Positions 1-64,000 are shown, counted from the stretch's first letter. The stretch: DNA of 64,000 nt from Gammaproteobacteria bacterium (GCA_016199745.1 JACQFZ010000005.1:1-64000), one strand, 5' to 3'. Notes: generated by a model from the letters alone, not told the origin. Program-made: numbers and translations.

Positions 1-63
1 CCCAGCCCTCCCCCTGAGGGGGAGGGAGCTAGAGCGTGCCGCGGCTTAAGTAAGTGCCATTCG
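1..63. repeat. Half of a GC-rich fold-back intergenic repeat
   Basis: The first 63 bases match positions 5841-5903 almost base for base. They hold a CCCTCCCCCTGAGGGGGAGGG hairpin, a GTGCC box and then GCTTAAGTAAGTGCCATT. The other arm of the element would lie upstream of the window. Together with the 5.7-5.9 kb copy it brackets genes 81-5456 as a direct repeat. Confidence 0.8.
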
Positions 64-80
64 ACTCGGGACACTAGTTA

Positions 81-959
81 CTAACAGCCGCCACCCTTGC
101 CGAGCTCCTTGCGTAACGCATCTAGCGCAGGCGAACGATAGCCCTTGCGCCAAACGAGCACGGTCCGCGTTTTCGACAAGTCCGACGGCAACGAAAAAGT
201 CTGCACCACTTTGCCCGCCGGCACGGCACGGATCACCGCTCGCGGAACGACCGCGACGCCGGTGCCAGCAGCGACACAGGCGACGATGGTGTGATAGGAG
301 TTGCATTCCATGATGCGCGCGGGCGCAACTCGTGTTCGTGCCAACCACTCTTCCAAGCATCGGCGGTAAGGACAGCCGACGCCGAAGGCGAGCACGGTCG
401 CGCCGTTCAGGTCTTTCGCCGTTTTCACCTTGGCAAAGCTCGCCGGCGCGATCAACACCAACTCTTCGACGAACACCGGCTGCGAGTCGAGCCCCTTAAC
501 AATGGCCGCCGATGCGACGAACGCCGCCTCGATGTCGTTGTCGACAACCTTGGCCATCAATGCGACCACCGTGCCGGTGATCAATTCAATTCGCACCTGC
601 GGATAGGTCCGATGATAACGCGCCAGCACCGGCGGCAATCGCGTCGCCGCCGTGCTCTCCATCGTACCGATCCGCAGCGGGCCGCGCGGTGTGTCATCGC
701 GCAGCGCCGCTTCCGCCTCGGTCGCCAACCGCAGTAACTGCTCGGCATAGGTCAGCAAAATCTGCCCCTGCGGCGACAGCACCAATCGGCGATTCTGCCG
801 GAAAAATAATTGCACGCCCAAGCGCCGCTCCAGTTGCTGTACGCGCGTCGTGACGTTCGACGGCACACGATGCAGCTTGGCGGCGGCACGGGCGATACCA
901 CCCTCTTCAGCAACGGTCTTAAAAATGCTCAAAGCGACGAGATCGATGTTTCTCATCAT
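81..959 (-). CDS. LysR-family transcriptional regulator
   Basis: A 292-residue protein of normal LysR length. Residues 5-65 form the winged helix-turn-helix (VALSIFKTVAEEGGIARAAA, then VTTRVQQLERRLGVQLFFR). The rest is a periplasmic-binding-like effector domain beginning near LRIGTMESTAA. There are two adjacent start Mets and the first is used here. It is divergent from the cupin gene at 1055 with 95 bases between them, the usual arrangement for a LysR protein that controls its neighbour and itself. The effector is unknown. The gene ends about 20 bases from the repeat at the window edge. Confidence 0.93.
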   Translation of the reverse strand: MMRNIDLVALSIFKTVAEEGGIARAAAKLHRVPSNVTTRVQQLERRLGVQLFFRQNRRLVLSPQGQILLTYAEQLLRLATEAEAALRDDTPRGPLRIGTMESTAATRLPPVLARYHRTYPQVRIELITGTVVALMAKVVDNDIEAAFVASAAIVKGLDSQPVFVEELVLIAPASFAKVKTAKDLNGATVLAFGVGCPYRRCLEEWLARTRVAPARIMECNSYHTIVACVAAGTGVAVVPRAVIRAVPAGKVVQTFSLPSDLSKTRTVLVWRKGYRSPALDALRKELGKGGGC

Positions 960-1054
960 GAGAACTCAGAATTCATAATTATTCATTTTAAAGAACCTTC
1001 AGCCTAGTCTAGAGTTAGCGCTCGGTCCAACTAAAACGTCAGCGAGAACCGGTC
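960..1054. promoter_or_regulatory. Divergent LysR/cupin promoter region
   Basis: This 95-base gap between two divergent starts is clearly AT-rich (about 970-1000) inside GC-rich surroundings and must hold both promoters. It contains AATTCATAATTATTCATTTT, within which T-N11-A pairs typical of LysR boxes can be drawn, but no single operator stands out. Its role as control region is inferred from gene arrangement. Confidence 0.45.
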
Positions 1055-1519
1055 ATGAGCACTCCAACGAAGTCGCACAGCCATCTGCACATCAACCAAG
1101 TCGATTGGACGACGGCGATTTTTTACCCGGAAGAGCTACAACGCATCTTTCGTTGGAAGACATTGATCGGCAACCCCGGGCCGCTCGGATCAGGCATCGC
1201 CCAACCGGAGGTGTCGATGGGCATTCAGGACATCGATGCGGGCGGCTACTATCCGGCACATGCGCATCCAGCACCGGAGATTTATTTCGTATTAAGTGGA
1301 ACGGCGGAATGGACCGTCGGCGACGAAACTTTTATCGCCGAGCCCAGCATGGCGATTTATCACGCACCGAACATGCTGCATCGCATGGTGAATAACGGCA
1401 CCGAGCCAGTGCGTACCGTTTGGTTCTGGTGGGCACCGGGCGGCGACCGCAAGGTGCTGGAGATTACACCGACGTTGCTGGAAGCGATGCCTGGCGCCTG
1501 GTCAGGCCACGGTTATTAA
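1055..1519 (+). CDS. Cupin protein, DMSP-lyase-like
   Basis: A single-domain cupin of 154 residues. Motif 1 is HAHPAPEIYFVLSG, giving the metal ligands His, His and Glu. Motif 2 is PNMLHRMVNN, giving the last His. The spacing and the sequence around PAPEIYFVLSGTAEW resemble small cupins of the dimethylsulfoniopropionate lyase type (DddQ/DddK-like). Those proteins also use a conserved Tyr next to the Glu, present here as EIY. No signal peptide is seen, so it is probably cytoplasmic. Divergence from a LysR regulator suggests substrate induction. Another small-molecule lyase or isomerase cupin is equally possible without structural comparison. Confidence 0.7.
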   Translation: MSTPTKSHSHLHINQVDWTTAIFYPEELQRIFRWKTLIGNPGPLGSGIAQPEVSMGIQDIDAGGYYPAHAHPAPEIYFVLSGTAEWTVGDETFIAEPSMAIYHAPNMLHRMVNNGTEPVRTVWFWWAPGGDRKVLEITPTLLEAMPGAWSGHGY

Positions 1520-1569
1520 CAACCGCCGTCAATTAACCGTGGTCTGATTCTATCGTCCCATTTTCTAAA

Positions 1570-1587
1570 CCCCGGCTTTCGCCGGGG
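1570..1587. terminator. Hairpin between convergent genes
   Basis: CCCCGGC (1570-1576), loop TTTC, GCCGGGG (1581-1587) form a perfect 7-bp GC stem between the convergent cupin and DUF2690-like genes. On the minus strand it is followed by TTTAG, so it could end transcription of the gene at 1617. The same hairpin sequence is also a common dispersed element in proteobacteria. Confidence 0.55.
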
Positions 1588-1616
1588 CGACGAAATGACA
1601 ATTAATTAAAACCTCT

Positions 1617-2066
1617 TTAGTACAAACCGGTGCAGTGGAAACCGGAGTTACTCGTAGCAGCGCAGGTCTCATTAAAAAAACCTGCATCGTTGAGCATCCA
1701 ACCGCCTTGATTGTAGTTTCTCTTTCGAAGGCCTGTTGCCGCGGGATCGAAGTAACTTGAATGGTCGAGATAGTAATAATAAAAGTTCGAGGGAACAGAC
1801 GCCCAGGTGGTGCGGCAGGTCGGGCTGTAGCGCAACTTCAGAACGCCATTAAAGGCCGTTCTTACGGTCCTGGCGTCATCATTGCATCGGTGATAGCCGC
1901 CACTGAAATATACACGACTTGTGTAATACGCATTGTCACACTGGTATCCGCAACCGCTGGCCTGCACGGTGGATACGATGCCTACGGTTCCAGTTATCGC
2001 AAGCGCGCTCAGCAACGCTTTTCTGCCGATATGACGAGTTTTTTTCACAGCTATCGATGTTTTCAT
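1617..2066 (-). CDS. Small secreted DUF2690-like protein
   Basis: A 149-residue protein with a long basic n-region, a hydrophobic stretch (ALLSALAITGTVGIVSTV) and an AxA-like cleavage region near VQASG. The mature part has paired cysteines (CGYQC, RCND, PTCRT, ETCAA, FHCTG), suggesting disulfides in the periplasm or outside the cell. LKLRYSPTCRTTWASV is the core signature of DUF2690/YjfA-like secreted proteins, whose function is not known. The start is supported by a strong GGAGG seven bases upstream. The C-terminal GGWML segment also occurs in the unrelated-looking exported protein at 27544. Confidence 0.75.
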   Translation of the reverse strand: MKTSIAVKKTRHIGRKALLSALAITGTVGIVSTVQASGCGYQCDNAYYTSRVYFSGGYHRCNDDARTVRTAFNGVLKLRYSPTCRTTWASVPSNFYYYYLDHSSYFDPAATGLRKRNYNQGGWMLNDAGFFNETCAATSNSGFHCTGLY

Positions 2067-2146
2067 TATTGATCCTCCAACAGTTTGGTTATATGGAAAA
2101 TGCAGAAAGTCCCATCTGCAGTGTTCGTCCCTGATCTCTAACGGAC

Positions 2147-3187
2147 CTAGCCATCACACATCCGGCGTGGCGGTTGCCCAATACTGATACATTTGTTCGG
2201 ATACTCCGTGGCATACGACTGCTCGATTTGTGCGGCAACCTGGTTGTAGGCCGCATGCTCGCCGGCACTCAATGTAAAACCCTGCAGCGCCTCGGCGGCA
2301 CTCGCACGTACGGTCAGGTCTTCATCCGGATTTTGTAGCAACCCCATTAGCGCGTTTTTTGCCTGCTCCGACCGCACTCCGCCGACAGCGAGCGTATCTA
2401 TCGCTGCCAGGCGTACGTCGTCGGAACTGTCCGCCAATGCCTCATACGCGCGTTGCTCAGTAGCGCCTCTATCGAGACGGGCAAGCACCTGCAGGGCCTC
2501 TGCTCGCACGGGTGCGTTTTCGTGCTGCGACAGGGATTGCACACGCGTGACAGCGGCCGACAATTCGTTTGACTTCATCTTGATGTTCGGCAATAAACCA
2601 ATCGTCTGCGTCAGTACTTCGGGGTCCCGCTCTTGCTCGAGCGTTTGCGTGAACAATTGCTGCGTCTCGATCGTCGTTGGAAGCGATGCCATCAATTCGA
2701 GGGCATCCTTGCGCTGCGCGGCGTCAGTGCTCGCATGCAGGCGCCGCGCGAATTCGATGACGTCCGGCGCCGTCTGTCCAGCAAGCAGCGACACGATGAT
2801 CGAGCGAGCGCGCTCGTCTTGCTCGGTTTCATAACGTTTTTGCAACTGACTGCGAAACGCCGGGTTGCTGTTCACCGCGTGTCGTAGCTTGCCCCAGGCC
2901 TCGGGCCCTATCGGTTCCTCCTTGTCGTCGGACGAGATTTGCAGCGTCTGAAACAACACTTCCAGCCCCCGTACGTCCACATCGGTCAGCGCCGAATGGG
3001 CGGGTAACGCAGTCACTGGCGCCACTCGCGTAGTTCCCGTGAACTGCAACGGGGCCGAGGTTCGCGCCGCCGGCGCAAGCGCGACGGGCGAACTCTGCGC
3101 GCTACCATCGATCAGCACATTCATCAATCCGTATGCGCCGCCGAGTCCGGCGGCGATCAGCACTGCATACAACGTGTAACGACTCAT
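2147..3187 (-). CDS. Membrane-anchored HEAT-repeat-like protein
   Basis: A 346-residue protein with an N-terminal membrane segment (LYAVLIAAGLGGAYGLMNVLI) and no clear cleavage site, so probably inner-membrane anchored with a periplasmic body. Residues about 90-330 are alpha-helical repeats of the HEAT/armadillo kind (for example DDVRLAAIDTLAVGGVR and DLTVRASAAEALQGF). There is no catalytic motif; the fold suggests protein binding. The GGAGA ribosome site fits the start. It lies 23 bases downstream of a paralogue at 3211-4161, with which it shares the order and spacing of helices, so the pair is probably one operon born by tandem duplication. Confidence 0.75.
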   Translation of the reverse strand: MSRYTLYAVLIAAGLGGAYGLMNVLIDGSAQSSPVALAPAARTSAPLQFTGTTRVAPVTALPAHSALTDVDVRGLEVLFQTLQISSDDKEEPIGPEAWGKLRHAVNSNPAFRSQLQKRYETEQDERARSIIVSLLAGQTAPDVIEFARRLHASTDAAQRKDALELMASLPTTIETQQLFTQTLEQERDPEVLTQTIGLLPNIKMKSNELSAAVTRVQSLSQHENAPVRAEALQVLARLDRGATEQRAYEALADSSDDVRLAAIDTLAVGGVRSEQAKNALMGLLQNPDEDLTVRASAAEALQGFTLSAGEHAAYNQVAAQIEQSYATEYPNKCISIGQPPRRMCDG

Positions 3188-3210
3188 GGAATTTTCTCCA
3201 CTTGATTTGG

Positions 3211-4161
3211 CTATGGCTCAACGGGGGGCTCGAGTTTTTCGACTTCGAGACGTGCCTGCGTGTACACGCGATACTCGGTGTTATTCAGGGCAAAATTATT
3301 CAAGGCTTGCATGGCAGTGAACCGCATCGGCGGCAGTTCGTTCTTATTGACCAGAATTTTTATCAATGAATGCTTCAGCGGTTCCGAACGCAGTTGACGA
3401 CGCTCGATGGCGGCCAGCGCTGCGTGACGCACCTCGGGCGCAGGGTCGAATAGCGCCTGGTTAATGCTGGTCTCGGCCGTTTTGCCGGCTTTGTCCCACT
3501 GCGCCAGCACCCACACGCTGCTGCTGCGCACGTCGTGATGCACGTGTCGCGTCAACTTCTGTAGCCGCGACACCATACTCTGCGACATGGCGGGCTCTAC
3601 GATGCCCGGTTTCTCCAGCGCCATGATGGCCGCTGCCAGCACCTCCGGTTCTTTTTCCTCTTGCATCGCACGCGCCACCCGTTGGTAGACCTTGGCATCC
3701 CGCGGCTGGGCCGCCAATAAACTGAACCCGTGGCTACGTTCGATGCTGGAGGTACTGGCTATGAGCTGTTGGGCAAAAACGGCAACGTCGGGAGTTGCGC
3801 TTGCGTTGATGAGATCGATAAAGCGAGTTTTTGCGGATGTCTCCGAGGTACGGGTATAGCGCTGAATCAGATCGGCGCGCAGTGCCGGGTTTTCATACGC
3901 CATACGCCGCGCCGCCCATACGGCGTTTATGTCCGGGTCCTTGTCGTCCATCGCGCTGATGCGCCTAAGTAGCTCTTCCCAGGGCGGTACCGGCGTCGTT
4001 GCGTCGTCGCCCCGTTTGCCTTTCGCCGCGTCGGCCACGGTGGGCGCGGCATCGGCGACATTGTCAGCGCCGGATCCGGTGCTGAAGATCGATGCGGCGA
4101 AAGCGAAACTACAGACAACCAGGCGCGCACGGAAAGACGATGAAACAGCGTGTAGTAACAT
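3211..4161 (-). CDS. Exported HEAT-repeat-like protein, paralogue of the next gene
   Basis: A 316-residue protein with a cleavable signal peptide (LVVCSFAFAASIFSTGSGADN). The mature region holds HEAT-like helical pairs at about residues 80-300 (PEVLAAAIMALEKPG, HDVRSSSVWVLAQWD, PEVRHAALAAIERR). NPALRADLIQRY and the downstream paralogue's NPAFRSQLQKRY align, showing common origin. It was probably exported as a soluble scaffold or binding protein; no enzyme motif is seen. It is first of the two-gene unit, and a good AGGA lies before the ATG. Confidence 0.75.
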   Translation of the reverse strand: MLLHAVSSSFRARLVVCSFAFAASIFSTGSGADNVADAAPTVADAAKGKRGDDATTPVPPWEELLRRISAMDDKDPDINAVWAARRMAYENPALRADLIQRYTRTSETSAKTRFIDLINASATPDVAVFAQQLIASTSSIERSHGFSLLAAQPRDAKVYQRVARAMQEEKEPEVLAAAIMALEKPGIVEPAMSQSMVSRLQKLTRHVHHDVRSSSVWVLAQWDKAGKTAETSINQALFDPAPEVRHAALAAIERRQLRSEPLKHSLIKILVNKNELPPMRFTAMQALNNFALNNTEYRVYTQARLEVEKLEPPVEP

Positions 4162-4307
4162 TTAGCATTCCTCGACGACCAACTGACTTCAGATAAACCG
4201 AACCGAGAGTTATAAGCTGGATCACACCACTCCGACGCCGATGGCACTTCCATCCTGTGATCCGTCGCCGCAAAAAATACGCGCACTAACGACAACGGAC
4301 GATGACG

Positions 4308-5456
4308 CTAGTTGCCAATGTCATTGACCATCGATGACATCTTGTCAGCGCTGTGCGAAAGAACGGATGACGTGGGGCACGGCAAGATTCGATCGGATCG
4401 ATGCCGAAGTGAGAAGTCCGCCGGATTATGTCCCGACCAACGCTTGAACGCGCGATGAAACGCGCTCGATTCCGAGAAACCGAGCAAAGTCGCAACGTCG
4501 GCGGTCGATAAATTTTTCTCGGCGAGATATTTGAACGCTAACTGTCGACGAACCATGTCGTGCAGCTTTTGAAAGGACGTACTCTCGTTGCTTAACCTTC
4601 GATGCAATGTGCGCCGACCCATATACAGTGCAGCGGCGCACCCGTCTAAGCTGGCGCGGCCGGTACGCAGCGTATCGGAAATGTACTGCTGGACGCGTCC
4701 GACCAGGTTGTCGGAATGTTGTAACTGTTCAAGCAACAGTTCGACATGGCGGCGTAATATCGCTTGGGCACAGTCGTTGTATTGCGGCAACAGCAGATCG
4801 GCGCTGCGCGTGTCCCAGACGATGGCGTTATCGGCCTGTTCGAAATGCAGATCGCAACGGAATATGCGCTCATAGTGAGCGATGTGCGCGGGTGCCGGAT
4901 AACGGAAGCGTATTTCGATTGGCGTGACATTGGTCTGTGTCAGCATTCGCGCTAACGTGACCACGGTTACCAGCCGCAGTTCCACCATCGCCGGCTCAAG
5001 CGACGCTGGGCTCTGCGGAATATAAATGAACGTGTAGCGATCCTGGCCGATGGTTTCGGCGGCGTAGTCTTCGCTGTCGATAAGCTTCCTATAATGGACG
5101 ATCTGATGCAGGCCCTCGCGCAACGTCTTGCTGCCGGCAATCACGCCGCCGAGCACGCCCATGAAACGCGGGTGCGCCATTTCGCCCATGCGCACGGCGA
5201 TCGCCGGATCGTGTACGCGATTGCTCAGCGCCTGCCAGAATTGAAAAAACTGTTGACGCGGTATGCGTGCGTCGGGATCATTCAGTTGGTCGGCATTGAA
5301 CGCGGTCCGCTCGATCAACGACGAAATGTCAAAGTCCATCATGCGCAAGTGACGCAGAATCGCCTGAAAAAAAGCCGCCTGGATGGTCCCGATCTCATTC
5401 ATTGCTCTTATACCGTCGGCGTGCCGAACGCTGGCGCCGCTCCCTGACTCTTTCAT
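4308..5456 (-). CDS. AraC-family regulator with arabinose-binding-like N-terminal domain
   Basis: A protein of 382 residues, or 364 if it starts at the Met at 5402, where family similarity begins (MNEIGTIQAAFFQAILRHL). The N-terminal 200 residues match the ligand-binding domain of OruR/ArgR-type AraC regulators (QFFQFWQALSN, MGEMAHPRFMGVLGGVIAGS). The C-terminal 100 hold two helix-turn-helix motifs (SLDGCAAALYMGRRTLHRRL; LSTADVATLLGFSESSAFHRAFKRW). It is probably cytoplasmic and activates an amino acid or lipid catabolism gene; the target is not evident here. Downstream are the HEAT genes in the same direction, 146 bases away. Confidence 0.9.
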   Translation of the reverse strand: MKESGSGASVRHADGIRAMNEIGTIQAAFFQAILRHLRMMDFDISSLIERTAFNADQLNDPDARIPRQQFFQFWQALSNRVHDPAIAVRMGEMAHPRFMGVLGGVIAGSKTLREGLHQIVHYRKLIDSEDYAAETIGQDRYTFIYIPQSPASLEPAMVELRLVTVVTLARMLTQTNVTPIEIRFRYPAPAHIAHYERIFRCDLHFEQADNAIVWDTRSADLLLPQYNDCAQAILRRHVELLLEQLQHSDNLVGRVQQYISDTLRTGRASLDGCAAALYMGRRTLHRRLSNESTSFQKLHDMVRRQLAFKYLAEKNLSTADVATLLGFSESSAFHRAFKRWSGHNPADFSLRHRSDRILPCPTSSVLSHSADKMSSMVNDIGN

Positions 5457-5670
5457 TTTTTTGCCCCCAACTCAGGTGGCCAACTAAAACGTGGGACAAG
5501 TTCTGTGCCTATCGGCTTAGTCGCAACAAGTCGAAGATCGGTTCAAATTTTTTATTGTGCCGATGCAGATGGACGCATCGACTTGGCTTCGTCGCATCCG
5601 CTGGCGGGATGCACGAGCCTGAATGGACGGACTGCCTGATTCTTTGGTGTTATGGCCGACGAGGCTCAGC

Positions 5671-5701
5671 AATGCAGGGTGCGCGGAACACACCCTGCAT
5701 T
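5671..5701. repeat. Perfect 11-bp hairpin, dispersed-repeat type
   Basis: AATGCAGGGTG (5671-5681), loop CGCGGAACA, CACCCTGCATT (5691-5701). It has no T-run, so it is not a standard terminator. The GCAGGGTGCGCGGAAC wording recalls a GGGTGCG-type dispersed repeat seen in many bacteria. It stands between the AraC gene start and the fold-back repeat, in an otherwise empty stretch (5457-5717). Confidence 0.6.
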
Positions 5702-5717
5702 AACTGCTCAGAGGTGA

Positions 5718-5902
5718 ATGGCACTTACTTAAGCGCCATCGACAACAGATGTCACGATTGACTCCTCCCCCTTCAGGGGGGAGGTTGGGAGGGGGGTGGG
5801 TTTTATGGCAGCGATAACCGAGTAAAAAACCCACCCCCACCCCAGCCCTCCCCCTGAGGGGGAGGGAGCTAGCGCGTGCCGCGGCTTAAGTAAGTGCCAT
5901 TC
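5718..5902. repeat. Long fold-back intergenic repeat
   Basis: The outer arms are inverted: AATGGCACTTACTTAAGC at 5718 and its complement at 5885-5902. Inside them lies a second inverted pair, GGGGGTGGGTTTT against AAAACCCACCCCCACC, and each half contains its own CCCCCTTCAGGGGG-type hairpin. The right half is nearly identical to positions 1-63. The right arm overlaps the last codons of the beta-helix gene (see 5886). Confidence 0.85.
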
Positions 5903-6782
5903 CATAGCGCATGCCGGGGCCGAAGATGTTATTGCGGAACAGTCCGCTGATCGGACCGTTTGCGGCCTCGCCGTCCTCATTCTTGTTAACGGTCCAGTTG
6001 CCGCCGGCGAAAAAATTGTTGTAAACCTCGAAGCCGGTGATGGTGCTGAGGTTGCCGTTATTCGTCGCCGGATCCGGTTGGCGACCGAGCATGACCGCTG
6101 CATTGGCCATACCCGATGCCGAATACGTTCCGTCGGCATTCCGATGGAGCTCGCCTTTGCCGGAATTGAAGGCGAGGCAGGTATTGTTGTAGACCTGCCA
6201 ATTGTCGCCGCTGGTTACTTGCAAACAATCGGAATGCGAGTCAGTTTCGTGGTGCAGGTCGTGGATGTAGTTGTAACGTACGGTCATGCGATCTTTCAGC
6301 AAGATTCCGTCGGCGACATCGTGAATATCCGAATACTCGACGACGATGTCGCTGCGGTGCACGGCAACGCCCTCTTCGTCAGGCCAGCCGGTCGTTGTCG
6401 GTCCGATAATTTCGACGTACGAAAGATTTAGCGCCAGACCGCCGATGTCGGTACCGCTGCCGTAGACAACGCCTCTTCCGCCGGTGGTCGCCGCGTCGAT
6501 TCGGCTGCAGCGCACATGCACATTTTTATGGGCGACCTTTAACGTACCTTTGATCCATTTGTGTTCGATAAGCTCGTTGTCCGCCTTGGTCGTATAACTT
6601 CCGGGAATCACGACCAGGCTACTAAGCGTGTCGCCGCACGCCTTCCAGCCAACGGTGGTCGGATTGGGCAAGCCCGTGGGAATCACCATACCGTTGCCAA
6701 GATCGAATGCATGGACGGTCATCACGACGACGGAGGTCGTGATGCCGATACAAGTTTGCGCGATGGTTCGAATTCGTTTCAT
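5886..6782 (-). CDS. Secreted right-handed beta-helix protein, C-terminus inside a repeat
   Basis: A 298-residue protein with a signal peptide ending near TVHAFDLG. The body carries repeated short turns typical of parallel beta-helix proteins of the pectate-lyase/Pbl kind (VHRSDIVVEYSDIHDVADGI, MTVRYNYIHDLHHETDSHSD, WQVYNNTCLAFNSG, FEVYNNFFAGGNW). It probably binds or cleaves a polysaccharide outside the cytoplasm; the HETDSHSDCLQ stretch is the best candidate for catalytic or metal residues. A good AGGAG precedes the ATG. The last residues GMALT and the stop are encoded by the outer arm of the fold-back repeat, so the natural C-terminus may have been replaced or trimmed. Confidence 0.75.
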   Translation of the reverse strand: MKRIRTIAQTCIGITTSVVVMTVHAFDLGNGMVIPTGLPNPTTVGWKACGDTLSSLVVIPGSYTTKADNELIEHKWIKGTLKVAHKNVHVRCSRIDAATTGGRGVVYGSGTDIGGLALNLSYVEIIGPTTTGWPDEEGVAVHRSDIVVEYSDIHDVADGILLKDRMTVRYNYIHDLHHETDSHSDCLQVTSGDNWQVYNNTCLAFNSGKGELHRNADGTYSASGMANAAVMLGRQPDPATNNGNLSTITGFEVYNNFFAGGNWTVNKNEDGEAANGPISGLFRNNIFGPGMRYGMALT

Positions 6783-7097
6783 TAACGTGCTCCTGTTGAG
6801 TGAGCGATGAACGCATTAACGTTTAGTCACGTTGCTGCGTTTATCGACGTCCTATCAAAGTTAGCCTCGCCTTCCAACTAGCGCTTCGTACGCTTCTCGC
6901 TCGTTCGCAACAGAAGAGAGCTTTGCCGCAACGGTGGATCACGTCCGGAAAACGTAATTAACGGAGCACTGGTCGAACTGCATTAGTAGCTAAATCGATT
7001 GGACGTCACGTGCCAATGACCGTGCCTGCCAAAATCATTGGCCGCCGGTGACACTGCCATTTTTTATTCGACGCGGTGTCGTTACGGCACCACATTC
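6783..7097. other. Intergenic, no gene seen
   Basis: 315 bases between the beta-helix gene start and the RCC1 gene end, both on the minus strand. It must hold the promoter of the beta-helix gene and possibly the end of the long operon's transcript. No convincing hairpin, repeat or short gene was seen. Confidence 0.5.
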
Positions 7098-9176
7098 TCA
7101 GGTAGGGTTCTCGCCATCATGATGCCGCAGTATCTGCCCATCCTGGGTGTACAAATAAATATCATCGCCGACCGAGTTGATATGTCGAATCGGCGGTAGA
7201 TCGGTTACCAACGTCGGCGTGCGCGGGTACGAACTATTGGTTCCGCCCCAGCGCCACACGCTGCCATCGAATTTCAAGGCGTAGAAAACGTCGGTGTACG
7301 CCGGCGTGCCGGCCAGTTCCTTGACGTCGCGGATCGCGGTCAGCACCGTCGGCCGGTACTTGGGATCGGTCGTGCCGTCGCCGAAGCTGCCGTTTTCGTT
7401 CGAGCCCCAGCCGACTAACGTACCATCGCGCTTGAGCGCAAACACGACATTCGAGGTGAAAGCGACGGCTTTGACCGCGGTCACGCCCGCCACTAATTCC
7501 GGTGTCGACCGATCCGGTGCATCCGGACCGTTGGCAAAACTATTGCCGCCCTTACCCCAACCATAGAGCACGCCGTTTTGATCGACGGCGAATACGCTGT
7601 AGAGCTTACTGAAGACATTGACGATGTGTGACAGTCCGGGAATGCGCAGCGGATGCGCGTTCGTCGGCACCGCCCACGTGTCGGTCACATCGCAGGTACC
7701 CTCCTTCGGCGTGTTGCCCAAGCCCAACGCGCCGTAGATGTCGGCGCCCCACGAGTAGACATTGCCGGCGCCATCGCGGGCAATCGCGTAGTAGTCACCG
7801 GTAGCGAGCGAGGTGACGTTGGTCAGGCCGGTAATTTGCACCGGCGTCAACGTCGGCCCGGACAAGGTACCGATGCCCAATAATCCACATTTGTTGGGGC
7901 CCCAGGTCAAGACATCGCCGTTGGTCTTGATGAGAAATCCTTGGGCGCGAAATTGATTGGGGATTAGCTGCTTGACGTCGACCGCAAAGTTGGCGATGCG
8001 GGTCTCATCCGACTGCAATTGGCACACCGACGCCGCGAGGCGCATGAACCGTCGCCGCACTAACACCGAGCCGTCTTTCAATAATTCGGCGCCGTCCTGC
8101 CAACCGCAGATGCCGTCGATGTCGGACGTATGCCCGCGCACGTAAATGACCTCGGCCACGAACGGCGCCGCCGAAAAGTTTTGCATAAGGCTGAATTGTT
8201 GTGCCACCGAGTTCGCGCCGACACTGAAAGCGATCGGCAGATGCACGGCGTCGTACATCGGCAATCTTCCTGGTGCCGAGGCGGTACCGTCGAGCGCAGC
8301 ACCGTTGATTGTTCCGTCGGTCAGGTCGCGCGCCAATTCTTCGGTCGCTTGCAACGCCGGCAAATCCTCGGTCAATAGAAATTGACTCGCCATTCTGACA
8401 AATCCACCGGTGACAACCGCTGCCAGACCGTGACGCGTGCTGGCCAGCGAATCGCTAGCGCTGTCGGCGGTGATCGGCGTCGGCAATGCCTTGAGCGAGG
8501 ACAACTGATAAGCGCTCGGGAGCGCGCGGTTGAGCTCGGCGAGCACGAGCTGGTTAGCGGCGGCGATACGGGCAACACTAAGGCCGGTGACGTCGGCGGT
8601 TTTGCGTAACGGCACCGTCCCGTCGGCAATCTTCGCCGACTCGACCAAATAGTTATTGATGGCGTAACGATACGCCGCCTCGGTGAAGGACGAGACACCG
8701 ATGTTTTCATCGACCACATCGACCAAGGCGTGAATTTCTTGATCGGGTCCGAAATCGACTAGCGCGTTCTTGCCCTCGTCAAAATATTTCGCGCCGGCGG
8801 CACCCTTGAGCGTAATGAGCAAGGGTGCCTTATCGCAGGTCGTCACCGTAACGAGTCCGTTGACCGAATCGGTATACGCTTCGCCGATCGACGCACCATC
8901 GGTAATGCGGCTAACACGTACTAAACCTCGCAGGACTTTGCCGAGGCCGCCACCGACACCGGAGCTCGAACCACCATCACCACCATCGGGATCATGTCCG
9001 CCACCATCGTGATAAACCGGTGGCGCCTCTACATCGCGGACAAAGCCCGATACCACACCGGCGCGACACTGCGTCGCCTGGCTCGACGTCGCGCCGTCGC
9101 CACTACCGCCGCCACAGGACAGCAGCATCAACATGGCCGATATCGACGAAAAAATCTTGATGTAGGTGGTTTGCAT
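7098..9176 (-). CDS. RCC1-repeat lipoprotein
   Basis: A 692-residue lipoprotein. The signal peptide ends in the lipobox LLSC (Cys21), followed by GGGSGDG, so it is anchored in the envelope. A low-complexity Gly/Asp linker follows at about 50-80. Residues about 90-350 are an unassigned helical region. From about 390 there are RCC1-type blades (GDVLTWGPNKCGLLGIG, GNVYSWGADIYGALGLGNT, GVLYGWGKGGNSFANG, GTLVGWGSNENGSFGDGT, GSVWRWGGTNSS), predicting a beta-propeller for protein binding. It is the last gene of the sigma/anti-sigma/caspase operon, 17 bases after the WD40-caspase gene. A ribosome site is only weakly visible. Confidence 0.88.
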   Translation of the reverse strand: MQTTYIKIFSSISAMLMLLSCGGGSGDGATSSQATQCRAGVVSGFVRDVEAPPVYHDGGGHDPDGGDGGSSSGVGGGLGKVLRGLVRVSRITDGASIGEAYTDSVNGLVTVTTCDKAPLLITLKGAAGAKYFDEGKNALVDFGPDQEIHALVDVVDENIGVSSFTEAAYRYAINNYLVESAKIADGTVPLRKTADVTGLSVARIAAANQLVLAELNRALPSAYQLSSLKALPTPITADSASDSLASTRHGLAAVVTGGFVRMASQFLLTEDLPALQATEELARDLTDGTINGAALDGTASAPGRLPMYDAVHLPIAFSVGANSVAQQFSLMQNFSAAPFVAEVIYVRGHTSDIDGICGWQDGAELLKDGSVLVRRRFMRLAASVCQLQSDETRIANFAVDVKQLIPNQFRAQGFLIKTNGDVLTWGPNKCGLLGIGTLSGPTLTPVQITGLTNVTSLATGDYYAIARDGAGNVYSWGADIYGALGLGNTPKEGTCDVTDTWAVPTNAHPLRIPGLSHIVNVFSKLYSVFAVDQNGVLYGWGKGGNSFANGPDAPDRSTPELVAGVTAVKAVAFTSNVVFALKRDGTLVGWGSNENGSFGDGTTDPKYRPTVLTAIRDVKELAGTPAYTDVFYALKFDGSVWRWGGTNSSYPRTPTLVTDLPPIRHINSVGDDIYLYTQDGQILRHHDGENPT

Positions 9177-9192
9177 AAATCGCGCGGCGGTC

Positions 9193-12141
9193 CTATTCCA
9201 AACTCTTAGTAATGGCGAAATCTCTAAAGCCGATCGGCACCGTCGTTATCGGTATTTGCCGGCCATTCGTCAACTGCTGTACCGCCTGCGTGACGAAGTA
9301 ATCGAGTCCTTTGAACGTCACAAACCCTTCGCGGCGAAAATCGGCCTTGCCCTTCAGGCCGATGACCAGCTCCTTGGTGAAAGCGCCGTTACCCCAGGCG
9401 TCGTCTTCCAGCGAATCTTGGCGACCGTCGCTGGAGGAGAAAACAATGACGCCGCTTTCGGGGCTGGCGAGCTTGTTGGCGATGAGGGTCGTGTCGTGCT
9501 TGCTGAATGCGTTGGCGACCTTGCCGGAATAGCACGAGTCGATAAAGAACAGCACCTGTCCGCGAATCTTCACCAACGCGTCGCGAATCTGCTCGTCCGA
9601 CACCATGGTGTCGTCGGGCGCAGCGACATCGGCGTCGTGCGGCAGAAAATAATACGCGCCGGCATCGACGGCGCCGTGGCCGGCGATAAATAGGACGCCG
9701 ATGTCGGCAGCGGTGACATTTTCCCGTAACCACTGCAACCCAGCGACGATCGCCTGATGCGTGGCCTGTTGGTTGGTCAACACATGAGTGACGACGCGCT
9801 TGTAAAACACGCCTTCTTGCAACTTGAGCGAGCGGGTGAAATCGGCGGCGTCCTTGGCAGCGAACGTCAAGTCGTAACCGGCGTCGGCGTACTGGCTGAC
9901 ACCGATAGCCAACACATACAGCGTCGGTCGTTTCGTCAGCGGCAGACGAGCGCCAGCGGACGACGCCCCGCGCCAGACGTAGTAAACCGTCAACGGTTCC
10001 GAAACACCGAAGGAGTTGCTGGCGAACACTTGCACGATCGCATCGGCTGCCGGCGTCGGCAACGTGATGCGGCCGATCGCTCGACCATCGGCGAGCTTCG
10101 GCGGCGACAACGACAGCGGCTGCACCGGCCGCCCGTCCAACTTGACCTCGACCGCCGCGATCGGTTTCGAATCCGGTGTATATACCGAAAAATCGACGGT
10201 CAGCGTCGGCGCCTGCATCGATAGCAACTTCGAGCTGCGCAGGCTCAACGCCGGCGGCAACGCCGCCGACGGTGGCGACAACGCGGTCAGCAACGCCCGA
10301 ATTCTGCGGCCGAGCGGCTTGTTGCCGGCGCTACCGGCGCGCTTGCGCAAATCGTCGTTGGCAGCGGCCAACGCCTTGGCCGAATCTTTGCGCGACAACA
10401 CGTTATCGATGACATCAGGTCGGTAAAAACGCTCGCGAAAACGCGCCACCGGATAAAAATCCGCCGTCGCCGCCGTCGGCCGATTGACATGCCAACCGAC
10501 CAATTGTTCGGCGCCGATACTCGCGTCGTAGTGGCCCTGCTCGGTCCATATAATCCAGCGACCATCGGCGACGGCGAACAACGACATCAACACGCTGCCG
10601 TCACTGGTGCGCAGCCAACGAAACGTACCGTCGGTCGACGCGGTGATCGCCAGCTGCGAATCGGCGCTGACGTTGACCGCGGTAATCTCGGTTGCCACCG
10701 GCAACTTCCAGATTTCCGCGCCCGATCGGTCGAGCTTGCGTAGGCTCCAGCTGGTCGCCAACAACATCGCCGAATCGTCCGGCAACACAGCAACGGCGCG
10801 CGAGATTTCACCCGGCGCCAGCTTAATGGGGCGGCCACCTAACCGCGGCGTAAAATCATTCTGCCAATGCGTACTGGAAAAATTAGTCGACTCGGTAATG
10901 GCCGCGTGCGTGTCCGCCGGCAAGCCTTGATACAGCTTGCGTCGTTCCAAATCGAAGGTCATGGGCACCGCTTTGTCGAAGCTCATCGGTCCCGCTTCCG
11001 ACATGGCGTACCAGCTAACCTGTGTTCCCTGCGCATTGATCCTGAGGCGATCGGCGCCGCGCAAATCAAATAGCGGCGACACCTGCTTCATGACCAACTG
11101 GTCGTCTTTAATGAAACCGCAAGCCGGCTCGAACGTAGAGAAGGCCAGTGTGCCGTCGGCAAGGGTCGCGAAATCGGTAATCGAATTCGGTCCCACTTCG
11201 ATATTGGTAACCGTACCCGTCGGCCAGGCGATTTTTTTGACGATAAACCGCGCCGGTGGGCGATAACCACTACCGCCGGCATAGATCGCCGAGCCGTCAC
11301 CGCCCCAAACCACATTCATGAGATTGCCGTCGGCCAGGCCGTCGAGCGGAAAGCGGCGCGTCATTTGACCGGTGGCGATGTCGAACACGCTGACCTCGGC
11401 CACTCCGCGCTTGAGTCGCGACAGATAGCCGACGGCGAGCTGGTTGCCGTCCGGGGAAAAGCTGACGCTCACCGGGTCGGGCAGCGGTGTCGCGAAGGTG
11501 TTGATCAGCCGCACGCTGCCGTCGACGAATCGATAGAGACGAACCTTGCCGTCGAACGCCGGCACGGCGATGCTGCCGCTGGCCGATATCGACGCTCCAT
11601 ACGAGCCGCCGGCGAATGCATCGGCGAAGACTTCGCGCCCGCGCCGATCGAAAATCCGCACCCCGTTATTGCCGGCGTACGATGCGACCAAATAATTTCC
11701 GTCCGGCGTCCAGGCAAGGTGTTTGATGTCGCCGGCGCGGGCGTCGATCACGTCGGTCAGCGTTCCAGTATCAAGGTTAAATAGATAAATCCGATGCGGC
11801 AGCGTCTTGCCGCCGGTCGTGCCGCCGACCGCGACCTCGGTACCTTGCGGCGAAATCGCCACGCCGTACAGCTTGCCGACATTGCCCGGCTCGATCGGCA
11901 CGCGCAGTATCGATAGCAACCGCTGTGTCTGGCGGTCCCAGACACGTGCGGTTTTGTCGTCGCTGACCGTGACAATACGAGTTCCGGTCGAATCCACCGC
12001 CAATCGCCGTATCGGCCCGGTATGCTGACCCGCTTCGATCCGCAGCATGGGATCGACCGTCGCCGCCGCTATGTGCGCAAAAAAAATGAAGAGGAATGGG
12101 CAGGCAAGCAAAAGCCGATTGGCGAACGATCGCCGTTTCAT
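9193..12141 (-). CDS. Exported WD40-repeat caspase-like (C14) protein
   Basis: A 982-residue protein with a signal peptide (LLLACPFLFIFFAHIAAA). Residues about 33-540 carry WD40-like blades (HTGPIRRLAVDSTGTRIVTV; SDDKTARVWD; SVSFSPDGNQLAVGY), predicting one or two propellers. A beta-rich linker follows. Residues about 741-982 are a caspase/metacaspase p20-like domain: LYVLAIGVSQYADAGYDL, catalytic His822 in FIAGHGA and Cys870 in IDSCYSG. Such proteases cut after Arg, Lys or Asp; specificity here is unknown. Both catalytic residues are present, so activity is expected. GGGAG precedes the ATG. It follows the smaller caspase gene by 113 bases and is followed closely by the RCC1 lipoprotein gene. 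Export places it in the periplasm, unusual for a caspase-like enzyme. Confidence 0.9.
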   Translation of the reverse strand: MKRRSFANRLLLACPFLFIFFAHIAAATVDPMLRIEAGQHTGPIRRLAVDSTGTRIVTVSDDKTARVWDRQTQRLLSILRVPIEPGNVGKLYGVAISPQGTEVAVGGTTGGKTLPHRIYLFNLDTGTLTDVIDARAGDIKHLAWTPDGNYLVASYAGNNGVRIFDRRGREVFADAFAGGSYGASISASGSIAVPAFDGKVRLYRFVDGSVRLINTFATPLPDPVSVSFSPDGNQLAVGYLSRLKRGVAEVSVFDIATGQMTRRFPLDGLADGNLMNVVWGGDGSAIYAGGSGYRPPARFIVKKIAWPTGTVTNIEVGPNSITDFATLADGTLAFSTFEPACGFIKDDQLVMKQVSPLFDLRGADRLRINAQGTQVSWYAMSEAGPMSFDKAVPMTFDLERRKLYQGLPADTHAAITESTNFSSTHWQNDFTPRLGGRPIKLAPGEISRAVAVLPDDSAMLLATSWSLRKLDRSGAEIWKLPVATEITAVNVSADSQLAITASTDGTFRWLRTSDGSVLMSLFAVADGRWIIWTEQGHYDASIGAEQLVGWHVNRPTAATADFYPVARFRERFYRPDVIDNVLSRKDSAKALAAANDDLRKRAGSAGNKPLGRRIRALLTALSPPSAALPPALSLRSSKLLSMQAPTLTVDFSVYTPDSKPIAAVEVKLDGRPVQPLSLSPPKLADGRAIGRITLPTPAADAIVQVFASNSFGVSEPLTVYYVWRGASSAGARLPLTKRPTLYVLAIGVSQYADAGYDLTFAAKDAADFTRSLKLQEGVFYKRVVTHVLTNQQATHQAIVAGLQWLRENVTAADIGVLFIAGHGAVDAGAYYFLPHDADVAAPDDTMVSDEQIRDALVKIRGQVLFFIDSCYSGKVANAFSKHDTTLIANKLASPESGVIVFSSSDGRQDSLEDDAWGNGAFTKELVIGLKGKADFRREGFVTFKGLDYFVTQAVQQLTNGRQIPITTVPIGFRDFAITKSLE

Positions 12142-12254
12142 GAATCACTCCCCGCAGATCTTCTATTTAGAATCAAACGACGTGCATTGAAGCAAAGGTA
12201 TGGTCCCGGGTCATTAACCGCTAAGAGCCGTAAACGGTCGACTGTGAATACCTA

Positions 12255-13094
12255 TTACTTCGCAATAGCGTCGCCAGCACTATATAAACACTCGCCATTA
12301 GCGGCGGCCTTGAAACAGAAGTCGCCGAGCAAATTCGATTTCATCCACGGCTTCTGCACCTGCTGTGTTTCGTTAGAGACGGCGGCGCCGACATGCTTGA
12401 ACAATTGCTCGACCTGCAGCTCGGGCTGGCGCCGTAAATTGTCGAGCAGGTACTTTGTGTAAATGCCGTGCGCCGCACCGCGACCGTCGAATGCCACGCC
12501 GCCGTTGGCGGTCGACAACGCCACCAACGTCCCGAGCGGCGGCTCGCGCCGGACCCATTGCGGCAAACGCCGGCTATACAACTTATTGGTTCTGCACGTA
12601 TCGAGTACGACGATGCTGACGCCGGACCGCAACCGGCCGAGGCTTTCCACCAGCTCGTCCACATCGTAACCCTGGCCGGAAATATCCTGCTCCCAGCGCC
12701 GGTCGGCGTCCACCGGAATGAGATAGTTGACGCGATCGAGCGATACCGCGTGACCGGCGTAATAAAACACCCGGATCGGATAACGTTGCGCCTTGATCCA
12801 AAATTCCTGAATGACGTCGCGCATGGTCTGTCGATCGGCATCCTCCAGCTGCATGACGTCGAAACCGAGATCCTTGAGCGCGATGCCCATCGCCCGCGCA
12901 TCGTTCACCGGATTTTTGAGTGGCGCCAGCGACGGTGAACGTCGATATGCGCCGTTGCCGATAACCAGCGCGATACGGTCCTGGGGCGCTTTCTGACTGG
13001 CAGCGTCGGCCGCGATCACGATCGCCGGCGCCACACCGGCGATCAACACCAGCAGCGGAATAACGGCCAAGGAGATACGCGCCATCGACGTCAA
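12255..13094 (-). CDS. Exported caspase-like (C14) protein
   Basis: A 279-residue protein, almost entirely one caspase-fold domain after a signal peptide (ISLAVIPLLVLIAGVAPAIVIAA in the first 30 residues). Landmarks are IALVIGNGAY at the first strand, His115 in FYYAGHAV and Cys167 in VLDTCRTN, so the catalytic dyad is intact. The first codon used is TTG, 6-7 bases after GGGAG and only 3 bases after the anti-sigma stop. An ATG at 13085 is possible but badly spaced. It belongs to the sigma/anti-sigma operon. GNGAYRRSPSLAPLKNPVND is typical of bacterial C14 proteins; here the enzyme would be periplasmic. Confidence 0.88.
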   Translation of the reverse strand: MTSMARISLAVIPLLVLIAGVAPAIVIAADAASQKAPQDRIALVIGNGAYRRSPSLAPLKNPVNDARAMGIALKDLGFDVMQLEDADRQTMRDVIQEFWIKAQRYPIRVFYYAGHAVSLDRVNYLIPVDADRRWEQDISGQGYDVDELVESLGRLRSGVSIVVLDTCRTNKLYSRRLPQWVRREPPLGTLVALSTANGGVAFDGRGAAHGIYTKYLLDNLRRQPELQVEQLFKHVGAAVSNETQQVQKPWMKSNLLGDFCFKAAANGECLYSAGDAIAK

Positions 13095-13097
13095 TTC

Positions 13098-13763
13098 TCA
13101 CTCCCCTGCCGGCAGCGGCGGCAAAATCCGCACCGCCAGCACGATCTTGGAGGCGGCCAACCGCTGCGCCGACTCATCGACCTTATCGCTGGGCACGTGC
13201 AGCAAGTAATTGCCGAGCTGACCGGGGCCGCCGACCACACTGGCACCGAGCTCGACCAGCAGAAAACGAATTTCGTGCTCGCTGGCATCCGCCCGGAAAT
13301 TGACTTCGAGCAGCGGACCGCGCGCCACACCGCCGACCGACCGCACGGCGCCGTAGTCAGAATTATTCTGGCGCAGCACGAGTACGCCGTTGATCACGGC
13401 TTGGATAACGACCACGACGATCAAGCCGGTCGTCAACATCGACACCGACCAGTCGCCGGCAAAGGCATCGCCGGCGCGCCGGCGCCAGGCACGCAGTCGC
13501 TCACTGAAACGCGGCGTTGCCGAGCGCTGCTCCTGGCGAATGCGCGACAGAAATTTTTCCATGCCGACGTCGGCCGACACCGCCGACGTATCTACCTGTT
13601 GCACGGCTTGGCGCAGGAATTCATCCCAACGCAACTCACTGCGAACGTCCGGATGATCCTTTATATATTGATCCATCCACTCGCGGTCAGCGGTGGCCAG
13701 CGTCCCATTCACGTACCACGGCAATAATTCGTGGAACTGTTGCTTCAGCTGCTGTTCGTTCAT
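13098..13763 (-). CDS. Membrane anti-sigma factor
   Basis: A 221-residue protein from the ATG at 13763, chosen because AAGGAG stands eight bases upstream and similarity starts with MNEQQLKQQFHELLPWYVNG. This N-terminal part (1-60) resembles anti-sigma domains without the zinc HxxxCxxC motif. One membrane helix lies at about residues 115-140 (LTTGLIVVVVIQAVINGVLV). The C-terminal periplasmic part (RFLLVELGASVVGGPGQLGNYLLHVP) looks like the small ferredoxin-like domains found in other ECF-linked anti-sigmas. It overlaps the sigma gene by ATGA, so the two are coupled. It should hold the sigma factor at the membrane until a periplasmic event, perhaps cleavage by the neighbouring caspases, releases it. 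Confidence 0.85.
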   Translation of the reverse strand: MNEQQLKQQFHELLPWYVNGTLATADREWMDQYIKDHPDVRSELRWDEFLRQAVQQVDTSAVSADVGMEKFLSRIRQEQRSATPRFSERLRAWRRRAGDAFAGDWSVSMLTTGLIVVVVIQAVINGVLVLRQNNSDYGAVRSVGGVARGPLLEVNFRADASEHEIRFLLVELGASVVGGPGQLGNYLLHVPSDKVDESAQRLAASKIVLAVRILPPLPAGE

Positions 13764-14368
13764 ATCGCCGCTCCTTGCAATACCAGCCGCAGACAATTCT
13801 TGATTTTTTGCCGGGCGTGAAACATGCGCGTTTTTACCGTGTTCGGCGGACAGTTCTGAATTCTTGCCACTTCTTCGATCGACAGGTCGAGTGCATAAAC
13901 CAGATGCAAGCACTCGCCGTGGATTTCCGGCAGCTTGCCGATGCAACGTTGCACGTCGCGCTGCAAATGTTTTTGACCAACCTCGTCGGACGGGTCCAGA
14001 TCAGGGCCGGCGACTTCGTCCATTATTTTCAGCAGGCAATCGTCGGCAACGACTTCAACCCGGCGATCGCGCGCGCTGCTACGTCGCGCTGTCAGCGCTT
14101 TGTGATGGGCGATGGCGATGACAAACGTACTGAAGCTCGACTCACCGCGAAATCGCCGCGGATTGCGCCAGATCTCGTACATGGTGTCTTGCACGACTTC
14201 CTCCGCGACCGCCGAATCCTTCACCAGCCGCAACACATTGCGCGCGATCATCGCCCCGAAGTTGCGGTACAACTCCGCCATCGCCTGCTGATCGCCGGCG
14301 GCAATGCCATCGAGTAGCTCGCCGACCCGGTCGGCGAGCACTGATTTCGGATCGTTAGTTTGCGGCAC
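13760..14368 (-). CDS. ECF RNA polymerase sigma factor
   Basis: A 202-residue ECF sigma factor. Region 2 is at about residues 25-95 (ELYRNFGAMIARNVLRLVKD, AEEVVQDTMYEIWRNPRRFR, SFSTFVIAIAHHKAL). Region 4 is at about 145-195 (LPEIHGECLHLVYALDLSIEEVARI, PPNTVKTRMFHARQKIKNCL). The start codon read here is GTG with a poor ribosome site. It overlaps the anti-sigma gene by 4 bases and heads a five-gene operon containing two caspase-like proteases and an RCC1 lipoprotein. Autoregulation is likely by analogy with other ECF pairs, but no promoter motif could be fixed upstream. Confidence 0.92.
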   Translation of the reverse strand: MPQTNDPKSVLADRVGELLDGIAAGDQQAMAELYRNFGAMIARNVLRLVKDSAVAEEVVQDTMYEIWRNPRRFRGESSFSTFVIAIAHHKALTARRSSARDRRVEVVADDCLLKIMDEVAGPDLDPSDEVGQKHLQRDVQRCIGKLPEIHGECLHLVYALDLSIEEVARIQNCPPNTVKTRMFHARQKIKNCLRLVLQGAAI

Positions 14369-14678
14369 ACCGGCTACCCACGGGCGACGACATCGATATA
14401 TCTCACAGCAAAATTTTTCCGTCTCTCAATCGGGCCAAAAAATTGTACCAGCGCAACCGTGTTACGCCGCCTGCGGCGGGTGCGCGAACATCCCTTGTTA
14501 CGCGGCAATATCCGCCACGGACGATGATCAAAGGGGAATCACATCGTGCTGTCAATAACGTCGATTCAGGGTGTCCTTGGCAGGGCACATCATCGGCTAG
14601 ATGGCAATGGCTTTTATAGCCAATTTATTGACTGCGGATGACAACCGATACCTTGCTCGCATGGCTGCCGAGCTTGCA
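14369..14678. other. Upstream region of the sigma/caspase operon
   Basis: 310 bases between the sigma factor start and the end of the MetX-like gene. It contains an AT-rich patch near 14410-14445 and a short CGCCGC/GCGGCG palindrome near 14465. The operon promoter should be here, but no ECF-type -35/-10 pair with proper spacing could be assigned by eye. Confidence 0.4.
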
Positions 14679-15794
14679 TTATCGACCCGTAGCGACCGCG
14701 TCTAGCCTAGCCAGAAAATGCCGTAACACCGGCGCCCAACGTTTGGCGTCGACGGTGGGCGCGAAATGGCCGTTATCGCTATCGATTTGGAAATAAGTAG
14801 CGTCGATTCCGTTCGCCGTCAACGTCGCCATAACGTTCGGCGCGAGCGACGGGGTGAAATAGGGATCGGTCGCTGACAACACGTAGAGCACCTTGGCCTT
14901 GATCTGCGCGAAGTCCTTTTCGGCGTTGTAACCGTCGGCCGCCCGGCGCATCACGATCAATGAATGCGCGTCGAAGAATTCCGCCCAGATGCGCGCGACC
15001 CGCTGCAATAATTTACGACGCAGCGCCTCGTCGGTACGCCGCTCGAAATTCCAACGCTCGAGCTCGGCGATGCGAACCTTCATGAGCGCCGCTTTTACTC
15101 CGCCGCGATCATAGTACCAACCATTGTTCCAGTTCGGATCTTGCACAAACTCGGCGATCAACCAATCGACCCCGTCCGAGCTACCCGAGCCCTTGGGCGC
15201 CGACGCTGTGACGACGATGCCGTCGACCATCGTCGGATAGGTAACCGCCCACTGAAATGCCTGGTAACCGCCGTAGGACCAACCCACCACCGCAACCACA
15301 TGCTGAACACCGAGTCGATCGAGCAGCGCGCGTTGCGCCGCCACCATATCGACCATTGTGATTTCGGGAAAATCAGGGCCGTAAGACTTACCGGTGCGCG
15401 GATCGATGCTCGCTGGGTGGGTCGAACCATGCGACGAGCCGAGCGTGTTCGAAGCAACGACGAAATAACGGCGAGTATCGATCGGCTTGCCGGGCCCGAT
15501 CAGCGCATTCCACCAACCATTCTCGGTATCGCTTACACCGCGCGCCGCCTTGCCCGGCTGATAAAGCCCGGCAGCGTGTTGATGGCCCATGTAGCCGTGA
15601 GTAATAAGAATGGCGTTACGCCCATCACCGGCGAGCGCACCGTAGGTCTCGTAAGCGATCTCTAACCGCGGCAGAATCTCGCCGCTCTGCAAGCGAAAGT
15701 CGTCGATGACGGCGATTTTGCTTTCAACGGCGTTACTGTTTTCTTTCGGTGATTCGGCCTCAGACATATCCACGACTGCCTCCTCTCCCGTCAC
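14679..15794 (-). CDS. MetX-like alpha/beta hydrolase
   Basis: A 371-residue protein of the homoserine O-acetyltransferase-like alpha/beta-hydrolase family. The nucleophile elbow is GWSYGG with Ser163. The Asp is in SATDPYF and the His in DNGHFAP near the C-terminus. The oxyanion and lid region NTLGSSHGSTHPASIDP is characteristic of the MetX fold. True MetX proteins have GGSMGG at the elbow, so acyl transfer to homoserine is doubtful; a hydrolase or a transferase on another acceptor is more likely. No methionine genes are nearby. The start may be the Met at 15767. No signal peptide is seen. It stands alone between the caspase operon and the formaldehyde genes. Confidence 0.8.
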   Translation of the reverse strand: MTGEEAVVDMSEAESPKENSNAVESKIAVIDDFRLQSGEILPRLEIAYETYGALAGDGRNAILITHGYMGHQHAAGLYQPGKAARGVSDTENGWWNALIGPGKPIDTRRYFVVASNTLGSSHGSTHPASIDPRTGKSYGPDFPEITMVDMVAAQRALLDRLGVQHVVAVVGWSYGGYQAFQWAVTYPTMVDGIVVTASAPKGSGSSDGVDWLIAEFVQDPNWNNGWYYDRGGVKAALMKVRIAELERWNFERRTDEALRRKLLQRVARIWAEFFDAHSLIVMRRAADGYNAEKDFAQIKAKVLYVLSATDPYFTPSLAPNVMATLTANGIDATYFQIDSDNGHFAPTVDAKRWAPVLRHFLARLDAVATGR

Positions 15795-15829
15795 TCATTG
15801 TTATGGGCATTATCATCGGCGGTAGATCG

Positions 15830-16684
15830 TCAATGCGGAGTCCGTTGATACAAATATGTCGCATGATGCAGCAAATGCTCCGCAATCACGCTCTGCACAA
15901 ACCAATAAGAATGATCGTAGCCTTCGTGCCGTCGTAGCCGCAGTTCCTGGCCAGATGCCGCGGCGGCGGACTCCAGCGCTTCCGGCTGCAGTTGCTGCAG
16001 CAAGAACTGGTCCTTCATTCCTTGATCGACCAAGATCGGCCCCGGATAACGCCGGCGACGCAACAGGACACTCGCGTCCCACTCTTGCCACTGATCACGG
16101 TTGGGGCCGAGATAATGGCTGAACGCTTTTTCACCCCATGGCACCGCCGTCGGATTCGCGATCGGCGCCAATGCCGACACCGAGTGCCAACGGTCCGGAT
16201 GACGCAATGCGGCGACTAACGCACCGTGACCGCCCATCGAATGGCCGGTAATGCCGCGGGCACCGGCGAGCGCGGGGAAGTGCTGCTCGATTACGCTCGG
16301 CAATTCGTCGTTCACGTAGCGGCTCATTCGGTAGTGCCGGCTCCACGGCTCGGCCGTTGCGTCGATGTAGAAACCGGCGCCAACGCCGAAATCCCAGTTG
16401 TCGCTGTCGCCCGCTAAATTCAAGCCGCGCGGGCTGGTGTCGCACGCGACCAGCATTAAGCCGAGCTCGGCGGCGAGGCGCTGCGCACCGGCTTTGATCA
16501 TGAACGTCTCTTCGGTGCAGGTGAGACCGGCGAGGTAATACAGCGTCGGCACCGGCGCGCGCTCGGCCTGCGGCGGAACGAAAACGGCGAACTTCATGTC
16601 GGTGCCGGTGGCGGTCGACGCGTGCGTGTAAAACCCCATGCGGCCGCCGAAGCAGCGATGCTCACTGCGCGTTTCGATCGTCAT
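15830..16684 (-). CDS. fghA: S-formylglutathione hydrolase
   Basis: A 284-residue esterase-D-type serine hydrolase that splits S-formylglutathione to formate and glutathione. The nucleophile is Ser149 in GHSMGG, with Asp in GMKDQF and His in YDHSYWF. YYLAGLTCTEETFMIKAG and SPRGLNLAGD are family signatures. The ATG at 16684 is preferred because the family starts at MTIETRSEHRCFGGRMG. It lies one base after the stop of the class III alcohol dehydrogenase gene, so translation is probably coupled. With that gene it forms the glutathione-dependent formaldehyde oxidation pathway in the cytoplasm. Confidence 0.95.
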   Translation of the reverse strand: MTIETRSEHRCFGGRMGFYTHASTATGTDMKFAVFVPPQAERAPVPTLYYLAGLTCTEETFMIKAGAQRLAAELGLMLVACDTSPRGLNLAGDSDNWDFGVGAGFYIDATAEPWSRHYRMSRYVNDELPSVIEQHFPALAGARGITGHSMGGHGALVAALRHPDRWHSVSALAPIANPTAVPWGEKAFSHYLGPNRDQWQEWDASVLLRRRRYPGPILVDQGMKDQFLLQQLQPEALESAAAASGQELRLRRHEGYDHSYWFVQSVIAEHLLHHATYLYQRTPH

Positions 16685-16685
16685 A

Positions 16686-17795
16686 TCAGTACACCACGAC
16701 GCTGCGGATCGACTCACCACGATGCATAAGGTCGAAGCCGTCATTGATACGCTCGAGCGGCAGCGTGTGCGTAATCAAATCGTCGATGTTGATCTTGCCG
16801 TCCATGTACCAATCGACGATCTTCGGCACATCGGTGCGGCCGCGCGCGCCGCCGAAGGCGGTGCCCTTCCAGATACGGCCGGTAACGAGCTGGAACGGAC
16901 GCGTGTGAATTTCCTGACCGGCGCCGGCGACGCCGATGATCACCGACACGCCCCAACCGCGGTGACAACATTCGAGCGCCTGCCGCATCAGCTCGACATT
17001 GCCGACGCATTCGAAACTGTAATCGGCGCCACCGTCGGTGAGCTCGACTAGGTGCGGTACAAGCTCGCCGCGCACTTCTTTCGGATTGACGAAGTCGGTC
17101 ATGCCGAATTTGCGCGCCAGCGCTTCGCGCTTGGGATTGAGGTCGACACCGATGATCCGATTGGCACCGACCAAACGCGCGCCTTGAATGACGTTGAGGC
17201 CGATGCCGCCGAGACCGAACACGACCACGTTCGCGCCGGCTTCGACCTTGGCGGTGTTGATGACCGCGCCGATACCGGTAGTGACACCGCAACCGATGTA
17301 ACACACTTTGTCGAACGGTGCGTCTTCGCGGATCTTCGCCAGCGCGATCTCCGGCAACACCGTGAAGTTGGCGAAGGTCGAGCAACCCATGTAGTGATGA
17401 ATCTTTTTACCGCCGATGGAAAACCGGCTGGTACCATCCGGCATCACACCCTTGCCTTGGGTGGCGCGAATCGCCGTACACAGATTGGTTTTGTGCGACA
17501 AACAGGATTTACATTGGCGACATTCCGGCGTGTACAGCGGAATCACGTGATCGCCCTTCTTCAAGCTGGTAACGCCGGGACCGACGTCGACGACGATACC
17601 GGCACCCTCGTGGCCGAAGATCGCCGGGAACAATCCTTCCGGATCGGCGCCGGAGCGGGTGAACTCATCGGTATGACAAAGACCGGTGGCCTTAATCTCG
17701 ACCAGCACTTCGCCGGCTTTCGGCCCGTCCAACTGTACGGTCTCTAGGGTTAAGGGTGACCCTGCTTGGTAAGCCACTGCGGCGCGTACGTCCAT
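16686..17795 (-). CDS. frmA: S-(hydroxymethyl)glutathione dehydrogenase (class III alcohol dehydrogenase)
   Basis: A 369-residue zinc-dependent NAD enzyme that oxidises S-hydroxymethylglutathione to S-formylglutathione. Visible features are the catalytic zinc ligands in ATGLCHTDEFTRSG and GHEGAGIV, structural zinc cysteines in TPECRQCKSCLSHKTNLC, and the Rossmann motif VFGLGGIGLNVIQGARLVGA. Length and sequence are standard for the class (also named adhC/flhA). It is first of a two-gene operon with fghA. The enzyme can also act on S-nitrosoglutathione in related bacteria. Confidence 0.96.
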   Translation of the reverse strand: MDVRAAVAYQAGSPLTLETVQLDGPKAGEVLVEIKATGLCHTDEFTRSGADPEGLFPAIFGHEGAGIVVDVGPGVTSLKKGDHVIPLYTPECRQCKSCLSHKTNLCTAIRATQGKGVMPDGTSRFSIGGKKIHHYMGCSTFANFTVLPEIALAKIREDAPFDKVCYIGCGVTTGIGAVINTAKVEAGANVVVFGLGGIGLNVIQGARLVGANRIIGVDLNPKREALARKFGMTDFVNPKEVRGELVPHLVELTDGGADYSFECVGNVELMRQALECCHRGWGVSVIIGVAGAGQEIHTRPFQLVTGRIWKGTAFGGARGRTDVPKIVDWYMDGKINIDDLITHTLPLERINDGFDLMHRGESIRSVVVY

Positions 17796-17881
17796 ACTCT
17801 CTCCTAAAAAAGCGGTTTGAATTGATTTAGGGAGTGGACGCTACAGCGGAACGCGGCGCGACGTCTAGCTCAACGACCGGT

Positions 17882-17907
17882 CTCCCTCTCCCCTTGCGGG
17901 AGCGGGG
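17882..17907. repeat. Short CCTCTCCCCTTGCGGGAG repeat
   Basis: A single short copy of the C-rich hairpin family, CCCTCTCCCC TTGC GGGAGCGGGG, in the 120 bases between frmA and livF. It may end the livF transcript. Confidence 0.65.
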
Positions 17908-17915
17908 ATAAAAAT

Positions 17916-18644
17916 TTATTCCTCGCCTAAATACGCCTTACGCACCGCCTCGTTCGCCGCGAGCTTGGCGGCCGAGTCTTCGAGAACAATCGAGCCGGTC
18001 TGCAATACATAACCGCGATGAGCGATGCCTAGCGCCATGAGTGCGTTTTGTTCGACCAGCAAAATGGTTTTACCGTTTTGGTTGAGCGTTTTGAGAATAT
18101 CGAAGATCGTCTCGACGAAAATCGGCGATAACCCCATCGACGGCTCGTCGAGCAGAATCAATTCCGGTTCCTGCATCAACGCACGCGCTACCGCCAACAT
18201 CTGCTGCTCGCCGCCGGACAACGTGCCTCCTTGTTGGGTAACGCGCTCTTTCAGGCGCGGAAACAATTCGAATACATTGGCCATGCGATCTTTGATGACG
18301 CGCTTGTTCTTCACCAAAAACGCGCCGACTTCCAGATTTTCCCGCACCGTCATTTCCGGAAAAATGCGCCGGCCTTCCGGCACATGCGCCATGCCGAGAC
18401 CGACAACCTTGTGTGGCGGCAGGCCGGTGATTGGCTGGCCGGCGTAGACGATGTCGCCGCTGCGCGGTTTCAACAACAGCGATACTGAGTGCAGCGTTGT
18501 CGTCTTGCCGGCGCCGTTACCGCCGATGAGGGTGACGATTTCGCCGCGGTTGACGTGAAAACTGATGCCTTTGAGCGCATGGATCTTGCCGTAGTAGGTA
18601 TGTAAGTCGCGCACGGCGAGCAGCGGTGCATCGGTTTTTGTCAT
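17916..18644 (-). CDS. livF: Branched-chain amino acid ABC transporter ATPase LivF (system 1)
   Basis: A 242-residue ABC ATPase. Walker A is GGNGAGKTTT, the signature is LSGGEQQMLAVARAL and Walker B is LILLDEPSMGL. AHVPEGRRIFPEMTVRENLEVGA is diagnostic for LivF-type ATPases. It drives import of branched-chain amino acids or related amides, with LivG as partner, at the inner membrane. It is last in the order livK-livH-livM-livG-livF, 74 bases after livG, and has its own AGGAG site. The substrate cannot be fixed from the ATPase. Confidence 0.93.
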   Translation of the reverse strand: MTKTDAPLLAVRDLHTYYGKIHALKGISFHVNRGEIVTLIGGNGAGKTTTLHSVSLLLKPRSGDIVYAGQPITGLPPHKVVGLGMAHVPEGRRIFPEMTVRENLEVGAFLVKNKRVIKDRMANVFELFPRLKERVTQQGGTLSGGEQQMLAVARALMQEPELILLDEPSMGLSPIFVETIFDILKTLNQNGKTILLVEQNALMALGIAHRGYVLQTGSIVLEDSAAKLAANEAVRKAYLGEE

Positions 18645-18718
18645 CGACTGCTGACTCCTCTCCCCATTACACGATGTAGATGTCGGTGGGCAGAAAAGCG
18701 CTGCCCAGCCGACGTTTT

Positions 18719-19534
18719 CTAGCGACTTTTCTGCCCCGAGTTCTCCGAGCCCAACTTGCCGGTCGCTTCGCCGCGACCGAGATACGCGGTGATGACGTGC
18801 GCGTCGGCGCGGACTTGCGCCGGCGTACCTTCGGCGATTTTTTGCCCGTAATCGAGCACCGTTACCGAATCGGAAATGGTCATGACCAAGCGCATGTCGT
18901 GCTCGATCAATACCACTGTCAAATCGAATTGATCGCGCAGTTGGCGGATCAACTTTTTAGCGTCGTCGGTCTCGTGCGGATTCATGCCGGCGGACGGCTC
19001 GTCGAGCAAGATCAGCTTCGGGTCGCTGGCCAAGGCGCGGGCGATTTCAAGTCGGCGCTGCTCGCCATACGGCAAGTTGCGCGACAGCTCGTTCGCTTTG
19101 TCGTCGAGGCCGACGAATTGCAATAACTCCGTCGCTTTGTCGATCGCGCTGCGCTCGCCGTCGCGATAGCGGCGGGTATGCAACAACGCGTCGATATAAC
19201 GCGTCGGCAGGCGCGCATGCCGGCCGACGAGCACGTTCTCCAGCACCGTCATGCCACCGAACAGACGGATGTTCTGAAACGTGCGGGCGATGCCGACGGC
19301 GGCGATTTGATCGGGACGCAGACCGACGAGGTCTTTACCATCGAAGCGGATGCTGCCGCTGGTGGGCCGGTAAATACCGGTGATCAAATTGAAGAAGGTG
19401 GTTTTGCCGGCGCCGTTTGGGCCGATGACCGAGACGATTTGCCGATGCGGTACGTTAAACGACACGTCATTGACCGCGAGCAGACCGCCGAAGGTTTTGC
19501 GCACGTTGAACGCTTCGAGCAACGGCGTCGTCAT
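18719..19534 (-). CDS. livG: Branched-chain amino acid ABC transporter ATPase LivG (system 1)
   Basis: A 271-residue ABC ATPase with Walker A GPNGAGKTTFF, signature LPYGEQRRLEIARAL and Walker B LILLDEPSAGM. NLITGIYRPTSGSIRFDGKDL and GIARTFQNIRLFGGMTVLENV mark the LivG subfamily. The start overlaps the livM stop by 4 bases (ATGA). The C-terminal tail after YLGRGEAT is longer than usual (KLGSENSGQKSR). It pairs with LivF on the cytoplasmic face of LivHM. Confidence 0.93.
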   Translation of the reverse strand: MTTPLLEAFNVRKTFGGLLAVNDVSFNVPHRQIVSVIGPNGAGKTTFFNLITGIYRPTSGSIRFDGKDLVGLRPDQIAAVGIARTFQNIRLFGGMTVLENVLVGRHARLPTRYIDALLHTRRYRDGERSAIDKATELLQFVGLDDKANELSRNLPYGEQRRLEIARALASDPKLILLDEPSAGMNPHETDDAKKLIRQLRDQFDLTVVLIEHDMRLVMTISDSVTVLDYGQKIAEGTPAQVRADAHVITAYLGRGEATGKLGSENSGQKSR

Positions 19535-20853
19535 AATTTCTTGGCGCCGGCGCTGATATTGATCTCACCGGCCTTGCGCGCCAACTCGTGCGCGCGCCGC
19601 TTCTCCGGTACCAATCCTTGCGGCCGATACAGCATCATGGCGATCAGAATTAAACCGAAGATCAATCGCTCGTACTTTGACGGCTCGAACTGCGCCGGCA
19701 GGTTGGCCAACGAATAGCCGAGAATTTCCACACCATCGGCGCGCAGGCCGTTCAACCAGGTGCTGAGCGCCTTCAACACCTGCAAATTCAAGATTGTCAC
19801 GATCGCCGCGCCGACGATGGCGCCGCGCACCGAACCCAAACCGCCCAAGACGACCATGGCAAGCACGCCGATCGATTGGTTGAAGTCGAACGATTCGGGG
19901 CTAATAAATGTTTGCTTCGACGCGAACAGCGCGCCCATAACGCCGGCAAAGCTGGCGCCGGTAGCGAACGCGATCAACTTCGTTCGCACCAAGGGAACAC
20001 CCATCGCCTGCGCCGCCACTTCGTCTTCGCGAATCGCCACCCAGGCGCGGCCGATCTTGGAATTATCGAGCCGGCGGGTAAAAAAAATCGCCAGCCCGAT
20101 CACCGCCAACACCAATGCGTAATAAATCAGCGCTTGCCATTTGAACGGTGGGATCAGCGACGTACCCAAGGCCTTGGCCACGCTCGATAACGGCTGGCCG
20201 ATACCGGTGATGCCGCGCGGGCCGTTGGTGATGTTGACCGGCTTATCGAGATTGTTCGCCAGTACGCGAATCACCTCGCCGAAGCCGAGCGTAACGATCG
20301 CCAGGTAATCGCCGCGCAATCGCAGCACCGGCAAGCCAAGCAACACACCGGCAGTAGCGGCGATGATGACGGTGAGCATCAAGATGACGAAGAAGAAATC
20401 GGGCGGTAGTGGAAAAAAACTGGCAGTGGCGCCGATGCTCAAGAACTGATTGGCCTGAGCGGAACCGAAAATCGCCCAGGTATAAGCACCGACGGCGAAG
20501 AACGCGACGAAGCCGAGATCGAGCAAGCCGGCGAAGCCGACGACGATGTTCAGCCCTAACGCCAACGCCGCAAAAATACCGACCTGCGTGACCACGTCCA
20601 AATAAAAGGTGTTGCGCAATCCTATATAAGGAATCACCGCCATCAGCAGCACCACAAAAATCGCCGCCCGCGCCCACGGCGCCATGGCGACCGAGCTCGC
20701 CAGAAACAGGCTAGCGAGCAGTGCCAAGAAGGCGAAAGTGTCCAACAAACCAGTGCCGGAAAAGACCTGAACTTTGATAACGATAGCGGCGATGACATAG
20801 GCGACCACCCACCAGGTCCAGTCGCGCGGTCGATCGAGTTCCGAAGTCATCAT
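19531..20853 (-). CDS. livM: Branched-chain amino acid ABC transporter permease LivM (system 1)
   Basis: A 440-residue permease, longer than the typical 320-360 because of an N-terminal block with three extra hydrophobic helices (WWVVAYVIAAIVIKVQVF, TFAFLALLASLFLASSVAM, AAIFVVLLMAVIPYIGL). It then has the usual core (LGLNIVVGFAGLLDLGFVAFFAVGAYTWA) and the EAA-like loop (GRAWVAIREDEVAAQAMGV). It lies 4 bases after livH and overlaps livG by 4 bases. LivM forms the channel with LivH in the inner membrane. Confidence 0.93.
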   Translation of the reverse strand: MMTSELDRPRDWTWWVVAYVIAAIVIKVQVFSGTGLLDTFAFLALLASLFLASSVAMAPWARAAIFVVLLMAVIPYIGLRNTFYLDVVTQVGIFAALALGLNIVVGFAGLLDLGFVAFFAVGAYTWAIFGSAQANQFLSIGATASFFPLPPDFFFVILMLTVIIAATAGVLLGLPVLRLRGDYLAIVTLGFGEVIRVLANNLDKPVNITNGPRGITGIGQPLSSVAKALGTSLIPPFKWQALIYYALVLAVIGLAIFFTRRLDNSKIGRAWVAIREDEVAAQAMGVPLVRTKLIAFATGASFAGVMGALFASKQTFISPESFDFNQSIGVLAMVVLGGLGSVRGAIVGAAIVTILNLQVLKALSTWLNGLRADGVEILGYSLANLPAQFEPSKYERLIFGLILIAMMLYRPQGLVPEKRRAHELARKAGEINISAGAKKL

Positions 20854-20857
20854 GGCG

Positions 20858-21823
20858 TTACACCTTCTCTACCGTCGCTCGCCCCAACAACCCGGACGGG
20901 CGGAAGATCAAGATCAAAATCAAAATACCGAACGCGAAGATGTCTTTGTATTCCGTGCCGACGGCGTTGTCGGTCAGGATCGGCAGGTAAGTACCGGCAA
21001 GCACTTCGAGCACGCCGAGCACAATCCCGCCCAACATGGCTCCCGGGATGTTGCCGATGCCGCCCAACACGGCGGCGGTGAACGCCTTGATGCCGGGAAT
21101 AAATCCGGAAAACGGATCCAACTTTCCGAACTGCAAACCGTACAACACGCCGGCAACGCCACCGAGCGCACCGCCGACCAGGAACGTCAGCGCGATCATG
21201 CGATTGACGTCGATGCCCATGAGCGCGCTCGCCTTTTGATCCTGCGCGACCGCGCGGACGGCACGGCCTAAGCGGGTGTAGTTCACAAGGTACGTGAGAC
21301 CGATCAACATGGCGACGCCGACCAGGACGATAGCGATCGATTTGTACGGGACGATGACGCTGTCCGACAATTCGACCGATCGGTAGAAAAATTCGAAATC
21401 GGGAAACGGCCGAATGAAGTTGCCGAACAGGCTCTCGATGAAGCGGACGAAATCTTGCAGAAACAAACTGACGCCGCAGGCGGTGATCAACGGTACCAAG
21501 CGCGGCGCATTGCGCAAGCGTAACGGTCGATAGGCGATACGCTCGGTAACGACGGCGAGCGCACCCGAGATGAGCATCGCCGCGGTAACGGCGAGCAGCA
21601 ATTGCAACGCCGGATGCATGCCAGTGCCGGCGGTGCCGAACGTCAGCACTTCGATACCGACGATGCCACCGACCATGAAGATCTCGGCATGGGCGAAATT
21701 GATCAGGCCCAACACGCCGTAGACCATGGTGTAGCCGAGCGCGATGACAGCGTAGAGCAGACCGAGCACTAAGCCGTCGGTAAGCGTAATCGGCAACAGC
21801 TGTAGTCCTTCGCTGAAATTCAT
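20858..21823 (-). CDS. livH: Branched-chain amino acid ABC transporter permease LivH (system 1)
   Basis: A 321-residue permease with about eight membrane helices. The start block LTDGLVLGLLYAVIALGYTM followed by VYGVLGLINFAHAEIFMVGG is typical of LivH. The ATPase-contact loop is GRAVRAVAQDQKASALMGID. A 187-base gap holding a fold-back repeat separates it from the binding-protein gene livK, which may uncouple livK expression (usually higher) from the membrane genes. Confidence 0.93.
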   Translation of the reverse strand: MNFSEGLQLLPITLTDGLVLGLLYAVIALGYTMVYGVLGLINFAHAEIFMVGGIVGIEVLTFGTAGTGMHPALQLLLAVTAAMLISGALAVVTERIAYRPLRLRNAPRLVPLITACGVSLFLQDFVRFIESLFGNFIRPFPDFEFFYRSVELSDSVIVPYKSIAIVLVGVAMLIGLTYLVNYTRLGRAVRAVAQDQKASALMGIDVNRMIALTFLVGGALGGVAGVLYGLQFGKLDPFSGFIPGIKAFTAAVLGGIGNIPGAMLGGIVLGVLEVLAGTYLPILTDNAVGTEYKDIFAFGILILILIFRPSGLLGRATVEKV

Positions 21824-21869
21824 GGCGACGGCCCCGCTATATAGAACTTCACACTTCTAAACGAAGTGT

Positions 21870-21979
21870 CCCTCTCTCCCCTTGCGGGAGAGAGGGCAGG
21901 AGAGAGGGGACGTCATAAAAGCCCGCGGCAATAATATTCCCCCTCTCCCCTTTCCCCTCTCCCGCAAGGGGAGAGGGGA
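21870..21979. repeat. Paired CCTCTCCCC/GGGGAGAGG fold-back repeat
   Basis: Two hairpins, CCTCTCTCCCCTTGCGGGAGAGAGG at 21870 and CCCCTCTCCCGCAAGGGGAGAGGGG ending near 21979, are inverted copies of each other. Outer flanks read AACGAAG on the left and CTTCGTTA on the right. It sits between livK and livH and could cap the livK messenger. Confidence 0.8.
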
Positions 21980-22010
21980 ACCCTTCGTTATGCATGAGCA
22001 ACGAAATAGC

Positions 22011-23204
22011 TCAGCTATTCGGCGCCTTCTTCTCGATGATGCTCTTCACGTCGTTCTTGTCCGGCGTCGGACCGACACCAACAACGACATACTTCGCCAC
22101 TTCGATATCGCCACGGCTGTTGAACGAGATCTTGCCGGTCAAACCGTCGAACTTGACCTTGCGCACCGCCGCCGCCACTTGCTCGCGGCTCGGCTTGTTA
22201 CCGCCGTTGGCCTTGGCGGAATCGGCGATGGCTTGCAGCACGACCCGCATCGAGTCGTAACCGTAAGCCGAATACGCCTCGGGGTCCTTATTGAATTTAG
22301 TCTTGTAGACCTCGGCGAACTTCTTCGCCGCCGGCAATTTGCTGAGCGGTACGCCAAGCGTGGTGAAGTAAGCCTTGGTGACGTTCTCGCTGCCGGCGAT
22401 CTTTTGCAGATCGCCGCTGTCGAGGCCGTCGCCGCCCATGAATACGGCGCCGACTTTCTTCTGCCGCATCTGCTTCAGCAATAGGCCGCCCTGCTGGTAG
22501 TAGCCGCCGAAGTAAATGATGTCAGGTTTGTCGATGGCGGCACGGTTTAGGACGCTGGAGAAATCCGTTTCCTTATCGTCGACGCCGCTCGCCAACATGA
22601 CCTTGACGCCGGCCTTCTTGACCGCCGCTTCGAACGCATCGGCGACACCGGCGCCATACGCGGTCTTGTCGTTGATGACGTAGACCTTCTTCGCCTTCAG
22701 ATCTTTGACGGCGAAATCCGCACCGACCGGACCTTGCACGTCGTCGCGGCCGCAAATGCGATTGGCGATGGCGCGGGTCGATTCGCGATCGGTCACTTGC
22801 GGGTTGGTGTTGGCCGGCGATACTGCGACCAGATTGGCCTTGGCGTACACCTCCGAAGACGGAATGAATACGCCGGAGTTGTAGTGGCCGACAACGGCGA
22901 GAATGTCCGGGTCGTTGATCAGGCGGTTGGCGTTAGCGACGCCCACGTTGGGATTGGCTTGGTCATCTTCCGGTTGCAGCTGCACCTTGAAGCCCTGGCT
23001 GGTAAGCAGTTTGCCGTAATCCTCCAACGCCAGTTGCGCGCCGAGTTTGATCGATTCGCCCGACGGCGAGTTCGGGCCAGAGAGCGGCGAATGGGTAACG
23101 ATTTTGATGGTACCTTTGTCCGCTGCTGATGCACTACCCAGACCAAACAGGCCTGCGGCGGCAATACCGGCGATTAACGCCAATCTCGTGCGCTTGTGGT
23201 TCAT
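22011..23204 (-). CDS. livK: Branched-chain amino acid ABC transporter substrate-binding protein (system 1)
   Basis: A 397-residue periplasmic binding protein with a signal peptide (LALIAGIAAAGLFGLGSASAADKG). IKIVTHSPLSGPNSPSGESIKLGAQLALED and VVGHYNSGVFIPSSEVYA are family hallmarks. It binds leucine-type amino acids or amides and delivers them to LivHM. A near-perfect AGGAGG lies before the ATG. It is the first gene of system 1, and the 258-base gap to putA should hold divergent promoters. The exact ligand is not readable. Confidence 0.93.
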   Translation of the reverse strand: MNHKRTRLALIAGIAAAGLFGLGSASAADKGTIKIVTHSPLSGPNSPSGESIKLGAQLALEDYGKLLTSQGFKVQLQPEDDQANPNVGVANANRLINDPDILAVVGHYNSGVFIPSSEVYAKANLVAVSPANTNPQVTDRESTRAIANRICGRDDVQGPVGADFAVKDLKAKKVYVINDKTAYGAGVADAFEAAVKKAGVKVMLASGVDDKETDFSSVLNRAAIDKPDIIYFGGYYQQGGLLLKQMRQKKVGAVFMGGDGLDSGDLQKIAGSENVTKAYFTTLGVPLSKLPAAKKFAEVYKTKFNKDPEAYSAYGYDSMRVVLQAIADSAKANGGNKPSREQVAAAVRKVKFDGLTGKISFNSRGDIEVAKYVVVGVGPTPDKNDVKSIIEKKAPNS

Positions 23205-23570
23205 ACAATCCTCCTAAGTCCAGTTAGGTGAAACAACTGTTCAGCGGCTCGCCTCGTTGGGCCAGCCGCTAAGCGTCCGAACTAAACAGCCCGGCCCAGG
23301 GCGAGCTTAAGTTCTGCCATGGCGGCTTTCAACAACTTCAGAAGGGAATACGAAATATTGTCTAACGCGCCCGCCCTTCCCCTTCAATCGGCAGACGTTT
23401 TAGCCGACCATTTTGTCTCCTATCCTTAACAATGACATAGGCGCTTAATCGCAGGAGCCGGTACGACGAACCCACACTCCAACTCACCCCTCGCCAACGA
23501 CGAGCAGGCGCGCCGCGATCGACTACGCCAGGCGATCACCGCCGCCTATCGACGCGACGAGCCTACCTGC

Positions 23571-26500
23571 ATGCACGCATTGATAGCGCAACTACAATCA
23601 TTGGCGCCGAGCGTGCCGCAAATACTCGAACGGGCGCGCCGCTTGGTGACCGCCGTACGCGACAAACGCACGCACGCTAGCGGCGTCGACATGCTGATGC
23701 ATGAGTTTTCGTTGTCGAACCAAGAAGGCATTGCTCTGATGTGCTTGGCGGAAGCGCTGCTGCGTATTCCGGACGCCGATACCGCTGACCGCTTGATCCG
23801 CGACAAAATCAGCAAGGGCGATTGGAAGGCGCATCTCGGCCATAGCCCATCGCTGTTCGTGAACGCCGCTGCTTGGGGCCTGCTCATCAGCGGCAAGCTG
23901 GTCGCGACCCGCAGCGAGCACACGCTCGGCAATGCGTTGCTGCAACTGATCGCCAAAGGCGGCGAACCGTTGATTCGTAAAGGCGTCGACATCGCCATGC
24001 GACTGCTCGGCGAGCAATTCGTTATCGGCGAAACGATCCAACAGGCGCTCGACCGCAGCGTCGAGCACGAGCTTCGCGGTTACCGTTACTCGTACGACAT
24101 GCTCGGCGAGGCGGCGCTGACCGCGGCCGACGCCGATCGTTACTGCCGAGCTTACGAACACGCGATTCACACGATCGGCCAAGCGGCCGCCAGCCGCGGG
24201 CTTTATCGCGGCCCCGGTATTTCGATCAAGCTGTCGGCATTGCATCCGCGCTACAGCCGCGCGCAGCGCGAGCGCGTGTTGACGGAATTACTGCCGCGGT
24301 TATGGCAGCTGTTACGGCTGGCGCAGCAGTACGACATCGGCGTCAACATCGATGCCGAAGAATCCGAGCGGCTCGATCTGTCGCTCGATTTGCTGGAACG
24401 GCTCGCGCTCGATGCCGATTTACGCGGCTGGCACGGTATCGGCTTCGTTGTGCAGGCGTATCAAAAACGCGCGCCGTTCGTTATCGACTATCTCGTCGAC
24501 CTGGCGCAACGCAGCGGCCATCGGCTGATGATCCGACTGGTGAAAGGCGCCTATTGGGACAGCGAGATCAAGCACGCGCAGGTCGACGGGCTCGACGGTT
24601 ATCCAGTGTACACGCGCAAGGCGCATACCGACGTGGCTTATCTCGCCTGTGCGCACAAGCTGCTGATCGCCGGCGACGCCGTATATCCGCAATTCGCCAC
24701 GCACAATGCACATACGGTGTCGGCGGTTTATCAAATGGCGCTCGATACTGGCGTTAGCGACTACGAGTTCCAGTGCTTACATGGTATGGGCGAGTCGTTG
24801 TACGACGAAGTCGTGGGCAGCGATAAGCTCGATAAGCCCTGCCGAATTTATGGCCCGGTCGGTAATCACGAAACGTTACTGCCCTACCTCGTGCGGCGCT
24901 TGCTGGAAAACGGCGCCAACAGTTCGTTCGTCAATCGCCTGGTCGATGAAACTATCAGCATCGATACCCTGATCGCCGATCCGCTCATCCAAACGCAGCA
25001 ATGGCGGGGTCAGCCGCATCCGCAAATTCCACTGCCGCACGATCTCTATGGCGCTACTCGACGCAACTCCAGCGGCGTCGATCTCGCTAATGAATCGGTG
25101 CTGGCATCAGTGCAACGCGAGCTCGATGCGCTGACGCATAAATTATGGGAGACGAGACCGTTATTGGCGTCCGGTCGTCATCACGGTCAAGATGCCGAGC
25201 GAATTACCAATCCCGCCGATCGCCGCGACCACGTCGGCAGCGTAGTGCCGGCAACGCTCGCCGATGTCGAAACCGCGCTGGCCGCGGCAACAGCGTTTGC
25301 GCCGCAGTGGCAACGCACACCGATCGCCGAGCGCGCCGCCATGCTCGAACGCGCGGCCGAATTGTTGGAACAGCATCGGCCGACGTTGATCAGCCTATGC
25401 ATTCGCGAGGCCGGCAAGACCTGGCCGAACGCGATCGGCGAAGTGCGTGAGGCGGTTGATTTCTGCCGCTACTATGCCCAGCAGATGCGGGCCAACTACG
25501 CGCAACAGACACCGGCCGCACTCGGCCCGGTCGTGTGCATCAGCCCGTGGAATTTCCCGCTGGCGATCTTCGTCGGCGAAGTCGCCGCGGCGTTGGTCGC
25601 CGGCAATCCGGTGCTGGCAAAACCGGCGGAACAAACTCCGCTCGTCGCCGGCTTCGCCGTGACGGTGTTGCATCAAGCCGGCGTTCCGCCGGCGGCGCTG
25701 CAATTTCTGCCGGGCGCGGGCGATGTTGTCGGCGCGGCGCTGGTCGCCGATGCGCGCGTGCGCGGCATCGTTTTCACCGGCTCGACCGAAGTGGCACAGC
25801 ACATCAACCGCGCCCTAGCCAAGCGCACCCGTGCGTTCGACGAAATCCCCTTTATCGCCGAGACCGGCGGCCAAAATGCCATGGTCGTCGATTCGTCGGC
25901 GCTACCGGAGCAAGTGGTACAAGATGCATTGGCATCGGCGTTCGATAGCGCCGGTCAACGTTGCTCGGCGTTGCGCGTGCTGTGCGTACAAAACGATATC
26001 GCCGACAAGCTGATCGAGCTGCTCAAAGGCGCGATGCGCGAATTGCGCGTCGGCAATCCGGCGCAGTTGTCGACCGATGTCGGCCCGGTCATCGACGGCG
26101 ATGCGCAACAAACACTGTTGACCCATATTCGGCAGATGCGAGACGCCGGCCAACCGGTCTATCAATTGTCGTTACCGGCCGACGGCACGCACGGAACCTT
26201 CGTGCCACCGACACTGATCGAGATCGACGCCATAACGACGCTCAAGCGCGAGGTGTTCGGGCCGGTGCTGCATGTGTTGCGCTTCGAGCGCGACCGGCTT
26301 GTGCAAGTGCTGAATGACATCAACGCCACCGGCTATGGACTGACGTTCGGCTTACACACCCGCATCGACGAAAGCATCGATCTCGTTACTACGAGCGTAC
26401 ATGCCGGCAATATTTACGTGAACCGCAACATGATCGGCGCCGTCGTCGGTGTACAACCATTCGGCGGCGAAGGCTTGTCCGGCACCGGCCCCAAAGCCGG

Positions 26501-27128
26501 CGGCCCGCTTTACTTGCAACGCCTGCTGCAACCGAAAAGCGCCGCGCCGATATCGCGACCCGGCACTATCGGTGAACCGCCGGCGCCGGTATTGGCGATG
26601 TTGGCCGAATGGGCCCAAGCCAGCGGACGCCGCGAGCTGGCCGAGACGTGTTCGTTCTACGCCACGACCACATTGCTCGGCAAACGTTTGCCGCTCCCCG
26701 GCCCGACCGGTGAAAGCAACACACTCGTCTTTGCCGCACGCGGCACAGTTGCCTGTATCGCCACGACCGAATCCGTACTGCTGTCGCAAATCGCCGCCTG
26801 CCTTGCCACCGGCAATCGGCTCACGTTCGGCGGATCGACACCGGCAATCGCACTGTTGGATTCATTGCCACCGGCGATTGGCCGACACATCGAGTTCGGC
26901 AAGGACTGGCGCACCACGCCGACAGCGGCCGTATTGTTTGCCGGCGACGTGGCCGCGGCCGAACGATTACGCATGGAAATCGCCGCGTGTGACGGCGCAC
27001 TGATACCGTTCATTAGCGCCGATACGACACAACGCTACCCATTGCTCCGACTGCTCGTGGAACGGGTCATCAGCGTTAACACCGCTGCTGCCGGCGGCAA
27101 CGCCGGCCTCATGACATTGGGCAACTAA
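23571..27128 (+). CDS. putA: Bifunctional proline dehydrogenase / P5C dehydrogenase PutA
   Basis: A protein of 1185 residues from the first ATG. It oxidises proline to glutamate via pyrroline-5-carboxylate, at the membrane face, with FAD and NAD. The proline dehydrogenase part spans about 130-440 (VNIDAEESERLDL, RLVKGAYWDSEIKHAQ, YEFQCLHGMGESLYDE). The aldehyde dehydrogenase part spans about 540-1000 (ISPWNFPLAIF, Glu in IAETGGQN, Cys in SAGQRCSALR). A C-terminal domain of type-B PutA follows (from about 1040). There is no N-terminal ribbon-helix-helix, so it is not a repressor. In-frame coding continues upstream to about 23463 (LRQAITAAYRRDEP is PutA-like) but without ATG, GTG or TTG. AGGAG at 23453 is spaced for an ACG at 23463, so the true start may be there. 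Confidence 0.94.
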   Translation: MHALIAQLQSLAPSVPQILERARRLVTAVRDKRTHASGVDMLMHEFSLSNQEGIALMCLAEALLRIPDADTADRLIRDKISKGDWKAHLGHSPSLFVNAAAWGLLISGKLVATRSEHTLGNALLQLIAKGGEPLIRKGVDIAMRLLGEQFVIGETIQQALDRSVEHELRGYRYSYDMLGEAALTAADADRYCRAYEHAIHTIGQAAASRGLYRGPGISIKLSALHPRYSRAQRERVLTELLPRLWQLLRLAQQYDIGVNIDAEESERLDLSLDLLERLALDADLRGWHGIGFVVQAYQKRAPFVIDYLVDLAQRSGHRLMIRLVKGAYWDSEIKHAQVDGLDGYPVYTRKAHTDVAYLACAHKLLIAGDAVYPQFATHNAHTVSAVYQMALDTGVSDYEFQCLHGMGESLYDEVVGSDKLDKPCRIYGPVGNHETLLPYLVRRLLENGANSSFVNRLVDETISIDTLIADPLIQTQQWRGQPHPQIPLPHDLYGATRRNSSGVDLANESVLASVQRELDALTHKLWETRPLLASGRHHGQDAERITNPADRRDHVGSVVPATLADVETALAAATAFAPQWQRTPIAERAAMLERAAELLEQHRPTLISLCIREAGKTWPNAIGEVREAVDFCRYYAQQMRANYAQQTPAALGPVVCISPWNFPLAIFVGEVAAALVAGNPVLAKPAEQTPLVAGFAVTVLHQAGVPPAALQFLPGAGDVVGAALVADARVRGIVFTGSTEVAQHINRALAKRTRAFDEIPFIAETGGQNAMVVDSSALPEQVVQDALASAFDSAGQRCSALRVLCVQNDIADKLIELLKGAMRELRVGNPAQLSTDVGPVIDGDAQQTLLTHIRQMRDAGQPVYQLSLPADGTHGTFVPPTLIEIDAITTLKREVFGPVLHVLRFERDRLVQVLNDINATGYGLTFGLHTRIDESIDLVTTSVHAGNIYVNRNMIGAVVGVQPFGGEGLSGTGPKAGGPLYLQRLLQPKSAAPISRPGTIGEPPAPVLAMLAEWAQASGRRELAETCSFYATTTLLGKRLPLPGPTGESNTLVFAARGTVACIATTESVLLSQIAACLATGNRLTFGGSTPAIALLDSLPPAIGRHIEFGKDWRTTPTAAVLFAGDVAAAERLRMEIAACDGALIPFISADTTQRYPLLRLLVERVISVNTAAAGGNAGLMTLGN

Positions 27129-27543
27129 GAAGCGAGTCAATAACGATAGATCCTACGGTTTCTCGCAAACCAAACTTGAATCTCAGACCGCATCAAGAAA
27201 GTCGATAGAAAGAAATAGGAGTGCACGCAATGCACTCCTGCAAGTTCATTTTCTGGTCCATGCTGTATGTGGACTTCCCACCTTTTGCCTGACACTTGTA
27301 ATGTTTCCGTCCAACAATAAGAGGAAGGTCATGCCAAACTAAAATGGCCACACTCGGAATATTTTTATCGAGTTGAGGGTTATTCGACGCTCCCTTTAGT
27401 TTAATCGTGCCAGTACTTTCCCCTAGGTTGCGCTTGAACCGATCTGCATGCAGTGGATACCTACCGATGAACCATGTCGTTGAGGAATGAAGTAACGATC
27501 ATGGTGTTACGTATGGTTGGCAAATCCAAAGGAGTCTTATCCA
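27129..27543. other. Intergenic with a hairpin after putA
   Basis: 415 bases with lower GC than the flanks. A perfect 9-bp hairpin, AGGAGTGCA (27217-27225), loop CGCAA, TGCACTCCT (27231-27239), lies 90 bases after the putA stop. It lacks a T-run but may protect or end the putA messenger. The rest must contain the promoter of the gene at 27544; no short gene with a ribosome site is convincing here. Confidence 0.5.
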
Positions 27544-28131
27544 ATGCAAATCACAAAGGAAACATTGCTATCGACCGGTTGCAGCGCGTTACTTTTCTTT
27601 TCGATAACCGCAACCGCTGCGGAGGAATCTCAAGCGAAAGACGTCGCACGCCCTACAAAGAGTCCGGCAACGATGCAGGGCATAAAGCTTACGCCCCAAC
27701 AAGCAGAGGATCTTAAGAAACTTAGAGAAGAAAACAGAGTCCACCTCAGTACAGAACAAGTTTTTAAAACGCTAGGCTTAAACGAGACGGCGACTACACC
27801 TGACGACACCGCCGGAACCCTTAGTTCAGGAAAGGGAGAAAGTGTCGGCGATTGTTCGACGATGCAACTGTGGGGCGATGACAGTGGTAATTACACGTTC
27901 GAACAATGGCTAGTTCCGGGGCAATCCGCCCTGTTCGGCGAGATCTCCATTTATACGGATGGTCTAATACCGTCCGATGTTCATACTTATCCGCTCACAG
28001 GATCGTATCAACAATTTTACGGACGCTTAGGTTTCGTTCCCTGGGGAGCTTCGCAAACGGTAGCCGGCGGTTGGATGCTTACCGACAGCTCCTGGCTCTG
28101 TTCCGGTACGGTAACCGCCGACTGGCATTGA
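27544..28131 (+). CDS. Exported protein of unknown function
   Basis: A 195-residue protein from the ATG at 27544, chosen because AAAGGAG stands nine bases upstream and the sequence then begins with a proper signal peptide (LLSTGCSALLFFSITATAAEE). The mature N-terminal half is charged and flexible (LTPQQAEDLKKLREENRVHL). The C-terminal half is aromatic-rich and beta-like (MQLWGDDSGNYTFEQWLVPG, YQQFYGRLGFVPWGASQ) with two cysteines (GDCST, WLCSG). The family is not recognised. Base use is more AT-rich than in neighbours. The ending GGWMLTDSSW resembles GGWMLNDAGF of the exported protein at 1617. Confidence 0.7.
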   Translation: MQITKETLLSTGCSALLFFSITATAAEESQAKDVARPTKSPATMQGIKLTPQQAEDLKKLREENRVHLSTEQVFKTLGLNETATTPDDTAGTLSSGKGESVGDCSTMQLWGDDSGNYTFEQWLVPGQSALFGEISIYTDGLIPSDVHTYPLTGSYQQFYGRLGFVPWGASQTVAGGWMLTDSSWLCSGTVTADWH

Positions 28132-28168
28132 TTAGTGCTTGAGCCAAAGGCGTAAGCAAATTGATCTA

Positions 28169-28200
28169 GATAAGCCGGCCAAAACAGAGGCCGGCTTATC
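28169..28200 (+). terminator. Strong hairpin after the exported-protein gene
   Basis: GATAAGCCGGCC (28169-28180), loop AAAACAGA, GGCCGGCTTATC (28189-28200): a perfect 12-bp stem followed by TTCTT. It lies between two convergent genes and can act on both strands. Confidence 0.75.
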
Positions 28201-28248
28201 TTCTTGGCCAGTGGGTGACCCCAATTTCCGCACCCGAATTTCCCGTCC

Positions 28249-28755
28249 TCACTGCTGATCCTTGTTCTTTTGGTCCTTCTTTTCGTCCTGCTCCTCCTGT
28301 TTGTAGGTCTGCCGATCGATTTGCTTACATACCGGGCCGGCGAGCTTGCCTTTCGAGGAGACATCGACTTTGCAATGGTAGTAGTTGTTCGGCGCTCCAT
28401 GGCCCGGCGTCGAGAAGTCGAGGTTAGCGCTAAAGTGAAACGTATTCTCGGTCGCCTTGAAGTGTTCGAACATAACCGAATTAAGTTTTCTCACGTCGAC
28501 CGTTTCATTGCTCAGCGGCAATTTGCACACCTCCATGCGGTCAATAAGCTTGTGACTATCCGTCAATGTTTCAAAGCGAAGGCAGGGATATTCGGAGAAT
28601 GCGTCAAATTTCACGTAGCGAAGCAGTACGTCTCCAAACCGTTCGAATCCAATTTCCCAGGCTAATAGCGATACTGGATTTTTTTCAACAGTAGACGCGT
28701 GCGCAGTCGCGCAGACGCATATCACCACCAAAACACTTGTAAGTCTTTTTATCAT
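28249..28755 (-). CDS. Small exported protein of unknown function
   Basis: A 168-residue protein with a short signal peptide (LTSVLVVICVCATAHAS). The mature part has four cysteines (YPCLRF, MEVCKL, YYHCKV, GPVCKQ), consistent with two disulfides in the periplasm. The tail is highly charged and low-complexity (YKQEEQDEKKDQKNKDQQ), perhaps flexible or surface-exposed. No family is recognised. It is convergent with the gene at 27544 and divergent from ohrR, whose 5' region it shares. Confidence 0.65.
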   Translation of the reverse strand: MIKRLTSVLVVICVCATAHASTVEKNPVSLLAWEIGFERFGDVLLRYVKFDAFSEYPCLRFETLTDSHKLIDRMEVCKLPLSNETVDVRKLNSVMFEHFKATENTFHFSANLDFSTPGHGAPNNYYHCKVDVSSKGKLAGPVCKQIDRQTYKQEEQDEKKDQKNKDQQ

Positions 28756-28857
28756 GGCAATTACCAGGCACGACGAAAACGGGAACTGGAGGATGTAGGA
28801 TAACTAAATACGTAATCGCGTTGCAGATCAAACGTAAGGCCGGCAAATTAAATTGTT

Positions 28858-28872
28858 TACAATTTAATTGTA
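28858..28872. promoter_or_regulatory. OhrR operator upstream of ohrR
   Basis: TACAATTTAATTGTA is a perfect 7+1+7 palindrome 20 bases before the ohrR start. Known OhrR operators in Xanthomonas and Bacillus have TACAATT/AATTGTA half-sites. This gives autorepression of ohrR. Confidence 0.85.
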
Positions 28873-28891
28873 CTTCGTTATATTCGTCACC

Positions 28892-29362
28892 ATGAAATCG
28901 TCCAAAGCCGCCCACGCCCCTGCAACCGACGCGTTGCTGTTGGACAACCAGATGTGCTTCGCGCTTTATTCCACGTCGCTGACGATGAGCAAGGTGTACC
29001 AGCCGTTGCTCAAGAAGCTCGGTGTGACCTATTCGCAGTATGTGGTATTGATGGCGCTGTGGGAGCGCGATGGTGTGACAGTGTCGGAGTTGGGCGACAA
29101 GGTTTATCTCGACTCGGGCACGTTGACGCCGTTGCTGAAGCGCTTGGAGTTGCTCGGGTTGGTCCGCCGGCGGCGTGCGGAAGAGGATGAGCGGCGGGTG
29201 TTGGTGAGCCTTACGCCCAAGGGGCGGGAGCTGAAAACTAAGGCGAACGAAGTGGCCGACAAACTCGCGTGCACGGTCCAGTGCTCGCCGAAGGAAGTTA
29301 AGCTGCTGACGCGTCGCTTACAGGAAATGCGCGCCATTCTGGTGAAAAGCATTGCAAAATAA
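28892..29362 (+). CDS. ohrR: Organic-hydroperoxide-sensing MarR-family repressor OhrR
   Basis: A 156-residue protein from the ATG at 28892; the longer upstream reading would start inside the operator. It is a MarR winged helix: VTYSQYVVLMALWERDGVTV, recognition region DSGTLTPLLKRLELLGLVRR, wing EDERRVLVSLTPKG. The peroxide-sensing Cys22 sits in LLLDNQMCFALYS, the conserved OhrR context. Oxidation of this Cys releases the protein from DNA. It represses itself and ohr, which follows 94 bases later, through the two AT-rich operators listed. Confidence 0.94.
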   Translation: MKSSKAAHAPATDALLLDNQMCFALYSTSLTMSKVYQPLLKKLGVTYSQYVVLMALWERDGVTVSELGDKVYLDSGTLTPLLKRLELLGLVRRRRAEEDERRVLVSLTPKGRELKTKANEVADKLACTVQCSPKEVKLLTRRLQEMRAILVKSIAK

Positions 29363-29392
29363 AGCAGCAGATCGAATGGCTTTTTTTTAGGT

Positions 29393-29422
29393 AATTAAAT
29401 TGTACAAAATATAATTGTTTAA
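29393..29422. promoter_or_regulatory. OhrR operator upstream of ohr
   Basis: TAATTAAATTGTACAAAATATAATTGTT contains a TACAAAAT/ATAATTGT imperfect palindrome resembling the ohrR operator, 35-60 bases before ohr. It implies a separate OhrR-controlled promoter for ohr. Confidence 0.75.
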
Positions 29423-29456
29423 TCGTTAATAACTGCAACTACCGAGGAACGTCATC

Positions 29457-29882
29457 ATGAAAATCGAAAAAGTGCTCTATCAAGCAACGGTCACCGCCAC
29501 CAGCGGCCGCGACGGCCGTGCCATTTCCAGCGACGGCCATCTCGACGTAAAGCTCGCCACGCCCAAAGCGCTGGGCGGGGGCGGCGGTGCCGCGACCAAT
29601 CCGGAGCAGTTGTTCGCCGCCGGTTACTCGGCGTGCTTCTTGAGCGCGATCAAGTTCGTCGCCAGCCAAGAAAAAGTCGCCGTTGCCGGCGACGCCGCGA
29701 TCACCGGCACGGTCGGTATCGGCGCCGTACCCGGCGGCTTCGGCCTCGAGGTCGAGTTGCAGATCGCCTTGCCAGGCGTGGATCGCGCGGTGGCGCAAGC
29801 GCTCGTCGACAAGGCGCACAACGTTTGCCCGTACTCCAACGCCACACGCGGCAATATTCAGGTGTTATTGACGTTGGTTTGA
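29457..29882 (+). CDS. ohr: Organic hydroperoxide resistance protein Ohr
   Basis: A 141-residue thiol peroxidase of the OsmC/Ohr family that reduces organic hydroperoxides with lipoyl-type reductants. The two catalytic cysteines are Cys60 (GYSACFLSA) and Cys124 (NVCPYSNAT). The start MKIEKVLYQATVTATSGRDG and the arginine-containing loop match Ohr rather than OsmC. GAGGAA precedes the ATG. It is controlled by OhrR through the site just upstream and probably co-transcribed with the hydrolase gene 48 bases later. Confidence 0.96.
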   Translation: MKIEKVLYQATVTATSGRDGRAISSDGHLDVKLATPKALGGGGGAATNPEQLFAAGYSACFLSAIKFVASQEKVAVAGDAAITGTVGIGAVPGGFGLEVELQIALPGVDRAVAQALVDKAHNVCPYSNATRGNIQVLLTLV

Positions 29883-29930
29883 TCGTCTTTCGTAACCGGT
29901 GTCCCCTTTAACTCAATAGGAGTCCATGTC

Positions 29931-30731
29931 ATGAAATTCCATTCGCGTCGTTTAATCGCCGTTTCCGCAGCTTTCGTTACCGCGCTGTCGGCCAGTGCAT
30001 CCGCCGAGGCCGCGCAAGCGGCAGCACCCCTATCCAAAGGAGATCAACCCATGAAATCCGTTGTCATCGTTCACGGCGCCTTTGCCGATGCCTCCGGCTG
30101 GGATAAGGTCATACCGTTGTTGCAAGCTAAGGGTTTGAACGTCGTCGCCGTGCAAAACCCGCTGAGTTCGCTCGCTAACGATGTCGACGCCACGAAGCGC
30201 GCGATCGATGCGCAGAAAGGTCCGGTGGTGCTGGTCGGTCATTCATGGGGTGGCGTCGTTATCACCGAAGCCGGCGCCAACGACAAGGTAAAGTCGCTCG
30301 TGTACGTCGCCGCGTTCGCGCCGTCCGCGGGTCAGTCGGTGACAGATCTGACGAAAGATCTTCCGCCGGCGCCATGGGCGTCATCGCTGATCGCCGATGC
30401 CGGCGGTTACGTGACCCTGCCGGCCGAGGTCGTCACGAAGTCCTTCGCGCAGGATCTGCCGGCGGCAAAAACCAAGATCATGGCCGCGACCCAGGGGCCG
30501 ATTCTCGGCAAGTCGTTCGACGAGAAAGTCGCCAGCGCGGCATGGGAACACAAGCCGAGCTGGTATGTCGTTGCCAGTGACGACCGGATGATCGCGCCGT
30601 CGTTGCAACAGGCGATGGCGAAGAAAATCGGCGCGACGACGTCGACGGTCAAGGCGAGCCACGTCGTGTTCATCTCCCAGCCGCAGGAAGTGGCGGCCGC
30701 CATCATTGCCGCCGCCGCGGCAATCAAGTAA
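29931..30731 (+). CDS. Alpha/beta hydrolase with two possible starts
   Basis: A 266-residue protein from the first ATG, with a signal peptide (LIAVSAAFVTALSASASAEAA). The hydrolase fold begins at residue 41, MKSVVIVHGAFADASGWDKV. The nucleophile is Ser105 in GHSWGG, the acid is probably the Asp in SDDRMI and the base His is in ASHVVF. Family members in other bacteria are often cytoplasmic and start at the equivalent of Met41. Here Met41 has its own excellent ribosome site (AAAGGAG, 30036-30042), while the first ATG also has AGGAG. Both an exported and a cytoplasmic form may be made. The position after ohr suggests peroxide-induced expression. Substrate unknown. Confidence 0.85.
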   Translation: MKFHSRRLIAVSAAFVTALSASASAEAAQAAAPLSKGDQPMKSVVIVHGAFADASGWDKVIPLLQAKGLNVVAVQNPLSSLANDVDATKRAIDAQKGPVVLVGHSWGGVVITEAGANDKVKSLVYVAAFAPSAGQSVTDLTKDLPPAPWASSLIADAGGYVTLPAEVVTKSFAQDLPAAKTKIMAATQGPILGKSFDEKVASAAWEHKPSWYVVASDDRMIAPSLQQAMAKKIGATTSTVKASHVVFISQPQEVAAAIIAAAAAIK

Positions 30732-30751
30732 CCGTTGCCACGGTAGGCAGG

Positions 30752-30787
30752 CGCGCGGAACGCAAGCTACGTTCCGCGTTGCCTTTT
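30752..30787 (+). terminator. Rho-independent terminator after the ohr unit
   Basis: CGCGGAACG (30754-30762), loop CAAGCTA, CGTTCCGCG (30770-30778), then TTGCCTTTTT. It ends the ohr-hydrolase transcript 20-50 bases after the stop. Confidence 0.85.
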
Positions 30788-30860
30788 TGCATACGCATTG
30801 ATTGCATCTGGCGTTCATAAAAAAACCTTCGGCGATAGATTTATCTTTTTCTAAGAGACC

Positions 30861-31015
30861 GTAACAAAATGAAATAGCTTCAACGTAGCCGTCCCCTCCC
30901 CTTCAGGGGGAGGGACAGGGTGGGGGTGGGTTTCGAAGCTGTGCCGCAAACCCACCCCCACCCCAACCTTCCCCTGAGGGGGAGGGAGTTAACGTGCCAA
31001 CGTTCATTTTGTTAC
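30861..31015. repeat. Long fold-back intergenic repeat
   Basis: Outer arms GTAACAAAATGAA (30861-30873) and TTCATTTTGTTAC (31003-31015) are perfect inverse complements. Inside are CCCCTTCAGGGGGAGGG-type hairpins and a GGGGGTGGGTTT / AAACCCACCCCC pair, the same core as the element at 5718-5902 but with different outer arms. The right side carries the GGAGGGAGTTAACGTGCC box shared with other copies. Confidence 0.85.
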
Positions 31016-31062
31016 CGCCTCTAAGACAATACCAGGCTAACTAGCATAGAATTCGGCGACCC

Positions 31063-31503
31063 ATGGAACTCGCTCAACGCAAAGCCGCCCGACTCGTGAT
31101 CGTCGATCCGCACGGACGGACGCTGTTGTTTCAATACGAGCGATCTACTACCGAACGATTCTGGGTAACGCCGGGCGGCGGCTTGGAGGACGGCGAAACT
31201 TTCGAGCAGGCAGCGGTCCGTGAGGCGCACGAGGAGCTCGGGGTAGCGCATATCTCGCTCGAGCCACTGTGGGAAAGAACGGCTGAATTTATGTTTAGAG
31301 ATACGCCGGTGCGCCAACAGGAAAAATATTTCCTGGTTCGTCTGCCGCAGTGGGAACAGACGCCGGTGGTCGCCGATGCGCACCGGCAAGAAGGCATTCT
31401 GAATACCCGCTGGTGGACCGTGACCGACATGGAGCACAGCGTGGAAACTATTTTTCCGGAAGGGTTGGCAAAAAAAATGCGATCGATCGATACATCCGAC
31501 TAA
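31063..31503 (+). CDS. Nudix hydrolase
   Basis: A 146-residue single-domain Nudix protein. The Nudix box is intact: GGGLEDGETFEQAAVREAHEELGV, in which G-x5-E-x7-REx-x-EE-x-G is satisfied. These enzymes hydrolyse nucleoside diphosphates linked to another group, with Mg2+ bound by the Glu residues. The substrate (damaged nucleotide, sugar nucleotide or other) is not evident. It stands alone downstream of a fold-back repeat. A weak ribosome site precedes the ATG. It is convergent with the damaged signalling gene at 31525. Confidence 0.88.
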   Translation: MELAQRKAARLVIVDPHGRTLLFQYERSTTERFWVTPGGGLEDGETFEQAAVREAHEELGVAHISLEPLWERTAEFMFRDTPVRQQEKYFLVRLPQWEQTPVVADAHRQEGILNTRWWTVTDMEHSVETIFPEGLAKKMRSIDTSD

Positions 31504-31524
31504 TACTGCCGACAACCGCCTGCT

Positions 31525-32658
31525 CTATTTTAAAAAATCGACGCCGCCCTCAGTCACATCGCCACGATTGTCGTTGTCACCGTGCGCGCGCACATGCTGG
31601 TGTACCAGCTCGGCAAACTGTATCTCCGACACCGGTTTGCTGAAGTAAAAGCCCTGCATCTCATCGCACGCATGGTCGCGTAGAAATTTCTGCTGCTCCG
31701 GTGTCTCAACACCTTCGGCGACCACGGTCAAGCTCAAGGTTTTACCCATGGCAATGATCGCTTCGGTGATGGCGTTGTCTTCCGGATGCAGGGGAATCTC
31801 GCGAATGAACGAGCGATCGACCTTGAGGGTGTCGATCGGAAAACGTTTTATCTGTGCCAGCGACGAATAGCCGGTGCCGAAATCGTCGATCGCGAGGCGT
31901 ACGCCCATCTGCTTGATGGCGCCGAGCAGCATGATCGCGTGCTCGGTGTTTTGCATCACCATGCTTTCGGTGATTTCGAGCTCCAACAACTCGGGTTTGA
32001 GATGGGTTTCGGCGAGCGAGTTAGCGATGTCTTTGAGCAATTCGTCATCGACAAACTGGCGCGACGACAGATTGACCGCCATACACAACGGCGGCAATCC
32101 TTGCTGCTGCCAGATGACGCTCTGCTCGCACGCCGTGCGCAATACCCATTTACCGATCGGCACGATGAGTCCGGTCTCTTCTGCCAGCAGAATGAACTGC
32201 GCCGGCGAAATCATACCGAGCTCCGGATGCTGCCAGCGTAACAACGCCTCGACGCCGGTGATCTGGTTGGTTTTGAGATTAAGCTTCGCCTGATAATGCA
32301 GGAAGAATTCGTTACGCTCGAGTGCGCGGCGCATGCTGGTCTCGAGCGCTAAGCGTTCGAGCGTATGTACGTTCAGTTGCTCGGAATAAAACTTGTAGTT
32401 GTTTTTGCCCTCCTCCTTGGCGCGATACATGGCGATATCGGCGTTCTTCATCAATACCTGTTCGTCCTGCGCATCCTGCGGATACAGGCAGATACCGATG
32501 CTGGCGCTCACCCGGCACTCCTGACCGAGCACAATGATCGGCCGGATAAGCGCCGCCAAAATTTTGCGCGCTACCGTGGCGATATGTTTTCGGGGAAACG
32601 CATTTCGAAATCGTAAAACGGCTCGTGCTTGGCCAGCTTGGTGCGATGCCGCACCCAA
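31525..32658 (-). CDS. C-terminal half of a split PAS-GGDEF-EAL gene: partial GGDEF plus EAL
   Basis: Real similarity starts at about 32583 with IATVARKILAALIRPIIVLG, which is the second half of a GGDEF domain (SASIGICLYPQDAQDEQVLM, NADIAMYRAKEEGKNNYKFY). A full EAL domain follows with VEALLRWQHPE, LEITESMV, IDDFGTGYSSL and VVAEGVET. The first half of GGDEF, including the GGDEF signature, is missing. The first 25 residues read here are just the PAS gene in another frame. No good start codon with a ribosome site is seen. It may be untranslated or made from an internal start; if made, it would be a c-di-GMP phosphodiesterase. Confidence 0.75.
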   Translation of the reverse strand: MGAASHQAGQARAVLRFRNAFPRKHIATVARKILAALIRPIIVLGQECRVSASIGICLYPQDAQDEQVLMKNADIAMYRAKEEGKNNYKFYSEQLNVHTLERLALETSMRRALERNEFFLHYQAKLNLKTNQITGVEALLRWQHPELGMISPAQFILLAEETGLIVPIGKWVLRTACEQSVIWQQQGLPPLCMAVNLSSRQFVDDELLKDIANSLAETHLKPELLELEITESMVMQNTEHAIMLLGAIKQMGVRLAIDDFGTGYSSLAQIKRFPIDTLKVDRSFIREIPLHPEDNAITEAIIAMGKTLSLTVVAEGVETPEQQKFLRDHACDEMQGFYFSKPVSEIQFAELVHQHVRAHGDNDNRGDVTEGGVDFLK

Positions 32659-34532
32659 TCTTCCTGCGTTAAGTTGAGCGTCGGGAAATTCCAGAAGGTT
32701 TTACCGACGTAAGAGCCGATCAGGCCGGTCTTTTGACCGAGTCCGTCGGACAAGAACACGAAGCGGAAATTATCGTCCTGTTCCCAATACCAGTCCGACG
32801 ATAGCTCGGTCAGGCTACGAAAGCGCGCTTCGCTCTCGCGCAACACTTTTTCTTCGGCCTTCACCCGTTCCGACAAATCGAGGATGAACGACGCGCCCTT
32901 GTCCATCGATCCGCCGAATTGGGTACTGCCGATCAGTACCGGAATGCGCTTGCCGTCTTTGCGGATGTATTCCTTCTCGTAGATATGCGTCTGGCCCTTG
33001 GTCTGCAAGTCCAGGGTCGCGCGATTCATGGCGGCGTGATATTCGGGCGGCGTCATCTTGACCCAGTTGACCTTACCGGCGTTCAAATCTTCGCGGGTAT
33101 AACCGACGATCTGTAAAAACGCGTCGTTGGCATCGGTGATGACGCCACTGAGGTCTTCGGTGAACAAACAACCGATGACATTCGAATCGACCAAGCGGCG
33201 AATTTTAATATCGCGCTCACGTTCGGTAACGTCCTTGCCAACACCGCGATAGCCTTTGCACTTGCCGGTGCCATCGAAGAACGGTTGTCCGCTCAAACTG
33301 ACGTAACATAGTCCGCCGTCGTTGCCGCGGCACATCAGCACCATATCGAAAAACGCTCGACGCGCATCGAGCGTTGCCTTCAATTGCGACCATTGCTCTT
33401 CTTTGACGTTGAGAAATGGCAACTCCCAATAAGTCTTACCAATCGGATCGTTCAGCTGCAGCCCGGTTTTGCCGATATCGTTGCCGCTGATGTGGTTGAA
33501 TCGATAGTACTCGTCGTGCTCCCAATGCCAATCGGGCGATACTTCGGTCATATGCTGGAAGCGCTGACCAATCTCGCGCAACGCATCCTCGGCCAAAGTA
33601 CGCTGCCAGAAATGACCGATTTGCCCGCCGAGATACAGCACGCCGTTAACCAATCTCGCATCGGGCCGATGAATCTCGCCGGCGAAGAACACGAATACGC
33701 CGAGCTTTTCACCGCCGGCGGCGATCGGGAACGTAAACGCGCTGCATAACCCGGCGGCGAGCGCCGCCGGCGCACAGGGAAACGCCGCGGCCTGCGCCAG
33801 ATCGCGCACCCATACCGTTTGCGCCTGGGCGATGTCGGCTTGGTTCGGCGCCGCCGGCGGCATCGCGATCCACACGTCGCTCTTCATCGACGCGAGGAAA
33901 GCTTCGACTGCTGCCGATGCCGAGGCACGGCTATACGTTTCGGCGCAATGCAACCGGCGGCCGTTCACATCGACGTCCCAGCGCGCGCCGCAGGTCCAAC
34001 CCATCGGCTCGCAGATCTCGCGAATAATTTTCGGCGCCGCGTCGGCAATACCGCTCGATTCGATCAAGATGCGGGCGATGGCGTTTTCGATCGCCAACCG
34101 CCGCTCGATCTCGATACGCTCGGTAACGTCGCTGCTGATGCCGCGATAACCTTTGAACTTGCCTTGCACGTCGAACACCGGCTGGCCGCTGACGCTCAAA
34201 TATTGCGGCTCGCCCTGGTCGCTGACGCGCTGATAAATAAAATGGGTGAACGGCTTATGCGCTTCGAGTAGCGCCCGGTGTGTGTCCCAACGGCCGCCAT
34301 CGCCGAGCGGCACGGCACCGCCGTGCCACCGCATTGTGCCGATGAGCCGCTGCGGATCGAGGCCGGAGCGGTCGAACACCTTGCCGATGAAGCGGGTGAA
34401 AACGTAACGCTCGTCCTGCTCCCAGTACCAATCGGCCGCCAACGAGATGAGGCTTTTTATTTCCTCATCGGACGGTGGACGTCGCAGCTCAAGGACTTGC
34501 GCGGATTTCTTCGTATCTCTTGTCATGCCCAA
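32571..34532 (-). CDS. PAS/GAF sensor, N-terminal part of a split PAS-GGDEF-EAL gene
   Basis: 653 residues: PAS (about 27-150, DWYWEQDERYVFTRF), GAF (about 160-330), PAS (about 340-455, DWHWEHDEYYRFNHI), PAS (about 460-575, GVITDANDAFLQIVGYTRED) and a fourth PAS (from about 580, DWYWEQDDNFRFVFL). The last breaks off at YDFEMRFPENISPR and a stop. There are no membrane segments, so it is a cytoplasmic sensor. The reading frame ends just where the EAL-containing frame becomes meaningful, showing that a piece covering the end of PAS4 and the first half of GGDEF has been lost with a frame change. As it stands it has no output domain. Confidence 0.8.
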   Translation of the reverse strand: MGMTRDTKKSAQVLELRRPPSDEEIKSLISLAADWYWEQDERYVFTRFIGKVFDRSGLDPQRLIGTMRWHGGAVPLGDGGRWDTHRALLEAHKPFTHFIYQRVSDQGEPQYLSVSGQPVFDVQGKFKGYRGISSDVTERIEIERRLAIENAIARILIESSGIADAAPKIIREICEPMGWTCGARWDVDVNGRRLHCAETYSRASASAAVEAFLASMKSDVWIAMPPAAPNQADIAQAQTVWVRDLAQAAAFPCAPAALAAGLCSAFTFPIAAGGEKLGVFVFFAGEIHRPDARLVNGVLYLGGQIGHFWQRTLAEDALREIGQRFQHMTEVSPDWHWEHDEYYRFNHISGNDIGKTGLQLNDPIGKTYWELPFLNVKEEQWSQLKATLDARRAFFDMVLMCRGNDGGLCYVSLSGQPFFDGTGKCKGYRGVGKDVTERERDIKIRRLVDSNVIGCLFTEDLSGVITDANDAFLQIVGYTREDLNAGKVNWVKMTPPEYHAAMNRATLDLQTKGQTHIYEKEYIRKDGKRIPVLIGSTQFGGSMDKGASFILDLSERVKAEEKVLRESEARFRSLTELSSDWYWEQDDNFRFVFLSDGLGQKTGLIGSYVGKTFWNFPTLNLTQEDWVRHRTKLAKHEPFYDFEMRFPENISPR

Positions 34533-34740
34533 GCACGTCCCGCTTCAGCCCGTGGAGTTGGTTCTGAGAGCTGCAACAACCGCGCCGCGCAAACACGCCG
34601 TGTCGGAAAACCGACACTGAGAAACGTTATTCCTTATATATGAGGTTTAAAAAAATGAACCGCAGGGCTGACCCCGTTTGTAGCGCGGATGAAGACGCGA
34701 AGCGCGCCGTAATCTGGGAAACGGGTTTTGGCGACTGACC

Positions 34741-35595
34741 TTAGCTGGACCGTAGCACCTGGCAATCGAGCCAACGTCGCAGCTCCAACCGCCGCCGCTG
34801 CGGCTGCAGCACGTCATCGCCGATGCCGTAAAGCCAGGCCAAATCGGTACGACTCGGATCGGTATGCAACGCACGCAGATCACCGACGAAGCGGTTCAGC
34901 ATCGCCATATCGGCGAAAAATCGCTCCTCGATTAAGCGCGCACCGTGACGCTGGATAACGGTGGCAATCTCGTTGAGGTCGTACTCGGGGTGGTATTGCA
35001 CGCCCCAACAAACACCGGCACCGAAATGAATCTCCGCTGCCTGCACCGTGCTGATGCTATTGCTGGCCAACACAACAGCATTCGTCGGCAATGCCGTGAC
35101 TTCGTCCAGGTGCACGCCGATGGCCTCGAACGGGCTGCGCTTGCCGACGAACATCGCATGCGTGGCGCCGGCGCTGGTGGGGACGATGTGCCGAACGATA
35201 CCCAGCTCGCGCCCACGAGGATTGGCGCGCACGTCACCGCCGGCCGCCACTACCGCGACCTGCAGGCCCCAGCAACTGCCAAACTGCGGCACAGCAGCGC
35301 TGAAAATCGCCCGCGCTAAATCGATCTGCGCCCGCACCGCCGGTTCATCTTTATATACATTCAGCGCCGAGCCGCTCCAAACGGCGCCAGCGAACGCATC
35401 AAGACCGACACCCGCCGGCAGGACCACGCCGCCGGCGCGCGCCGGATGCACGATCGTGCAGTCGATGTCGGCGCGCAGCGAGCGCAGGACATTGACGTAA
35501 TGTTGGCCGGTGGCGACGCCGCCAAATGTCACATGCTTTTCGTCGGTCTCGCGCGTATTGCCGTCGACTACGAGTATCTTCAACGTCGCGGTCAT
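34741..35595 (-). CDS. Class I glutamine amidotransferase-like hydrolase
   Basis: A 284-residue protein from the ATG at 35595, which overlaps the stop of the iron alcohol dehydrogenase gene (ATGA). The nucleophile Cys is in FGSCWGLQVAV and the His-Glu pair in VQYHPEYD, so the amidotransferase triad is complete, as in GMP-synthase-type GATases. It is last in a four-gene operon with a glutamine-synthetase-like ligase and two dehydrogenases. In that setting, as with PuuD of the putrescine pathway, it should remove the gamma-glutamyl group from the final oxidised product. This role is inferred from context; GMP synthesis is unlikely because the ATP-PPase domain is absent. Confidence 0.8.
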   Translation of the reverse strand: MTATLKILVVDGNTRETDEKHVTFGGVATGQHYVNVLRSLRADIDCTIVHPARAGGVVLPAGVGLDAFAGAVWSGSALNVYKDEPAVRAQIDLARAIFSAAVPQFGSCWGLQVAVVAAGGDVRANPRGRELGIVRHIVPTSAGATHAMFVGKRSPFEAIGVHLDEVTALPTNAVVLASNSISTVQAAEIHFGAGVCWGVQYHPEYDLNEIATVIQRHGARLIEERFFADMAMLNRFVGDLRALHTDPSRTDLAWLYGIGDDVLQPQRRRLELRRWLDCQVLRSS

Positions 35596-36761
35596 TCGAG
35601 CTTTCCGGCCACCGCCTTGGAGAAAATCCTCGCCAACGCGACAGCGTCGACCGCGATCGGATTGCCGGCGACCGATGGATCGCGTTCGGCCATGCGACCG
35701 ATTTCTTCGGCCCGCTCCAGCGGTACCTTCAACACCGCCAACGTTGCCGGGATACCGAGCGTGCGCCGGAATTCCAAGACCCAGGTCAGCATGCCGTTGA
35801 AAGAAGCATCGGCCAACCCGAGCACGCGTCCGAGTATCGTCATGTGCGCGCTGATCGCGCTGCGGTTGTGCAGCATCACATACGGCAGCAACACGGCGTT
35901 GGTCAAACCGTGATGTGTGTCGTACAGCGCACCGACCGAATGCGCTAATGCATGCACGGCACCCAGACCTTTTTGAAACGCCGCCGCCCCCATGCTGGCG
36001 GCGGCCAACATGTAGGCGCGCGCTTCCATGTCGTCGCCCTTGCGATACGCGCGCGGCAGGTAGGTGGCGATCAAGCGCATGCCTTCGACGGCGATGCCAT
36101 CGGCCAGTGGATGAAAGCCGGGCGCGCAGTAGGCTTCGAAGCAATGCACGAACGCATCGAAGCCGGTGGCGGCGGTTACCGCCGGCGGCAAACCGAAGGT
36201 GAGCGTCGGGTCGGAGATGACGATCGCCGGCAGCATCTTCGGATGGAAAATAATTTTCTTTTCGTGCGTCGCTTCGTTGACGATCACCGCCGCGCGGCCG
36301 ACCTCGGAACCGGTACCGGCAGTGGTCGGCACCGCCACCACCGGCGCGATGCCGGTGGGATCGGCACGGGTCCACCAATCGCCGATATCTTCGAAATCCC
36401 AGATCGGCCGAGTCTGACCCGACATAAACGCCACCGATTTACCGACGTCGAGCGCGCTGCCGCCGCCCATAGCGATGACGCCGTCGGCGCGATGGGCGCG
36501 ATAGGCGTCCAAACCGGCGGTGACGTTGGCCGATATCGGATTGCCTTTGACGTCGGCGAACAATGCCGTCGGCAGCTGCGCCTGCGCATTGATATTGAGC
36601 GCCGCGAAAATCATCGGCGTGTCTTTGAGGCCGCGATCGGTGACAAGCAGCGGCCGCTGGATGTTGAGCACGCGACAGGCGTCGGGCAGTTCTTTAATAC
36701 GATTCGGGCCGGCCCAGACGGTGGTTGGGTAGTTCCATTTGCCGGTAAGCGGTTGGATCAT
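35592..36761 (-). CDS. Iron-containing alcohol dehydrogenase
   Basis: A 389-residue group III alcohol dehydrogenase. The ATG at 36761 is chosen because AAAGGAAA lies before it and similarity begins MIQPLTGKWNYPTTVWAGPN; longer readings run into the repeat. NAD-binding GGGSALDVGKSVAFM and PTTAGTGSEVGRAAVIV are seen, and metal ligands lie in GFDAFVHCFEAYCAPGFHP, HALAHSVGALYDTHHG. It should oxidise an alcohol, here probably a gamma-glutamylated amino alcohol, to the aldehyde used by the aldehyde dehydrogenase encoded upstream. Its stop overlaps the amidotransferase start. Confidence 0.9.
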   Translation of the reverse strand: MIQPLTGKWNYPTTVWAGPNRIKELPDACRVLNIQRPLLVTDRGLKDTPMIFAALNINAQAQLPTALFADVKGNPISANVTAGLDAYRAHRADGVIAMGGGSALDVGKSVAFMSGQTRPIWDFEDIGDWWTRADPTGIAPVVAVPTTAGTGSEVGRAAVIVNEATHEKKIIFHPKMLPAIVISDPTLTFGLPPAVTAATGFDAFVHCFEAYCAPGFHPLADGIAVEGMRLIATYLPRAYRKGDDMEARAYMLAAASMGAAAFQKGLGAVHALAHSVGALYDTHHGLTNAVLLPYVMLHNRSAISAHMTILGRVLGLADASFNGMLTWVLEFRRTLGIPATLAVLKVPLERAEEIGRMAERDPSVAGNPIAVDAVALARIFSKAVAGKLE

Positions 36762-36780
36762 GCTTGCATTTCCTTTTATT

Positions 36781-36883
36781 ACCCCCACCCTAACCCTCCC
36801 CCGCTGCGCAGGGGAGGGAATCAACGTGCCACACCTACTGAGTCCCCTCCCCTGCGCAGCAGGGGGAGGGTTAGGGTGGGGGT
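36781..36883. repeat. ACCCCCACCCTAACCCTCCCCC fold-back repeat
   Basis: The left arm, beginning ACCCCCACCCTAACCCTC, and the right arm, ending GAGGGTTAGGGTGGGGGT, are inverse complements, each with an inner CTGCGCAG core. The centre holds AATCAACGTGCC, sharing the GTGCC box with the other families. It lies inside the gamma-glutamylation operon between the two dehydrogenase genes. Confidence 0.85.
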
Positions 36884-36890
36884 CTTAAAA

Positions 36891-38285
<1,395 letters not shown>

Positions 38286-38331
38286 CGTGAACGCACCGAT
38301 TCATGACACCACCTCGATGTAAAACTTCGCG

Positions 38332-38412
38332 TCCCCCTCTCCCCTTGCGGGAGAGGGGGGAAATTATGCATTACTGCAAATCACTCCCCCTCTCCCGCAA
38401 GGGGAGAGGGGA
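38332..38412. repeat. Paired CCTCTCCCC/GGGGAGAGG fold-back repeat
   Basis: CCCCCTCTCCCCTTGCGGGAGAGGGGG and its inverted partner ending at 38412 are separated by about 27 bases (AAATTATGCATTACTGCAAATCA). It lies between the ligase gene and the aldehyde dehydrogenase gene of one operon, so transcripts through it can form a long hairpin. Confidence 0.85.
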
Positions 38413-38444
38413 GCGCTCGTTTGAATTGCTGGCGAGCCTTTGCA

Positions 38445-39818
38445 TTAAATAATCTCGAAGTATCGCTGCAACTGCCAATCGCTAACCGCCTTGCGCGCCT
38501 CGCGCTCTTCCCATTCGCGCGTTGCCGCGTAGTGCTCGACGAACGGCGCGCCGAACAATTCGCGCGCCGCCGTCGACGTCTTCAATCGCTGCGCCGCTTC
38601 GAACAACGTCGCCGGCAATTGCAATTCCGCCGGCAGCTCGTGCTCATAGGCGCTGCCTTCGATCGGCGCGGTCGGCTCGATACGATGCTCGATGCCCCAA
38701 AGCCCGGAGCCGATGGCGGCGGCGAGGGCGATGTATGGATTGATATCGGCGGCGGCGATCCGATACTCGACGCGCTGCGACTTGGCCGTGCCCGGAATCA
38801 CACGCAATGCACAGGTGCGGTTCTCGACGCCCCAGCTCGCTTGGGTCGGCGCCCAAAACCCGGGAATCAAGCGGGTGTAGCTATTCACGGTGCAGGCAAT
38901 CATTGCCAGCAACTCCGGCATCAATGCTTGTTGGCCGCCGACGAACCAACGCATCGTGTCGCTCATGTAGTGCGGTTTTTTCGGATCGTGAAATACGCTG
39001 CCACCACCGTCTTTGCGTTTCAATGACACATGCAGATGACCGCTCTGCCCCGGCCACTTGGGCGACCACTTGGCCATGAACGTCGCCATCCAGCCGCGAC
39101 GCTGTGCCAGTATTTTCGTGTAGGTCTTGAACAGCGCCGCTTTGTCGGCGGCGGCCAACGCCTCGTCGACATAGATCGCCGCTTCGAGCACGCCCGGCCC
39201 GGTCTCGGTATGCAAGCCCTCGATCGGAAAATCCATGCGCTTCGACAGCTCGATTAGGTCGCGGTAGAACTCGACATGCACACTGCTGCGCAGCATCGAA
39301 TACCCGAAATAGCCGGGGGTGATGCTGGCTAAATTTTGGTAGTGCTTTTGCCGAATCGAATCGGGCGTTTCGTTGAACAGAAAAAATTCGAACTCGGCGG
39401 CGGCCAATACTTTGAAATCCATCTTGGCCGCACGCTCCAGTACACGCCGCAGCAACCCGCGCGGACAAATCGCCTCGGCACGCCCGGCAAATTCGCCGAG
39501 GAACAACAGCATATGATCTTCGAACGCGAGATCGCGGCAACTGTCCGGAATAATGCGCACCAGCGCGTCAGGATAGGCGGTGTGCCAGCCGGTAAAGCGG
39601 GTATTGTCGTAAAGCTGATCGTTACTGTCCCAGCCAAGGACCACGTCGCAAAAACCAAAGCCGTCGCCTTCGAGCGCCGACAGGAATTTTTCGCGCGCCA
39701 TGTACTTGCCACGCAAGATACCGTCGATATCGAACACCCCGGTGCGCACGTGGCTTAGATCATATTCTTCGACGATTCGGCGCGCATCGGCCGCCGTCTT
39801 TACCTTCCTTGAATTCAT
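38445..39818 (-). CDS. Glutamine synthetase-like gamma-glutamyl-amine ligase
   Basis: A 457-residue protein of the GlnA/PuuA family, ATP-dependent. Metal and glutamate sites are in AAAEFEFFLF, HTETGPGVLEAAI and QSGHLHVSLKRKDG; NPYIALAAAIGSGLWGIEHRI closes the active site. It lacks the adenylylation-loop Tyr context of housekeeping GlnA and sits with two dehydrogenases and an amidotransferase, so it should join glutamate to an amine (putrescine, ethanolamine, isopropylamine or similar). AGAGGA precedes the ATG. It is the first gene of the operon and divergent from the second ECF sigma gene. Confidence 0.88.
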   Translation of the reverse strand: MNSRKVKTAADARRIVEEYDLSHVRTGVFDIDGILRGKYMAREKFLSALEGDGFGFCDVVLGWDSNDQLYDNTRFTGWHTAYPDALVRIIPDSCRDLAFEDHMLLFLGEFAGRAEAICPRGLLRRVLERAAKMDFKVLAAAEFEFFLFNETPDSIRQKHYQNLASITPGYFGYSMLRSSVHVEFYRDLIELSKRMDFPIEGLHTETGPGVLEAAIYVDEALAAADKAALFKTYTKILAQRRGWMATFMAKWSPKWPGQSGHLHVSLKRKDGGGSVFHDPKKPHYMSDTMRWFVGGQQALMPELLAMIACTVNSYTRLIPGFWAPTQASWGVENRTCALRVIPGTAKSQRVEYRIAAADINPYIALAAAIGSGLWGIEHRIEPTAPIEGSAYEHELPAELQLPATLFEAAQRLKTSTAARELFGAPFVEHYAATREWEEREARKAVSDWQLQRYFEII

Positions 39819-40018
39819 CGTGTCATCCTCTGTTATACGATTCCTTTGTCACCCGCACGCTGCCACGCACTGCTCCAACGCGCTACCTCATTTATTGTAT
39901 GCCGGCAGCCAAACCCTCATCAGCGCAAGGGAGGCTTGCCGCTGGCGCGTTCCCCGCGTAGTTTAAGCCCCGTTCGCCTAACAAAAACCCCAAACAGCGA
40001 GCCGTAGCGTTTATAGCC

Positions 40019-40606
40019 ATGGATGCGCCCGCCGATGAACAGTTGATGCTCGCCTATCGCGACGGCGACGCGCGCGCCTTCGACACGCTGTACGACCGCC
40101 ACAAGGCGCCACTCTACCGCTATCTGCTGCGCCAATGTCGCATTGCCGCGGTCGCCGAGGAGTTGTTCCAAGACGTATGGACCAACCTCATCAAAGCACG
40201 TGCACGCTACGAAGTGCGAGCAAAATTCACAACCTATCTATATCGGCTGGCGCACAATCGTCTGATCGATTACTACCGGCAACAGGCCGCCGGCATGCCG
40301 ATCTCCTATGAAGACGATCCGGACGACAGTCCTGCCGATAGCCCCGCCGGCCGCGCCCCGGAGGGCGAGCTCGACACGCGCCGGCAAGCGCGACGGTTGT
40401 TAGTACTGATCGCGCAATTGCCCGAGGCGCAACGCGAGGCATTTTTGTTGCGCGAGGAAGGCGGCCTGTCGCTGGAAGAAATTGCCGACGCCACCGGCGT
40501 CAACGCCGAAACCGCCAAGAGCCGTTTACGGTATGCGGTCGCCAAGCTGCGCGAAGGAATGCGGCAGGCGGGTCATGTTTCTGGAACGGAGGCCGAATCA
40601 GCATGA
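40019..40606 (+). CDS. ECF RNA polymerase sigma factor (second)
   Basis: A 195-residue ECF sigma factor. Region 2 reads DARAFDTLYDRHKAPLYRYL, AEELFQDVWTNLIKARARYE and FTTYLYRLAHNRLIDYYRQQ. Region 4 reads LPEAQREAFLLREEGGLSLE and GVNAETAKSRLRYAVAKLRE. An acidic linker (SYEDDPDDSPADSPAGRAPE) separates them. It overlaps the next gene by ATGA, and that gene encodes its presumed membrane partner. It is divergent from the glutamine-synthetase-like gene. The regulon is unknown; a link to stress or envelope is only inferred. Confidence 0.92.
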   Translation: MDAPADEQLMLAYRDGDARAFDTLYDRHKAPLYRYLLRQCRIAAVAEELFQDVWTNLIKARARYEVRAKFTTYLYRLAHNRLIDYYRQQAAGMPISYEDDPDDSPADSPAGRAPEGELDTRRQARRLLVLIAQLPEAQREAFLLREEGGLSLEEIADATGVNAETAKSRLRYAVAKLREGMRQAGHVSGTEAESA

Positions 40607-41595
40607 ACAAAAACAAGGACCAAGACATGGAAATCGATTTGCCCGACGCCGACGATTTGTCGCAACTCTATGAGGTCGGTGCCGATGAGATGCCACCCGC
40701 GCGACTAGACGCGCGGATCAAAGCCGAGGCCCACGCAGCGGTCGATGGGAAACCACGCTCGTTGCTGTCCCACTGGCGCGCCCCATTCGCCACCGCCGCC
40801 GTCATCGTGCTGAGCGTGACGCTCATTACCTTCATGAAGAACGACGACGTCATGCCGCCGGCACCCAGCGCGAAGATAGCGATGCGCGAACAAGCTCGTT
40901 TGCAGCAAGCAACGCCGGATTCGTCGACCGTAGCCCCGTCCGAATCACAACACGAAGAGGAGCGCGCCGCTGACGCACCGATACCAGAACAATCGTTAGA
41001 GCTCGCAAAAAAATCCACCGACACATCGCAAAATGCGGCCGCACCCGCTACCCGAAGAGCGGAAACTGCACCGCCGGAAACGGCGACGGAACCAGCGGCC
41101 GCGCCCGCCCCCTCGGCACCCACTGCCGCAAAACCCGAGGGCACGGTCGCCGGCGCACCTGCCACGGACAACAACGCCTATCGCTCGCTCACCACCGCCG
41201 CCAAACCATTACACGGTCGCGCCGACATCGTCTCCGTCGAGGCCGACGGCACTGCCGGCGCGTATCAATTCACCGTCACTATCAAAAGCGCCGATACCGG
41301 CTGCCAACAGTACGCCGACTGGTGGGAAGTGGTCAGCGAAGACGGCCGTTTGTTGTATCGAAAAATAATGCTGCGCAGCCACGTCAACGATCAACCGTTC
41401 GCGCGCGCCGGCGGGCCGGTGCCGATTCAACCGGATACAGTCGTGTGGATTCGCGCGCATATGCGGCCGACCGGCTATGGCGGTGTTGCGTTTAAAGGAT
41501 CGGTTGCGTCTGGATTTGAGCAAACGGCCTTGACCTCGCTTTTTGCGTCGACATTGACCGATGCCGCGCCACTGCCGAAAGACTGCGAATCTTAA
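40603..41595 (+). CDS. Single-pass membrane protein, probable anti-sigma partner
   Basis: A 330-residue protein. Residues 1-60 are cytoplasmic (LPDADDLSQLYEVGADEMPP, then ARLDARIKAEAHAAV), resembling the N-terminus of proteins encoded after ECF sigma genes. One membrane helix follows at about 62-80 (FATAAVIVLSVTLITFM), then a long Ala/Pro/Thr/Glu-rich linker to about 190. The compact C-terminal domain at about 205-330 (ADIVSVEADGTAGAYQFTVT, GCQQYADWWEVVSEDGRLLY) would be periplasmic and has a conserved-looking Cys-Trp pattern. There is no zinc motif. The 4-base overlap with the sigma gene supports the anti-sigma role. Confidence 0.75.
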   Translation: MNKNKDQDMEIDLPDADDLSQLYEVGADEMPPARLDARIKAEAHAAVDGKPRSLLSHWRAPFATAAVIVLSVTLITFMKNDDVMPPAPSAKIAMREQARLQQATPDSSTVAPSESQHEEERAADAPIPEQSLELAKKSTDTSQNAAAPATRRAETAPPETATEPAAAPAPSAPTAAKPEGTVAGAPATDNNAYRSLTTAAKPLHGRADIVSVEADGTAGAYQFTVTIKSADTGCQQYADWWEVVSEDGRLLYRKIMLRSHVNDQPFARAGGPVPIQPDTVVWIRAHMRPTGYGGVAFKGSVASGFEQTALTSLFASTLTDAAPLPKDCES

Positions 41596-41721
41596 CGTCG
41601 CGTGCTCGGCTCTCGCCGGCTAGGCGTCATCGTCCAATATTTTTTTGGACGCGGCACAAGCGACGTCGATTAAGTTAGTCTCCCAATATGAACGGCCACC
41701 ATGGCGCTCAAGGGAGACTAG

Positions 41722-42111
41722 ATGACGAACAAGCTCCACGATATCGGCGTTGCGCGACAAATTGGTTCGTATAGCGACGCGGTCGAAGTACCACCTAACG
41801 CACGATGGCTTTTCACGGCGGGAACACCGGGCCTCGCGTTAGCTGGAACCTTGCCTAACGACATTACCGGTCAAGCCGAGCTGGCGTGGACGCACATTAT
41901 TACCCTGCTCGAACGAGCGAGCATGACAGTCAAAGATCTCGTTAAAGTGACTCACTACTTGCTCCACGCCTCGGATATTCCGGCTTACGTAAAAGTCCGC
42001 TCTCGTTTTCTCGGCGATGCTCGTCCTGCATCCATGTTGCTGATTATTCCCGAGCTCGTACGCCCTGAATTCTTATTGGAGATTGAGGTTTATGCGGCGC
42101 AATGCGCCTAA
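41722..42111 (+). CDS. RidA/YjgF-family protein
   Basis: A 129-residue protein of the RidA family, trimeric imine/enamine deaminases and relatives. Seen: PNARWLFTAGTPGLALAGTLPNDITGQAELAWTHI, a mid region typical of the family, and ASMLLIIPELVRPEFLLEIEVYA, where the usual Arg/Glu pair that holds the substrate carboxylate is present as R-P and E. GGGAGA precedes the ATG. It opens an accessory run of short co-directional genes. The precise substrate is unknown. Confidence 0.88.
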   Translation: MTNKLHDIGVARQIGSYSDAVEVPPNARWLFTAGTPGLALAGTLPNDITGQAELAWTHIITLLERASMTVKDLVKVTHYLLHASDIPAYVKVRSRFLGDARPASMLLIIPELVRPEFLLEIEVYAAQCA

Positions 42112-42132
42112 CGCTGCGTCGCGGGAAGATTT

Positions 42133-42870
42133 ATGAAGGAGCTTTACGATCAGATCGGTCGCGGATACACCAGCCGTCGCCAGCAAGAGCCGAGAATCTT
42201 TGCGCACATTCGGCAACAATTGGACGGTGCATCTGCGGTACTAAACGTAGGTGCCGGTGTCGGCGCTTACGAGCCCACCGATTTGCCCGTGGTTGCGGTA
42301 GAGCCATCGGCACAAATGATTTCGCAACGTCGACAATGTTCGAATATTGTACAGGCGAAGGCGGAAGCCCTGCCGTTCGTTGACAGCGCATTCGATTCGA
42401 CGATGGCCGTTCTCACTCTGCATCATTGGCAAGACAAGAAAAAAGGACTGACGGAGTGTGCCCGCACCGCCCGCAAACAAATTGTTATTTTTACTTGGGA
42501 TCCAGAATCGAATGGCTTCTGGCTCGTACAGGACTATTTCCCTGAACTTCTTTCATTTGATCGAGCTATTTTCCCAACCGTCGCTGAGATCGAACGCCAG
42601 CTGGGTCGTATCACCGTTCAGCCGGTCCCGATCCCAGCAGACTGTGTCGATGGTTTCTTGGGCGCATATTGGTGTCGGCCACAGGCTTATCTTGATAGGG
42701 GGATCCGCTCCGGCATGTCGTCGTTCTCTCGTATCCCGGACGTCGAAACGCGCATCGACGAATTGAGCAAAGATCTTGCCTCGGGTGGATGGGAACGCAA
42801 GCATCGACATCTGCTCAATGTCGACGCGCTCGATGTTGGTTATCGGCTCATAACGGTCAGGTTACAGTAA
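42133..42870 (+). CDS. SAM-dependent class I methyltransferase
   Basis: A 245-residue methyltransferase of the UbiE/type-11 kind. The SAM-binding motif is VLNVGAGVGAYEP, the acidic loop VVAVEPSAQMISQR, and the post-motif stretch FVDSAFDSTMAVLTLHHWQD. GGGAAG precedes the ATG. It begins 21 bases after the RidA gene. The substrate is unknown; similar small methyltransferases are frequent in integron cassettes, and an attC-like site follows directly. Confidence 0.88.
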   Translation: MKELYDQIGRGYTSRRQQEPRIFAHIRQQLDGASAVLNVGAGVGAYEPTDLPVVAVEPSAQMISQRRQCSNIVQAKAEALPFVDSAFDSTMAVLTLHHWQDKKKGLTECARTARKQIVIFTWDPESNGFWLVQDYFPELLSFDRAIFPTVAEIERQLGRITVQPVPIPADCVDGFLGAYWCRPQAYLDRGIRSGMSSFSRIPDVETRIDELSKDLASGGWERKHRHLLNVDALDVGYRLITVRLQ

Positions 42871-42874
42871 CAAC

Positions 42875-42984
42875 AGCTAACAAGGCGCTCGATCTAGGCG
42901 CAGTACCGCTAACTCCCGAGTCAAGCTCGCGACCTTGGCAAAGTCCATCGAGGCCCAACTCTTCGATCGAGCGGACATCTAACA
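42875..42984 (+). other. Degenerate attC-like site
   Basis: Directly after the methyltransferase stop, AGCTAACAAGGCGCTCGATC (42875-42894) has the look of an R''-L'' end of an integron attC site. CGCTCGATC (42886-42894) is exactly complementary to GATCGAGCG (42965-42973), followed by GGACATCTAAC where an R' box GTTRRRY is expected but not met. The about 110-base length fits attC. The missing R' core and absence of intI make it a remnant at best. Confidence 0.4.
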
Positions 42985-43026
42985 GGTGAATTTAGGAAAA
43001 TTTGAACATAACCGCTGCTTTTCGTT

Positions 43027-43710
43027 ATGCAAGAAAAGAACACGCACGACATCCGTAAATTTGCGTTGGTCATCTTCGACTGCGACGGTGTACTAGTCGA
43101 TAGCGAACGCATTACCAACCAAGTTTTTGCGCACATGCTCAATGAGCTCGGCATCCCGGTAACGCTAGACGATATGTTTGAACGTTTTGTCGGGCGTTCT
43201 ATGAATCAATGCCTTGAGCTCATTACCGAGCTCTTGGGGAACACTCCGCCGGCTGACTTCGTCGAAAACTATCGCCGTAGAACGAGCGAAGCGCTGGCGA
43301 CGCTGCTAATGCCGGTAGCGGGCATCGAAGCCGCGTTAAACACCATCAAGCTTCCTTGCTGTGTCGCCTCCAGCGGCGACCACGAGAAAATGCGCACAAC
43401 GCTCGGTATTACAAAGCTGTTGCCTCGCTTCGACGGAAAACTTTTTAGTGTCACTGAGGTGGCGAGAGGCAAACCAGCACCCGATGTATTTCTCTATGCC
43501 GCCGGTAAATACAACGTAAAGCCATCGGCTTGCGTCGTCATTGAAGATACGCCGACAGGCGTGTCAGCCGGTATTGCCGCCGGCATGACGGTGTATGGAT
43601 ATTCGGCACTTACCCCGGCGGCGCGGCTTCTCAGCGCCGGAGCACATCAGGTATTCAGCGACATGGCAGAGTTGCCTGCACTTATCGATATGGGTATTCC
43701 ACGACAATAA
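43027..43710 (+). CDS. HAD-superfamily phosphatase (YieH/GmhB-like subfamily IA)
   Basis: A 227-residue HAD hydrolase. Motif I is FDCDGVLVDSE (nucleophile and acid Asp), motif II CVASSGD, motif III Lys in ARGKPAPDVFLYA and motif IV VIEDTPTGVSAGIAAGM. The cap is helical (MFERFVGRSMNQCLELI). It resembles 6-phosphogluconate or sugar-phosphate phosphatases such as YieH, but the substrate cannot be told. Start codon context is poor. It is part of the short-gene stretch at 41.7-46.5 kb. Confidence 0.9.
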   Translation: MQEKNTHDIRKFALVIFDCDGVLVDSERITNQVFAHMLNELGIPVTLDDMFERFVGRSMNQCLELITELLGNTPPADFVENYRRRTSEALATLLMPVAGIEAALNTIKLPCCVASSGDHEKMRTTLGITKLLPRFDGKLFSVTEVARGKPAPDVFLYAAGKYNVKPSACVVIEDTPTGVSAGIAAGMTVYGYSALTPAARLLSAGAHQVFSDMAELPALIDMGIPRQ

Positions 43711-43753
43711 GAATGGGCCGGTGGTGGAGAGGCAATCGTACTAAGTTCATATG

Positions 43754-43798
43754 CTCTCCCCTCTCCCTTGTTCCCTCTCCCGCAAGGGGAGAGGGAAA
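43754..43798. repeat. CTCTCCCC/GGGGAGAG repeat
   Basis: CTCTCCCCTCTCCCTTG followed by CCCTCTCCCGCAAGGGGAGAGGG: a hairpin of the C-rich family, without the long spacer of other copies. It lies between the HAD gene and the first GFA gene. Confidence 0.75.
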
Positions 43799-43882
43799 CT
43801 CAAGGCTATATGCCGAAAACATTCTTTGGCAAATTATACGGAACAGGACACTAGCTCAACGTTAGATATTTCGGAATCATCT

Positions 43883-44317
43883 ATGCGCGGTAAATGCCTT
43901 TGCGGGGAAATCGAGTTTGAAATTGTCGGCGCTCTTCCGCGACTCTATCAATGTCATTGTTCGCTTTGTCGCAAGCAAGGCGGCTCCGCTTCAAACACGG
44001 CACTCATTATTGCCGCTGAAAATTTTCGTTGGCTTGCCGGTGAAACGTATATTTCGTCGTACGTTAAAGCCAGCGGGTTCCGTTCAGACTTCTGTTCCCA
44101 ATGCGGTTCACCTACGCCCAATCCGCTGAGAAACACCCCCTACTTTTGGGTGCCAGCCGGGTTGCTGGATAACGGCGATCAGCTCGAAATTGGCGCACAC
44201 TTATACGTCGGTTCGAAAGCATCGTGGGATGCGACCATCGTCGCCGGGGCGCAATACGAAATGATGCCCGAATTATCGGCGCTTATTGAGTTGTTACACT
44301 CAAAGACCCATGCCTGA
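43883..44317 (+). CDS. GFA-family (CENP-V/GFA domain) zinc protein, first copy
   Basis: A 144-residue protein from the ATG at 43883; an upstream extension would run through the repeat. The GFA zinc cysteines are MRGKCLCGEIEFEI, YQCHCSLCRKQGG and DFCSQCGSP. The family is named for glutathione-dependent formaldehyde-activating enzyme (Gfa), but most members have no proven reaction. It overlaps the phosphatase-like gene start by 8 bases. A second, clearly diverged GFA protein lies 560 bases downstream. Whether it helps the formaldehyde pathway at 16-17 kb is not known. Confidence 0.88.
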   Translation: MRGKCLCGEIEFEIVGALPRLYQCHCSLCRKQGGSASNTALIIAAENFRWLAGETYISSYVKASGFRSDFCSQCGSPTPNPLRNTPYFWVPAGLLDNGDQLEIGAHLYVGSKASWDATIVAGAQYEMMPELSALIELLHSKTHA

Positions 44318-44780
44318 CTCGATGGAAAAAGTGGTCGACATTTATAACTACCGACCGGTAGACAGCAAGCTGTCTACTTCCGGCCAGCCGTCTGAAGCCC
44401 AGCTGGCCGCTGCGGCGCGCGAAGGATTCGAGGTCGTTATCAACCTCGCGTTACACAATGATCCTCGGTACTCACTGCACGACGAAATTGGTGTAGTTCG
44501 TTCCCTCGGTATGGAGTACGTCCATATACCCGTGCAATTCGCAGCGCCGGCTGAAGTAGATCTGTTAGCATTTTTCGCCGCCATAGAAAAATTTCAAGAA
44601 AAAAAGACGTTGGTACACTGTGCAGCGAATAAGCGGGTCACGGCTTTTTTCGGACTGTATCGCGCTATAAAACAAAAATCCGCGCACGCGGAAGCGTTTG
44701 CGTTAATGAAGTCAGTTTGGGAACCCGATCCAGCGTGGTCATCGTTTATAGCCGCCATGCTCGCAAAACATCACGGCTAG
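44310..44780 (+). CDS. Protein tyrosine phosphatase-like (DUF442-type) protein
   Basis: A 156-residue protein from the ATG at 44310. The N-terminal SKLSTSGQPSEAQLAAAAREGFEVVINL is the usual opening of the beta-lactamase-hydrolase-like/DUF442 phosphatase family. The loop TLVHCAANKRVTAF provides Cys and Arg with four residues between, which is the common form in this subfamily rather than the classical five. It is probably a cytoplasmic phosphatase with an unknown phosphate ester substrate. Coupled to the GFA gene by overlap. Confidence 0.8.
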   Translation: MPDSMEKVVDIYNYRPVDSKLSTSGQPSEAQLAAAAREGFEVVINLALHNDPRYSLHDEIGVVRSLGMEYVHIPVQFAAPAEVDLLAFFAAIEKFQEKKTLVHCAANKRVTAFFGLYRAIKQKSAHAEAFALMKSVWEPDPAWSSFIAAMLAKHHG

Positions 44781-44879
44781 CAAGTATTCGTGGCGAACAC
44801 CGCGAGACAACGGCGCGCGTCCTCTTAACGCGATCGTTCGCGCCGATCAACAGAATGCTAATCTATCGACGGAGGTCGC

Positions 44880-45278
44880 ATGCTTAACGGTAGCTGTCTA
44901 TGTGGTGCCATAACCTACGAGGTCCACTCAGCATTGGGTCCGATTGTGATGTGTCATTGCGCAAAATGTCGCAAAGCAAACGGCTCCGCGTTTGCAACGA
45001 ACGCGCCGATCAAGGCGCAGGATTTTAAACTCGTTAGTGGAGAGAATGTTTTAGCGGAATACGAATCGACGCCGGGCGTATTTCGGGTTTTTTGCAGGAA
45101 CTGCAGCTCTCCGCTTTATAGCAAGCGTCGATCGCTGCCCGAAATAATTCGGCTGCGCATTGGTACGCTCGACACACCGATAGTGAGTAAGCCTAGCGCC
45201 CATATCTTCGTAGGCTCGAAAGCCGAGTGGTATGAAATACTCGATGACTTGCCGCAACATGCTGAACGACCTTCTTGA
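44880..45278 (+). CDS. GFA-family zinc protein, second copy
   Basis: A 132-residue GFA-domain protein: GSCLCGAITYEV, VMCHCAKCRKANGSAFATNA, FRVFCRNCSSPLYSK carry the zinc-binding cysteines. GGAGG precedes the ATG. It differs from the copy at 43883 along most of its length, so it is not a recent duplicate. Function unproven; C-S bond or thiol-adduct chemistry is assumed for the family. It ends 74 bases before the bL12-like gene. Confidence 0.88.
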   Translation: MLNGSCLCGAITYEVHSALGPIVMCHCAKCRKANGSAFATNAPIKAQDFKLVSGENVLAEYESTPGVFRVFCRNCSSPLYSKRRSLPEIIRLRIGTLDTPIVSKPSAHIFVGSKAEWYEILDDLPQHAERPS

Positions 45279-45352
45279 AGCAACGGCTGTTGTGAAGTCC
45301 AGCGCCGTCGTCACTCACCAAAAGACGATCATTAAACGCAACGGAATCCTCA

Positions 45353-45619
45353 ATGACCGAAAATACCTCTTTGTCCGCGGCGGCGATATCCGCTTTACAA
45401 CGGGGCAACAAAATAGAAGCCATCAAGCATGTCCGAGAAGAACGGAACATCGGTCTCAAGGAAGCGAAAGACCTAGTCGAAGACTATCTAAAGACTCAAC
45501 CTTCCCTGCAAAGGAAGCTCGATAGCACTCAAGCAGAAACCAAACGTGGGTGCTTGCTGGTGTTAGGGGTTATTCTGGCGCTCATTGTCTTTGGTTACTA
45601 TTTCATCGTCGGAAAATAA
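45353..45619 (+). CDS. Small membrane protein with bL12 C-terminal-like domain
   Basis: An 88-residue protein. Residues 10-45 (SALQRGNKIEAIKHVREE, then NIGLKEAKDLVEDYL) match the helix-turn-helix of the ribosomal protein bL12 C-terminal domain. Residues 67-85 form a membrane helix (CLLVLGVILALIVFGYYFIV). Such L12-like domains on membrane anchors occur in several proteobacteria with no known role; binding of a translation-factor-like partner is a guess. GGAAT lies before the ATG. Confidence 0.7.
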   Translation: MTENTSLSAAAISALQRGNKIEAIKHVREERNIGLKEAKDLVEDYLKTQPSLQRKLDSTQAETKRGCLLVLGVILALIVFGYYFIVGK

Positions 45620-45644
45620 TAAAGTCTCCTTAGTTCTTCAACGT

Positions 45645-46091
45645 ATGAACACTTCACCGTCGTTTGTCTTCTGGTGGCGCTGGCTGATCGTCGTTACCGT
45701 CGGCGTTTTACTTCTCGGTATCGGCATGGTGCTGGCGCCAACTCTTACGCTGCAGTCATTCGGGTTGCTTGTCTTCTCGTCAGCGCAAGGCATTACCGGC
45801 TTTGAAACAACGGCTGTCTCTTACATCACTCTGGTGCACGCCGTTCTCGGCGCAACGCTGTTCGGTTGGGGCGCGGCGCTGCTAATCGTGTTGTTGGGAC
45901 CGTTTCGTCGGGGCTCTAAAGAAGGCTGGTTCATGGTTGCTGCGTCCTTACTGGCTTGGTTCGTTCCCGATACCGCCTTTTCGTTATGGTCCGGGTTCTG
46001 GCAAAATGCTGTGCTGAACTCTGTGTTCGCAATCGCCTTTGCCATCCCTTTGGCGGCAACTTATCGCTTTACCGGGAAGCAACTCACTTAA
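45645..46091 (+). CDS. Four-helix inner-membrane protein of unknown function
   Basis: A 148-residue protein from the ATG at 45645; an upstream TTG at 45585 overlaps the previous gene and is less likely. Four hydrophobic segments: WLIVVTVGVLLLGIGMVLAP, ITLVHAVLGATLFGWGAALLI, WFMVAASLLAWFVPDTAFSL and AVLNSVFAIAFAIPLAATYRF. No charged motif is conserved inside them. The pattern is seen in small proteins of unknown function. It is co-directional with and 25 bases after the bL12-like gene. Confidence 0.65.
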   Translation: MNTSPSFVFWWRWLIVVTVGVLLLGIGMVLAPTLTLQSFGLLVFSSAQGITGFETTAVSYITLVHAVLGATLFGWGAALLIVLLGPFRRGSKEGWFMVAASLLAWFVPDTAFSLWSGFWQNAVLNSVFAIAFAIPLAATYRFTGKQLT

Positions 46092-46133
46092 CCACGTGTC
46101 GAACGATTAGCGATCCGCTAGACTCCTAAGCTC

Positions 46134-46547
46134 ATGTATCGCCCACGCCGCATCGAAAGCCACGCCGACTGGTCGGACGCTGACCAGATCAAGCTCTACA
46201 CCATTTCCGCGCATCAGCGACCGGTATTGTTCGACGAGTTCCTGCCGCGACTGGCTGACGTAAAAGCGCAAAAGAAAATTTCCTGGGCGTCGACACCGGC
46301 CTTCGCCATTCTGCACGACGGCGTCGCTCCCTATTTAATTCTCGCGTGGTGGGGGAACGACAACGAGCTTTTTACGTCGGTGTCGGTAAAGACCGCGTCC
46401 GGGTGGGCCGAAGATCCGGCGCGTTATTCTTTTTGCGTTTTTGAAATGGAGATCATGTGGCACGAGCGGAATTTTTTTATCGAATCGGTGTATTGCGCGG
46501 CGCCCGATCTCGATGCTTACCGGACCAAACGATTTTCAAATGTTTAA
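46134..46547 (+). CDS. Conserved hypothetical cytoplasmic protein
   Basis: A 137-residue protein without signal peptide or membrane segment. It is rich in aromatic residues (LILAWWGNDNELFTSVSVKT, FCVFEMEIMWHERNFFIESV). It begins YRPRRIESHADWSDADQIKLYTI, which looks like a compact alpha/beta fold. I do not recognise the family with certainty. It lies 42 bases after the membrane protein gene and ends the co-directional run. Confidence 0.6.
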   Translation: MYRPRRIESHADWSDADQIKLYTISAHQRPVLFDEFLPRLADVKAQKKISWASTPAFAILHDGVAPYLILAWWGNDNELFTSVSVKTASGWAEDPARYSFCVFEMEIMWHERNFFIESVYCAAPDLDAYRTKRFSNV

Positions 46548-46609
46548 TGAAGTCGCTGCCACTGATCTCACTATTGGTCGGTACTCGCAACACCCCGTCG
46601 CGCTGTTGC

Positions 46610-47221
46610 TTAACCGGCGGCGGTTTTTGGTAGCGGGCCTGCTTCCGCAGTTGCACATGGCGTGAAGTGTAAGCCAGTGAGCTTATGTTTGTTTACCAAC
46701 TCTTCCAGAAACTCGCCTTTGACTTTCACGTTAATGTACGTATCGGGGTACACGAAAATACGGTTGTCTGGAATATTCTTCTCGACAAATACAGCTCGCC
46801 GCAATCCGCCTTTGCTGCCATCTCGACGGATACGGTAGGTGCTCAACTCCTCTGACAACGCATTTTCCACTCGATGAAGGATATTGAGTAGATACCAATG
46901 CTCTGAATCTTCTCCATCCACCTTAATCGGTAAATATTCTGCATCGTCCCCTAACACCGGCGCCAACACCTTCTTGGCCCTTTTGTTCATGGCGATATTT
47001 GTGCCAGCGCCGATCACTAACACGAAATCGTTGATGACTAGGTTTTGACGCTTCTGGTTGTTTTTCAGATGCCACATGAACTGAATCGGCTTCCAGTCTT
47101 TTTTTGAATAACCGTTAAAAACGTGGCTATTTTCACTGGAGTCGCTTTCGTATGCAAAAACTAAGTCGCCGTGTTGTGGGTTGTCGGTAGCCGCGCTTAC
47201 TGAGTAGATCGCCATATCCAA
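46610..47221 (-). CDS. Imm11-like (DUF1629) protein
   Basis: A 203-residue protein, AT-richer than its neighbours and on the opposite strand. The stretch KKVLAPVLGDDAEYLPIKVD, then HWYLLNILHRVENALSEEL, and the ending VKGEFLEELVNKHKLTGLHF follow the pattern of Imm11/DUF1629 proteins, which are immunity partners of polymorphic toxins. No toxin gene is seen nearby, so if the match is right it is an orphan immunity gene or has another role. Codon use and position point to recent acquisition. Confidence 0.6.
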   Translation of the reverse strand: MDMAIYSVSAATDNPQHGDLVFAYESDSSENSHVFNGYSKKDWKPIQFMWHLKNNQKRQNLVINDFVLVIGAGTNIAMNKRAKKVLAPVLGDDAEYLPIKVDGEDSEHWYLLNILHRVENALSEELSTYRIRRDGSKGGLRRAVFVEKNIPDNRIFVYPDTYINVKVKGEFLEELVNKHKLTGLHFTPCATAEAGPLPKTAAG

Positions 47222-47349
47222 CCCCTAGATCTCGTCGTTAAATTCACTGTATAGAGCCGTCTTTTTGATATGACTTCTCGCTTACGCCATCTCGATGGTC
47301 GCTCAATAGACCGATAAAATGTAGTACTACGATTGGATGCATCGAACAA

Positions 47350-47925
47350 ATGAAATCAGCATGCACGCGACGATATTATTACGTGACGTCTCTGGCAATC
47401 GGCGTTTGCCTCAATACAGCGGGTTGTATGATCGTACATAAACCGTCGGCCGAAGAACTACGCGCACTCGATCAACCGCCGGCCGCTGTCGTCGCCAAGA
47501 TTGATCGATTTCTACCGCCGGCATTGAACTGGTACAACCAGATAGAGGCTCAACTATTACCGCAAGGACGCCCACTTTCCGCCGCTGAAGTCGACAGCGC
47601 GCGTCAACTGGGAGTCGCCCATCCGGAGAAAGTGCGGGTTGTCGTGCTCGATACATTCCCGATGCCGGAAGATCCGGAGTTGCGTGCCAACGCAGAACGT
47701 TATGGGATGGGCAACCATTCTGAAAACGGTCGTGCTATCGGTTATGCGATCATGCTAAAACCACAGTATAAGGACGAGCCGACCCTGCTCCGTCACGAGC
47801 TGGTACACGTAGGCCAACATGACCGACTCGGTCGCACGGCGTTCATACGGCGCTACTTAGTCGAAATGGAGATGATGGGATACGCTCGATCGCCGCTCGA
47901 ACTCGAAGCTTACGAGAAACAATGA
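47350..47925 (+). CDS. Lipoprotein with HExxH metallopeptidase-like motif
   Basis: A 191-residue protein with a lipoprotein signal (SLAIGVCLNTAGC, lipobox TAGC, Cys26). TLLRHELVHVGQHDRLG near residues 150-166 contains HELVH, a zinc-peptidase HExxH motif, followed by VGQHDR. This arrangement resembles small DUF4157-like envelope proteins. It may be a protease or just a zinc-binding fold. It ends 4 bases before pdxJ, suggesting joint transcription, although no functional link is known. Confidence 0.7.
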   Translation: MKSACTRRYYYVTSLAIGVCLNTAGCMIVHKPSAEELRALDQPPAAVVAKIDRFLPPALNWYNQIEAQLLPQGRPLSAAEVDSARQLGVAHPEKVRVVVLDTFPMPEDPELRANAERYGMGNHSENGRAIGYAIMLKPQYKDEPTLLRHELVHVGQHDRLGRTAFIRRYLVEMEMMGYARSPLELEAYEKQ

Positions 47926-47929
47926 CGCC

Positions 47930-48655
47930 ATGACGAAGCTGTCCGTTAACATCAACAAGATCGCCCTGCTGCGCAATTCGCGCGGCCGCAATTTCCCGGA
48001 CGTGCGGGCGTTCGCCGGTCGCTGCCTCGATCTCGGTGCGCACGGCATCACGTTGCATCCGCGCCCAGATCAGCGGCATGCGCGTTATACCGATGTCGCC
48101 GAGCTTAAAACGCTGTGTACCGAACACGGACGCGAGTTGAACGTCGAAGGTTATCCGACCGAAGAATTTCTCGCGGTCGTCAAGCGTACGCGTCCGCAGC
48201 AGTGCACGCTGGTTCCCGACGATCCGGGCCAACTGACGTCGGATCATGGTTGGGACATCCGCAAAGAATCCAAATTTCTACGGCGCATCATTGCCGAGCT
48301 GCAAGATGCCGGGATTCGCACCAGCCTGTTCGTCGATGCCGACTACCCGGCGATTGAAGCCGCCAAAGAGGTAGGCGCCGACCGAGTCGAGCTTTACACG
48401 GAGCCTTATGCCGAAACTTTCGGTAGCGCGGGCAACGACGAGGTTCTTGAAAATTTTCGTCGGGCCGCGGAAAAGGCGCAAACGGCCGGCCTCGGCGTGA
48501 ACGCGGGACACGATTTGAATTTGCAGAATCTGCCGCGCTTCCTGAAAATTCCCGGCATTTTAGAAGTCTCGATCGGTCACGCGCTGGTGGCTGAATGCAT
48601 CGAGCTGGGAATGGAGCAAGTCGTTAAGCGTTACGTCGAAATCGTCGGCGATTGA
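47930..48655 (+). CDS. pdxJ: Pyridoxine 5'-phosphate synthase PdxJ
   Basis: A 241-residue TIM barrel that makes pyridoxine 5'-phosphate from 1-deoxyxylulose 5-phosphate and 3-amino-1-hydroxyacetone 1-phosphate. Signatures: LSVNINKIALLRNSRG, HGITLHPRPDQRHARY, LNVEGYPTEEFL, CTLVPDDPGQLTSDHGWD, VELYTEPYAE, GLGVNAGHDLNLQNL and SIGHALVAECIELG. The length is standard. In many gammaproteobacteria pdxJ follows recO; here it follows a lipoprotein gene, so its context is unusual. The ribosome site is weak and translation may be coupled. Confidence 0.95.
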   Translation: MTKLSVNINKIALLRNSRGRNFPDVRAFAGRCLDLGAHGITLHPRPDQRHARYTDVAELKTLCTEHGRELNVEGYPTEEFLAVVKRTRPQQCTLVPDDPGQLTSDHGWDIRKESKFLRRIIAELQDAGIRTSLFVDADYPAIEAAKEVGADRVELYTEPYAETFGSAGNDEVLENFRRAAEKAQTAGLGVNAGHDLNLQNLPRFLKIPGILEVSIGHALVAECIELGMEQVVKRYVEIVGD

Positions 48656-48663
48656 CTAGCGCC

Positions 48664-48875
48664 CCGAGTCATAAATTCGTTGAATAAATGTATCGCTAGC
48701 CGCTCCCCTCTCCCTTGTTGTATTCCCACCTGGGTGCAGGAAAATCGCCTGCACCCGTTCGGCGGCGCGAACACACGTTAAGTGTGTACACGAAAACTCC
48801 GCCTCACCTCCCGCAAGGGGAGAGGGAGACGCAGCACCAAGCGGCCGGGAATTTTTTACTGAATTAATGACTCGG
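48664..48875. repeat. Large fold-back repeat with inner two-hairpin module
   Basis: Outer arms CCGAGTCATAAATTC (48664-48678) and GAATTAATGACTCGG (48861-48875) are inverted. Inside lie CCCCTCTCCC (about 48703) and GGGGAGAGGG (about 48820). The centre holds two hairpins: GGGTGCAGG / CCTGCACCC (48732-48756, loop AAAATCG) and GCGAACACAC / GTGTGTACAC (48767-48791, loop GTTAA). The same module recurs at 51635-51694. Confidence 0.85.
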
Positions 48876-48879
48876 GAGA

Positions 48880-49641
48880 CTAGCGCGCGGTCCATCCAAG
48901 ATCCATCATCAACGCCGCGCCGGTGAAGACCTCGCCGGTCGGCGTGCACAAATAAGCGACGAAGTCCGCCACTTCTTCCGGCGCGATCAAGCGTTTCACC
49001 GCCGCCGGCTCCAGCATGATCTGCTCGATTACCTCTTCCGGTTTGATACCGCGGGTGCGCGCCTGATCGGCGATTTGGCTGTCGACCAATGGCGTGCGTA
49101 CGTACGCCGGGCAGATGGCGTTGGCGGTGATGCCGAACGGCCCGCCTTCGAGCGCAGCCGTGCGCGTTAGGCCGACGAGGCCGTGCTTGGCGGAGATATA
49201 CGCCGCTTTATTCGGCGAGGCGATGACACCGTGAATCGACGAAATGTTGATCACGCGGCCCCAGCGCTGCGCCTTCATCGCCGGCCAGGCGTAGCGCGTC
49301 AGCAAGAACGGTGCGGTCAGCATCACCGCAATCATCTTGTCCCACATGTCTTCGGGGAATTCTTCGATCGGCGCGACATGCTGGAAGCCGGCGTTGTTGA
49401 CCAGAATGTGAATCGTGCCGAAGCGCGTGAGCGTTTCGTCGATCAAACGCTTACAGTCGGCGCGCTTTCCTGAATCGCTTTGCACGAACACACCGCCGAT
49501 CGCCTGCGCCACTTGCGCACCGCTGGCGGCAATATCGGCGACAACGACACGCGCGCCGTCAGCGGCTAAACGTTCGGCGATCGCCTTACCTAAACCACTG
49601 GCGGCACCGGTTACGACAGCAACTTTTCCTGAGACGCTCAT
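48880..49641 (-). CDS. bdhA: 3-hydroxybutyrate dehydrogenase (SDR)
   Basis: A 253-residue short-chain dehydrogenase converting 3-hydroxybutyrate to acetoacetate with NAD. Seen: TGAASGLGKAIAERLA cofactor motif, NNAGFQHVAPIEEF, Ser in INISSIHG, Tyr-Lys in YISAKHG and CPAYVRTPLVDSQI typical of BdhA. The C-terminal GWTAR is standard. GAGGTG lies before the ATG. It is the last gene after the second Liv-type transporter (10 bases from livM), suggesting that the transporter imports a compound whose breakdown gives 3-hydroxybutyrate, or 3-hydroxybutyrate itself; this is inference. Confidence 0.93.
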   Translation of the reverse strand: MSVSGKVAVVTGAASGLGKAIAERLAADGARVVVADIAASGAQVAQAIGGVFVQSDSGKRADCKRLIDETLTRFGTIHILVNNAGFQHVAPIEEFPEDMWDKMIAVMLTAPFLLTRYAWPAMKAQRWGRVINISSIHGVIASPNKAAYISAKHGLVGLTRTAALEGGPFGITANAICPAYVRTPLVDSQIADQARTRGIKPEEVIEQIMLEPAAVKRLIAPEEVADFVAYLCTPTGEVFTGAALMMDLGWTAR

Positions 49642-49650
49642 AGCGTCACC

Positions 49651-50619
49651 TCACAACGATTTCTTGAGCATGCGGCCAATCTCGCCGACGACGCCGCGAC
49701 GAAACACGAGCACGCAGATAACAAAGATCGCCCCCTGTACCACCGTCACCCAGGCGCCGAGTTGCGCGAGATAGTTTTCCAAACCGATGATGATGAAGGC
49801 ACCGACTACCGGTCCGAAGATCGTGCCGAGACCGCCGAGCAACGTCATCAATACGACTTCGCCGGACATGGTCCAGTGCACGTCGGTGAGCGACGCCAGC
49901 TGAAATACCAAGGCCTTGGTGGCGCCGGCAAGACCGGCGAGTGTTGCCGACAGCACGAACGCGAGCAGCTTGTAGCGATCGGTATCGAAGCCGAGCGAGA
50001 TCACCCGCGGTTCGTTCTCACGAATCGCCTTCAGCACGTTGCCGAACGGCGAATGGATGATGCGATAGATAAGCAGAAAACCGCCGACGAAGATCGCCAG
50101 GACGACGAGATACATCGCCGTGACATCGTTGAGATCGATCAAACCGAACAGCCGGCCGCGCGGCACCGCTTGGATGCCGTCTTCGCCGCCGGTGAACGGC
50201 GCGCGTACGTAAAAGAAGTAAATCATTTGCGCCAACGCCAAGGTGATCATGGCGAAATAGATACCTTGGCGGCGAATGGCGATGAGGCCGGTGACGATGC
50301 CGAGCAACGCCGACGCCGCCGCACCGCACAAAATGGCGAGCTCCGGCGTCAGGCCCCAAGCCTTGGCGGTATACGCGCAAATATAACTGGCAGTGCCGAA
50401 AAAAATCGCGTGCCCGAACGACAATAGGCCGCCGTAGCCGATGAGCAAATTGAAGGCACAGGCGAACAGCGCGAAGCACATGATCTTCATCAAGAACACC
50501 GGATAGACCACTAGCGGTGCCAATATAAAGAACAACAGCATCAACGCGAAGGCGATGCGCTGCGGCTTGAGATCGCCGGTCGCGACCGGGGCGGTTAGGG
50601 TTGTCGAGTTGTTCGCCAT
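49651..50619 (-). CDS. livM: Branched-chain amino acid-type ABC permease LivM (system 2)
   Basis: A 322-residue permease from the ATG at 50619, whose A overlaps the livH stop (TGATG). About nine membrane helices; LNLLIGYGGLLSFGHAIFFGTASYI and NVLKAIRENEPRVISLGFDT are the LivM core. It is shorter than LivM of system 1 by its N-terminal helices. It works with LivH of the same operon. Longer readings upstream run antisense-like through livH and are not real. Confidence 0.92.
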   Translation of the reverse strand: MANNSTTLTAPVATGDLKPQRIAFALMLLFFILAPLVVYPVFLMKIMCFALFACAFNLLIGYGGLLSFGHAIFFGTASYICAYTAKAWGLTPELAILCGAAASALLGIVTGLIAIRRQGIYFAMITLALAQMIYFFYVRAPFTGGEDGIQAVPRGRLFGLIDLNDVTAMYLVVLAIFVGGFLLIYRIIHSPFGNVLKAIRENEPRVISLGFDTDRYKLLAFVLSATLAGLAGATKALVFQLASLTDVHWTMSGEVVLMTLLGGLGTIFGPVVGAFIIIGLENYLAQLGAWVTVVQGAIFVICVLVFRRGVVGEIGRMLKKSL

Positions 50620-51503
50620 CAGCGTTGTCCGAACAGGCCGGTCGGTTTGAACATGAGGACGATCGCCATGACGATGAAAATCACGGTGTTCGATGCCTCG
50701 GGATAAAAGACCTTGGTCAGGCCCTCGACCACGCCGAGCGCGAAGCCGGTGACGATCGCGCCCAAGATCGAGCCCATACCGCCGATCACGACCACGGCGA
50801 ACACGACGATGATGAGGTTCGCGCCCATCAAGGGGTTGACCGAGTAGATCGGTGCCGCCATGACGCCGGCGAATGCGGCCAGCGCGACGCCGAAGCCGTA
50901 GGTCAGTGTGATCATGCGCGGCACATTGATGCCGAACGCTTGCACTAACGCCGGATTTTCGGTGGCAGCGCGCAAGTAGGCGCCGAGCTTGGTCTTCTCG
51001 ATCATGAACCAGGTACCGAAACAAATGACGACCGACGCGACGATGACCCAGGCGCGATAGTTCGGCAGGAACATGAAACCGAGGTTATGCCCGCCCTGCA
51101 ACTCGGTTGGGGTCGGATACGGCAGACCGGACGAGCCGAACTCGTTGAGGAACAGGCCTTGAATCACTAATGCTACGCCGAAGGTCAGCAATAACCCGTA
51201 TAGATGATCGAGTCCGTAGAGCCGCGACAGCATTAACCGTTCGATGAGCATGCCGATAATACCGACGATGATCGGCGCGAGCACGAGCGCCCACCAATAG
51301 CCGAGGCCGAGATAGGTCAACAGAAAATAAGCGCAGAACGCACCGAGCATGTACAACGCGCCGTGCGCGAAGTTGATGATATTGAGCAGACCGAAGATGA
51401 CGGCGAGGCCGAGCGACAACAGCGCATAGAACGAGCCGTTGATTAGGCCGATTAATAATTGGCCGAAGAGTGCTTGGGTAGGGACGCCGAAGATTGTGTT
51501 CAT
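50619..51503 (-). CDS. livH: Branched-chain amino acid-type ABC permease LivH (system 2)
   Basis: A 294-residue permease: QLLIGLINGSFYALLSLGLA start block, GLLNIINFAHGALYMLGAF, loop GAYLRAATENPALVQAFGIN, and GSILGAIVTGFALGVVEGLT. It forms the inner-membrane channel with LivM. A 267-base gap holding a large repeat separates it from the binding-protein gene, as in system 1. It overlaps livM by one base. Confidence 0.92.
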   Translation of the reverse strand: MNTIFGVPTQALFGQLLIGLINGSFYALLSLGLAVIFGLLNIINFAHGALYMLGAFCAYFLLTYLGLGYWWALVLAPIIVGIIGMLIERLMLSRLYGLDHLYGLLLTFGVALVIQGLFLNEFGSSGLPYPTPTELQGGHNLGFMFLPNYRAWVIVASVVICFGTWFMIEKTKLGAYLRAATENPALVQAFGINVPRMITLTYGFGVALAAFAGVMAAPIYSVNPLMGANLIIVVFAVVVIGGMGSILGAIVTGFALGVVEGLTKVFYPEASNTVIFIVMAIVLMFKPTGLFGQR

Positions 51504-51520
51504 AGCGAGGGCTTAACGAA

Positions 51521-51732
51521 GCGCCCCCCTCCCCCCTTGCGGGGGAGGGGACGGGGGAGAGGGGGAATCGTTTCCAACTCTGAAATCATGGCGTACTCGA
51601 AGTTCATAGTATTCCCCCTGTCATGTTCCCGCCGGGGTGCACAAAAATCGTGTGCACCCGTTCAGCGGCGTGAATGCACGTTAAGTGCATTCACGAAATC
51701 TCCGCCTCACCCCCCGCAAGGGGGGAGGGGAA
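51521..51732. repeat. Large fold-back repeat with inner two-hairpin module
   Basis: C-rich outer arms (CCCCCCTCCCCCCTTGCGGG at 51523 and CCCCCGCAAGGGGGGAGGGG near 51712) enclose two hairpins. They are GGGTGCACA / TGTGCACCC (51635-51659, loop AAAATCG) and GTGAATGCAC / GTGCATTCAC (51670-51694, loop GTTAA). Loops are the same as in the copy at 48732-48791 while stems differ with pairing kept. It lies inside the second liv operon. Confidence 0.85.
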
Positions 51733-51770
51733 CTCTACGTTTTGCGATGGGTGAAAAATTTAGAGGTGCA

Positions 51771-52973
51771 TTACTTCACCAGCTCGCACCCACCCTCTTT
51801 CAACGGTCGAAACGCTTGCTCCGCCGGAATGGTGGCGCGCACTTTGTAGTAATCCCACGGACCCTTCGACTCGCTCGGCTTCTTCACCTCGTATAAATAC
51901 ATTGGGTGAATCTTGCGGCCGTCCTGGCGAATCGAGCCTTTGCCGAACAGCGGATCGTCGGTCGGCAACTCCTTCATCTTGGCGACGACCTTGGCGCCGT
52001 CGCTGTCGGACTTCAACGCGTCGACCGCTTTCAAGTAATGCAACACCGATGAATACACGCCGGCCTGTACCATCGTCGGCATGCGCTTGTGCTTGTCGAA
52101 GAAGCGCTTCGACCAAGCACGCGTACCGTCGGTTTGATCCCAATAGAACGACTCGGTCAACACCAAACCCTGCGCTTTATCGAGACCGAGCGCATGCACA
52201 TCGCTGATAAACACCAGCAGACCGGCGAATTGCTGACCGCCTTGGGTGATGCCGAACTCGGCGCCCTGCTTGATCGCGTTGACCGTGTCGCTGCCGGCGT
52301 TGGCGAGGCCGATGATCTTGGCCTTCGACGCTTGTGCTTGCAGCAAGAACGAGGAGAAATCGGAATTGGGGAAGGGATGGCGGACTTTGCCGAGGACTTT
52401 GCCGCCGTTCTTGAGGATCACGGCTTCGGTGTCGCGCTCGAGCGCTTGGCCAAAGGCGTAGTCAGCGGTCAAGAAGAACCAGGTAGTGCCGCCGGTGCGA
52501 ACGACTGCCGAGCCGGTGCCGTTCGCCAGTGCCCAAGTGTCGAAAGTCCAGTGCACCGTGTTCGGCGAGCACGACTTGCCGGTGAGATCGGAGCTACCGG
52601 CGCCGGAATCGAGAAAGACTTTGTTCTTGTCGCGCGTGATTTGGTTGACCGCTAATGCCACCGATGACGTCGGCACATCGACGATCACATCGACGCCGTC
52701 GACGTCGTACCACTGACGGGCGACGTTCGAGCCGACATCGGGTTTGTTTTGATGATCGGCGGCGACAACTTCCACTTTCATGCCTTTCTTGGCCGCACCG
52801 AAATCTTCGACTGCCATGCGCGCCGCCAGTACCGATCCCGGCCCGGACAGATCAGCGTAGGTGCCCGATTGATCGTTGAGTACGCCGATTTTGACGACAC
52901 CCCCTGAGATCGCCGCTTGTGCAGCACCGGCGGTGAACGCCATTGCCGCGGCTAATAAACATCGCTTGAACAT
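51771..52973 (-). CDS. ABC transporter substrate-binding protein (system 2)
   Basis: A 400-residue Leu/Ile/Val-type periplasmic binding protein with signal peptide (LLAAAMAFTAGAAQAA). KIGVLNDQSGTYADLSGPGS is the family opening; CSPNTVHWTFDTWALANGTG and FFLTADYAFGQALERDTEAV follow. This group often binds acids, amides or aromatic compounds rather than leucine. Clear AAGGAG precedes the ATG. The gene lies between livF and livH of the second system; association with bdhA hints at a hydroxy-acid-related ligand. Confidence 0.92.
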   Translation of the reverse strand: MFKRCLLAAAMAFTAGAAQAAISGGVVKIGVLNDQSGTYADLSGPGSVLAARMAVEDFGAAKKGMKVEVVAADHQNKPDVGSNVARQWYDVDGVDVIVDVPTSSVALAVNQITRDKNKVFLDSGAGSSDLTGKSCSPNTVHWTFDTWALANGTGSAVVRTGGTTWFFLTADYAFGQALERDTEAVILKNGGKVLGKVRHPFPNSDFSSFLLQAQASKAKIIGLANAGSDTVNAIKQGAEFGITQGGQQFAGLLVFISDVHALGLDKAQGLVLTESFYWDQTDGTRAWSKRFFDKHKRMPTMVQAGVYSSVLHYLKAVDALKSDSDGAKVVAKMKELPTDDPLFGKGSIRQDGRKIHPMYLYEVKKPSESKGPWDYYKVRATIPAEQAFRPLKEGGCELVK

Positions 52974-52994
52974 ATCGTCGCTCCTTATCGTTAC

Positions 52995-53717
52995 CTACAC
53001 GCCCAAATAATTGTGCAGCTTACCGAGATTCGCCGGCAGCTCGGCATTGCGGATCATGTCGACCACGCGACCGCCGTTTTCCATAACGTAATGCCGATCG
53101 GCGACGCCGGCGGCGAAACGAAAATTTTGCTCGACCAGCAAAATCGTAAAGCCGGCGGTTTTGAGCCGGGCGATGGTGTGGCCGATCTGTTGCACGATGA
53201 CCGGCGCTAACCCTTCGGTCGGTTCGTCGAGCAGCAACAATTGCGCGCCGGTGCGCAGGATGCGGCCGATGGCGAGCATCTGTTGCTCGCCGCCGGAAAG
53301 CTTGGTGCCTTGGCTGGTCTGGCGTTCCTTTAAGTTCGGAAACAACTCGTAGATCTGCGCTACTGCTAATCCGCCACCGACGCGCACCACCGGCGGCAGC
53401 AACAAGTTCTCTTTGACATTCAAGCTGGCAAAGATGCCGCGCTCTTCTGGGCAAATGGCGATGCCGAGCTTGGCGATGCGATTCGACGGCAGGCGAATGA
53501 TCTCGGCATCGCCGAATCGAACCGAGCCTTGCCGGCGACCGACCATGCCCATGATCGAGCGCAGCGTCGTTGTCTTACCGACGCCGTTGCGTCCGAGCAA
53601 GGTCACGACTTCACCACGATGAATGTCGAAGCTCGTGCCGTGCAAGATGTGGGATTCGCCGTACCAGGCGTTGAGATCGCGCACCGACAATAGCGGCTGA
53701 GCGGCGGCCTCAGACAT
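52995..53717 (-). CDS. livF: Branched-chain amino acid-type ABC ATPase LivF (system 2)
   Basis: A 240-residue ATPase with Walker A GRNGVGKTTTLRS, signature LSGGEQQMLAIGRILRTG and Walker B LLLLDEPTEGLAPVIV. AICPEERGIFASLNVKENLLL is LivF-like. The start overlaps the livG stop by 8 bases. It partners with LivG on the cytoplasmic face. Confidence 0.92.
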   Translation of the reverse strand: MSEAAAQPLLSVRDLNAWYGESHILHGTSFDIHRGEVVTLLGRNGVGKTTTLRSIMGMVGRRQGSVRFGDAEIIRLPSNRIAKLGIAICPEERGIFASLNVKENLLLPPVVRVGGGLAVAQIYELFPNLKERQTSQGTKLSGGEQQMLAIGRILRTGAQLLLLDEPTEGLAPVIVQQIGHTIARLKTAGFTILLVEQNFRFAAGVADRHYVMENGGRVVDMIRNAELPANLGKLHNYLGV

Positions 53718-54465
53718 GCTCCGATCCTAAGTAAGCCTGCTTGACCGTGGGATTTTTTGAGACGGTGGCGTAGTCGCCCTCGGCAATGATCTCGCCGCGG
53801 GCGAGCACGGTGATGCGATCGCACAGATTCGAAACCACACTCAAATTATGCTCGACCATCAACACCGTGCGATTCGTCGACACGCGCTTGATCAACGCGG
53901 CAATGCGCTCGACATCCTCGTGCGTCATGCCGGCGGTCGGTTCATCGAGCAACATCAGCTCCGGTTCGAGCGCCAACGTCGTCGCGATCTCGAGCGCGCG
54001 CTTGCGGCCGTATGGCAACTCGACCGCCGGTACTTCGGCGTATGCCGATAGGCCGACCGCATCCAGCAATTCATGGGCGCGCTCGCTCAACACGATCAGC
54101 CCGGCGCACGAGCGCCAGAAATCGAACGAATGACCCTGCCGACGCTGCAGCGCAATGCCGACGTTTTCGAGCACGGTGAGATGCGGAAACACGGCGGAGA
54201 TTTGAAACGAGCGCACCAACCCACGGCGCGCAATCTGCGCCGGCCGCGTGCGCGTTATGTCGTGACCGTTATAGAAAATACTGCCGCGCGTCGGCGGCAA
54301 AAACTTGGTGAGTAAATTGAAGACGGTGGTTTTACCGGCGCCGTTCGGACCGATCAACGCATGGATGTGGCCGCGTTGGATTTTCAAACTAACGCCGTTG
54401 ACGGCCACGAAACCTTTGAACTCTTTCAAAAGGTCCCTGGTTTCGAGAATGTAGCCGTCAACCAT
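53710..54465 (-). CDS. livG: Branched-chain amino acid-type ABC ATPase LivG (system 2)
   Basis: A 251-residue ATPase from the ATG at 54465, preceded by GGAAGAG at six bases; a start at 54501 would add twelve residues without family similarity. Walker A GPNGAGKTTVFNLL, signature VELPYGRKRALEIATTLALE and Walker B LMLLDEPTAGMTHED are present. GLVRSFQISAVFPHLTVLEN marks the subfamily. It is the first gene of system 2, so the promoter should lie within the next 200 bases upstream. Confidence 0.9.
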   Translation of the reverse strand: MVDGYILETRDLLKEFKGFVAVNGVSLKIQRGHIHALIGPNGAGKTTVFNLLTKFLPPTRGSIFYNGHDITRTRPAQIARRGLVRSFQISAVFPHLTVLENVGIALQRRQGHSFDFWRSCAGLIVLSERAHELLDAVGLSAYAEVPAVELPYGRKRALEIATTLALEPELMLLDEPTAGMTHEDVERIAALIKRVSTNRTVLMVEHNLSVVSNLCDRITVLARGEIIAEGDYATVSKNPTVKQAYLGSEHV

Positions 54466-54703
54466 GACATCTCTTCCCGTTGTTGTGTGGTGCGTTATCA
54501 CCCCAGCACGGTTAGATCATGCCGGAGCATGGAATCACGAGCAAGCGAACGTCTCCTCACTTATGTTGTTGCTTACGGCTATTTAGACCGTTGCACGATG
54601 TGCGCGACAGCATTAACGCGTGCGTGTCTCTTCGGGCACATCCGCATTGTTGAAGCGACGACGGCGCCATTAAATGTTTGCCAACCTATTGGAGGAAAAG
54701 ACC

Positions 54704-54848
54704 ATGGACCGGTTACAGTTCTGACGCTATTTGCTCGCCATCGTAATTTCGCGTGGGCAAATACGGCCCACGCGAACCGAAAGAGTTGTTGGCCGATTTG
54801 CCACCGATCAAAAACGGCGATGCAGCGGCGGTGCGGGTGCTGCGCTAA
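54704..54848 (+). pseudogene. Possible decayed small gene before recQ
   Basis: GGAGG (54691-54695) and ATG (54704) form a good start, but a TGA follows after six codons (MDRLQF). Sequence after it still reads as protein-like in two other frames: RYLLAIVISRG, then GPREPKELLADLPPIKNGDA ending at a TAA at 54848. Two frame changes would be needed to join them. It may be a dead gene or chance. The rest of the 54502-54945 gap holds only the livG promoter area, and no other gene is seen. Confidence 0.3.
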
Positions 54849-54945
54849 TTTTTCGATTGCGCCATGTCAACACCACTGGGGATAAACCCCTAACCCGCCC
54901 GGCCTTACCCTCATTGAAACTAGAGTAAGTCTCCTCTAGCCTGTC

Positions 54946-56619
54946 GTGCTTATTTGTAGCGGGCACGTCGTGAGCGGTATCGACTGGAACAGCATTGCAC
55001 GCGAAGCAAGGACGCGCTTCGGAATTACTAGATTCCGCTTGGGCCAACGCGCGCTGATCGAAGCGGTACTAACCGGCCGCGACGCGCTTGGCATCATGCC
55101 GACCGGGGGCGGCAAATCGCTCGCCTATCAATTACCCGCCCTCTTCCTGCCGAAGACCACCGTTGTCGTCTCGCCGTTGATCGCGCTGATGCAGGACCAG
55201 CAAGCGAAGGCGATCGACGCCAACCTCGCCGCGGTAAAAATCGACTCTACACTAACCGATCGCGAACAACGGGCGGCCGCGGCTGAAATCGCCGATGGCG
55301 ACGTTCGTATCGTCTACGTGACACCCGAGCGCCTGGAAGATCCCGATTACGTGACGCTATTACGCAACCGCGGCGTCTCGCGGCTGGTGATCGACGAAGC
55401 GCATTGCATCTCGCAGTCGGGCCACGACTTTCGTCCGGCGTATCTCGCCCTACGCGATGTGGTGCGCCGGCTCGGCCGGCCGCCGGTGTTGGCGTTGACC
55501 GCGACCGCACCGGAGCCTGTCACGCGCGATATCCTGCAACAGCTCGATATCGCCGGCGCACAAATCGTCAACACCGGCGCCGACCGCGAAAATCTAATTC
55601 TCGATGTACGCCGCACACCGACCGACGCCGCCAAGCGCGGCGCGCTGCTGCGTATTTTGCAAACGATGACCGGTCCGACCATCGTCTATGCCGCCACCGT
55701 GCGCGTCGTCGACCAGTTATGGAGTTGGCTGCGCGACCGCGGTTATTCGACGACGCGTTACCACGGTGAACTGAAGCCGCGCGAACGCGAGCAAGCGCAG
55801 ACCGGTTTCATGGAAAATCGTTTTCGTATCGTCGTGGCAACGAAAGCCTTCGGCCTCGGCATCGATAAACCGGATATTCGGCTGGTCGTGCACTATCACT
55901 TTCCCGATTCACCGGAGACGTATTACCAAGAGGCCGGTCGCGCCGGTCGCGATGATCGACCGGCGCGGGCGATCCTGCTTTATCAACTCGAAGACCGCCG
56001 CATTCAATCGTACTTTTTGGGCGGCAAGTATCCGCGCCATGAAGATTCGCAGAAGGTCTACGAAGCGCTGCTGGCGGGCGACGATAACAAAACCATGACA
56101 CCGCGCGAGCTGGTACGGCTGACGGGCTTGAGCGAACGACGTATTAAGGTGATCGTTGCCCAGCTCGAATTGATCGGTATCTTGCAACGGCGCGGTCGCC
56201 GACTACAGCAACAACGTGCGTTCGCCAATCCGCGCGAGCTCGACCAATTCCTGCACGAATACGAGCGCCGCGCCGCCGCCGAACGCGAACGACTCGATGC
56301 CATCATGCATTATGCGCAGTCGGCCCTGTGCCGCATGCGTTACCTGCGTAACTATCTCGGCGACCACACCGAGATCGATTGCAACCGCTGCGACAATTGC
56401 CGCCAACGCGCGAGCCCACCGCGGCGGGTGATGCGCGCACCGAAAAGAATTACCGCCAAACCCGTCGATCCCGCCCGCCCGAATAAAGGCCAGCGCGTTT
56501 GGCACGCGCGTTTCGGCGAGGGTGAAATCCTCGACAACGGCGGCGAACACTTCACGGTCAACTTCCCGCGCGTCGGTGTGAAGCGGATTTTGGCGTCTTA
56601 CCTTAAGCCGAATCCGTGA
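54946..56619 (+). CDS. RecQ-family DNA helicase with C-terminal extension
   Basis: A protein of 557 residues from GTG (a second GTG at 54970 is possible). Motifs: Walker A IMPTGGGKSLAYQLP, motif II VIDEAHCISQSGHDFRP, motif III ALTATAPEPV, motif V VVATKAFGLGIDKPDIRLVV, motif VI YYQEAGRAGRDDRPA. The zinc-binding part is ALCRMRYLRNYLG followed by CNRCDNC. There is no HRDC domain; instead residues about 510-555 (GQRVWHARFGEGEILDNGGE, then FPRVGVKRILASYLKP) match the small Tudor-like C-terminal domain of UvrD/PcrA helicases. The aromatic-rich loop has SQSGHDF instead of the usual SQWGHDF. It unwinds DNA 3' to 5' in repair; the changed loop may alter coupling. Confidence 0.9.
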   Translation: MLICSGHVVSGIDWNSIAREARTRFGITRFRLGQRALIEAVLTGRDALGIMPTGGGKSLAYQLPALFLPKTTVVVSPLIALMQDQQAKAIDANLAAVKIDSTLTDREQRAAAAEIADGDVRIVYVTPERLEDPDYVTLLRNRGVSRLVIDEAHCISQSGHDFRPAYLALRDVVRRLGRPPVLALTATAPEPVTRDILQQLDIAGAQIVNTGADRENLILDVRRTPTDAAKRGALLRILQTMTGPTIVYAATVRVVDQLWSWLRDRGYSTTRYHGELKPREREQAQTGFMENRFRIVVATKAFGLGIDKPDIRLVVHYHFPDSPETYYQEAGRAGRDDRPARAILLYQLEDRRIQSYFLGGKYPRHEDSQKVYEALLAGDDNKTMTPRELVRLTGLSERRIKVIVAQLELIGILQRRGRRLQQQRAFANPRELDQFLHEYERRAAAERERLDAIMHYAQSALCRMRYLRNYLGDHTEIDCNRCDNCRQRASPPRRVMRAPKRITAKPVDPARPNKGQRVWHARFGEGEILDNGGEHFTVNFPRVGVKRILASYLKPNP

Positions 56620-56707
56620 GCATTGTTGCCGCTAGGACGAGCAACCACCGGCACGTCGTCAACACTTCAATAACCACTGCCTGTCGCTGTGGCGAAACTC
56701 CGAACCG

Positions 56708-59700
56708 TTAAGCCGATTCGCCATTACCGGCGAGGCGCTCGGACGACTGCTTTTGCCGGCGCAACATTTCCGTCAACGTGCTAGCCGACACCGGCCTGCC
56801 AAAATAAAACCCCTGCGCGGTAAAGCAGCCGTGCTCCTTGAGAAACGTCGCCTGCTCCGCCTTCTCTACCCCTTCGGCGATCACGCTCAGGTTCAAATTA
56901 TTGGCCAAGGCGATAATGGCCGAGACGATCGCCATGTCGTTCGGGTCGTAGCCAATACCGTTGATGAATGAACGATCGATCTTGAGCACATTGATGGGAA
57001 AACGCTGCAAGTATGCCAAGCTCGAATAGCCGGTCCCGAAATCATCGACCGACAACTGCACGCCCATGTCGCTGATCCGCCGCAAGATCGCCAGGTTATC
57101 TTCGTTCGGCTGCATGAGGATGCGCTCGGTGATCTCGAGGTCGAGCGCGGTGGCCGGCAACCCGACCTCCTGCAATACCAACTCCACCAAATCTTCGAAA
57201 CCCGGTTGATAAAACTGACGCGCCGATAAGTTGACGGCAACGCGCATATCCTGGCGGCCAGCGCTGTGCCAGCACTTGAGCTGATTACACGCCTCGCGCA
57301 AGGTCCATTCGCCGATCGGCAAAATCAAACCACTGTCTTCGGCGACGGCGATGAACTCGCCGCAGGATACCGCGTCGTGTCCCGGCTGCCGCCAACGCAA
57401 CAACGCCTCCACCGATAATATGCGGCCGCTGGCAATGTCGACCTGCGGTTGGTAGTGCAATTCGAATTCACGCTGCGCCAACGCCTGCCGCAGCAACGTG
57501 CTCATGCGCAACCGCCGCCGCGCCGCTTGATTCAGTACCGGCGTGAAGAACTGATAGTTGCCGCGACCCTTTTCCTTAGCGTGATACATCGCGGTGTCGG
57601 CGGCGCGCATCAGCGCGTCGGCATCGATGCCGTCGGTCGGGTACAGGCTGATACCGATGCTGCCGCTCACGTGCAACTTGTTGCCGTCGATCACGAACGG
57701 CACATCCAACGACTCCAGCGCCTTCTGGGCGACGACGGCGACATCGTGATTGTCGGTCAATGCCGGCAAGATGATGACGAACTCATCGCCGCCGAGACGG
57801 GCGACGCTATCGCCCTCGCGCAGGCCGCGTTGCAAACGGATGGCGGTGGTCTGCAATAAGCGATCGCCGATTTGATGGCCGAGCGAATCATTGATGTGCT
57901 TGAAGTAATCGAGGTCGATGAACAATACCGCCACTTGATGCCGGCCGCGGCGCGCCTGTGCGATCGCTTGGCCGATGCGGTCTTGCATCAAAATGCGATT
58001 AGGCAGACCGGTCAACGCATCGTGATGCGCCATGTGGCGCATGCGCTCTTCGGTTTCTTTACGCTCGGTGATGTCGACCACCAACACCAAGAAACAATCC
58101 TGCCCGTCCATTTCCGTCTTCTCGACCGAGGTCAGCAACACGCGGTTGGCCCCGGATTTAGTACGCATGGAAACTTCGACGTCACGAACGGATTTTTGTT
58201 CGAACAACACGCCGCGAATCTGCCGGCGTTGCGTCTCGCCCATCATGCCGATTTCGACAACGGTACGACCGACGACTTCGGTTCGGCCGTAACCGGCGAG
58301 CTGTAGATAACTGGCATTAGCATCGACGATGATGCCGTCGTTGCTACGGATGATCGCCATCGCCGCCGGGCTGGCTTGAAACGCCCGCGAGAATCGCTGC
58401 TCGCTAACAGCGAGCTGCTCGGCATGCCGGCGCGTTTCCGCCAGTAACGACGCGTTACGCACTGCACTGGCGGCTTGCGCTGCGAACAGCGACAACAAGC
58501 GCTGGTCGGCGTCGGTATACTGACGCCCGCTATTTATTTCGACGACGCCGAGCACACCGATCAACTCGCCACCGGCGAGCATCGGCACCTGTATCAACGA
58601 CTGAATGCCAAGAAAGGCATAAGCGGGCAAACGATGTTCCCAATTGCGATAATCGTTCACGATCTCCGGCTTTCGATTTTGCGCCACACGCCCGGCCAGC
58701 CCCTGACCCATCGGAACACGGGTGCCGAGTGCAACCGGCACCCCTTTCACCGCTACCAGCTCTAAATCATTGCAGCGATGATCGAACAGCATCACGGCGG
58801 CGGCCGATGTGCGCAACAACGCGACAGTCCGTTCAAGAATCGTGTCGAGCAACACCGCCACATCGTGCTGCCCCGCCAACTCGCGCGAGCTCTCGTATAA
58901 CCCGACGAATTCATCGATACTTTGCTGTAACCCTTGCTCGGCTCGCTGGCGCTCTTCGTTCTCGCACTGCAACTCGCTGTAGAACCGTGCGTTCTCGATC
59001 GAGATCGCCGCCTGCGCTGACAACAACTCCAGCGCGATCAACCGGTCCGGTGTGAACGCATTCGCGGTCAGATTATTTTCCAGATAGAGCACACCGACCA
59101 ACTCCGCTTGCCGCACGATCGGCAGGCATAGCACCGACTTCGGTCGGGTGTCGATGAGATAGGAGTCGGTCGAAAACGGATTCGGCACGGCAGCGTCGAC
59201 CAAAATAACATTTTCACGGCTGCGCCGAACGTAATTCAGTATCGATTCGGGCAGGCGCACGACCGGCACGCTGTCGGATTCATGCACATAAACCTGCACC
59301 GTCTGCTGCTCTACCATAGCGTCGACGACCGGTAGCAGTCGGTCGTCATGCACCAGCAACAAACAGCCGACTTGCGCCCCAGCGTTTTCGATGACGAGGT
59401 GCATCAACGTTTCGAGCAACTTGTCGAGTACGATTTCGCTCGATATCGCCTGCGCCGCTTTTGCGACCGAGAGAAAATCCAACTGGCGACTACCGGCGCT
59501 CACTGCCACCGGTGGCGCCGAACGCGACGACGACGCTTGTAGGTTGAGCTGTTCAACTTTGGCATCGGCCCCCCATTCAGCGTAGGCCGAACTGGCGACT
59601 TGCAGATACGTCCTTGCCGACGCATCGGCACCGACGGCGGCACACGCGCGGCTGGCACACTCTGCGGCCAATGCTTGAATATGTGTGAAACCGTATTGTC

Positions 59701-62700
59701 GAGCGGCGGCGATCGCCTGCCCATAGCCCGCCAACGCCTGCTCGTACGCACCGGTGATGCGTGCCTGTTCGGCGGCGAGTAACCAATACAGATGAATAAA
59801 ATTGGCGCGACAACCGTCGGCCAACCGTGCCAACTTTTGCGTGTTCGTTTGCAATAGCGTTAACGTCATTTGTCGGGCCGGCGGGTCTTGGCTGTCGTAG
59901 CAAGCGGCAGCGGCCAGCGCGTGGTAAAAATTTACTTCGACTGCCTGATAGGCTGACTGTCTGGCAATAACGCTTGCACCCGGCCGCTGTGCCAAACGCA
60001 GCGCATCGGCAAATTGGCCGAATATCGCCAGCCGCTGCAGCTGCGCACGCTGCTGCAACTTAGCATCGTCGTCGGTACGATCGCCGAGCTGTTCGAGCAA
60101 CTCATCGATAGTTACCGTTGCTGCCGAACGATCGCGCAAGACGACGACCAGTGATTGCGCCTGTCGCAAAAAATGGAGCGCATGATCATTGGCACTTTGC
60201 TCGGTAAATACGATGGCCTTGGCAAGATCATCCGCCATTTGTGCCAACGATTCGCCGCCACCCAACCGTAGGGTAAAGCTCGCTATCAGGTTCAGACCGG
60301 CGTACTGGACATCGCCATGGTCGATCTCAGCAACGAAGTCATCGGCTAGCCGGGTGATCGTCGCGGATATTGGCTCGTACCAGCTGTCCAGAAACGACGC
60401 CGTCACGATATTGACCTTGGCGCGGAAATGGTGCTGCTGCGGAAATCGCTCGGTCAGTCGTTGCGCGAGCTTGCCGAACTGATAGGCGCGACTGAGATCT
60501 TCGTATGCCAGCAGTGCGCCGAACGTGGCATAACCGAACGCCGACGCCGCGGTGTAACCGTGCGTCAACGACAAATCGACCAGCGTAACGCCCAACAGCG
60601 CAAACAAGCGCGGATCGGCGTTGTGCGCGGCCGGCATTAAATAGGTCAACAGATCGGCCGCCGCCACCTGCGTCGATTGCGACATCAACGGTCGCATTAG
60701 TAAATCGTCGAACATAACGCCGGCGAGCACGACATCGACGCGTGCACGCGTATCGCCGACCGCCTTGGCCCAACCGTCGGCATCGGCCGGCAAGTCGACG
60801 CCCAGCAAGCGCAGCGCATCTAGGCCAACGCTAACCGCACGCGCATGGTCGCGTTGGGCGGTAGCGAACATCAGGCGTAGCTGCAGCAAGCCGGCGCGAT
60901 CGATATCGCTATGAACCGCGGCCAGCGCGCGATCGAGCAAGATTTCAGCGTCGCTCGAGTCACGACACAAATGCGCCGTTTCGATCTGCTCTCGATGCAA
61001 TGCCAACGTCAGCGCGTAATTATTTTGCCAACCACGCTCGGTCAACAACGTCACGCCGGCGTCGGCATAACGGCGGGCGGCGACATAAGCGGCGGTACGT
61101 TTGGCATGTTGAGCGGCGGTGAAATTCAGTTCGGCGAGCCGCTCGCGCTCGCCCGGATCCGTCATCAATACAACACTGTCATTGAGATGGCCGACGATTT
61201 CGAACAGACATTCGGCGGTAACGTTGGTCGACATATGCGCCATCAAGAATCGACCGATGCGCAAATGCGCTTGCCGTTGCTCGGGCGACGACATCAGCGA
61301 ATAGGCCGCTTGCTGCACGCGATCATGCGACCAACGATATGCCACCGACGTAGCAACGTCGGCGACACTGTCGTGAGTCGCCGTCAACAACAACTGTTGC
61401 TGCAGCGCCGGCCGCAGCTCGTCGGCGAGATCGATCTCGGCACACTGGACGATGCCGGCCAATCGGTCGAGCGCAAACTGATGGCCCAGACAAGCGGCGA
61501 CTTTCAACGCTGCCTGCGTCGACGACGGTAGGCGATTGATCTGCCGCGTCATTAGCTCGACGACATTATCGGTGACATCGGCTTGGCGAATCCGTTCGAT
61601 GTCCCAACGCCAGCAACTACGGCTCGCATCGAGCTCGATCAAGCCCTCTTGTTCGAGGCTATACAAAAACTGCTTGGCAAAAAACGGATTGCCGTGCGTT
61701 TTTTGTTCGATTTGTTCGGCTAATCCGTCAGCGTCGGTTGGCGCGCAATGCAGTCCGTCGAGGAGCAGCTGACGTAACGTCTGCCCGCTCAACGGCGACA
61801 ACCGGATCCGCTGTGACTTGATGGTTTTGCCGATCTTCGCCAATGTTTGTTCGAGCAAACGGGCGGTTGCCGCTTCCGGTTCGCGAAAAGCACCGACCAG
61901 CATCACATATCGCGTTTGTGGGTGCGTCAGTAGGTGCTCGAACAGCAACAAACTACCGGCATCGGCCCATTGCATATCGTCCAGAAACAACAGCAGCGGC
62001 CGCTCGTGACACGCGACTACACCGATGAGTTGGCGAAATACCCGATGTAATCGATGCTGCGATTCCAGCGGCGGCAACATAGACACCGGCGGTTGCGGAC
62101 CGATAATGACTTCTAATTGCGGAATGATATCGAGCACAAGCTGGCCGTTAGCGCCGAGCGCCTCTTGCAATTGCTGACGCCAAGTAGCGATACGGTTTTC
62201 GCTTTCGCTGAGGACCTGCTGCACAAACTCGCGAAACGCTTGTGCCAACAGCGCGTACGGAATGTCGCGCCGGTACTGTTCGAACTTGCCGGTAATGAAA
62301 TGGCCGTGCGCTTGCCAAACGGATTGCCGTATTTCGTCGACCAACGACGACTTACCCATGCCGGCAGCGCCTTCGACCAATACCAACGCCGGCGTGCCCG
62401 ATGCGGCCATACGCGCGAACCCTTGCAGCAATTGCGTGCGCTCGGTTTCGCGACCATATAGTTTTCGCGGAACTTCCAAGCGACGGAAAATATCGCAGGT
62501 TGCCAACTTGAATTTGGCGATGTTGCCAGACCGCTGATACTGGTGCCGGCAGCGCGCTAAATCGACCCGCAAACCGCGCGCACTCTGGTAACGATCTTCC
62601 GGCGCTTTTGCCAGCAAGCGCATAACGATGGCGGAAATCGTCGCCGGCAGTTGCGGCGCCAACTCGATCGGCAATCGTGGCAACCGAGCGATATGACAAT

Positions 62701-63334
62701 GCGTCCATTCCAACGGGTCGGTGGCAGCGAACGGCAAATGACCGGTGAACAATCGGTAGAGCACGATGCCCAATGAGTAAAGATCGGCGCGCTCATCGAG
62801 CGGCCGACTGAGCCGGCCGGTTTGTTCCGGCGCCATATAAGCCCAGCCGCTATCGCCGGCGGACGTCGGCAAGAATGGCTGATCGTCGCCGGCGGCGCTG
62901 CAATCGACGACATAAACGGCGGCGCGGTTCACATCGATTAATAAATTCGCCGGCTGTAACGCTTTGTGAACAACCCCGGCGCTATGCAGATCGGCAACGA
63001 CACGCGTTAAATCGATGGCGATCGACAAACACAACGGCAAGTCGAACCGATATTCCCGCATGACGGTCTCGAGCAGTTGACCATCGACGTTATGACATGA
63101 GATCGCCGGCTGATTCGCATCGACGTTCGATGCGATCGGTCGAATGACGCCATCGATATTCAACGATTGCAGCAACCGATACTCGCGCTGCAGGCGAGCG
63201 ATTTGCGGCACTGTCGCGTCGTTCGGTTCGAGATACTTTAGGAGAACGGCAGGTTGCGGCGCGGCGTGGACACGAGCAATGAACGAGCCGGTGGTGGCTC
63301 CGAGCGTTTCCCGAGTCTGGGTATTTGCGTCCAT
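56708..63334 (-). CDS. Giant pseudokinase-ATPase-GAF-PAS-GGDEF-EAL signalling protein
   Basis: A 2208-residue protein from the ATG at 63334 (a TTG at 63367 has no ribosome site). Order: Ser/Thr-kinase-like domain (about 10-270), AAA/STAND ATPase (about 300-680; Walker A GAAGMGKSS at 322, Walker B LLLFLDDMQWAD), helical TPR-like region (about 690-1290), GAF (about 1310-1480), GAF (about 1510-1660), PAS (about 1680-1775), GGDEF (1858-1862, intact, with REGD inhibitory site five residues before) and EAL (1976-1978, intact). The kinase catalytic loop reads VHKALQPANL, so the Asp of HRD/HKD is Ala125, and DFG reads DCS; it is probably a pseudokinase. No membrane helices. It should control c-di-GMP, gated by ATP and ligands. 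Confidence 0.92.
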   Translation of the reverse strand: MDANTQTRETLGATTGSFIARVHAAPQPAVLLKYLEPNDATVPQIARLQREYRLLQSLNIDGVIRPIASNVDANQPAISCHNVDGQLLETVMREYRFDLPLCLSIAIDLTRVVADLHSAGVVHKALQPANLLIDVNRAAVYVVDCSAAGDDQPFLPTSAGDSGWAYMAPEQTGRLSRPLDERADLYSLGIVLYRLFTGHLPFAATDPLEWTHCHIARLPRLPIELAPQLPATISAIVMRLLAKAPEDRYQSARGLRVDLARCRHQYQRSGNIAKFKLATCDIFRRLEVPRKLYGRETERTQLLQGFARMAASGTPALVLVEGAAGMGKSSLVDEIRQSVWQAHGHFITGKFEQYRRDIPYALLAQAFREFVQQVLSESENRIATWRQQLQEALGANGQLVLDIIPQLEVIIGPQPPVSMLPPLESQHRLHRVFRQLIGVVACHERPLLLFLDDMQWADAGSLLLFEHLLTHPQTRYVMLVGAFREPEAATARLLEQTLAKIGKTIKSQRIRLSPLSGQTLRQLLLDGLHCAPTDADGLAEQIEQKTHGNPFFAKQFLYSLEQEGLIELDASRSCWRWDIERIRQADVTDNVVELMTRQINRLPSSTQAALKVAACLGHQFALDRLAGIVQCAEIDLADELRPALQQQLLLTATHDSVADVATSVAYRWSHDRVQQAAYSLMSSPEQRQAHLRIGRFLMAHMSTNVTAECLFEIVGHLNDSVVLMTDPGERERLAELNFTAAQHAKRTAAYVAARRYADAGVTLLTERGWQNNYALTLALHREQIETAHLCRDSSDAEILLDRALAAVHSDIDRAGLLQLRLMFATAQRDHARAVSVGLDALRLLGVDLPADADGWAKAVGDTRARVDVVLAGVMFDDLLMRPLMSQSTQVAAADLLTYLMPAAHNADPRLFALLGVTLVDLSLTHGYTAASAFGYATFGALLAYEDLSRAYQFGKLAQRLTERFPQQHHFRAKVNIVTASFLDSWYEPISATITRLADDFVAEIDHGDVQYAGLNLIASFTLRLGGGESLAQMADDLAKAIVFTEQSANDHALHFLRQAQSLVVVLRDRSAATVTIDELLEQLGDRTDDDAKLQQRAQLQRLAIFGQFADALRLAQRPGASVIARQSAYQAVEVNFYHALAAAACYDSQDPPARQMTLTLLQTNTQKLARLADGCRANFIHLYWLLAAEQARITGAYEQALAGYGQAIAAARQYGFTHIQALAAECASRACAAVGADASARTYLQVASSAYAEWGADAKVEQLNLQASSSRSAPPVAVSAGSRQLDFLSVAKAAQAISSEIVLDKLLETLMHLVIENAGAQVGCLLLVHDDRLLPVVDAMVEQQTVQVYVHESDSVPVVRLPESILNYVRRSRENVILVDAAVPNPFSTDSYLIDTRPKSVLCLPIVRQAELVGVLYLENNLTANAFTPDRLIALELLSAQAAISIENARFYSELQCENEERQRAEQGLQQSIDEFVGLYESSRELAGQHDVAVLLDTILERTVALLRTSAAAVMLFDHRCNDLELVAVKGVPVALGTRVPMGQGLAGRVAQNRKPEIVNDYRNWEHRLPAYAFLGIQSLIQVPMLAGGELIGVLGVVEINSGRQYTDADQRLLSLFAAQAASAVRNASLLAETRRHAEQLAVSEQRFSRAFQASPAAMAIIRSNDGIIVDANASYLQLAGYGRTEVVGRTVVEIGMMGETQRRQIRGVLFEQKSVRDVEVSMRTKSGANRVLLTSVEKTEMDGQDCFLVLVVDITERKETEERMRHMAHHDALTGLPNRILMQDRIGQAIAQARRGRHQVAVLFIDLDYFKHINDSLGHQIGDRLLQTTAIRLQRGLREGDSVARLGGDEFVIILPALTDNHDVAVVAQKALESLDVPFVIDGNKLHVSGSIGISLYPTDGIDADALMRAADTAMYHAKEKGRGNYQFFTPVLNQAARRRLRMSTLLRQALAQREFELHYQPQVDIASGRILSVEALLRWRQPGHDAVSCGEFIAVAEDSGLILPIGEWTLREACNQLKCWHSAGRQDMRVAVNLSARQFYQPGFEDLVELVLQEVGLPATALDLEITERILMQPNEDNLAILRRISDMGVQLSVDDFGTGYSSLAYLQRFPINVLKIDRSFINGIGYDPNDMAIVSAIIALANNLNLSVIAEGVEKAEQATFLKEHGCFTAQGFYFGRPVSASTLTEMLRRQKQSSERLAGNGESA

Positions 63335-63713
63335 TGCAGCTCGCGGTTTCCTTGGCACCTCCAACAAGCTGTGCCAAGAGGACTTCTAAGGGTTTATCCT
63401 AAACCCACACGCAGTCGGCGGAAACACCCACGATATATTTTTTATAACGAGCGCACCACGGCCGCGCTAACGCGGCACAAATACCCCGGAATCCAGCGCC
63501 ATGCGCCTTCATCCGGGTATACAAGAGCAAGCAACTATTTTCGATGAAACAACAATACGACACCCCACACGATCCATGTCGAGCGCCACGCCAGCGAACC
63601 CCGATCAATCCCACCGCGTGTAAAAGCGAAACGATCGGGGCTGACGGACACCTTAAAAGAAGACGCGTGCCGTCGTCGTTAGGGTATTACCCGAGAACCG
63701 CGGCGAATTGACC
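63335..63713. other. Intergenic, upstream of the giant signalling gene
   Basis: About 380 bases that must contain the promoter of the signalling gene. A strip of mixed codons (63400-63610) is open on the minus strand but lacks a ribosome site and family likeness. No hairpin or repeat was seen. Confidence 0.45.
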
Positions 63714-63872
63714 TCAGACACGGCCGGCGGCGAACACATGCCGATCGATCGCCTGGAAATTTTCCGCCGTCGCCGACGGGAACACGTCGTAGTCGGTCTT
63801 GCCGGTCATCGCTTCGTACGTGACACGGAACAGTTGCTCGAAGCGTCGATTGACGAACAGGAGGATGGTCCC
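63714..63872 (-). pseudogene. PAS-domain gene fragment
   Basis: The minus strand between an in-frame TAA (63873-63875) and TGA (63714-63716) encodes GTILLFVNRRFEQLFRVTYE and then AMTGKTDYDVFPSATAENF, QAIDRHVFAAGRV. This is a typical PAS segment (VNRRFEQLF, GKTDYDVFP, DRHVFAAGR). It has no start codon and both ends are cut, the upstream end lying at a GC-rich repeat 8 bases away. It looks like the remnant of a sensor gene destroyed at the repeat. Confidence 0.75.
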
Positions 63873-63880
63873 TTAGTAAT

Positions 63881-63923
63881 ACCCCCATCCTAACCCTCCG
63901 CCGCTGGCGCGGAGGAGGGAATT
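63881..63923. repeat. ACCCCCATCCTAACCCTC repeat half
   Basis: ACCCCCATCCTAACCCTCCG, then CCGCTGGCGCGGAGGAGGGA, is one half of the element seen complete at 36781-36883. It borders the PAS remnant on its upstream side. Confidence 0.75.
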
Positions 63924-64000
63924 AAAAACAAAGAGGCGTACCGCGAGTTGCCGCGCGAGCGGGTGCTTTAACCCGCGTGCGCCGATGTCGGATCGACTAC

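Follow-up and report, generated by a model that had tools for sequence, protein, structure and literature searches.

The five genes at positions 7098 to 14368 of the window, by which we mean the whole 64,000-nucleotide stretch analysed here, part of a gammaproteobacterial draft genome of 4.26 Mb, are a C14-protease-bearing variant of an operon type that is more general than the window alone. The conserved core of this operon type consists of an ECF sigma factor, a membrane anti-sigma factor and an exported protease; a secreted protease adjoins the anti-sigma homologue and the ECF gene almost without exception. Counting the window, we found 18 loci in which this protease is of the C14 (caspase-like) type, and about 50 related loci in which it is a secreted S8 subtilase. 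Most bacterial caspase homologues have no known role, and discussion of them usually centres on death or defence in the cytoplasm. The defined lineage described here places caspases outside the cytoplasm, tied to a sigma/anti-sigma pair and in a slot otherwise held by a subtilase, which offers a testable function for exported caspases, namely signal transduction by an exported protease. Such a protease may be a means by which the cell passes signals to its own gene regulation.

Organization of the locus

The five minus-strand genes that a sequence-only reading had described are borne out by gene calls and, for four of them, by Pfam (Table 1). The sigma factor stop and the anti-sigma start (ATG at 13763) do share an ATGA, and the RCC1 lipoprotein gene does begin 16 bases past the WD40-caspase gene. 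The distance of 3 bases given for the anti-sigma and small caspase genes holds for a TTG start at 13094, but the small caspase most likely starts at the ATG at 13085, which makes the distance 12 bases. Order and strand also agree with the proposal that the five genes form one operon. However, a gap that the same reading did not mention splits the small caspase from the WD40-caspase, so a single transcript for all five genes is not assured. This gap contains no strong terminator, nor anything terminator-like beyond chance, and no common ECF promoter motif was evident by eye in the upstream regions of the 18 loci. Downstream of the RCC1 lipoprotein, at a distance of 315 bp and on the same strand, lies a gene for an exported protein without a Pfam family (5886-6782).

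Table 1. Genes and intergenic gap at positions 7098 to 14368 of the window
Feature	Position	Strand	Basis
ECF sigma factor, regions 2 and 4, GTG start	13760..14368	-	Pfam Sigma70_r2/r4_2
Membrane anti-sigma factor	13098..13763	-	ATGA overlap, AlphaFold model, homologues beside ECF genes
Exported C14 protease (paracaspase/orthocaspase type), dyad H115/C167, C-terminal Cys pair	12255..13094	-	Peptidase_C14, MALT1 match
Intergenic gap of 113 bp, possible separate promoter, none recognised	12142..12254	-	
Exported WD40-caspase, dyad H822/C870	9193..12141	-	Pfam WD40 and C14
Lipoprotein, N-terminal domain of unknown function and RCC1 propeller	7098..9176	-	Pfam RCC1

The sigma factor and its anti-sigma factor

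The sigma factor (202 aa) has regions 2 and 4 (Sigma70_r2 7e-13, Sigma70_r4_2 1e-11) and lacks region 3, as is the case in ECF sigma factors, and shares 56% identity with a paralogue encoded elsewhere in the genome. The anti-sigma factor has the organization of a class I membrane anti-sigma factor, with a helical N-terminal domain, one transmembrane helix at about 105-134, a linker and a C-terminal domain at 151-214, and its gene adjoins that of its ECF sigma factor. It matched no Pfam family. Its scores against NCBIfam anti-sigma proteins, 4e-5 and 9e-4, fall short of the curated cut-offs, and the family assignment therefore rests on the structure model, the gene context and homologues that match zf-HC2 (L016 and L017). 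The window protein itself contains no Cys at all and does not have the HxxxCxxC motif of zinc-binding zf-HC2 anti-sigma factors. As the single transmembrane helix is preceded by basic residues, the C-terminal domain should, by the positive-inside rule, face the periplasm.

In the AlphaFold model of the anti-sigma factor the helical N-terminal part is confident and a long helix covers the transmembrane segment. The C-terminal domain is predicted, with a pLDDT of 91-95, to have a beta-alpha-beta-beta-alpha-beta, ferredoxin-like fold. Its best structure matches include subtilisin propeptides and I9 inhibitors (Z 7.3-7.9, TM-score to the target 0.53-0.70), but S6, NikR and RRM domains score equally well, so the likeness to propeptides is one of fold class, and ferredoxin-like folds are common. 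An hhalign comparison of the domain with the propeptides of the S8 neighbours gave an end-to-end but weak alignment (probability 21%; score 20.4 versus a best score of 15.6 in 30 shuffles), and the anti-sigma factor has no Pfam match to the subtilisin propeptide/I9 family. In the linker between the transmembrane helix and this domain, an Arg within a short hydrophobic-Arg-small motif is found in 18 of 18 C14-type anti-sigma factors (Arg141 in the window; the linker of L180 fits the motif loosely), versus 16 of about 50 S8-type anti-sigma factors as counted by eye (Fisher p about 3e-7, computed with 49 S8 types and ignoring relatedness). The C14-type anti-sigma factors form one clade, so the linker Arg may be inherited.

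The small exported C14 protease

The window protease has the caspase fold with a His and Cys dyad (Peptidase_C14, 1e-32). The dyad had been placed at His115/Cys167 (numbered from the TTG), where it is indeed intact, and it is invariant in relatives at all 18 C14-type loci. Among proteins of solved structure it is closest to the MALT1 paracaspase (6.6e-18). In the alignment, with MALT1 residue numbers counted by position from H415, H115 pairs with H415, C167 with C464, D65 with D365 and D165 with D462; MALT1 D365 and D462 are Asp residues of the P1-Arg pocket. That both are kept gives support to the idea that the small caspase would cut after Arg or Lys. Orthocaspases cleave after basic residues (PMC6426788), and in view of this preference and of the likeness to MALT1 a cut after Arg141 is plausible. 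All 17 complete ECF-linked caspases carry a C-terminal Cys pair (FCF...GxC), which the exported caspase of L015 lacks. Such a pair would fit an oxidising compartment.

S8 subtilases and C14 proteases in the same slot

We searched 398 genomes across the phylum for the anti-sigma factor and inspected 32 neighbourhoods. A secreted S8 subtilase accompanies the ECF/anti-sigma pair in 31 of these, usually directly downstream, and an exported C14 protease takes its place in the other (L112); these counts are not independent because several of the genomes are closely related. Twenty neighbourhoods from the order of genome G649 comprise 15 with an S8 subtilase, one with a C14 protease (L147), one cut by a contig end and three with no protease recognised near the anti-sigma gene. 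L165 and L166 are further C14 types, while L167 and L168 are S8 types. The 12 loci with the highest scores in the family of G649, to which we limited the count, are without exception of the C14 type, in a search that favours this type because its model was built from C14 types.

The S8 operons (L016, L017, L110-L141 except L112, and most of L145-L168) resemble the window in having a homologous anti-sigma factor with the same C-terminal domain, an ECF sigma factor and an adjoining exported protease. They differ in that an S8 subtilase replaces the C14 protease, and no WD40-caspase or RCC1 lipoprotein was seen in them. We know of no paper on the linkage of an ECF sigma factor, an anti-sigma factor and a secreted S8 subtilase. 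The exchange amounts to a natural control experiment, in which the same type of regulator is combined with two unrelated proteases.

In a combined tree of the ECF and anti-sigma factors from 53 loci, four C14 types fall in one clade (0.97), and a tree of the anti-sigma factors that includes all 18 C14 types also groups them together (0.94). The ECF tree with all 18, in contrast, does not group the C14 types; in it the window ECF falls close to ECFs of the S8 type, at modest support, and the number of protease exchanges is therefore unsure. A single exchange between S8 and C14 would be the simplest reading of these trees, and two exchanges are possible.

The WD40-caspase and the RCC1 lipoprotein

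The larger caspase combines WD40 repeats (7e-18) with a C14 domain (7e-14). It is 62% identical to its paralogue in the same genome and 37-40% identical to other relatives, and its dyad is intact at the residues first suggested, His822/Cys870, and invariant in relatives. The lipoprotein (RCC1, 5e-16; 46% identity to its paralogue) has homologues that adjoin WD40 or WD40-caspase genes at four loci (L019, L046, L088 and L102); its structure model is of low confidence (pLDDT 63). At the Noviherbaspirillum locus among these (L088:7875-11872) the WD40 protein next to the RCC1-type lipoprotein has no caspase domain, which indicates that the WD40/RCC1 pair can occur without a protease. The export signals attributed to the small caspase, the WD40-caspase and the lipoprotein are seen as hydrophobic segments with KD values of 3.0, 2.8 and 2.2, versus a window median of 1.3, and as a lipobox (LLSC) on the third. 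A probable location of all three effectors in the envelope is supported by these predicted signals.

The genome of the window has a second locus (L019) with an ECF sigma factor, a WD40-caspase and an RCC1 lipoprotein. This locus has neither anti-sigma factor nor small caspase, so that the paralogous ECF is without a neighbouring anti-sigma gene. Its ECF and WD40-caspase genes are separated by a truncated OmpA domain and by an ORF that resembles a lipoprotein but has no clear Pfam assignment (L019:10592-11741). In another genome of the family (G038) the companions of the WD40-caspase are an exported caspase and a TPR lipoprotein, and an ECF sigma factor is missing. The other 56 genomes sampled from the order all lack the five-gene module.

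Genome contigs were scanned with the WD40-caspase, which gave 365 relatives from many phyla, and the loci of the best 80 were inspected. Among these 80 only one, from a Rhizobacter MAG (L046), has a related ECF operon, and we therefore reject a general linkage of WD40-caspases to ECF sigma factors. The order in L046 is ECF sigma factor, anti-sigma factor (with an ATGA-type overlap), caspase with a twin-Arg-like signal, RCC1 lipoprotein and WD40-caspase; all five genes of the window are present, with the last two swapped. Another RCC1-like ORF follows the L046 lipoprotein gene, which may therefore be split. At L033 an ECF gene near a WD40-caspase is unrelated and on the opposite strand. Conservation of the gene order, which the sequence-only reading had made the measure of its proposal, is therefore seen in part: all five genes recur in L046 and the core in 18 loci, but the module is absent from the sampled close relatives.

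Possible mechanisms

Protease signalling through the anti-sigma factor is, we infer, the mechanism that these data best support. Our preferred reading, put forward tentatively and with a little less than an even chance of being right, is that the window holds a sigma operon for sensing an extracytoplasmic protease, with a C14 protease of the paracaspase type in the slot of the S8 subtilase and with the WD40-caspase/RCC1 pair as an addition. The anti-sigma factor would hold the sigma factor at the inner membrane, and its ferredoxin-like periplasmic domain would contact the exported protease in the way that a propeptide contacts its protease. When active in the periplasm, the protease would cut the anti-sigma linker, with a candidate site after Arg141, and intramembrane proteolysis would then free the sigma factor and increase expression of the operon by autoregulation; the WD40-caspase and the RCC1 lipoprotein would presumably have roles of their own. 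The propeptide-like fold class, the linker Arg and the likeness to Arg-specific MALT1 are consistent with cleavage of the anti-sigma factor by the protease. The more specific proposal that the exported caspase is a dedicated site-1 protease, which cuts the anti-sigma factor after the conserved Arg and has replaced an ancestral subtilase with the same job, seems to us rather unlikely; if it were true, extracytoplasmic caspase activity would be converted into transcription.

It is also quite possible, if somewhat doubtful, that the anti-sigma factor responds to a different envelope signal, that standard site-1 and site-2 proteases cut it, and that the exported proteases are output effectors only, acting in envelope quality control or in antagonism or defence against other cells. 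This is the commonest ECF logic, established in the RseA/RsiW systems, and the additions of exported caspases, OmpA proteins or T6SS genes differ by locus as they would in an output regulon, for example the TssJ-fused second caspase in L172 and the TssM gene downstream in L177. What it leaves unexplained is the close association of the anti-sigma lineage with one adjacent exported protease and the propeptide-like fold of the periplasmic domain. Exported caspases linked to type VI secretion loci are only suggestive of the role in suicide or predation defence that had been proposed for the window.

The periplasmic domain could instead act as an inhibitor that holds the exported protease in an inactive state at the membrane; sigma activity would then change without cleavage when free protease titrates the domain or when the protease is lost. 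I9-type inhibitors have a ferredoxin-like fold and the protease gene is adjacent, but the domain stayed though the protease family changed, and no use of I9-type inhibitors by C14 proteases is known to us, so we regard this as distinctly improbable. Hardly credible at all are a chance association of neighbours and caspase-based defence in the cytoplasm in the manner of Craspase or gasdermin-protease systems, the latter of which we rejected: a weak match to a PADLOC caspase model is all that favours it, against the export signals on all three effectors, the full set in L046, the core in 18 loci and the lack of a defence partner nearby.

Relation to known systems

Anti-sigma factors are subject to regulated intramembrane proteolysis in several systems, such as RseA/DegS/RseP, RsiW/PrsW and RsiV/signal peptidase. 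By analogy with RseA, RsiW and RsiV, the window anti-sigma factor is a membrane protein whose extracytoplasmic domain is a possible site-1 target. The difference is that the candidate site-1 protease here is a C14 protease, recognised from its sequence, and to our knowledge no C14 protease has been described in that role. With MALT1 and the prokaryotic orthocaspases the window protease shares the caspase domain, the His/Cys dyad and the two P1-Arg pocket Asp residues, while it differs from them in its predicted export, in its C-terminal Cys pair and in being encoded beside an ECF/anti-sigma pair.

The view that no system with this gene set had been described has to be modified on two counts. 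Operons with sigma-70 and metacaspase genes were reported in 2012 from Myxococcus xanthus, Anaeromyxobacter, Haliangium, Sorangium, Ralstonia and Fibrobacter (Asplund-Samuelsson et al. 2012, PMC3501461), and the window ECF/anti-sigma pair comes from a lineage in which an S8 subtilase is the normal companion. Judged by gene order and overlaps, the window too has a sigma-70-type gene and a metacaspase gene in one operon, and it is in this predicted combination of sigma-70-type and C14 caspase genes that it resembles the operons reported earlier. N-terminal signal or transmembrane segments on many bacterial caspases are described in the same paper; the parts of it considered here do not describe an anti-sigma factor, a slot shared with S8 subtilases, a WD40-caspase/RCC1 pair or a mechanism for those operons. 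The ECF54 group has carboxypeptidase, subtilase and CHAT proteins in its gene context (PMC8999054), and is thus similar in linking an ECF sigma factor to subtilase or caspase-superfamily (CHAT) genes. It differs in being without an anti-sigma factor and in that the control proposed for it is proteolysis of the sigma factor itself (PMC8999054). In the literature accessible without subscription we found no paper on an operon of ECF sigma factor, anti-sigma factor and exported C14 protease, or on the exchange of S8 and C14 proteases.

Other genes at loci with exported caspases

Three tested C14-type loci (L171, L173 and L174) have OmpA-domain genes shortly upstream of the ECF gene. At L112 the caspase gene is followed by a lipoprotein-like gene with an M23 peptidase domain (L112:6719-8332), and the end of a CHAT-like ORF lies upstream of the ECF gene. 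The core operon of L172 runs into a second exported C14 protease fused to a TssJ (T6SS-SciN) domain (L172:7953-9284), and in L177 it is followed by a second C14 gene and a TssM/IcmF gene (L177:3591-7043). The genome of the window encodes a third exported C14 caspase on contig C17, of about 127 kb (L018:8162-9127), after T6SS genes that include TssM/IcmF and a kinase with DUF4384. Two further genomes of the order have an operon with an exported caspase, a barrel-like protein, an ORF without a Pfam match that is possibly sigma-like, and an anti-sigma-like protein with a weak zf-HC2 match (L021:5517-9357 and L022:8410-12271), apparently an independent version.
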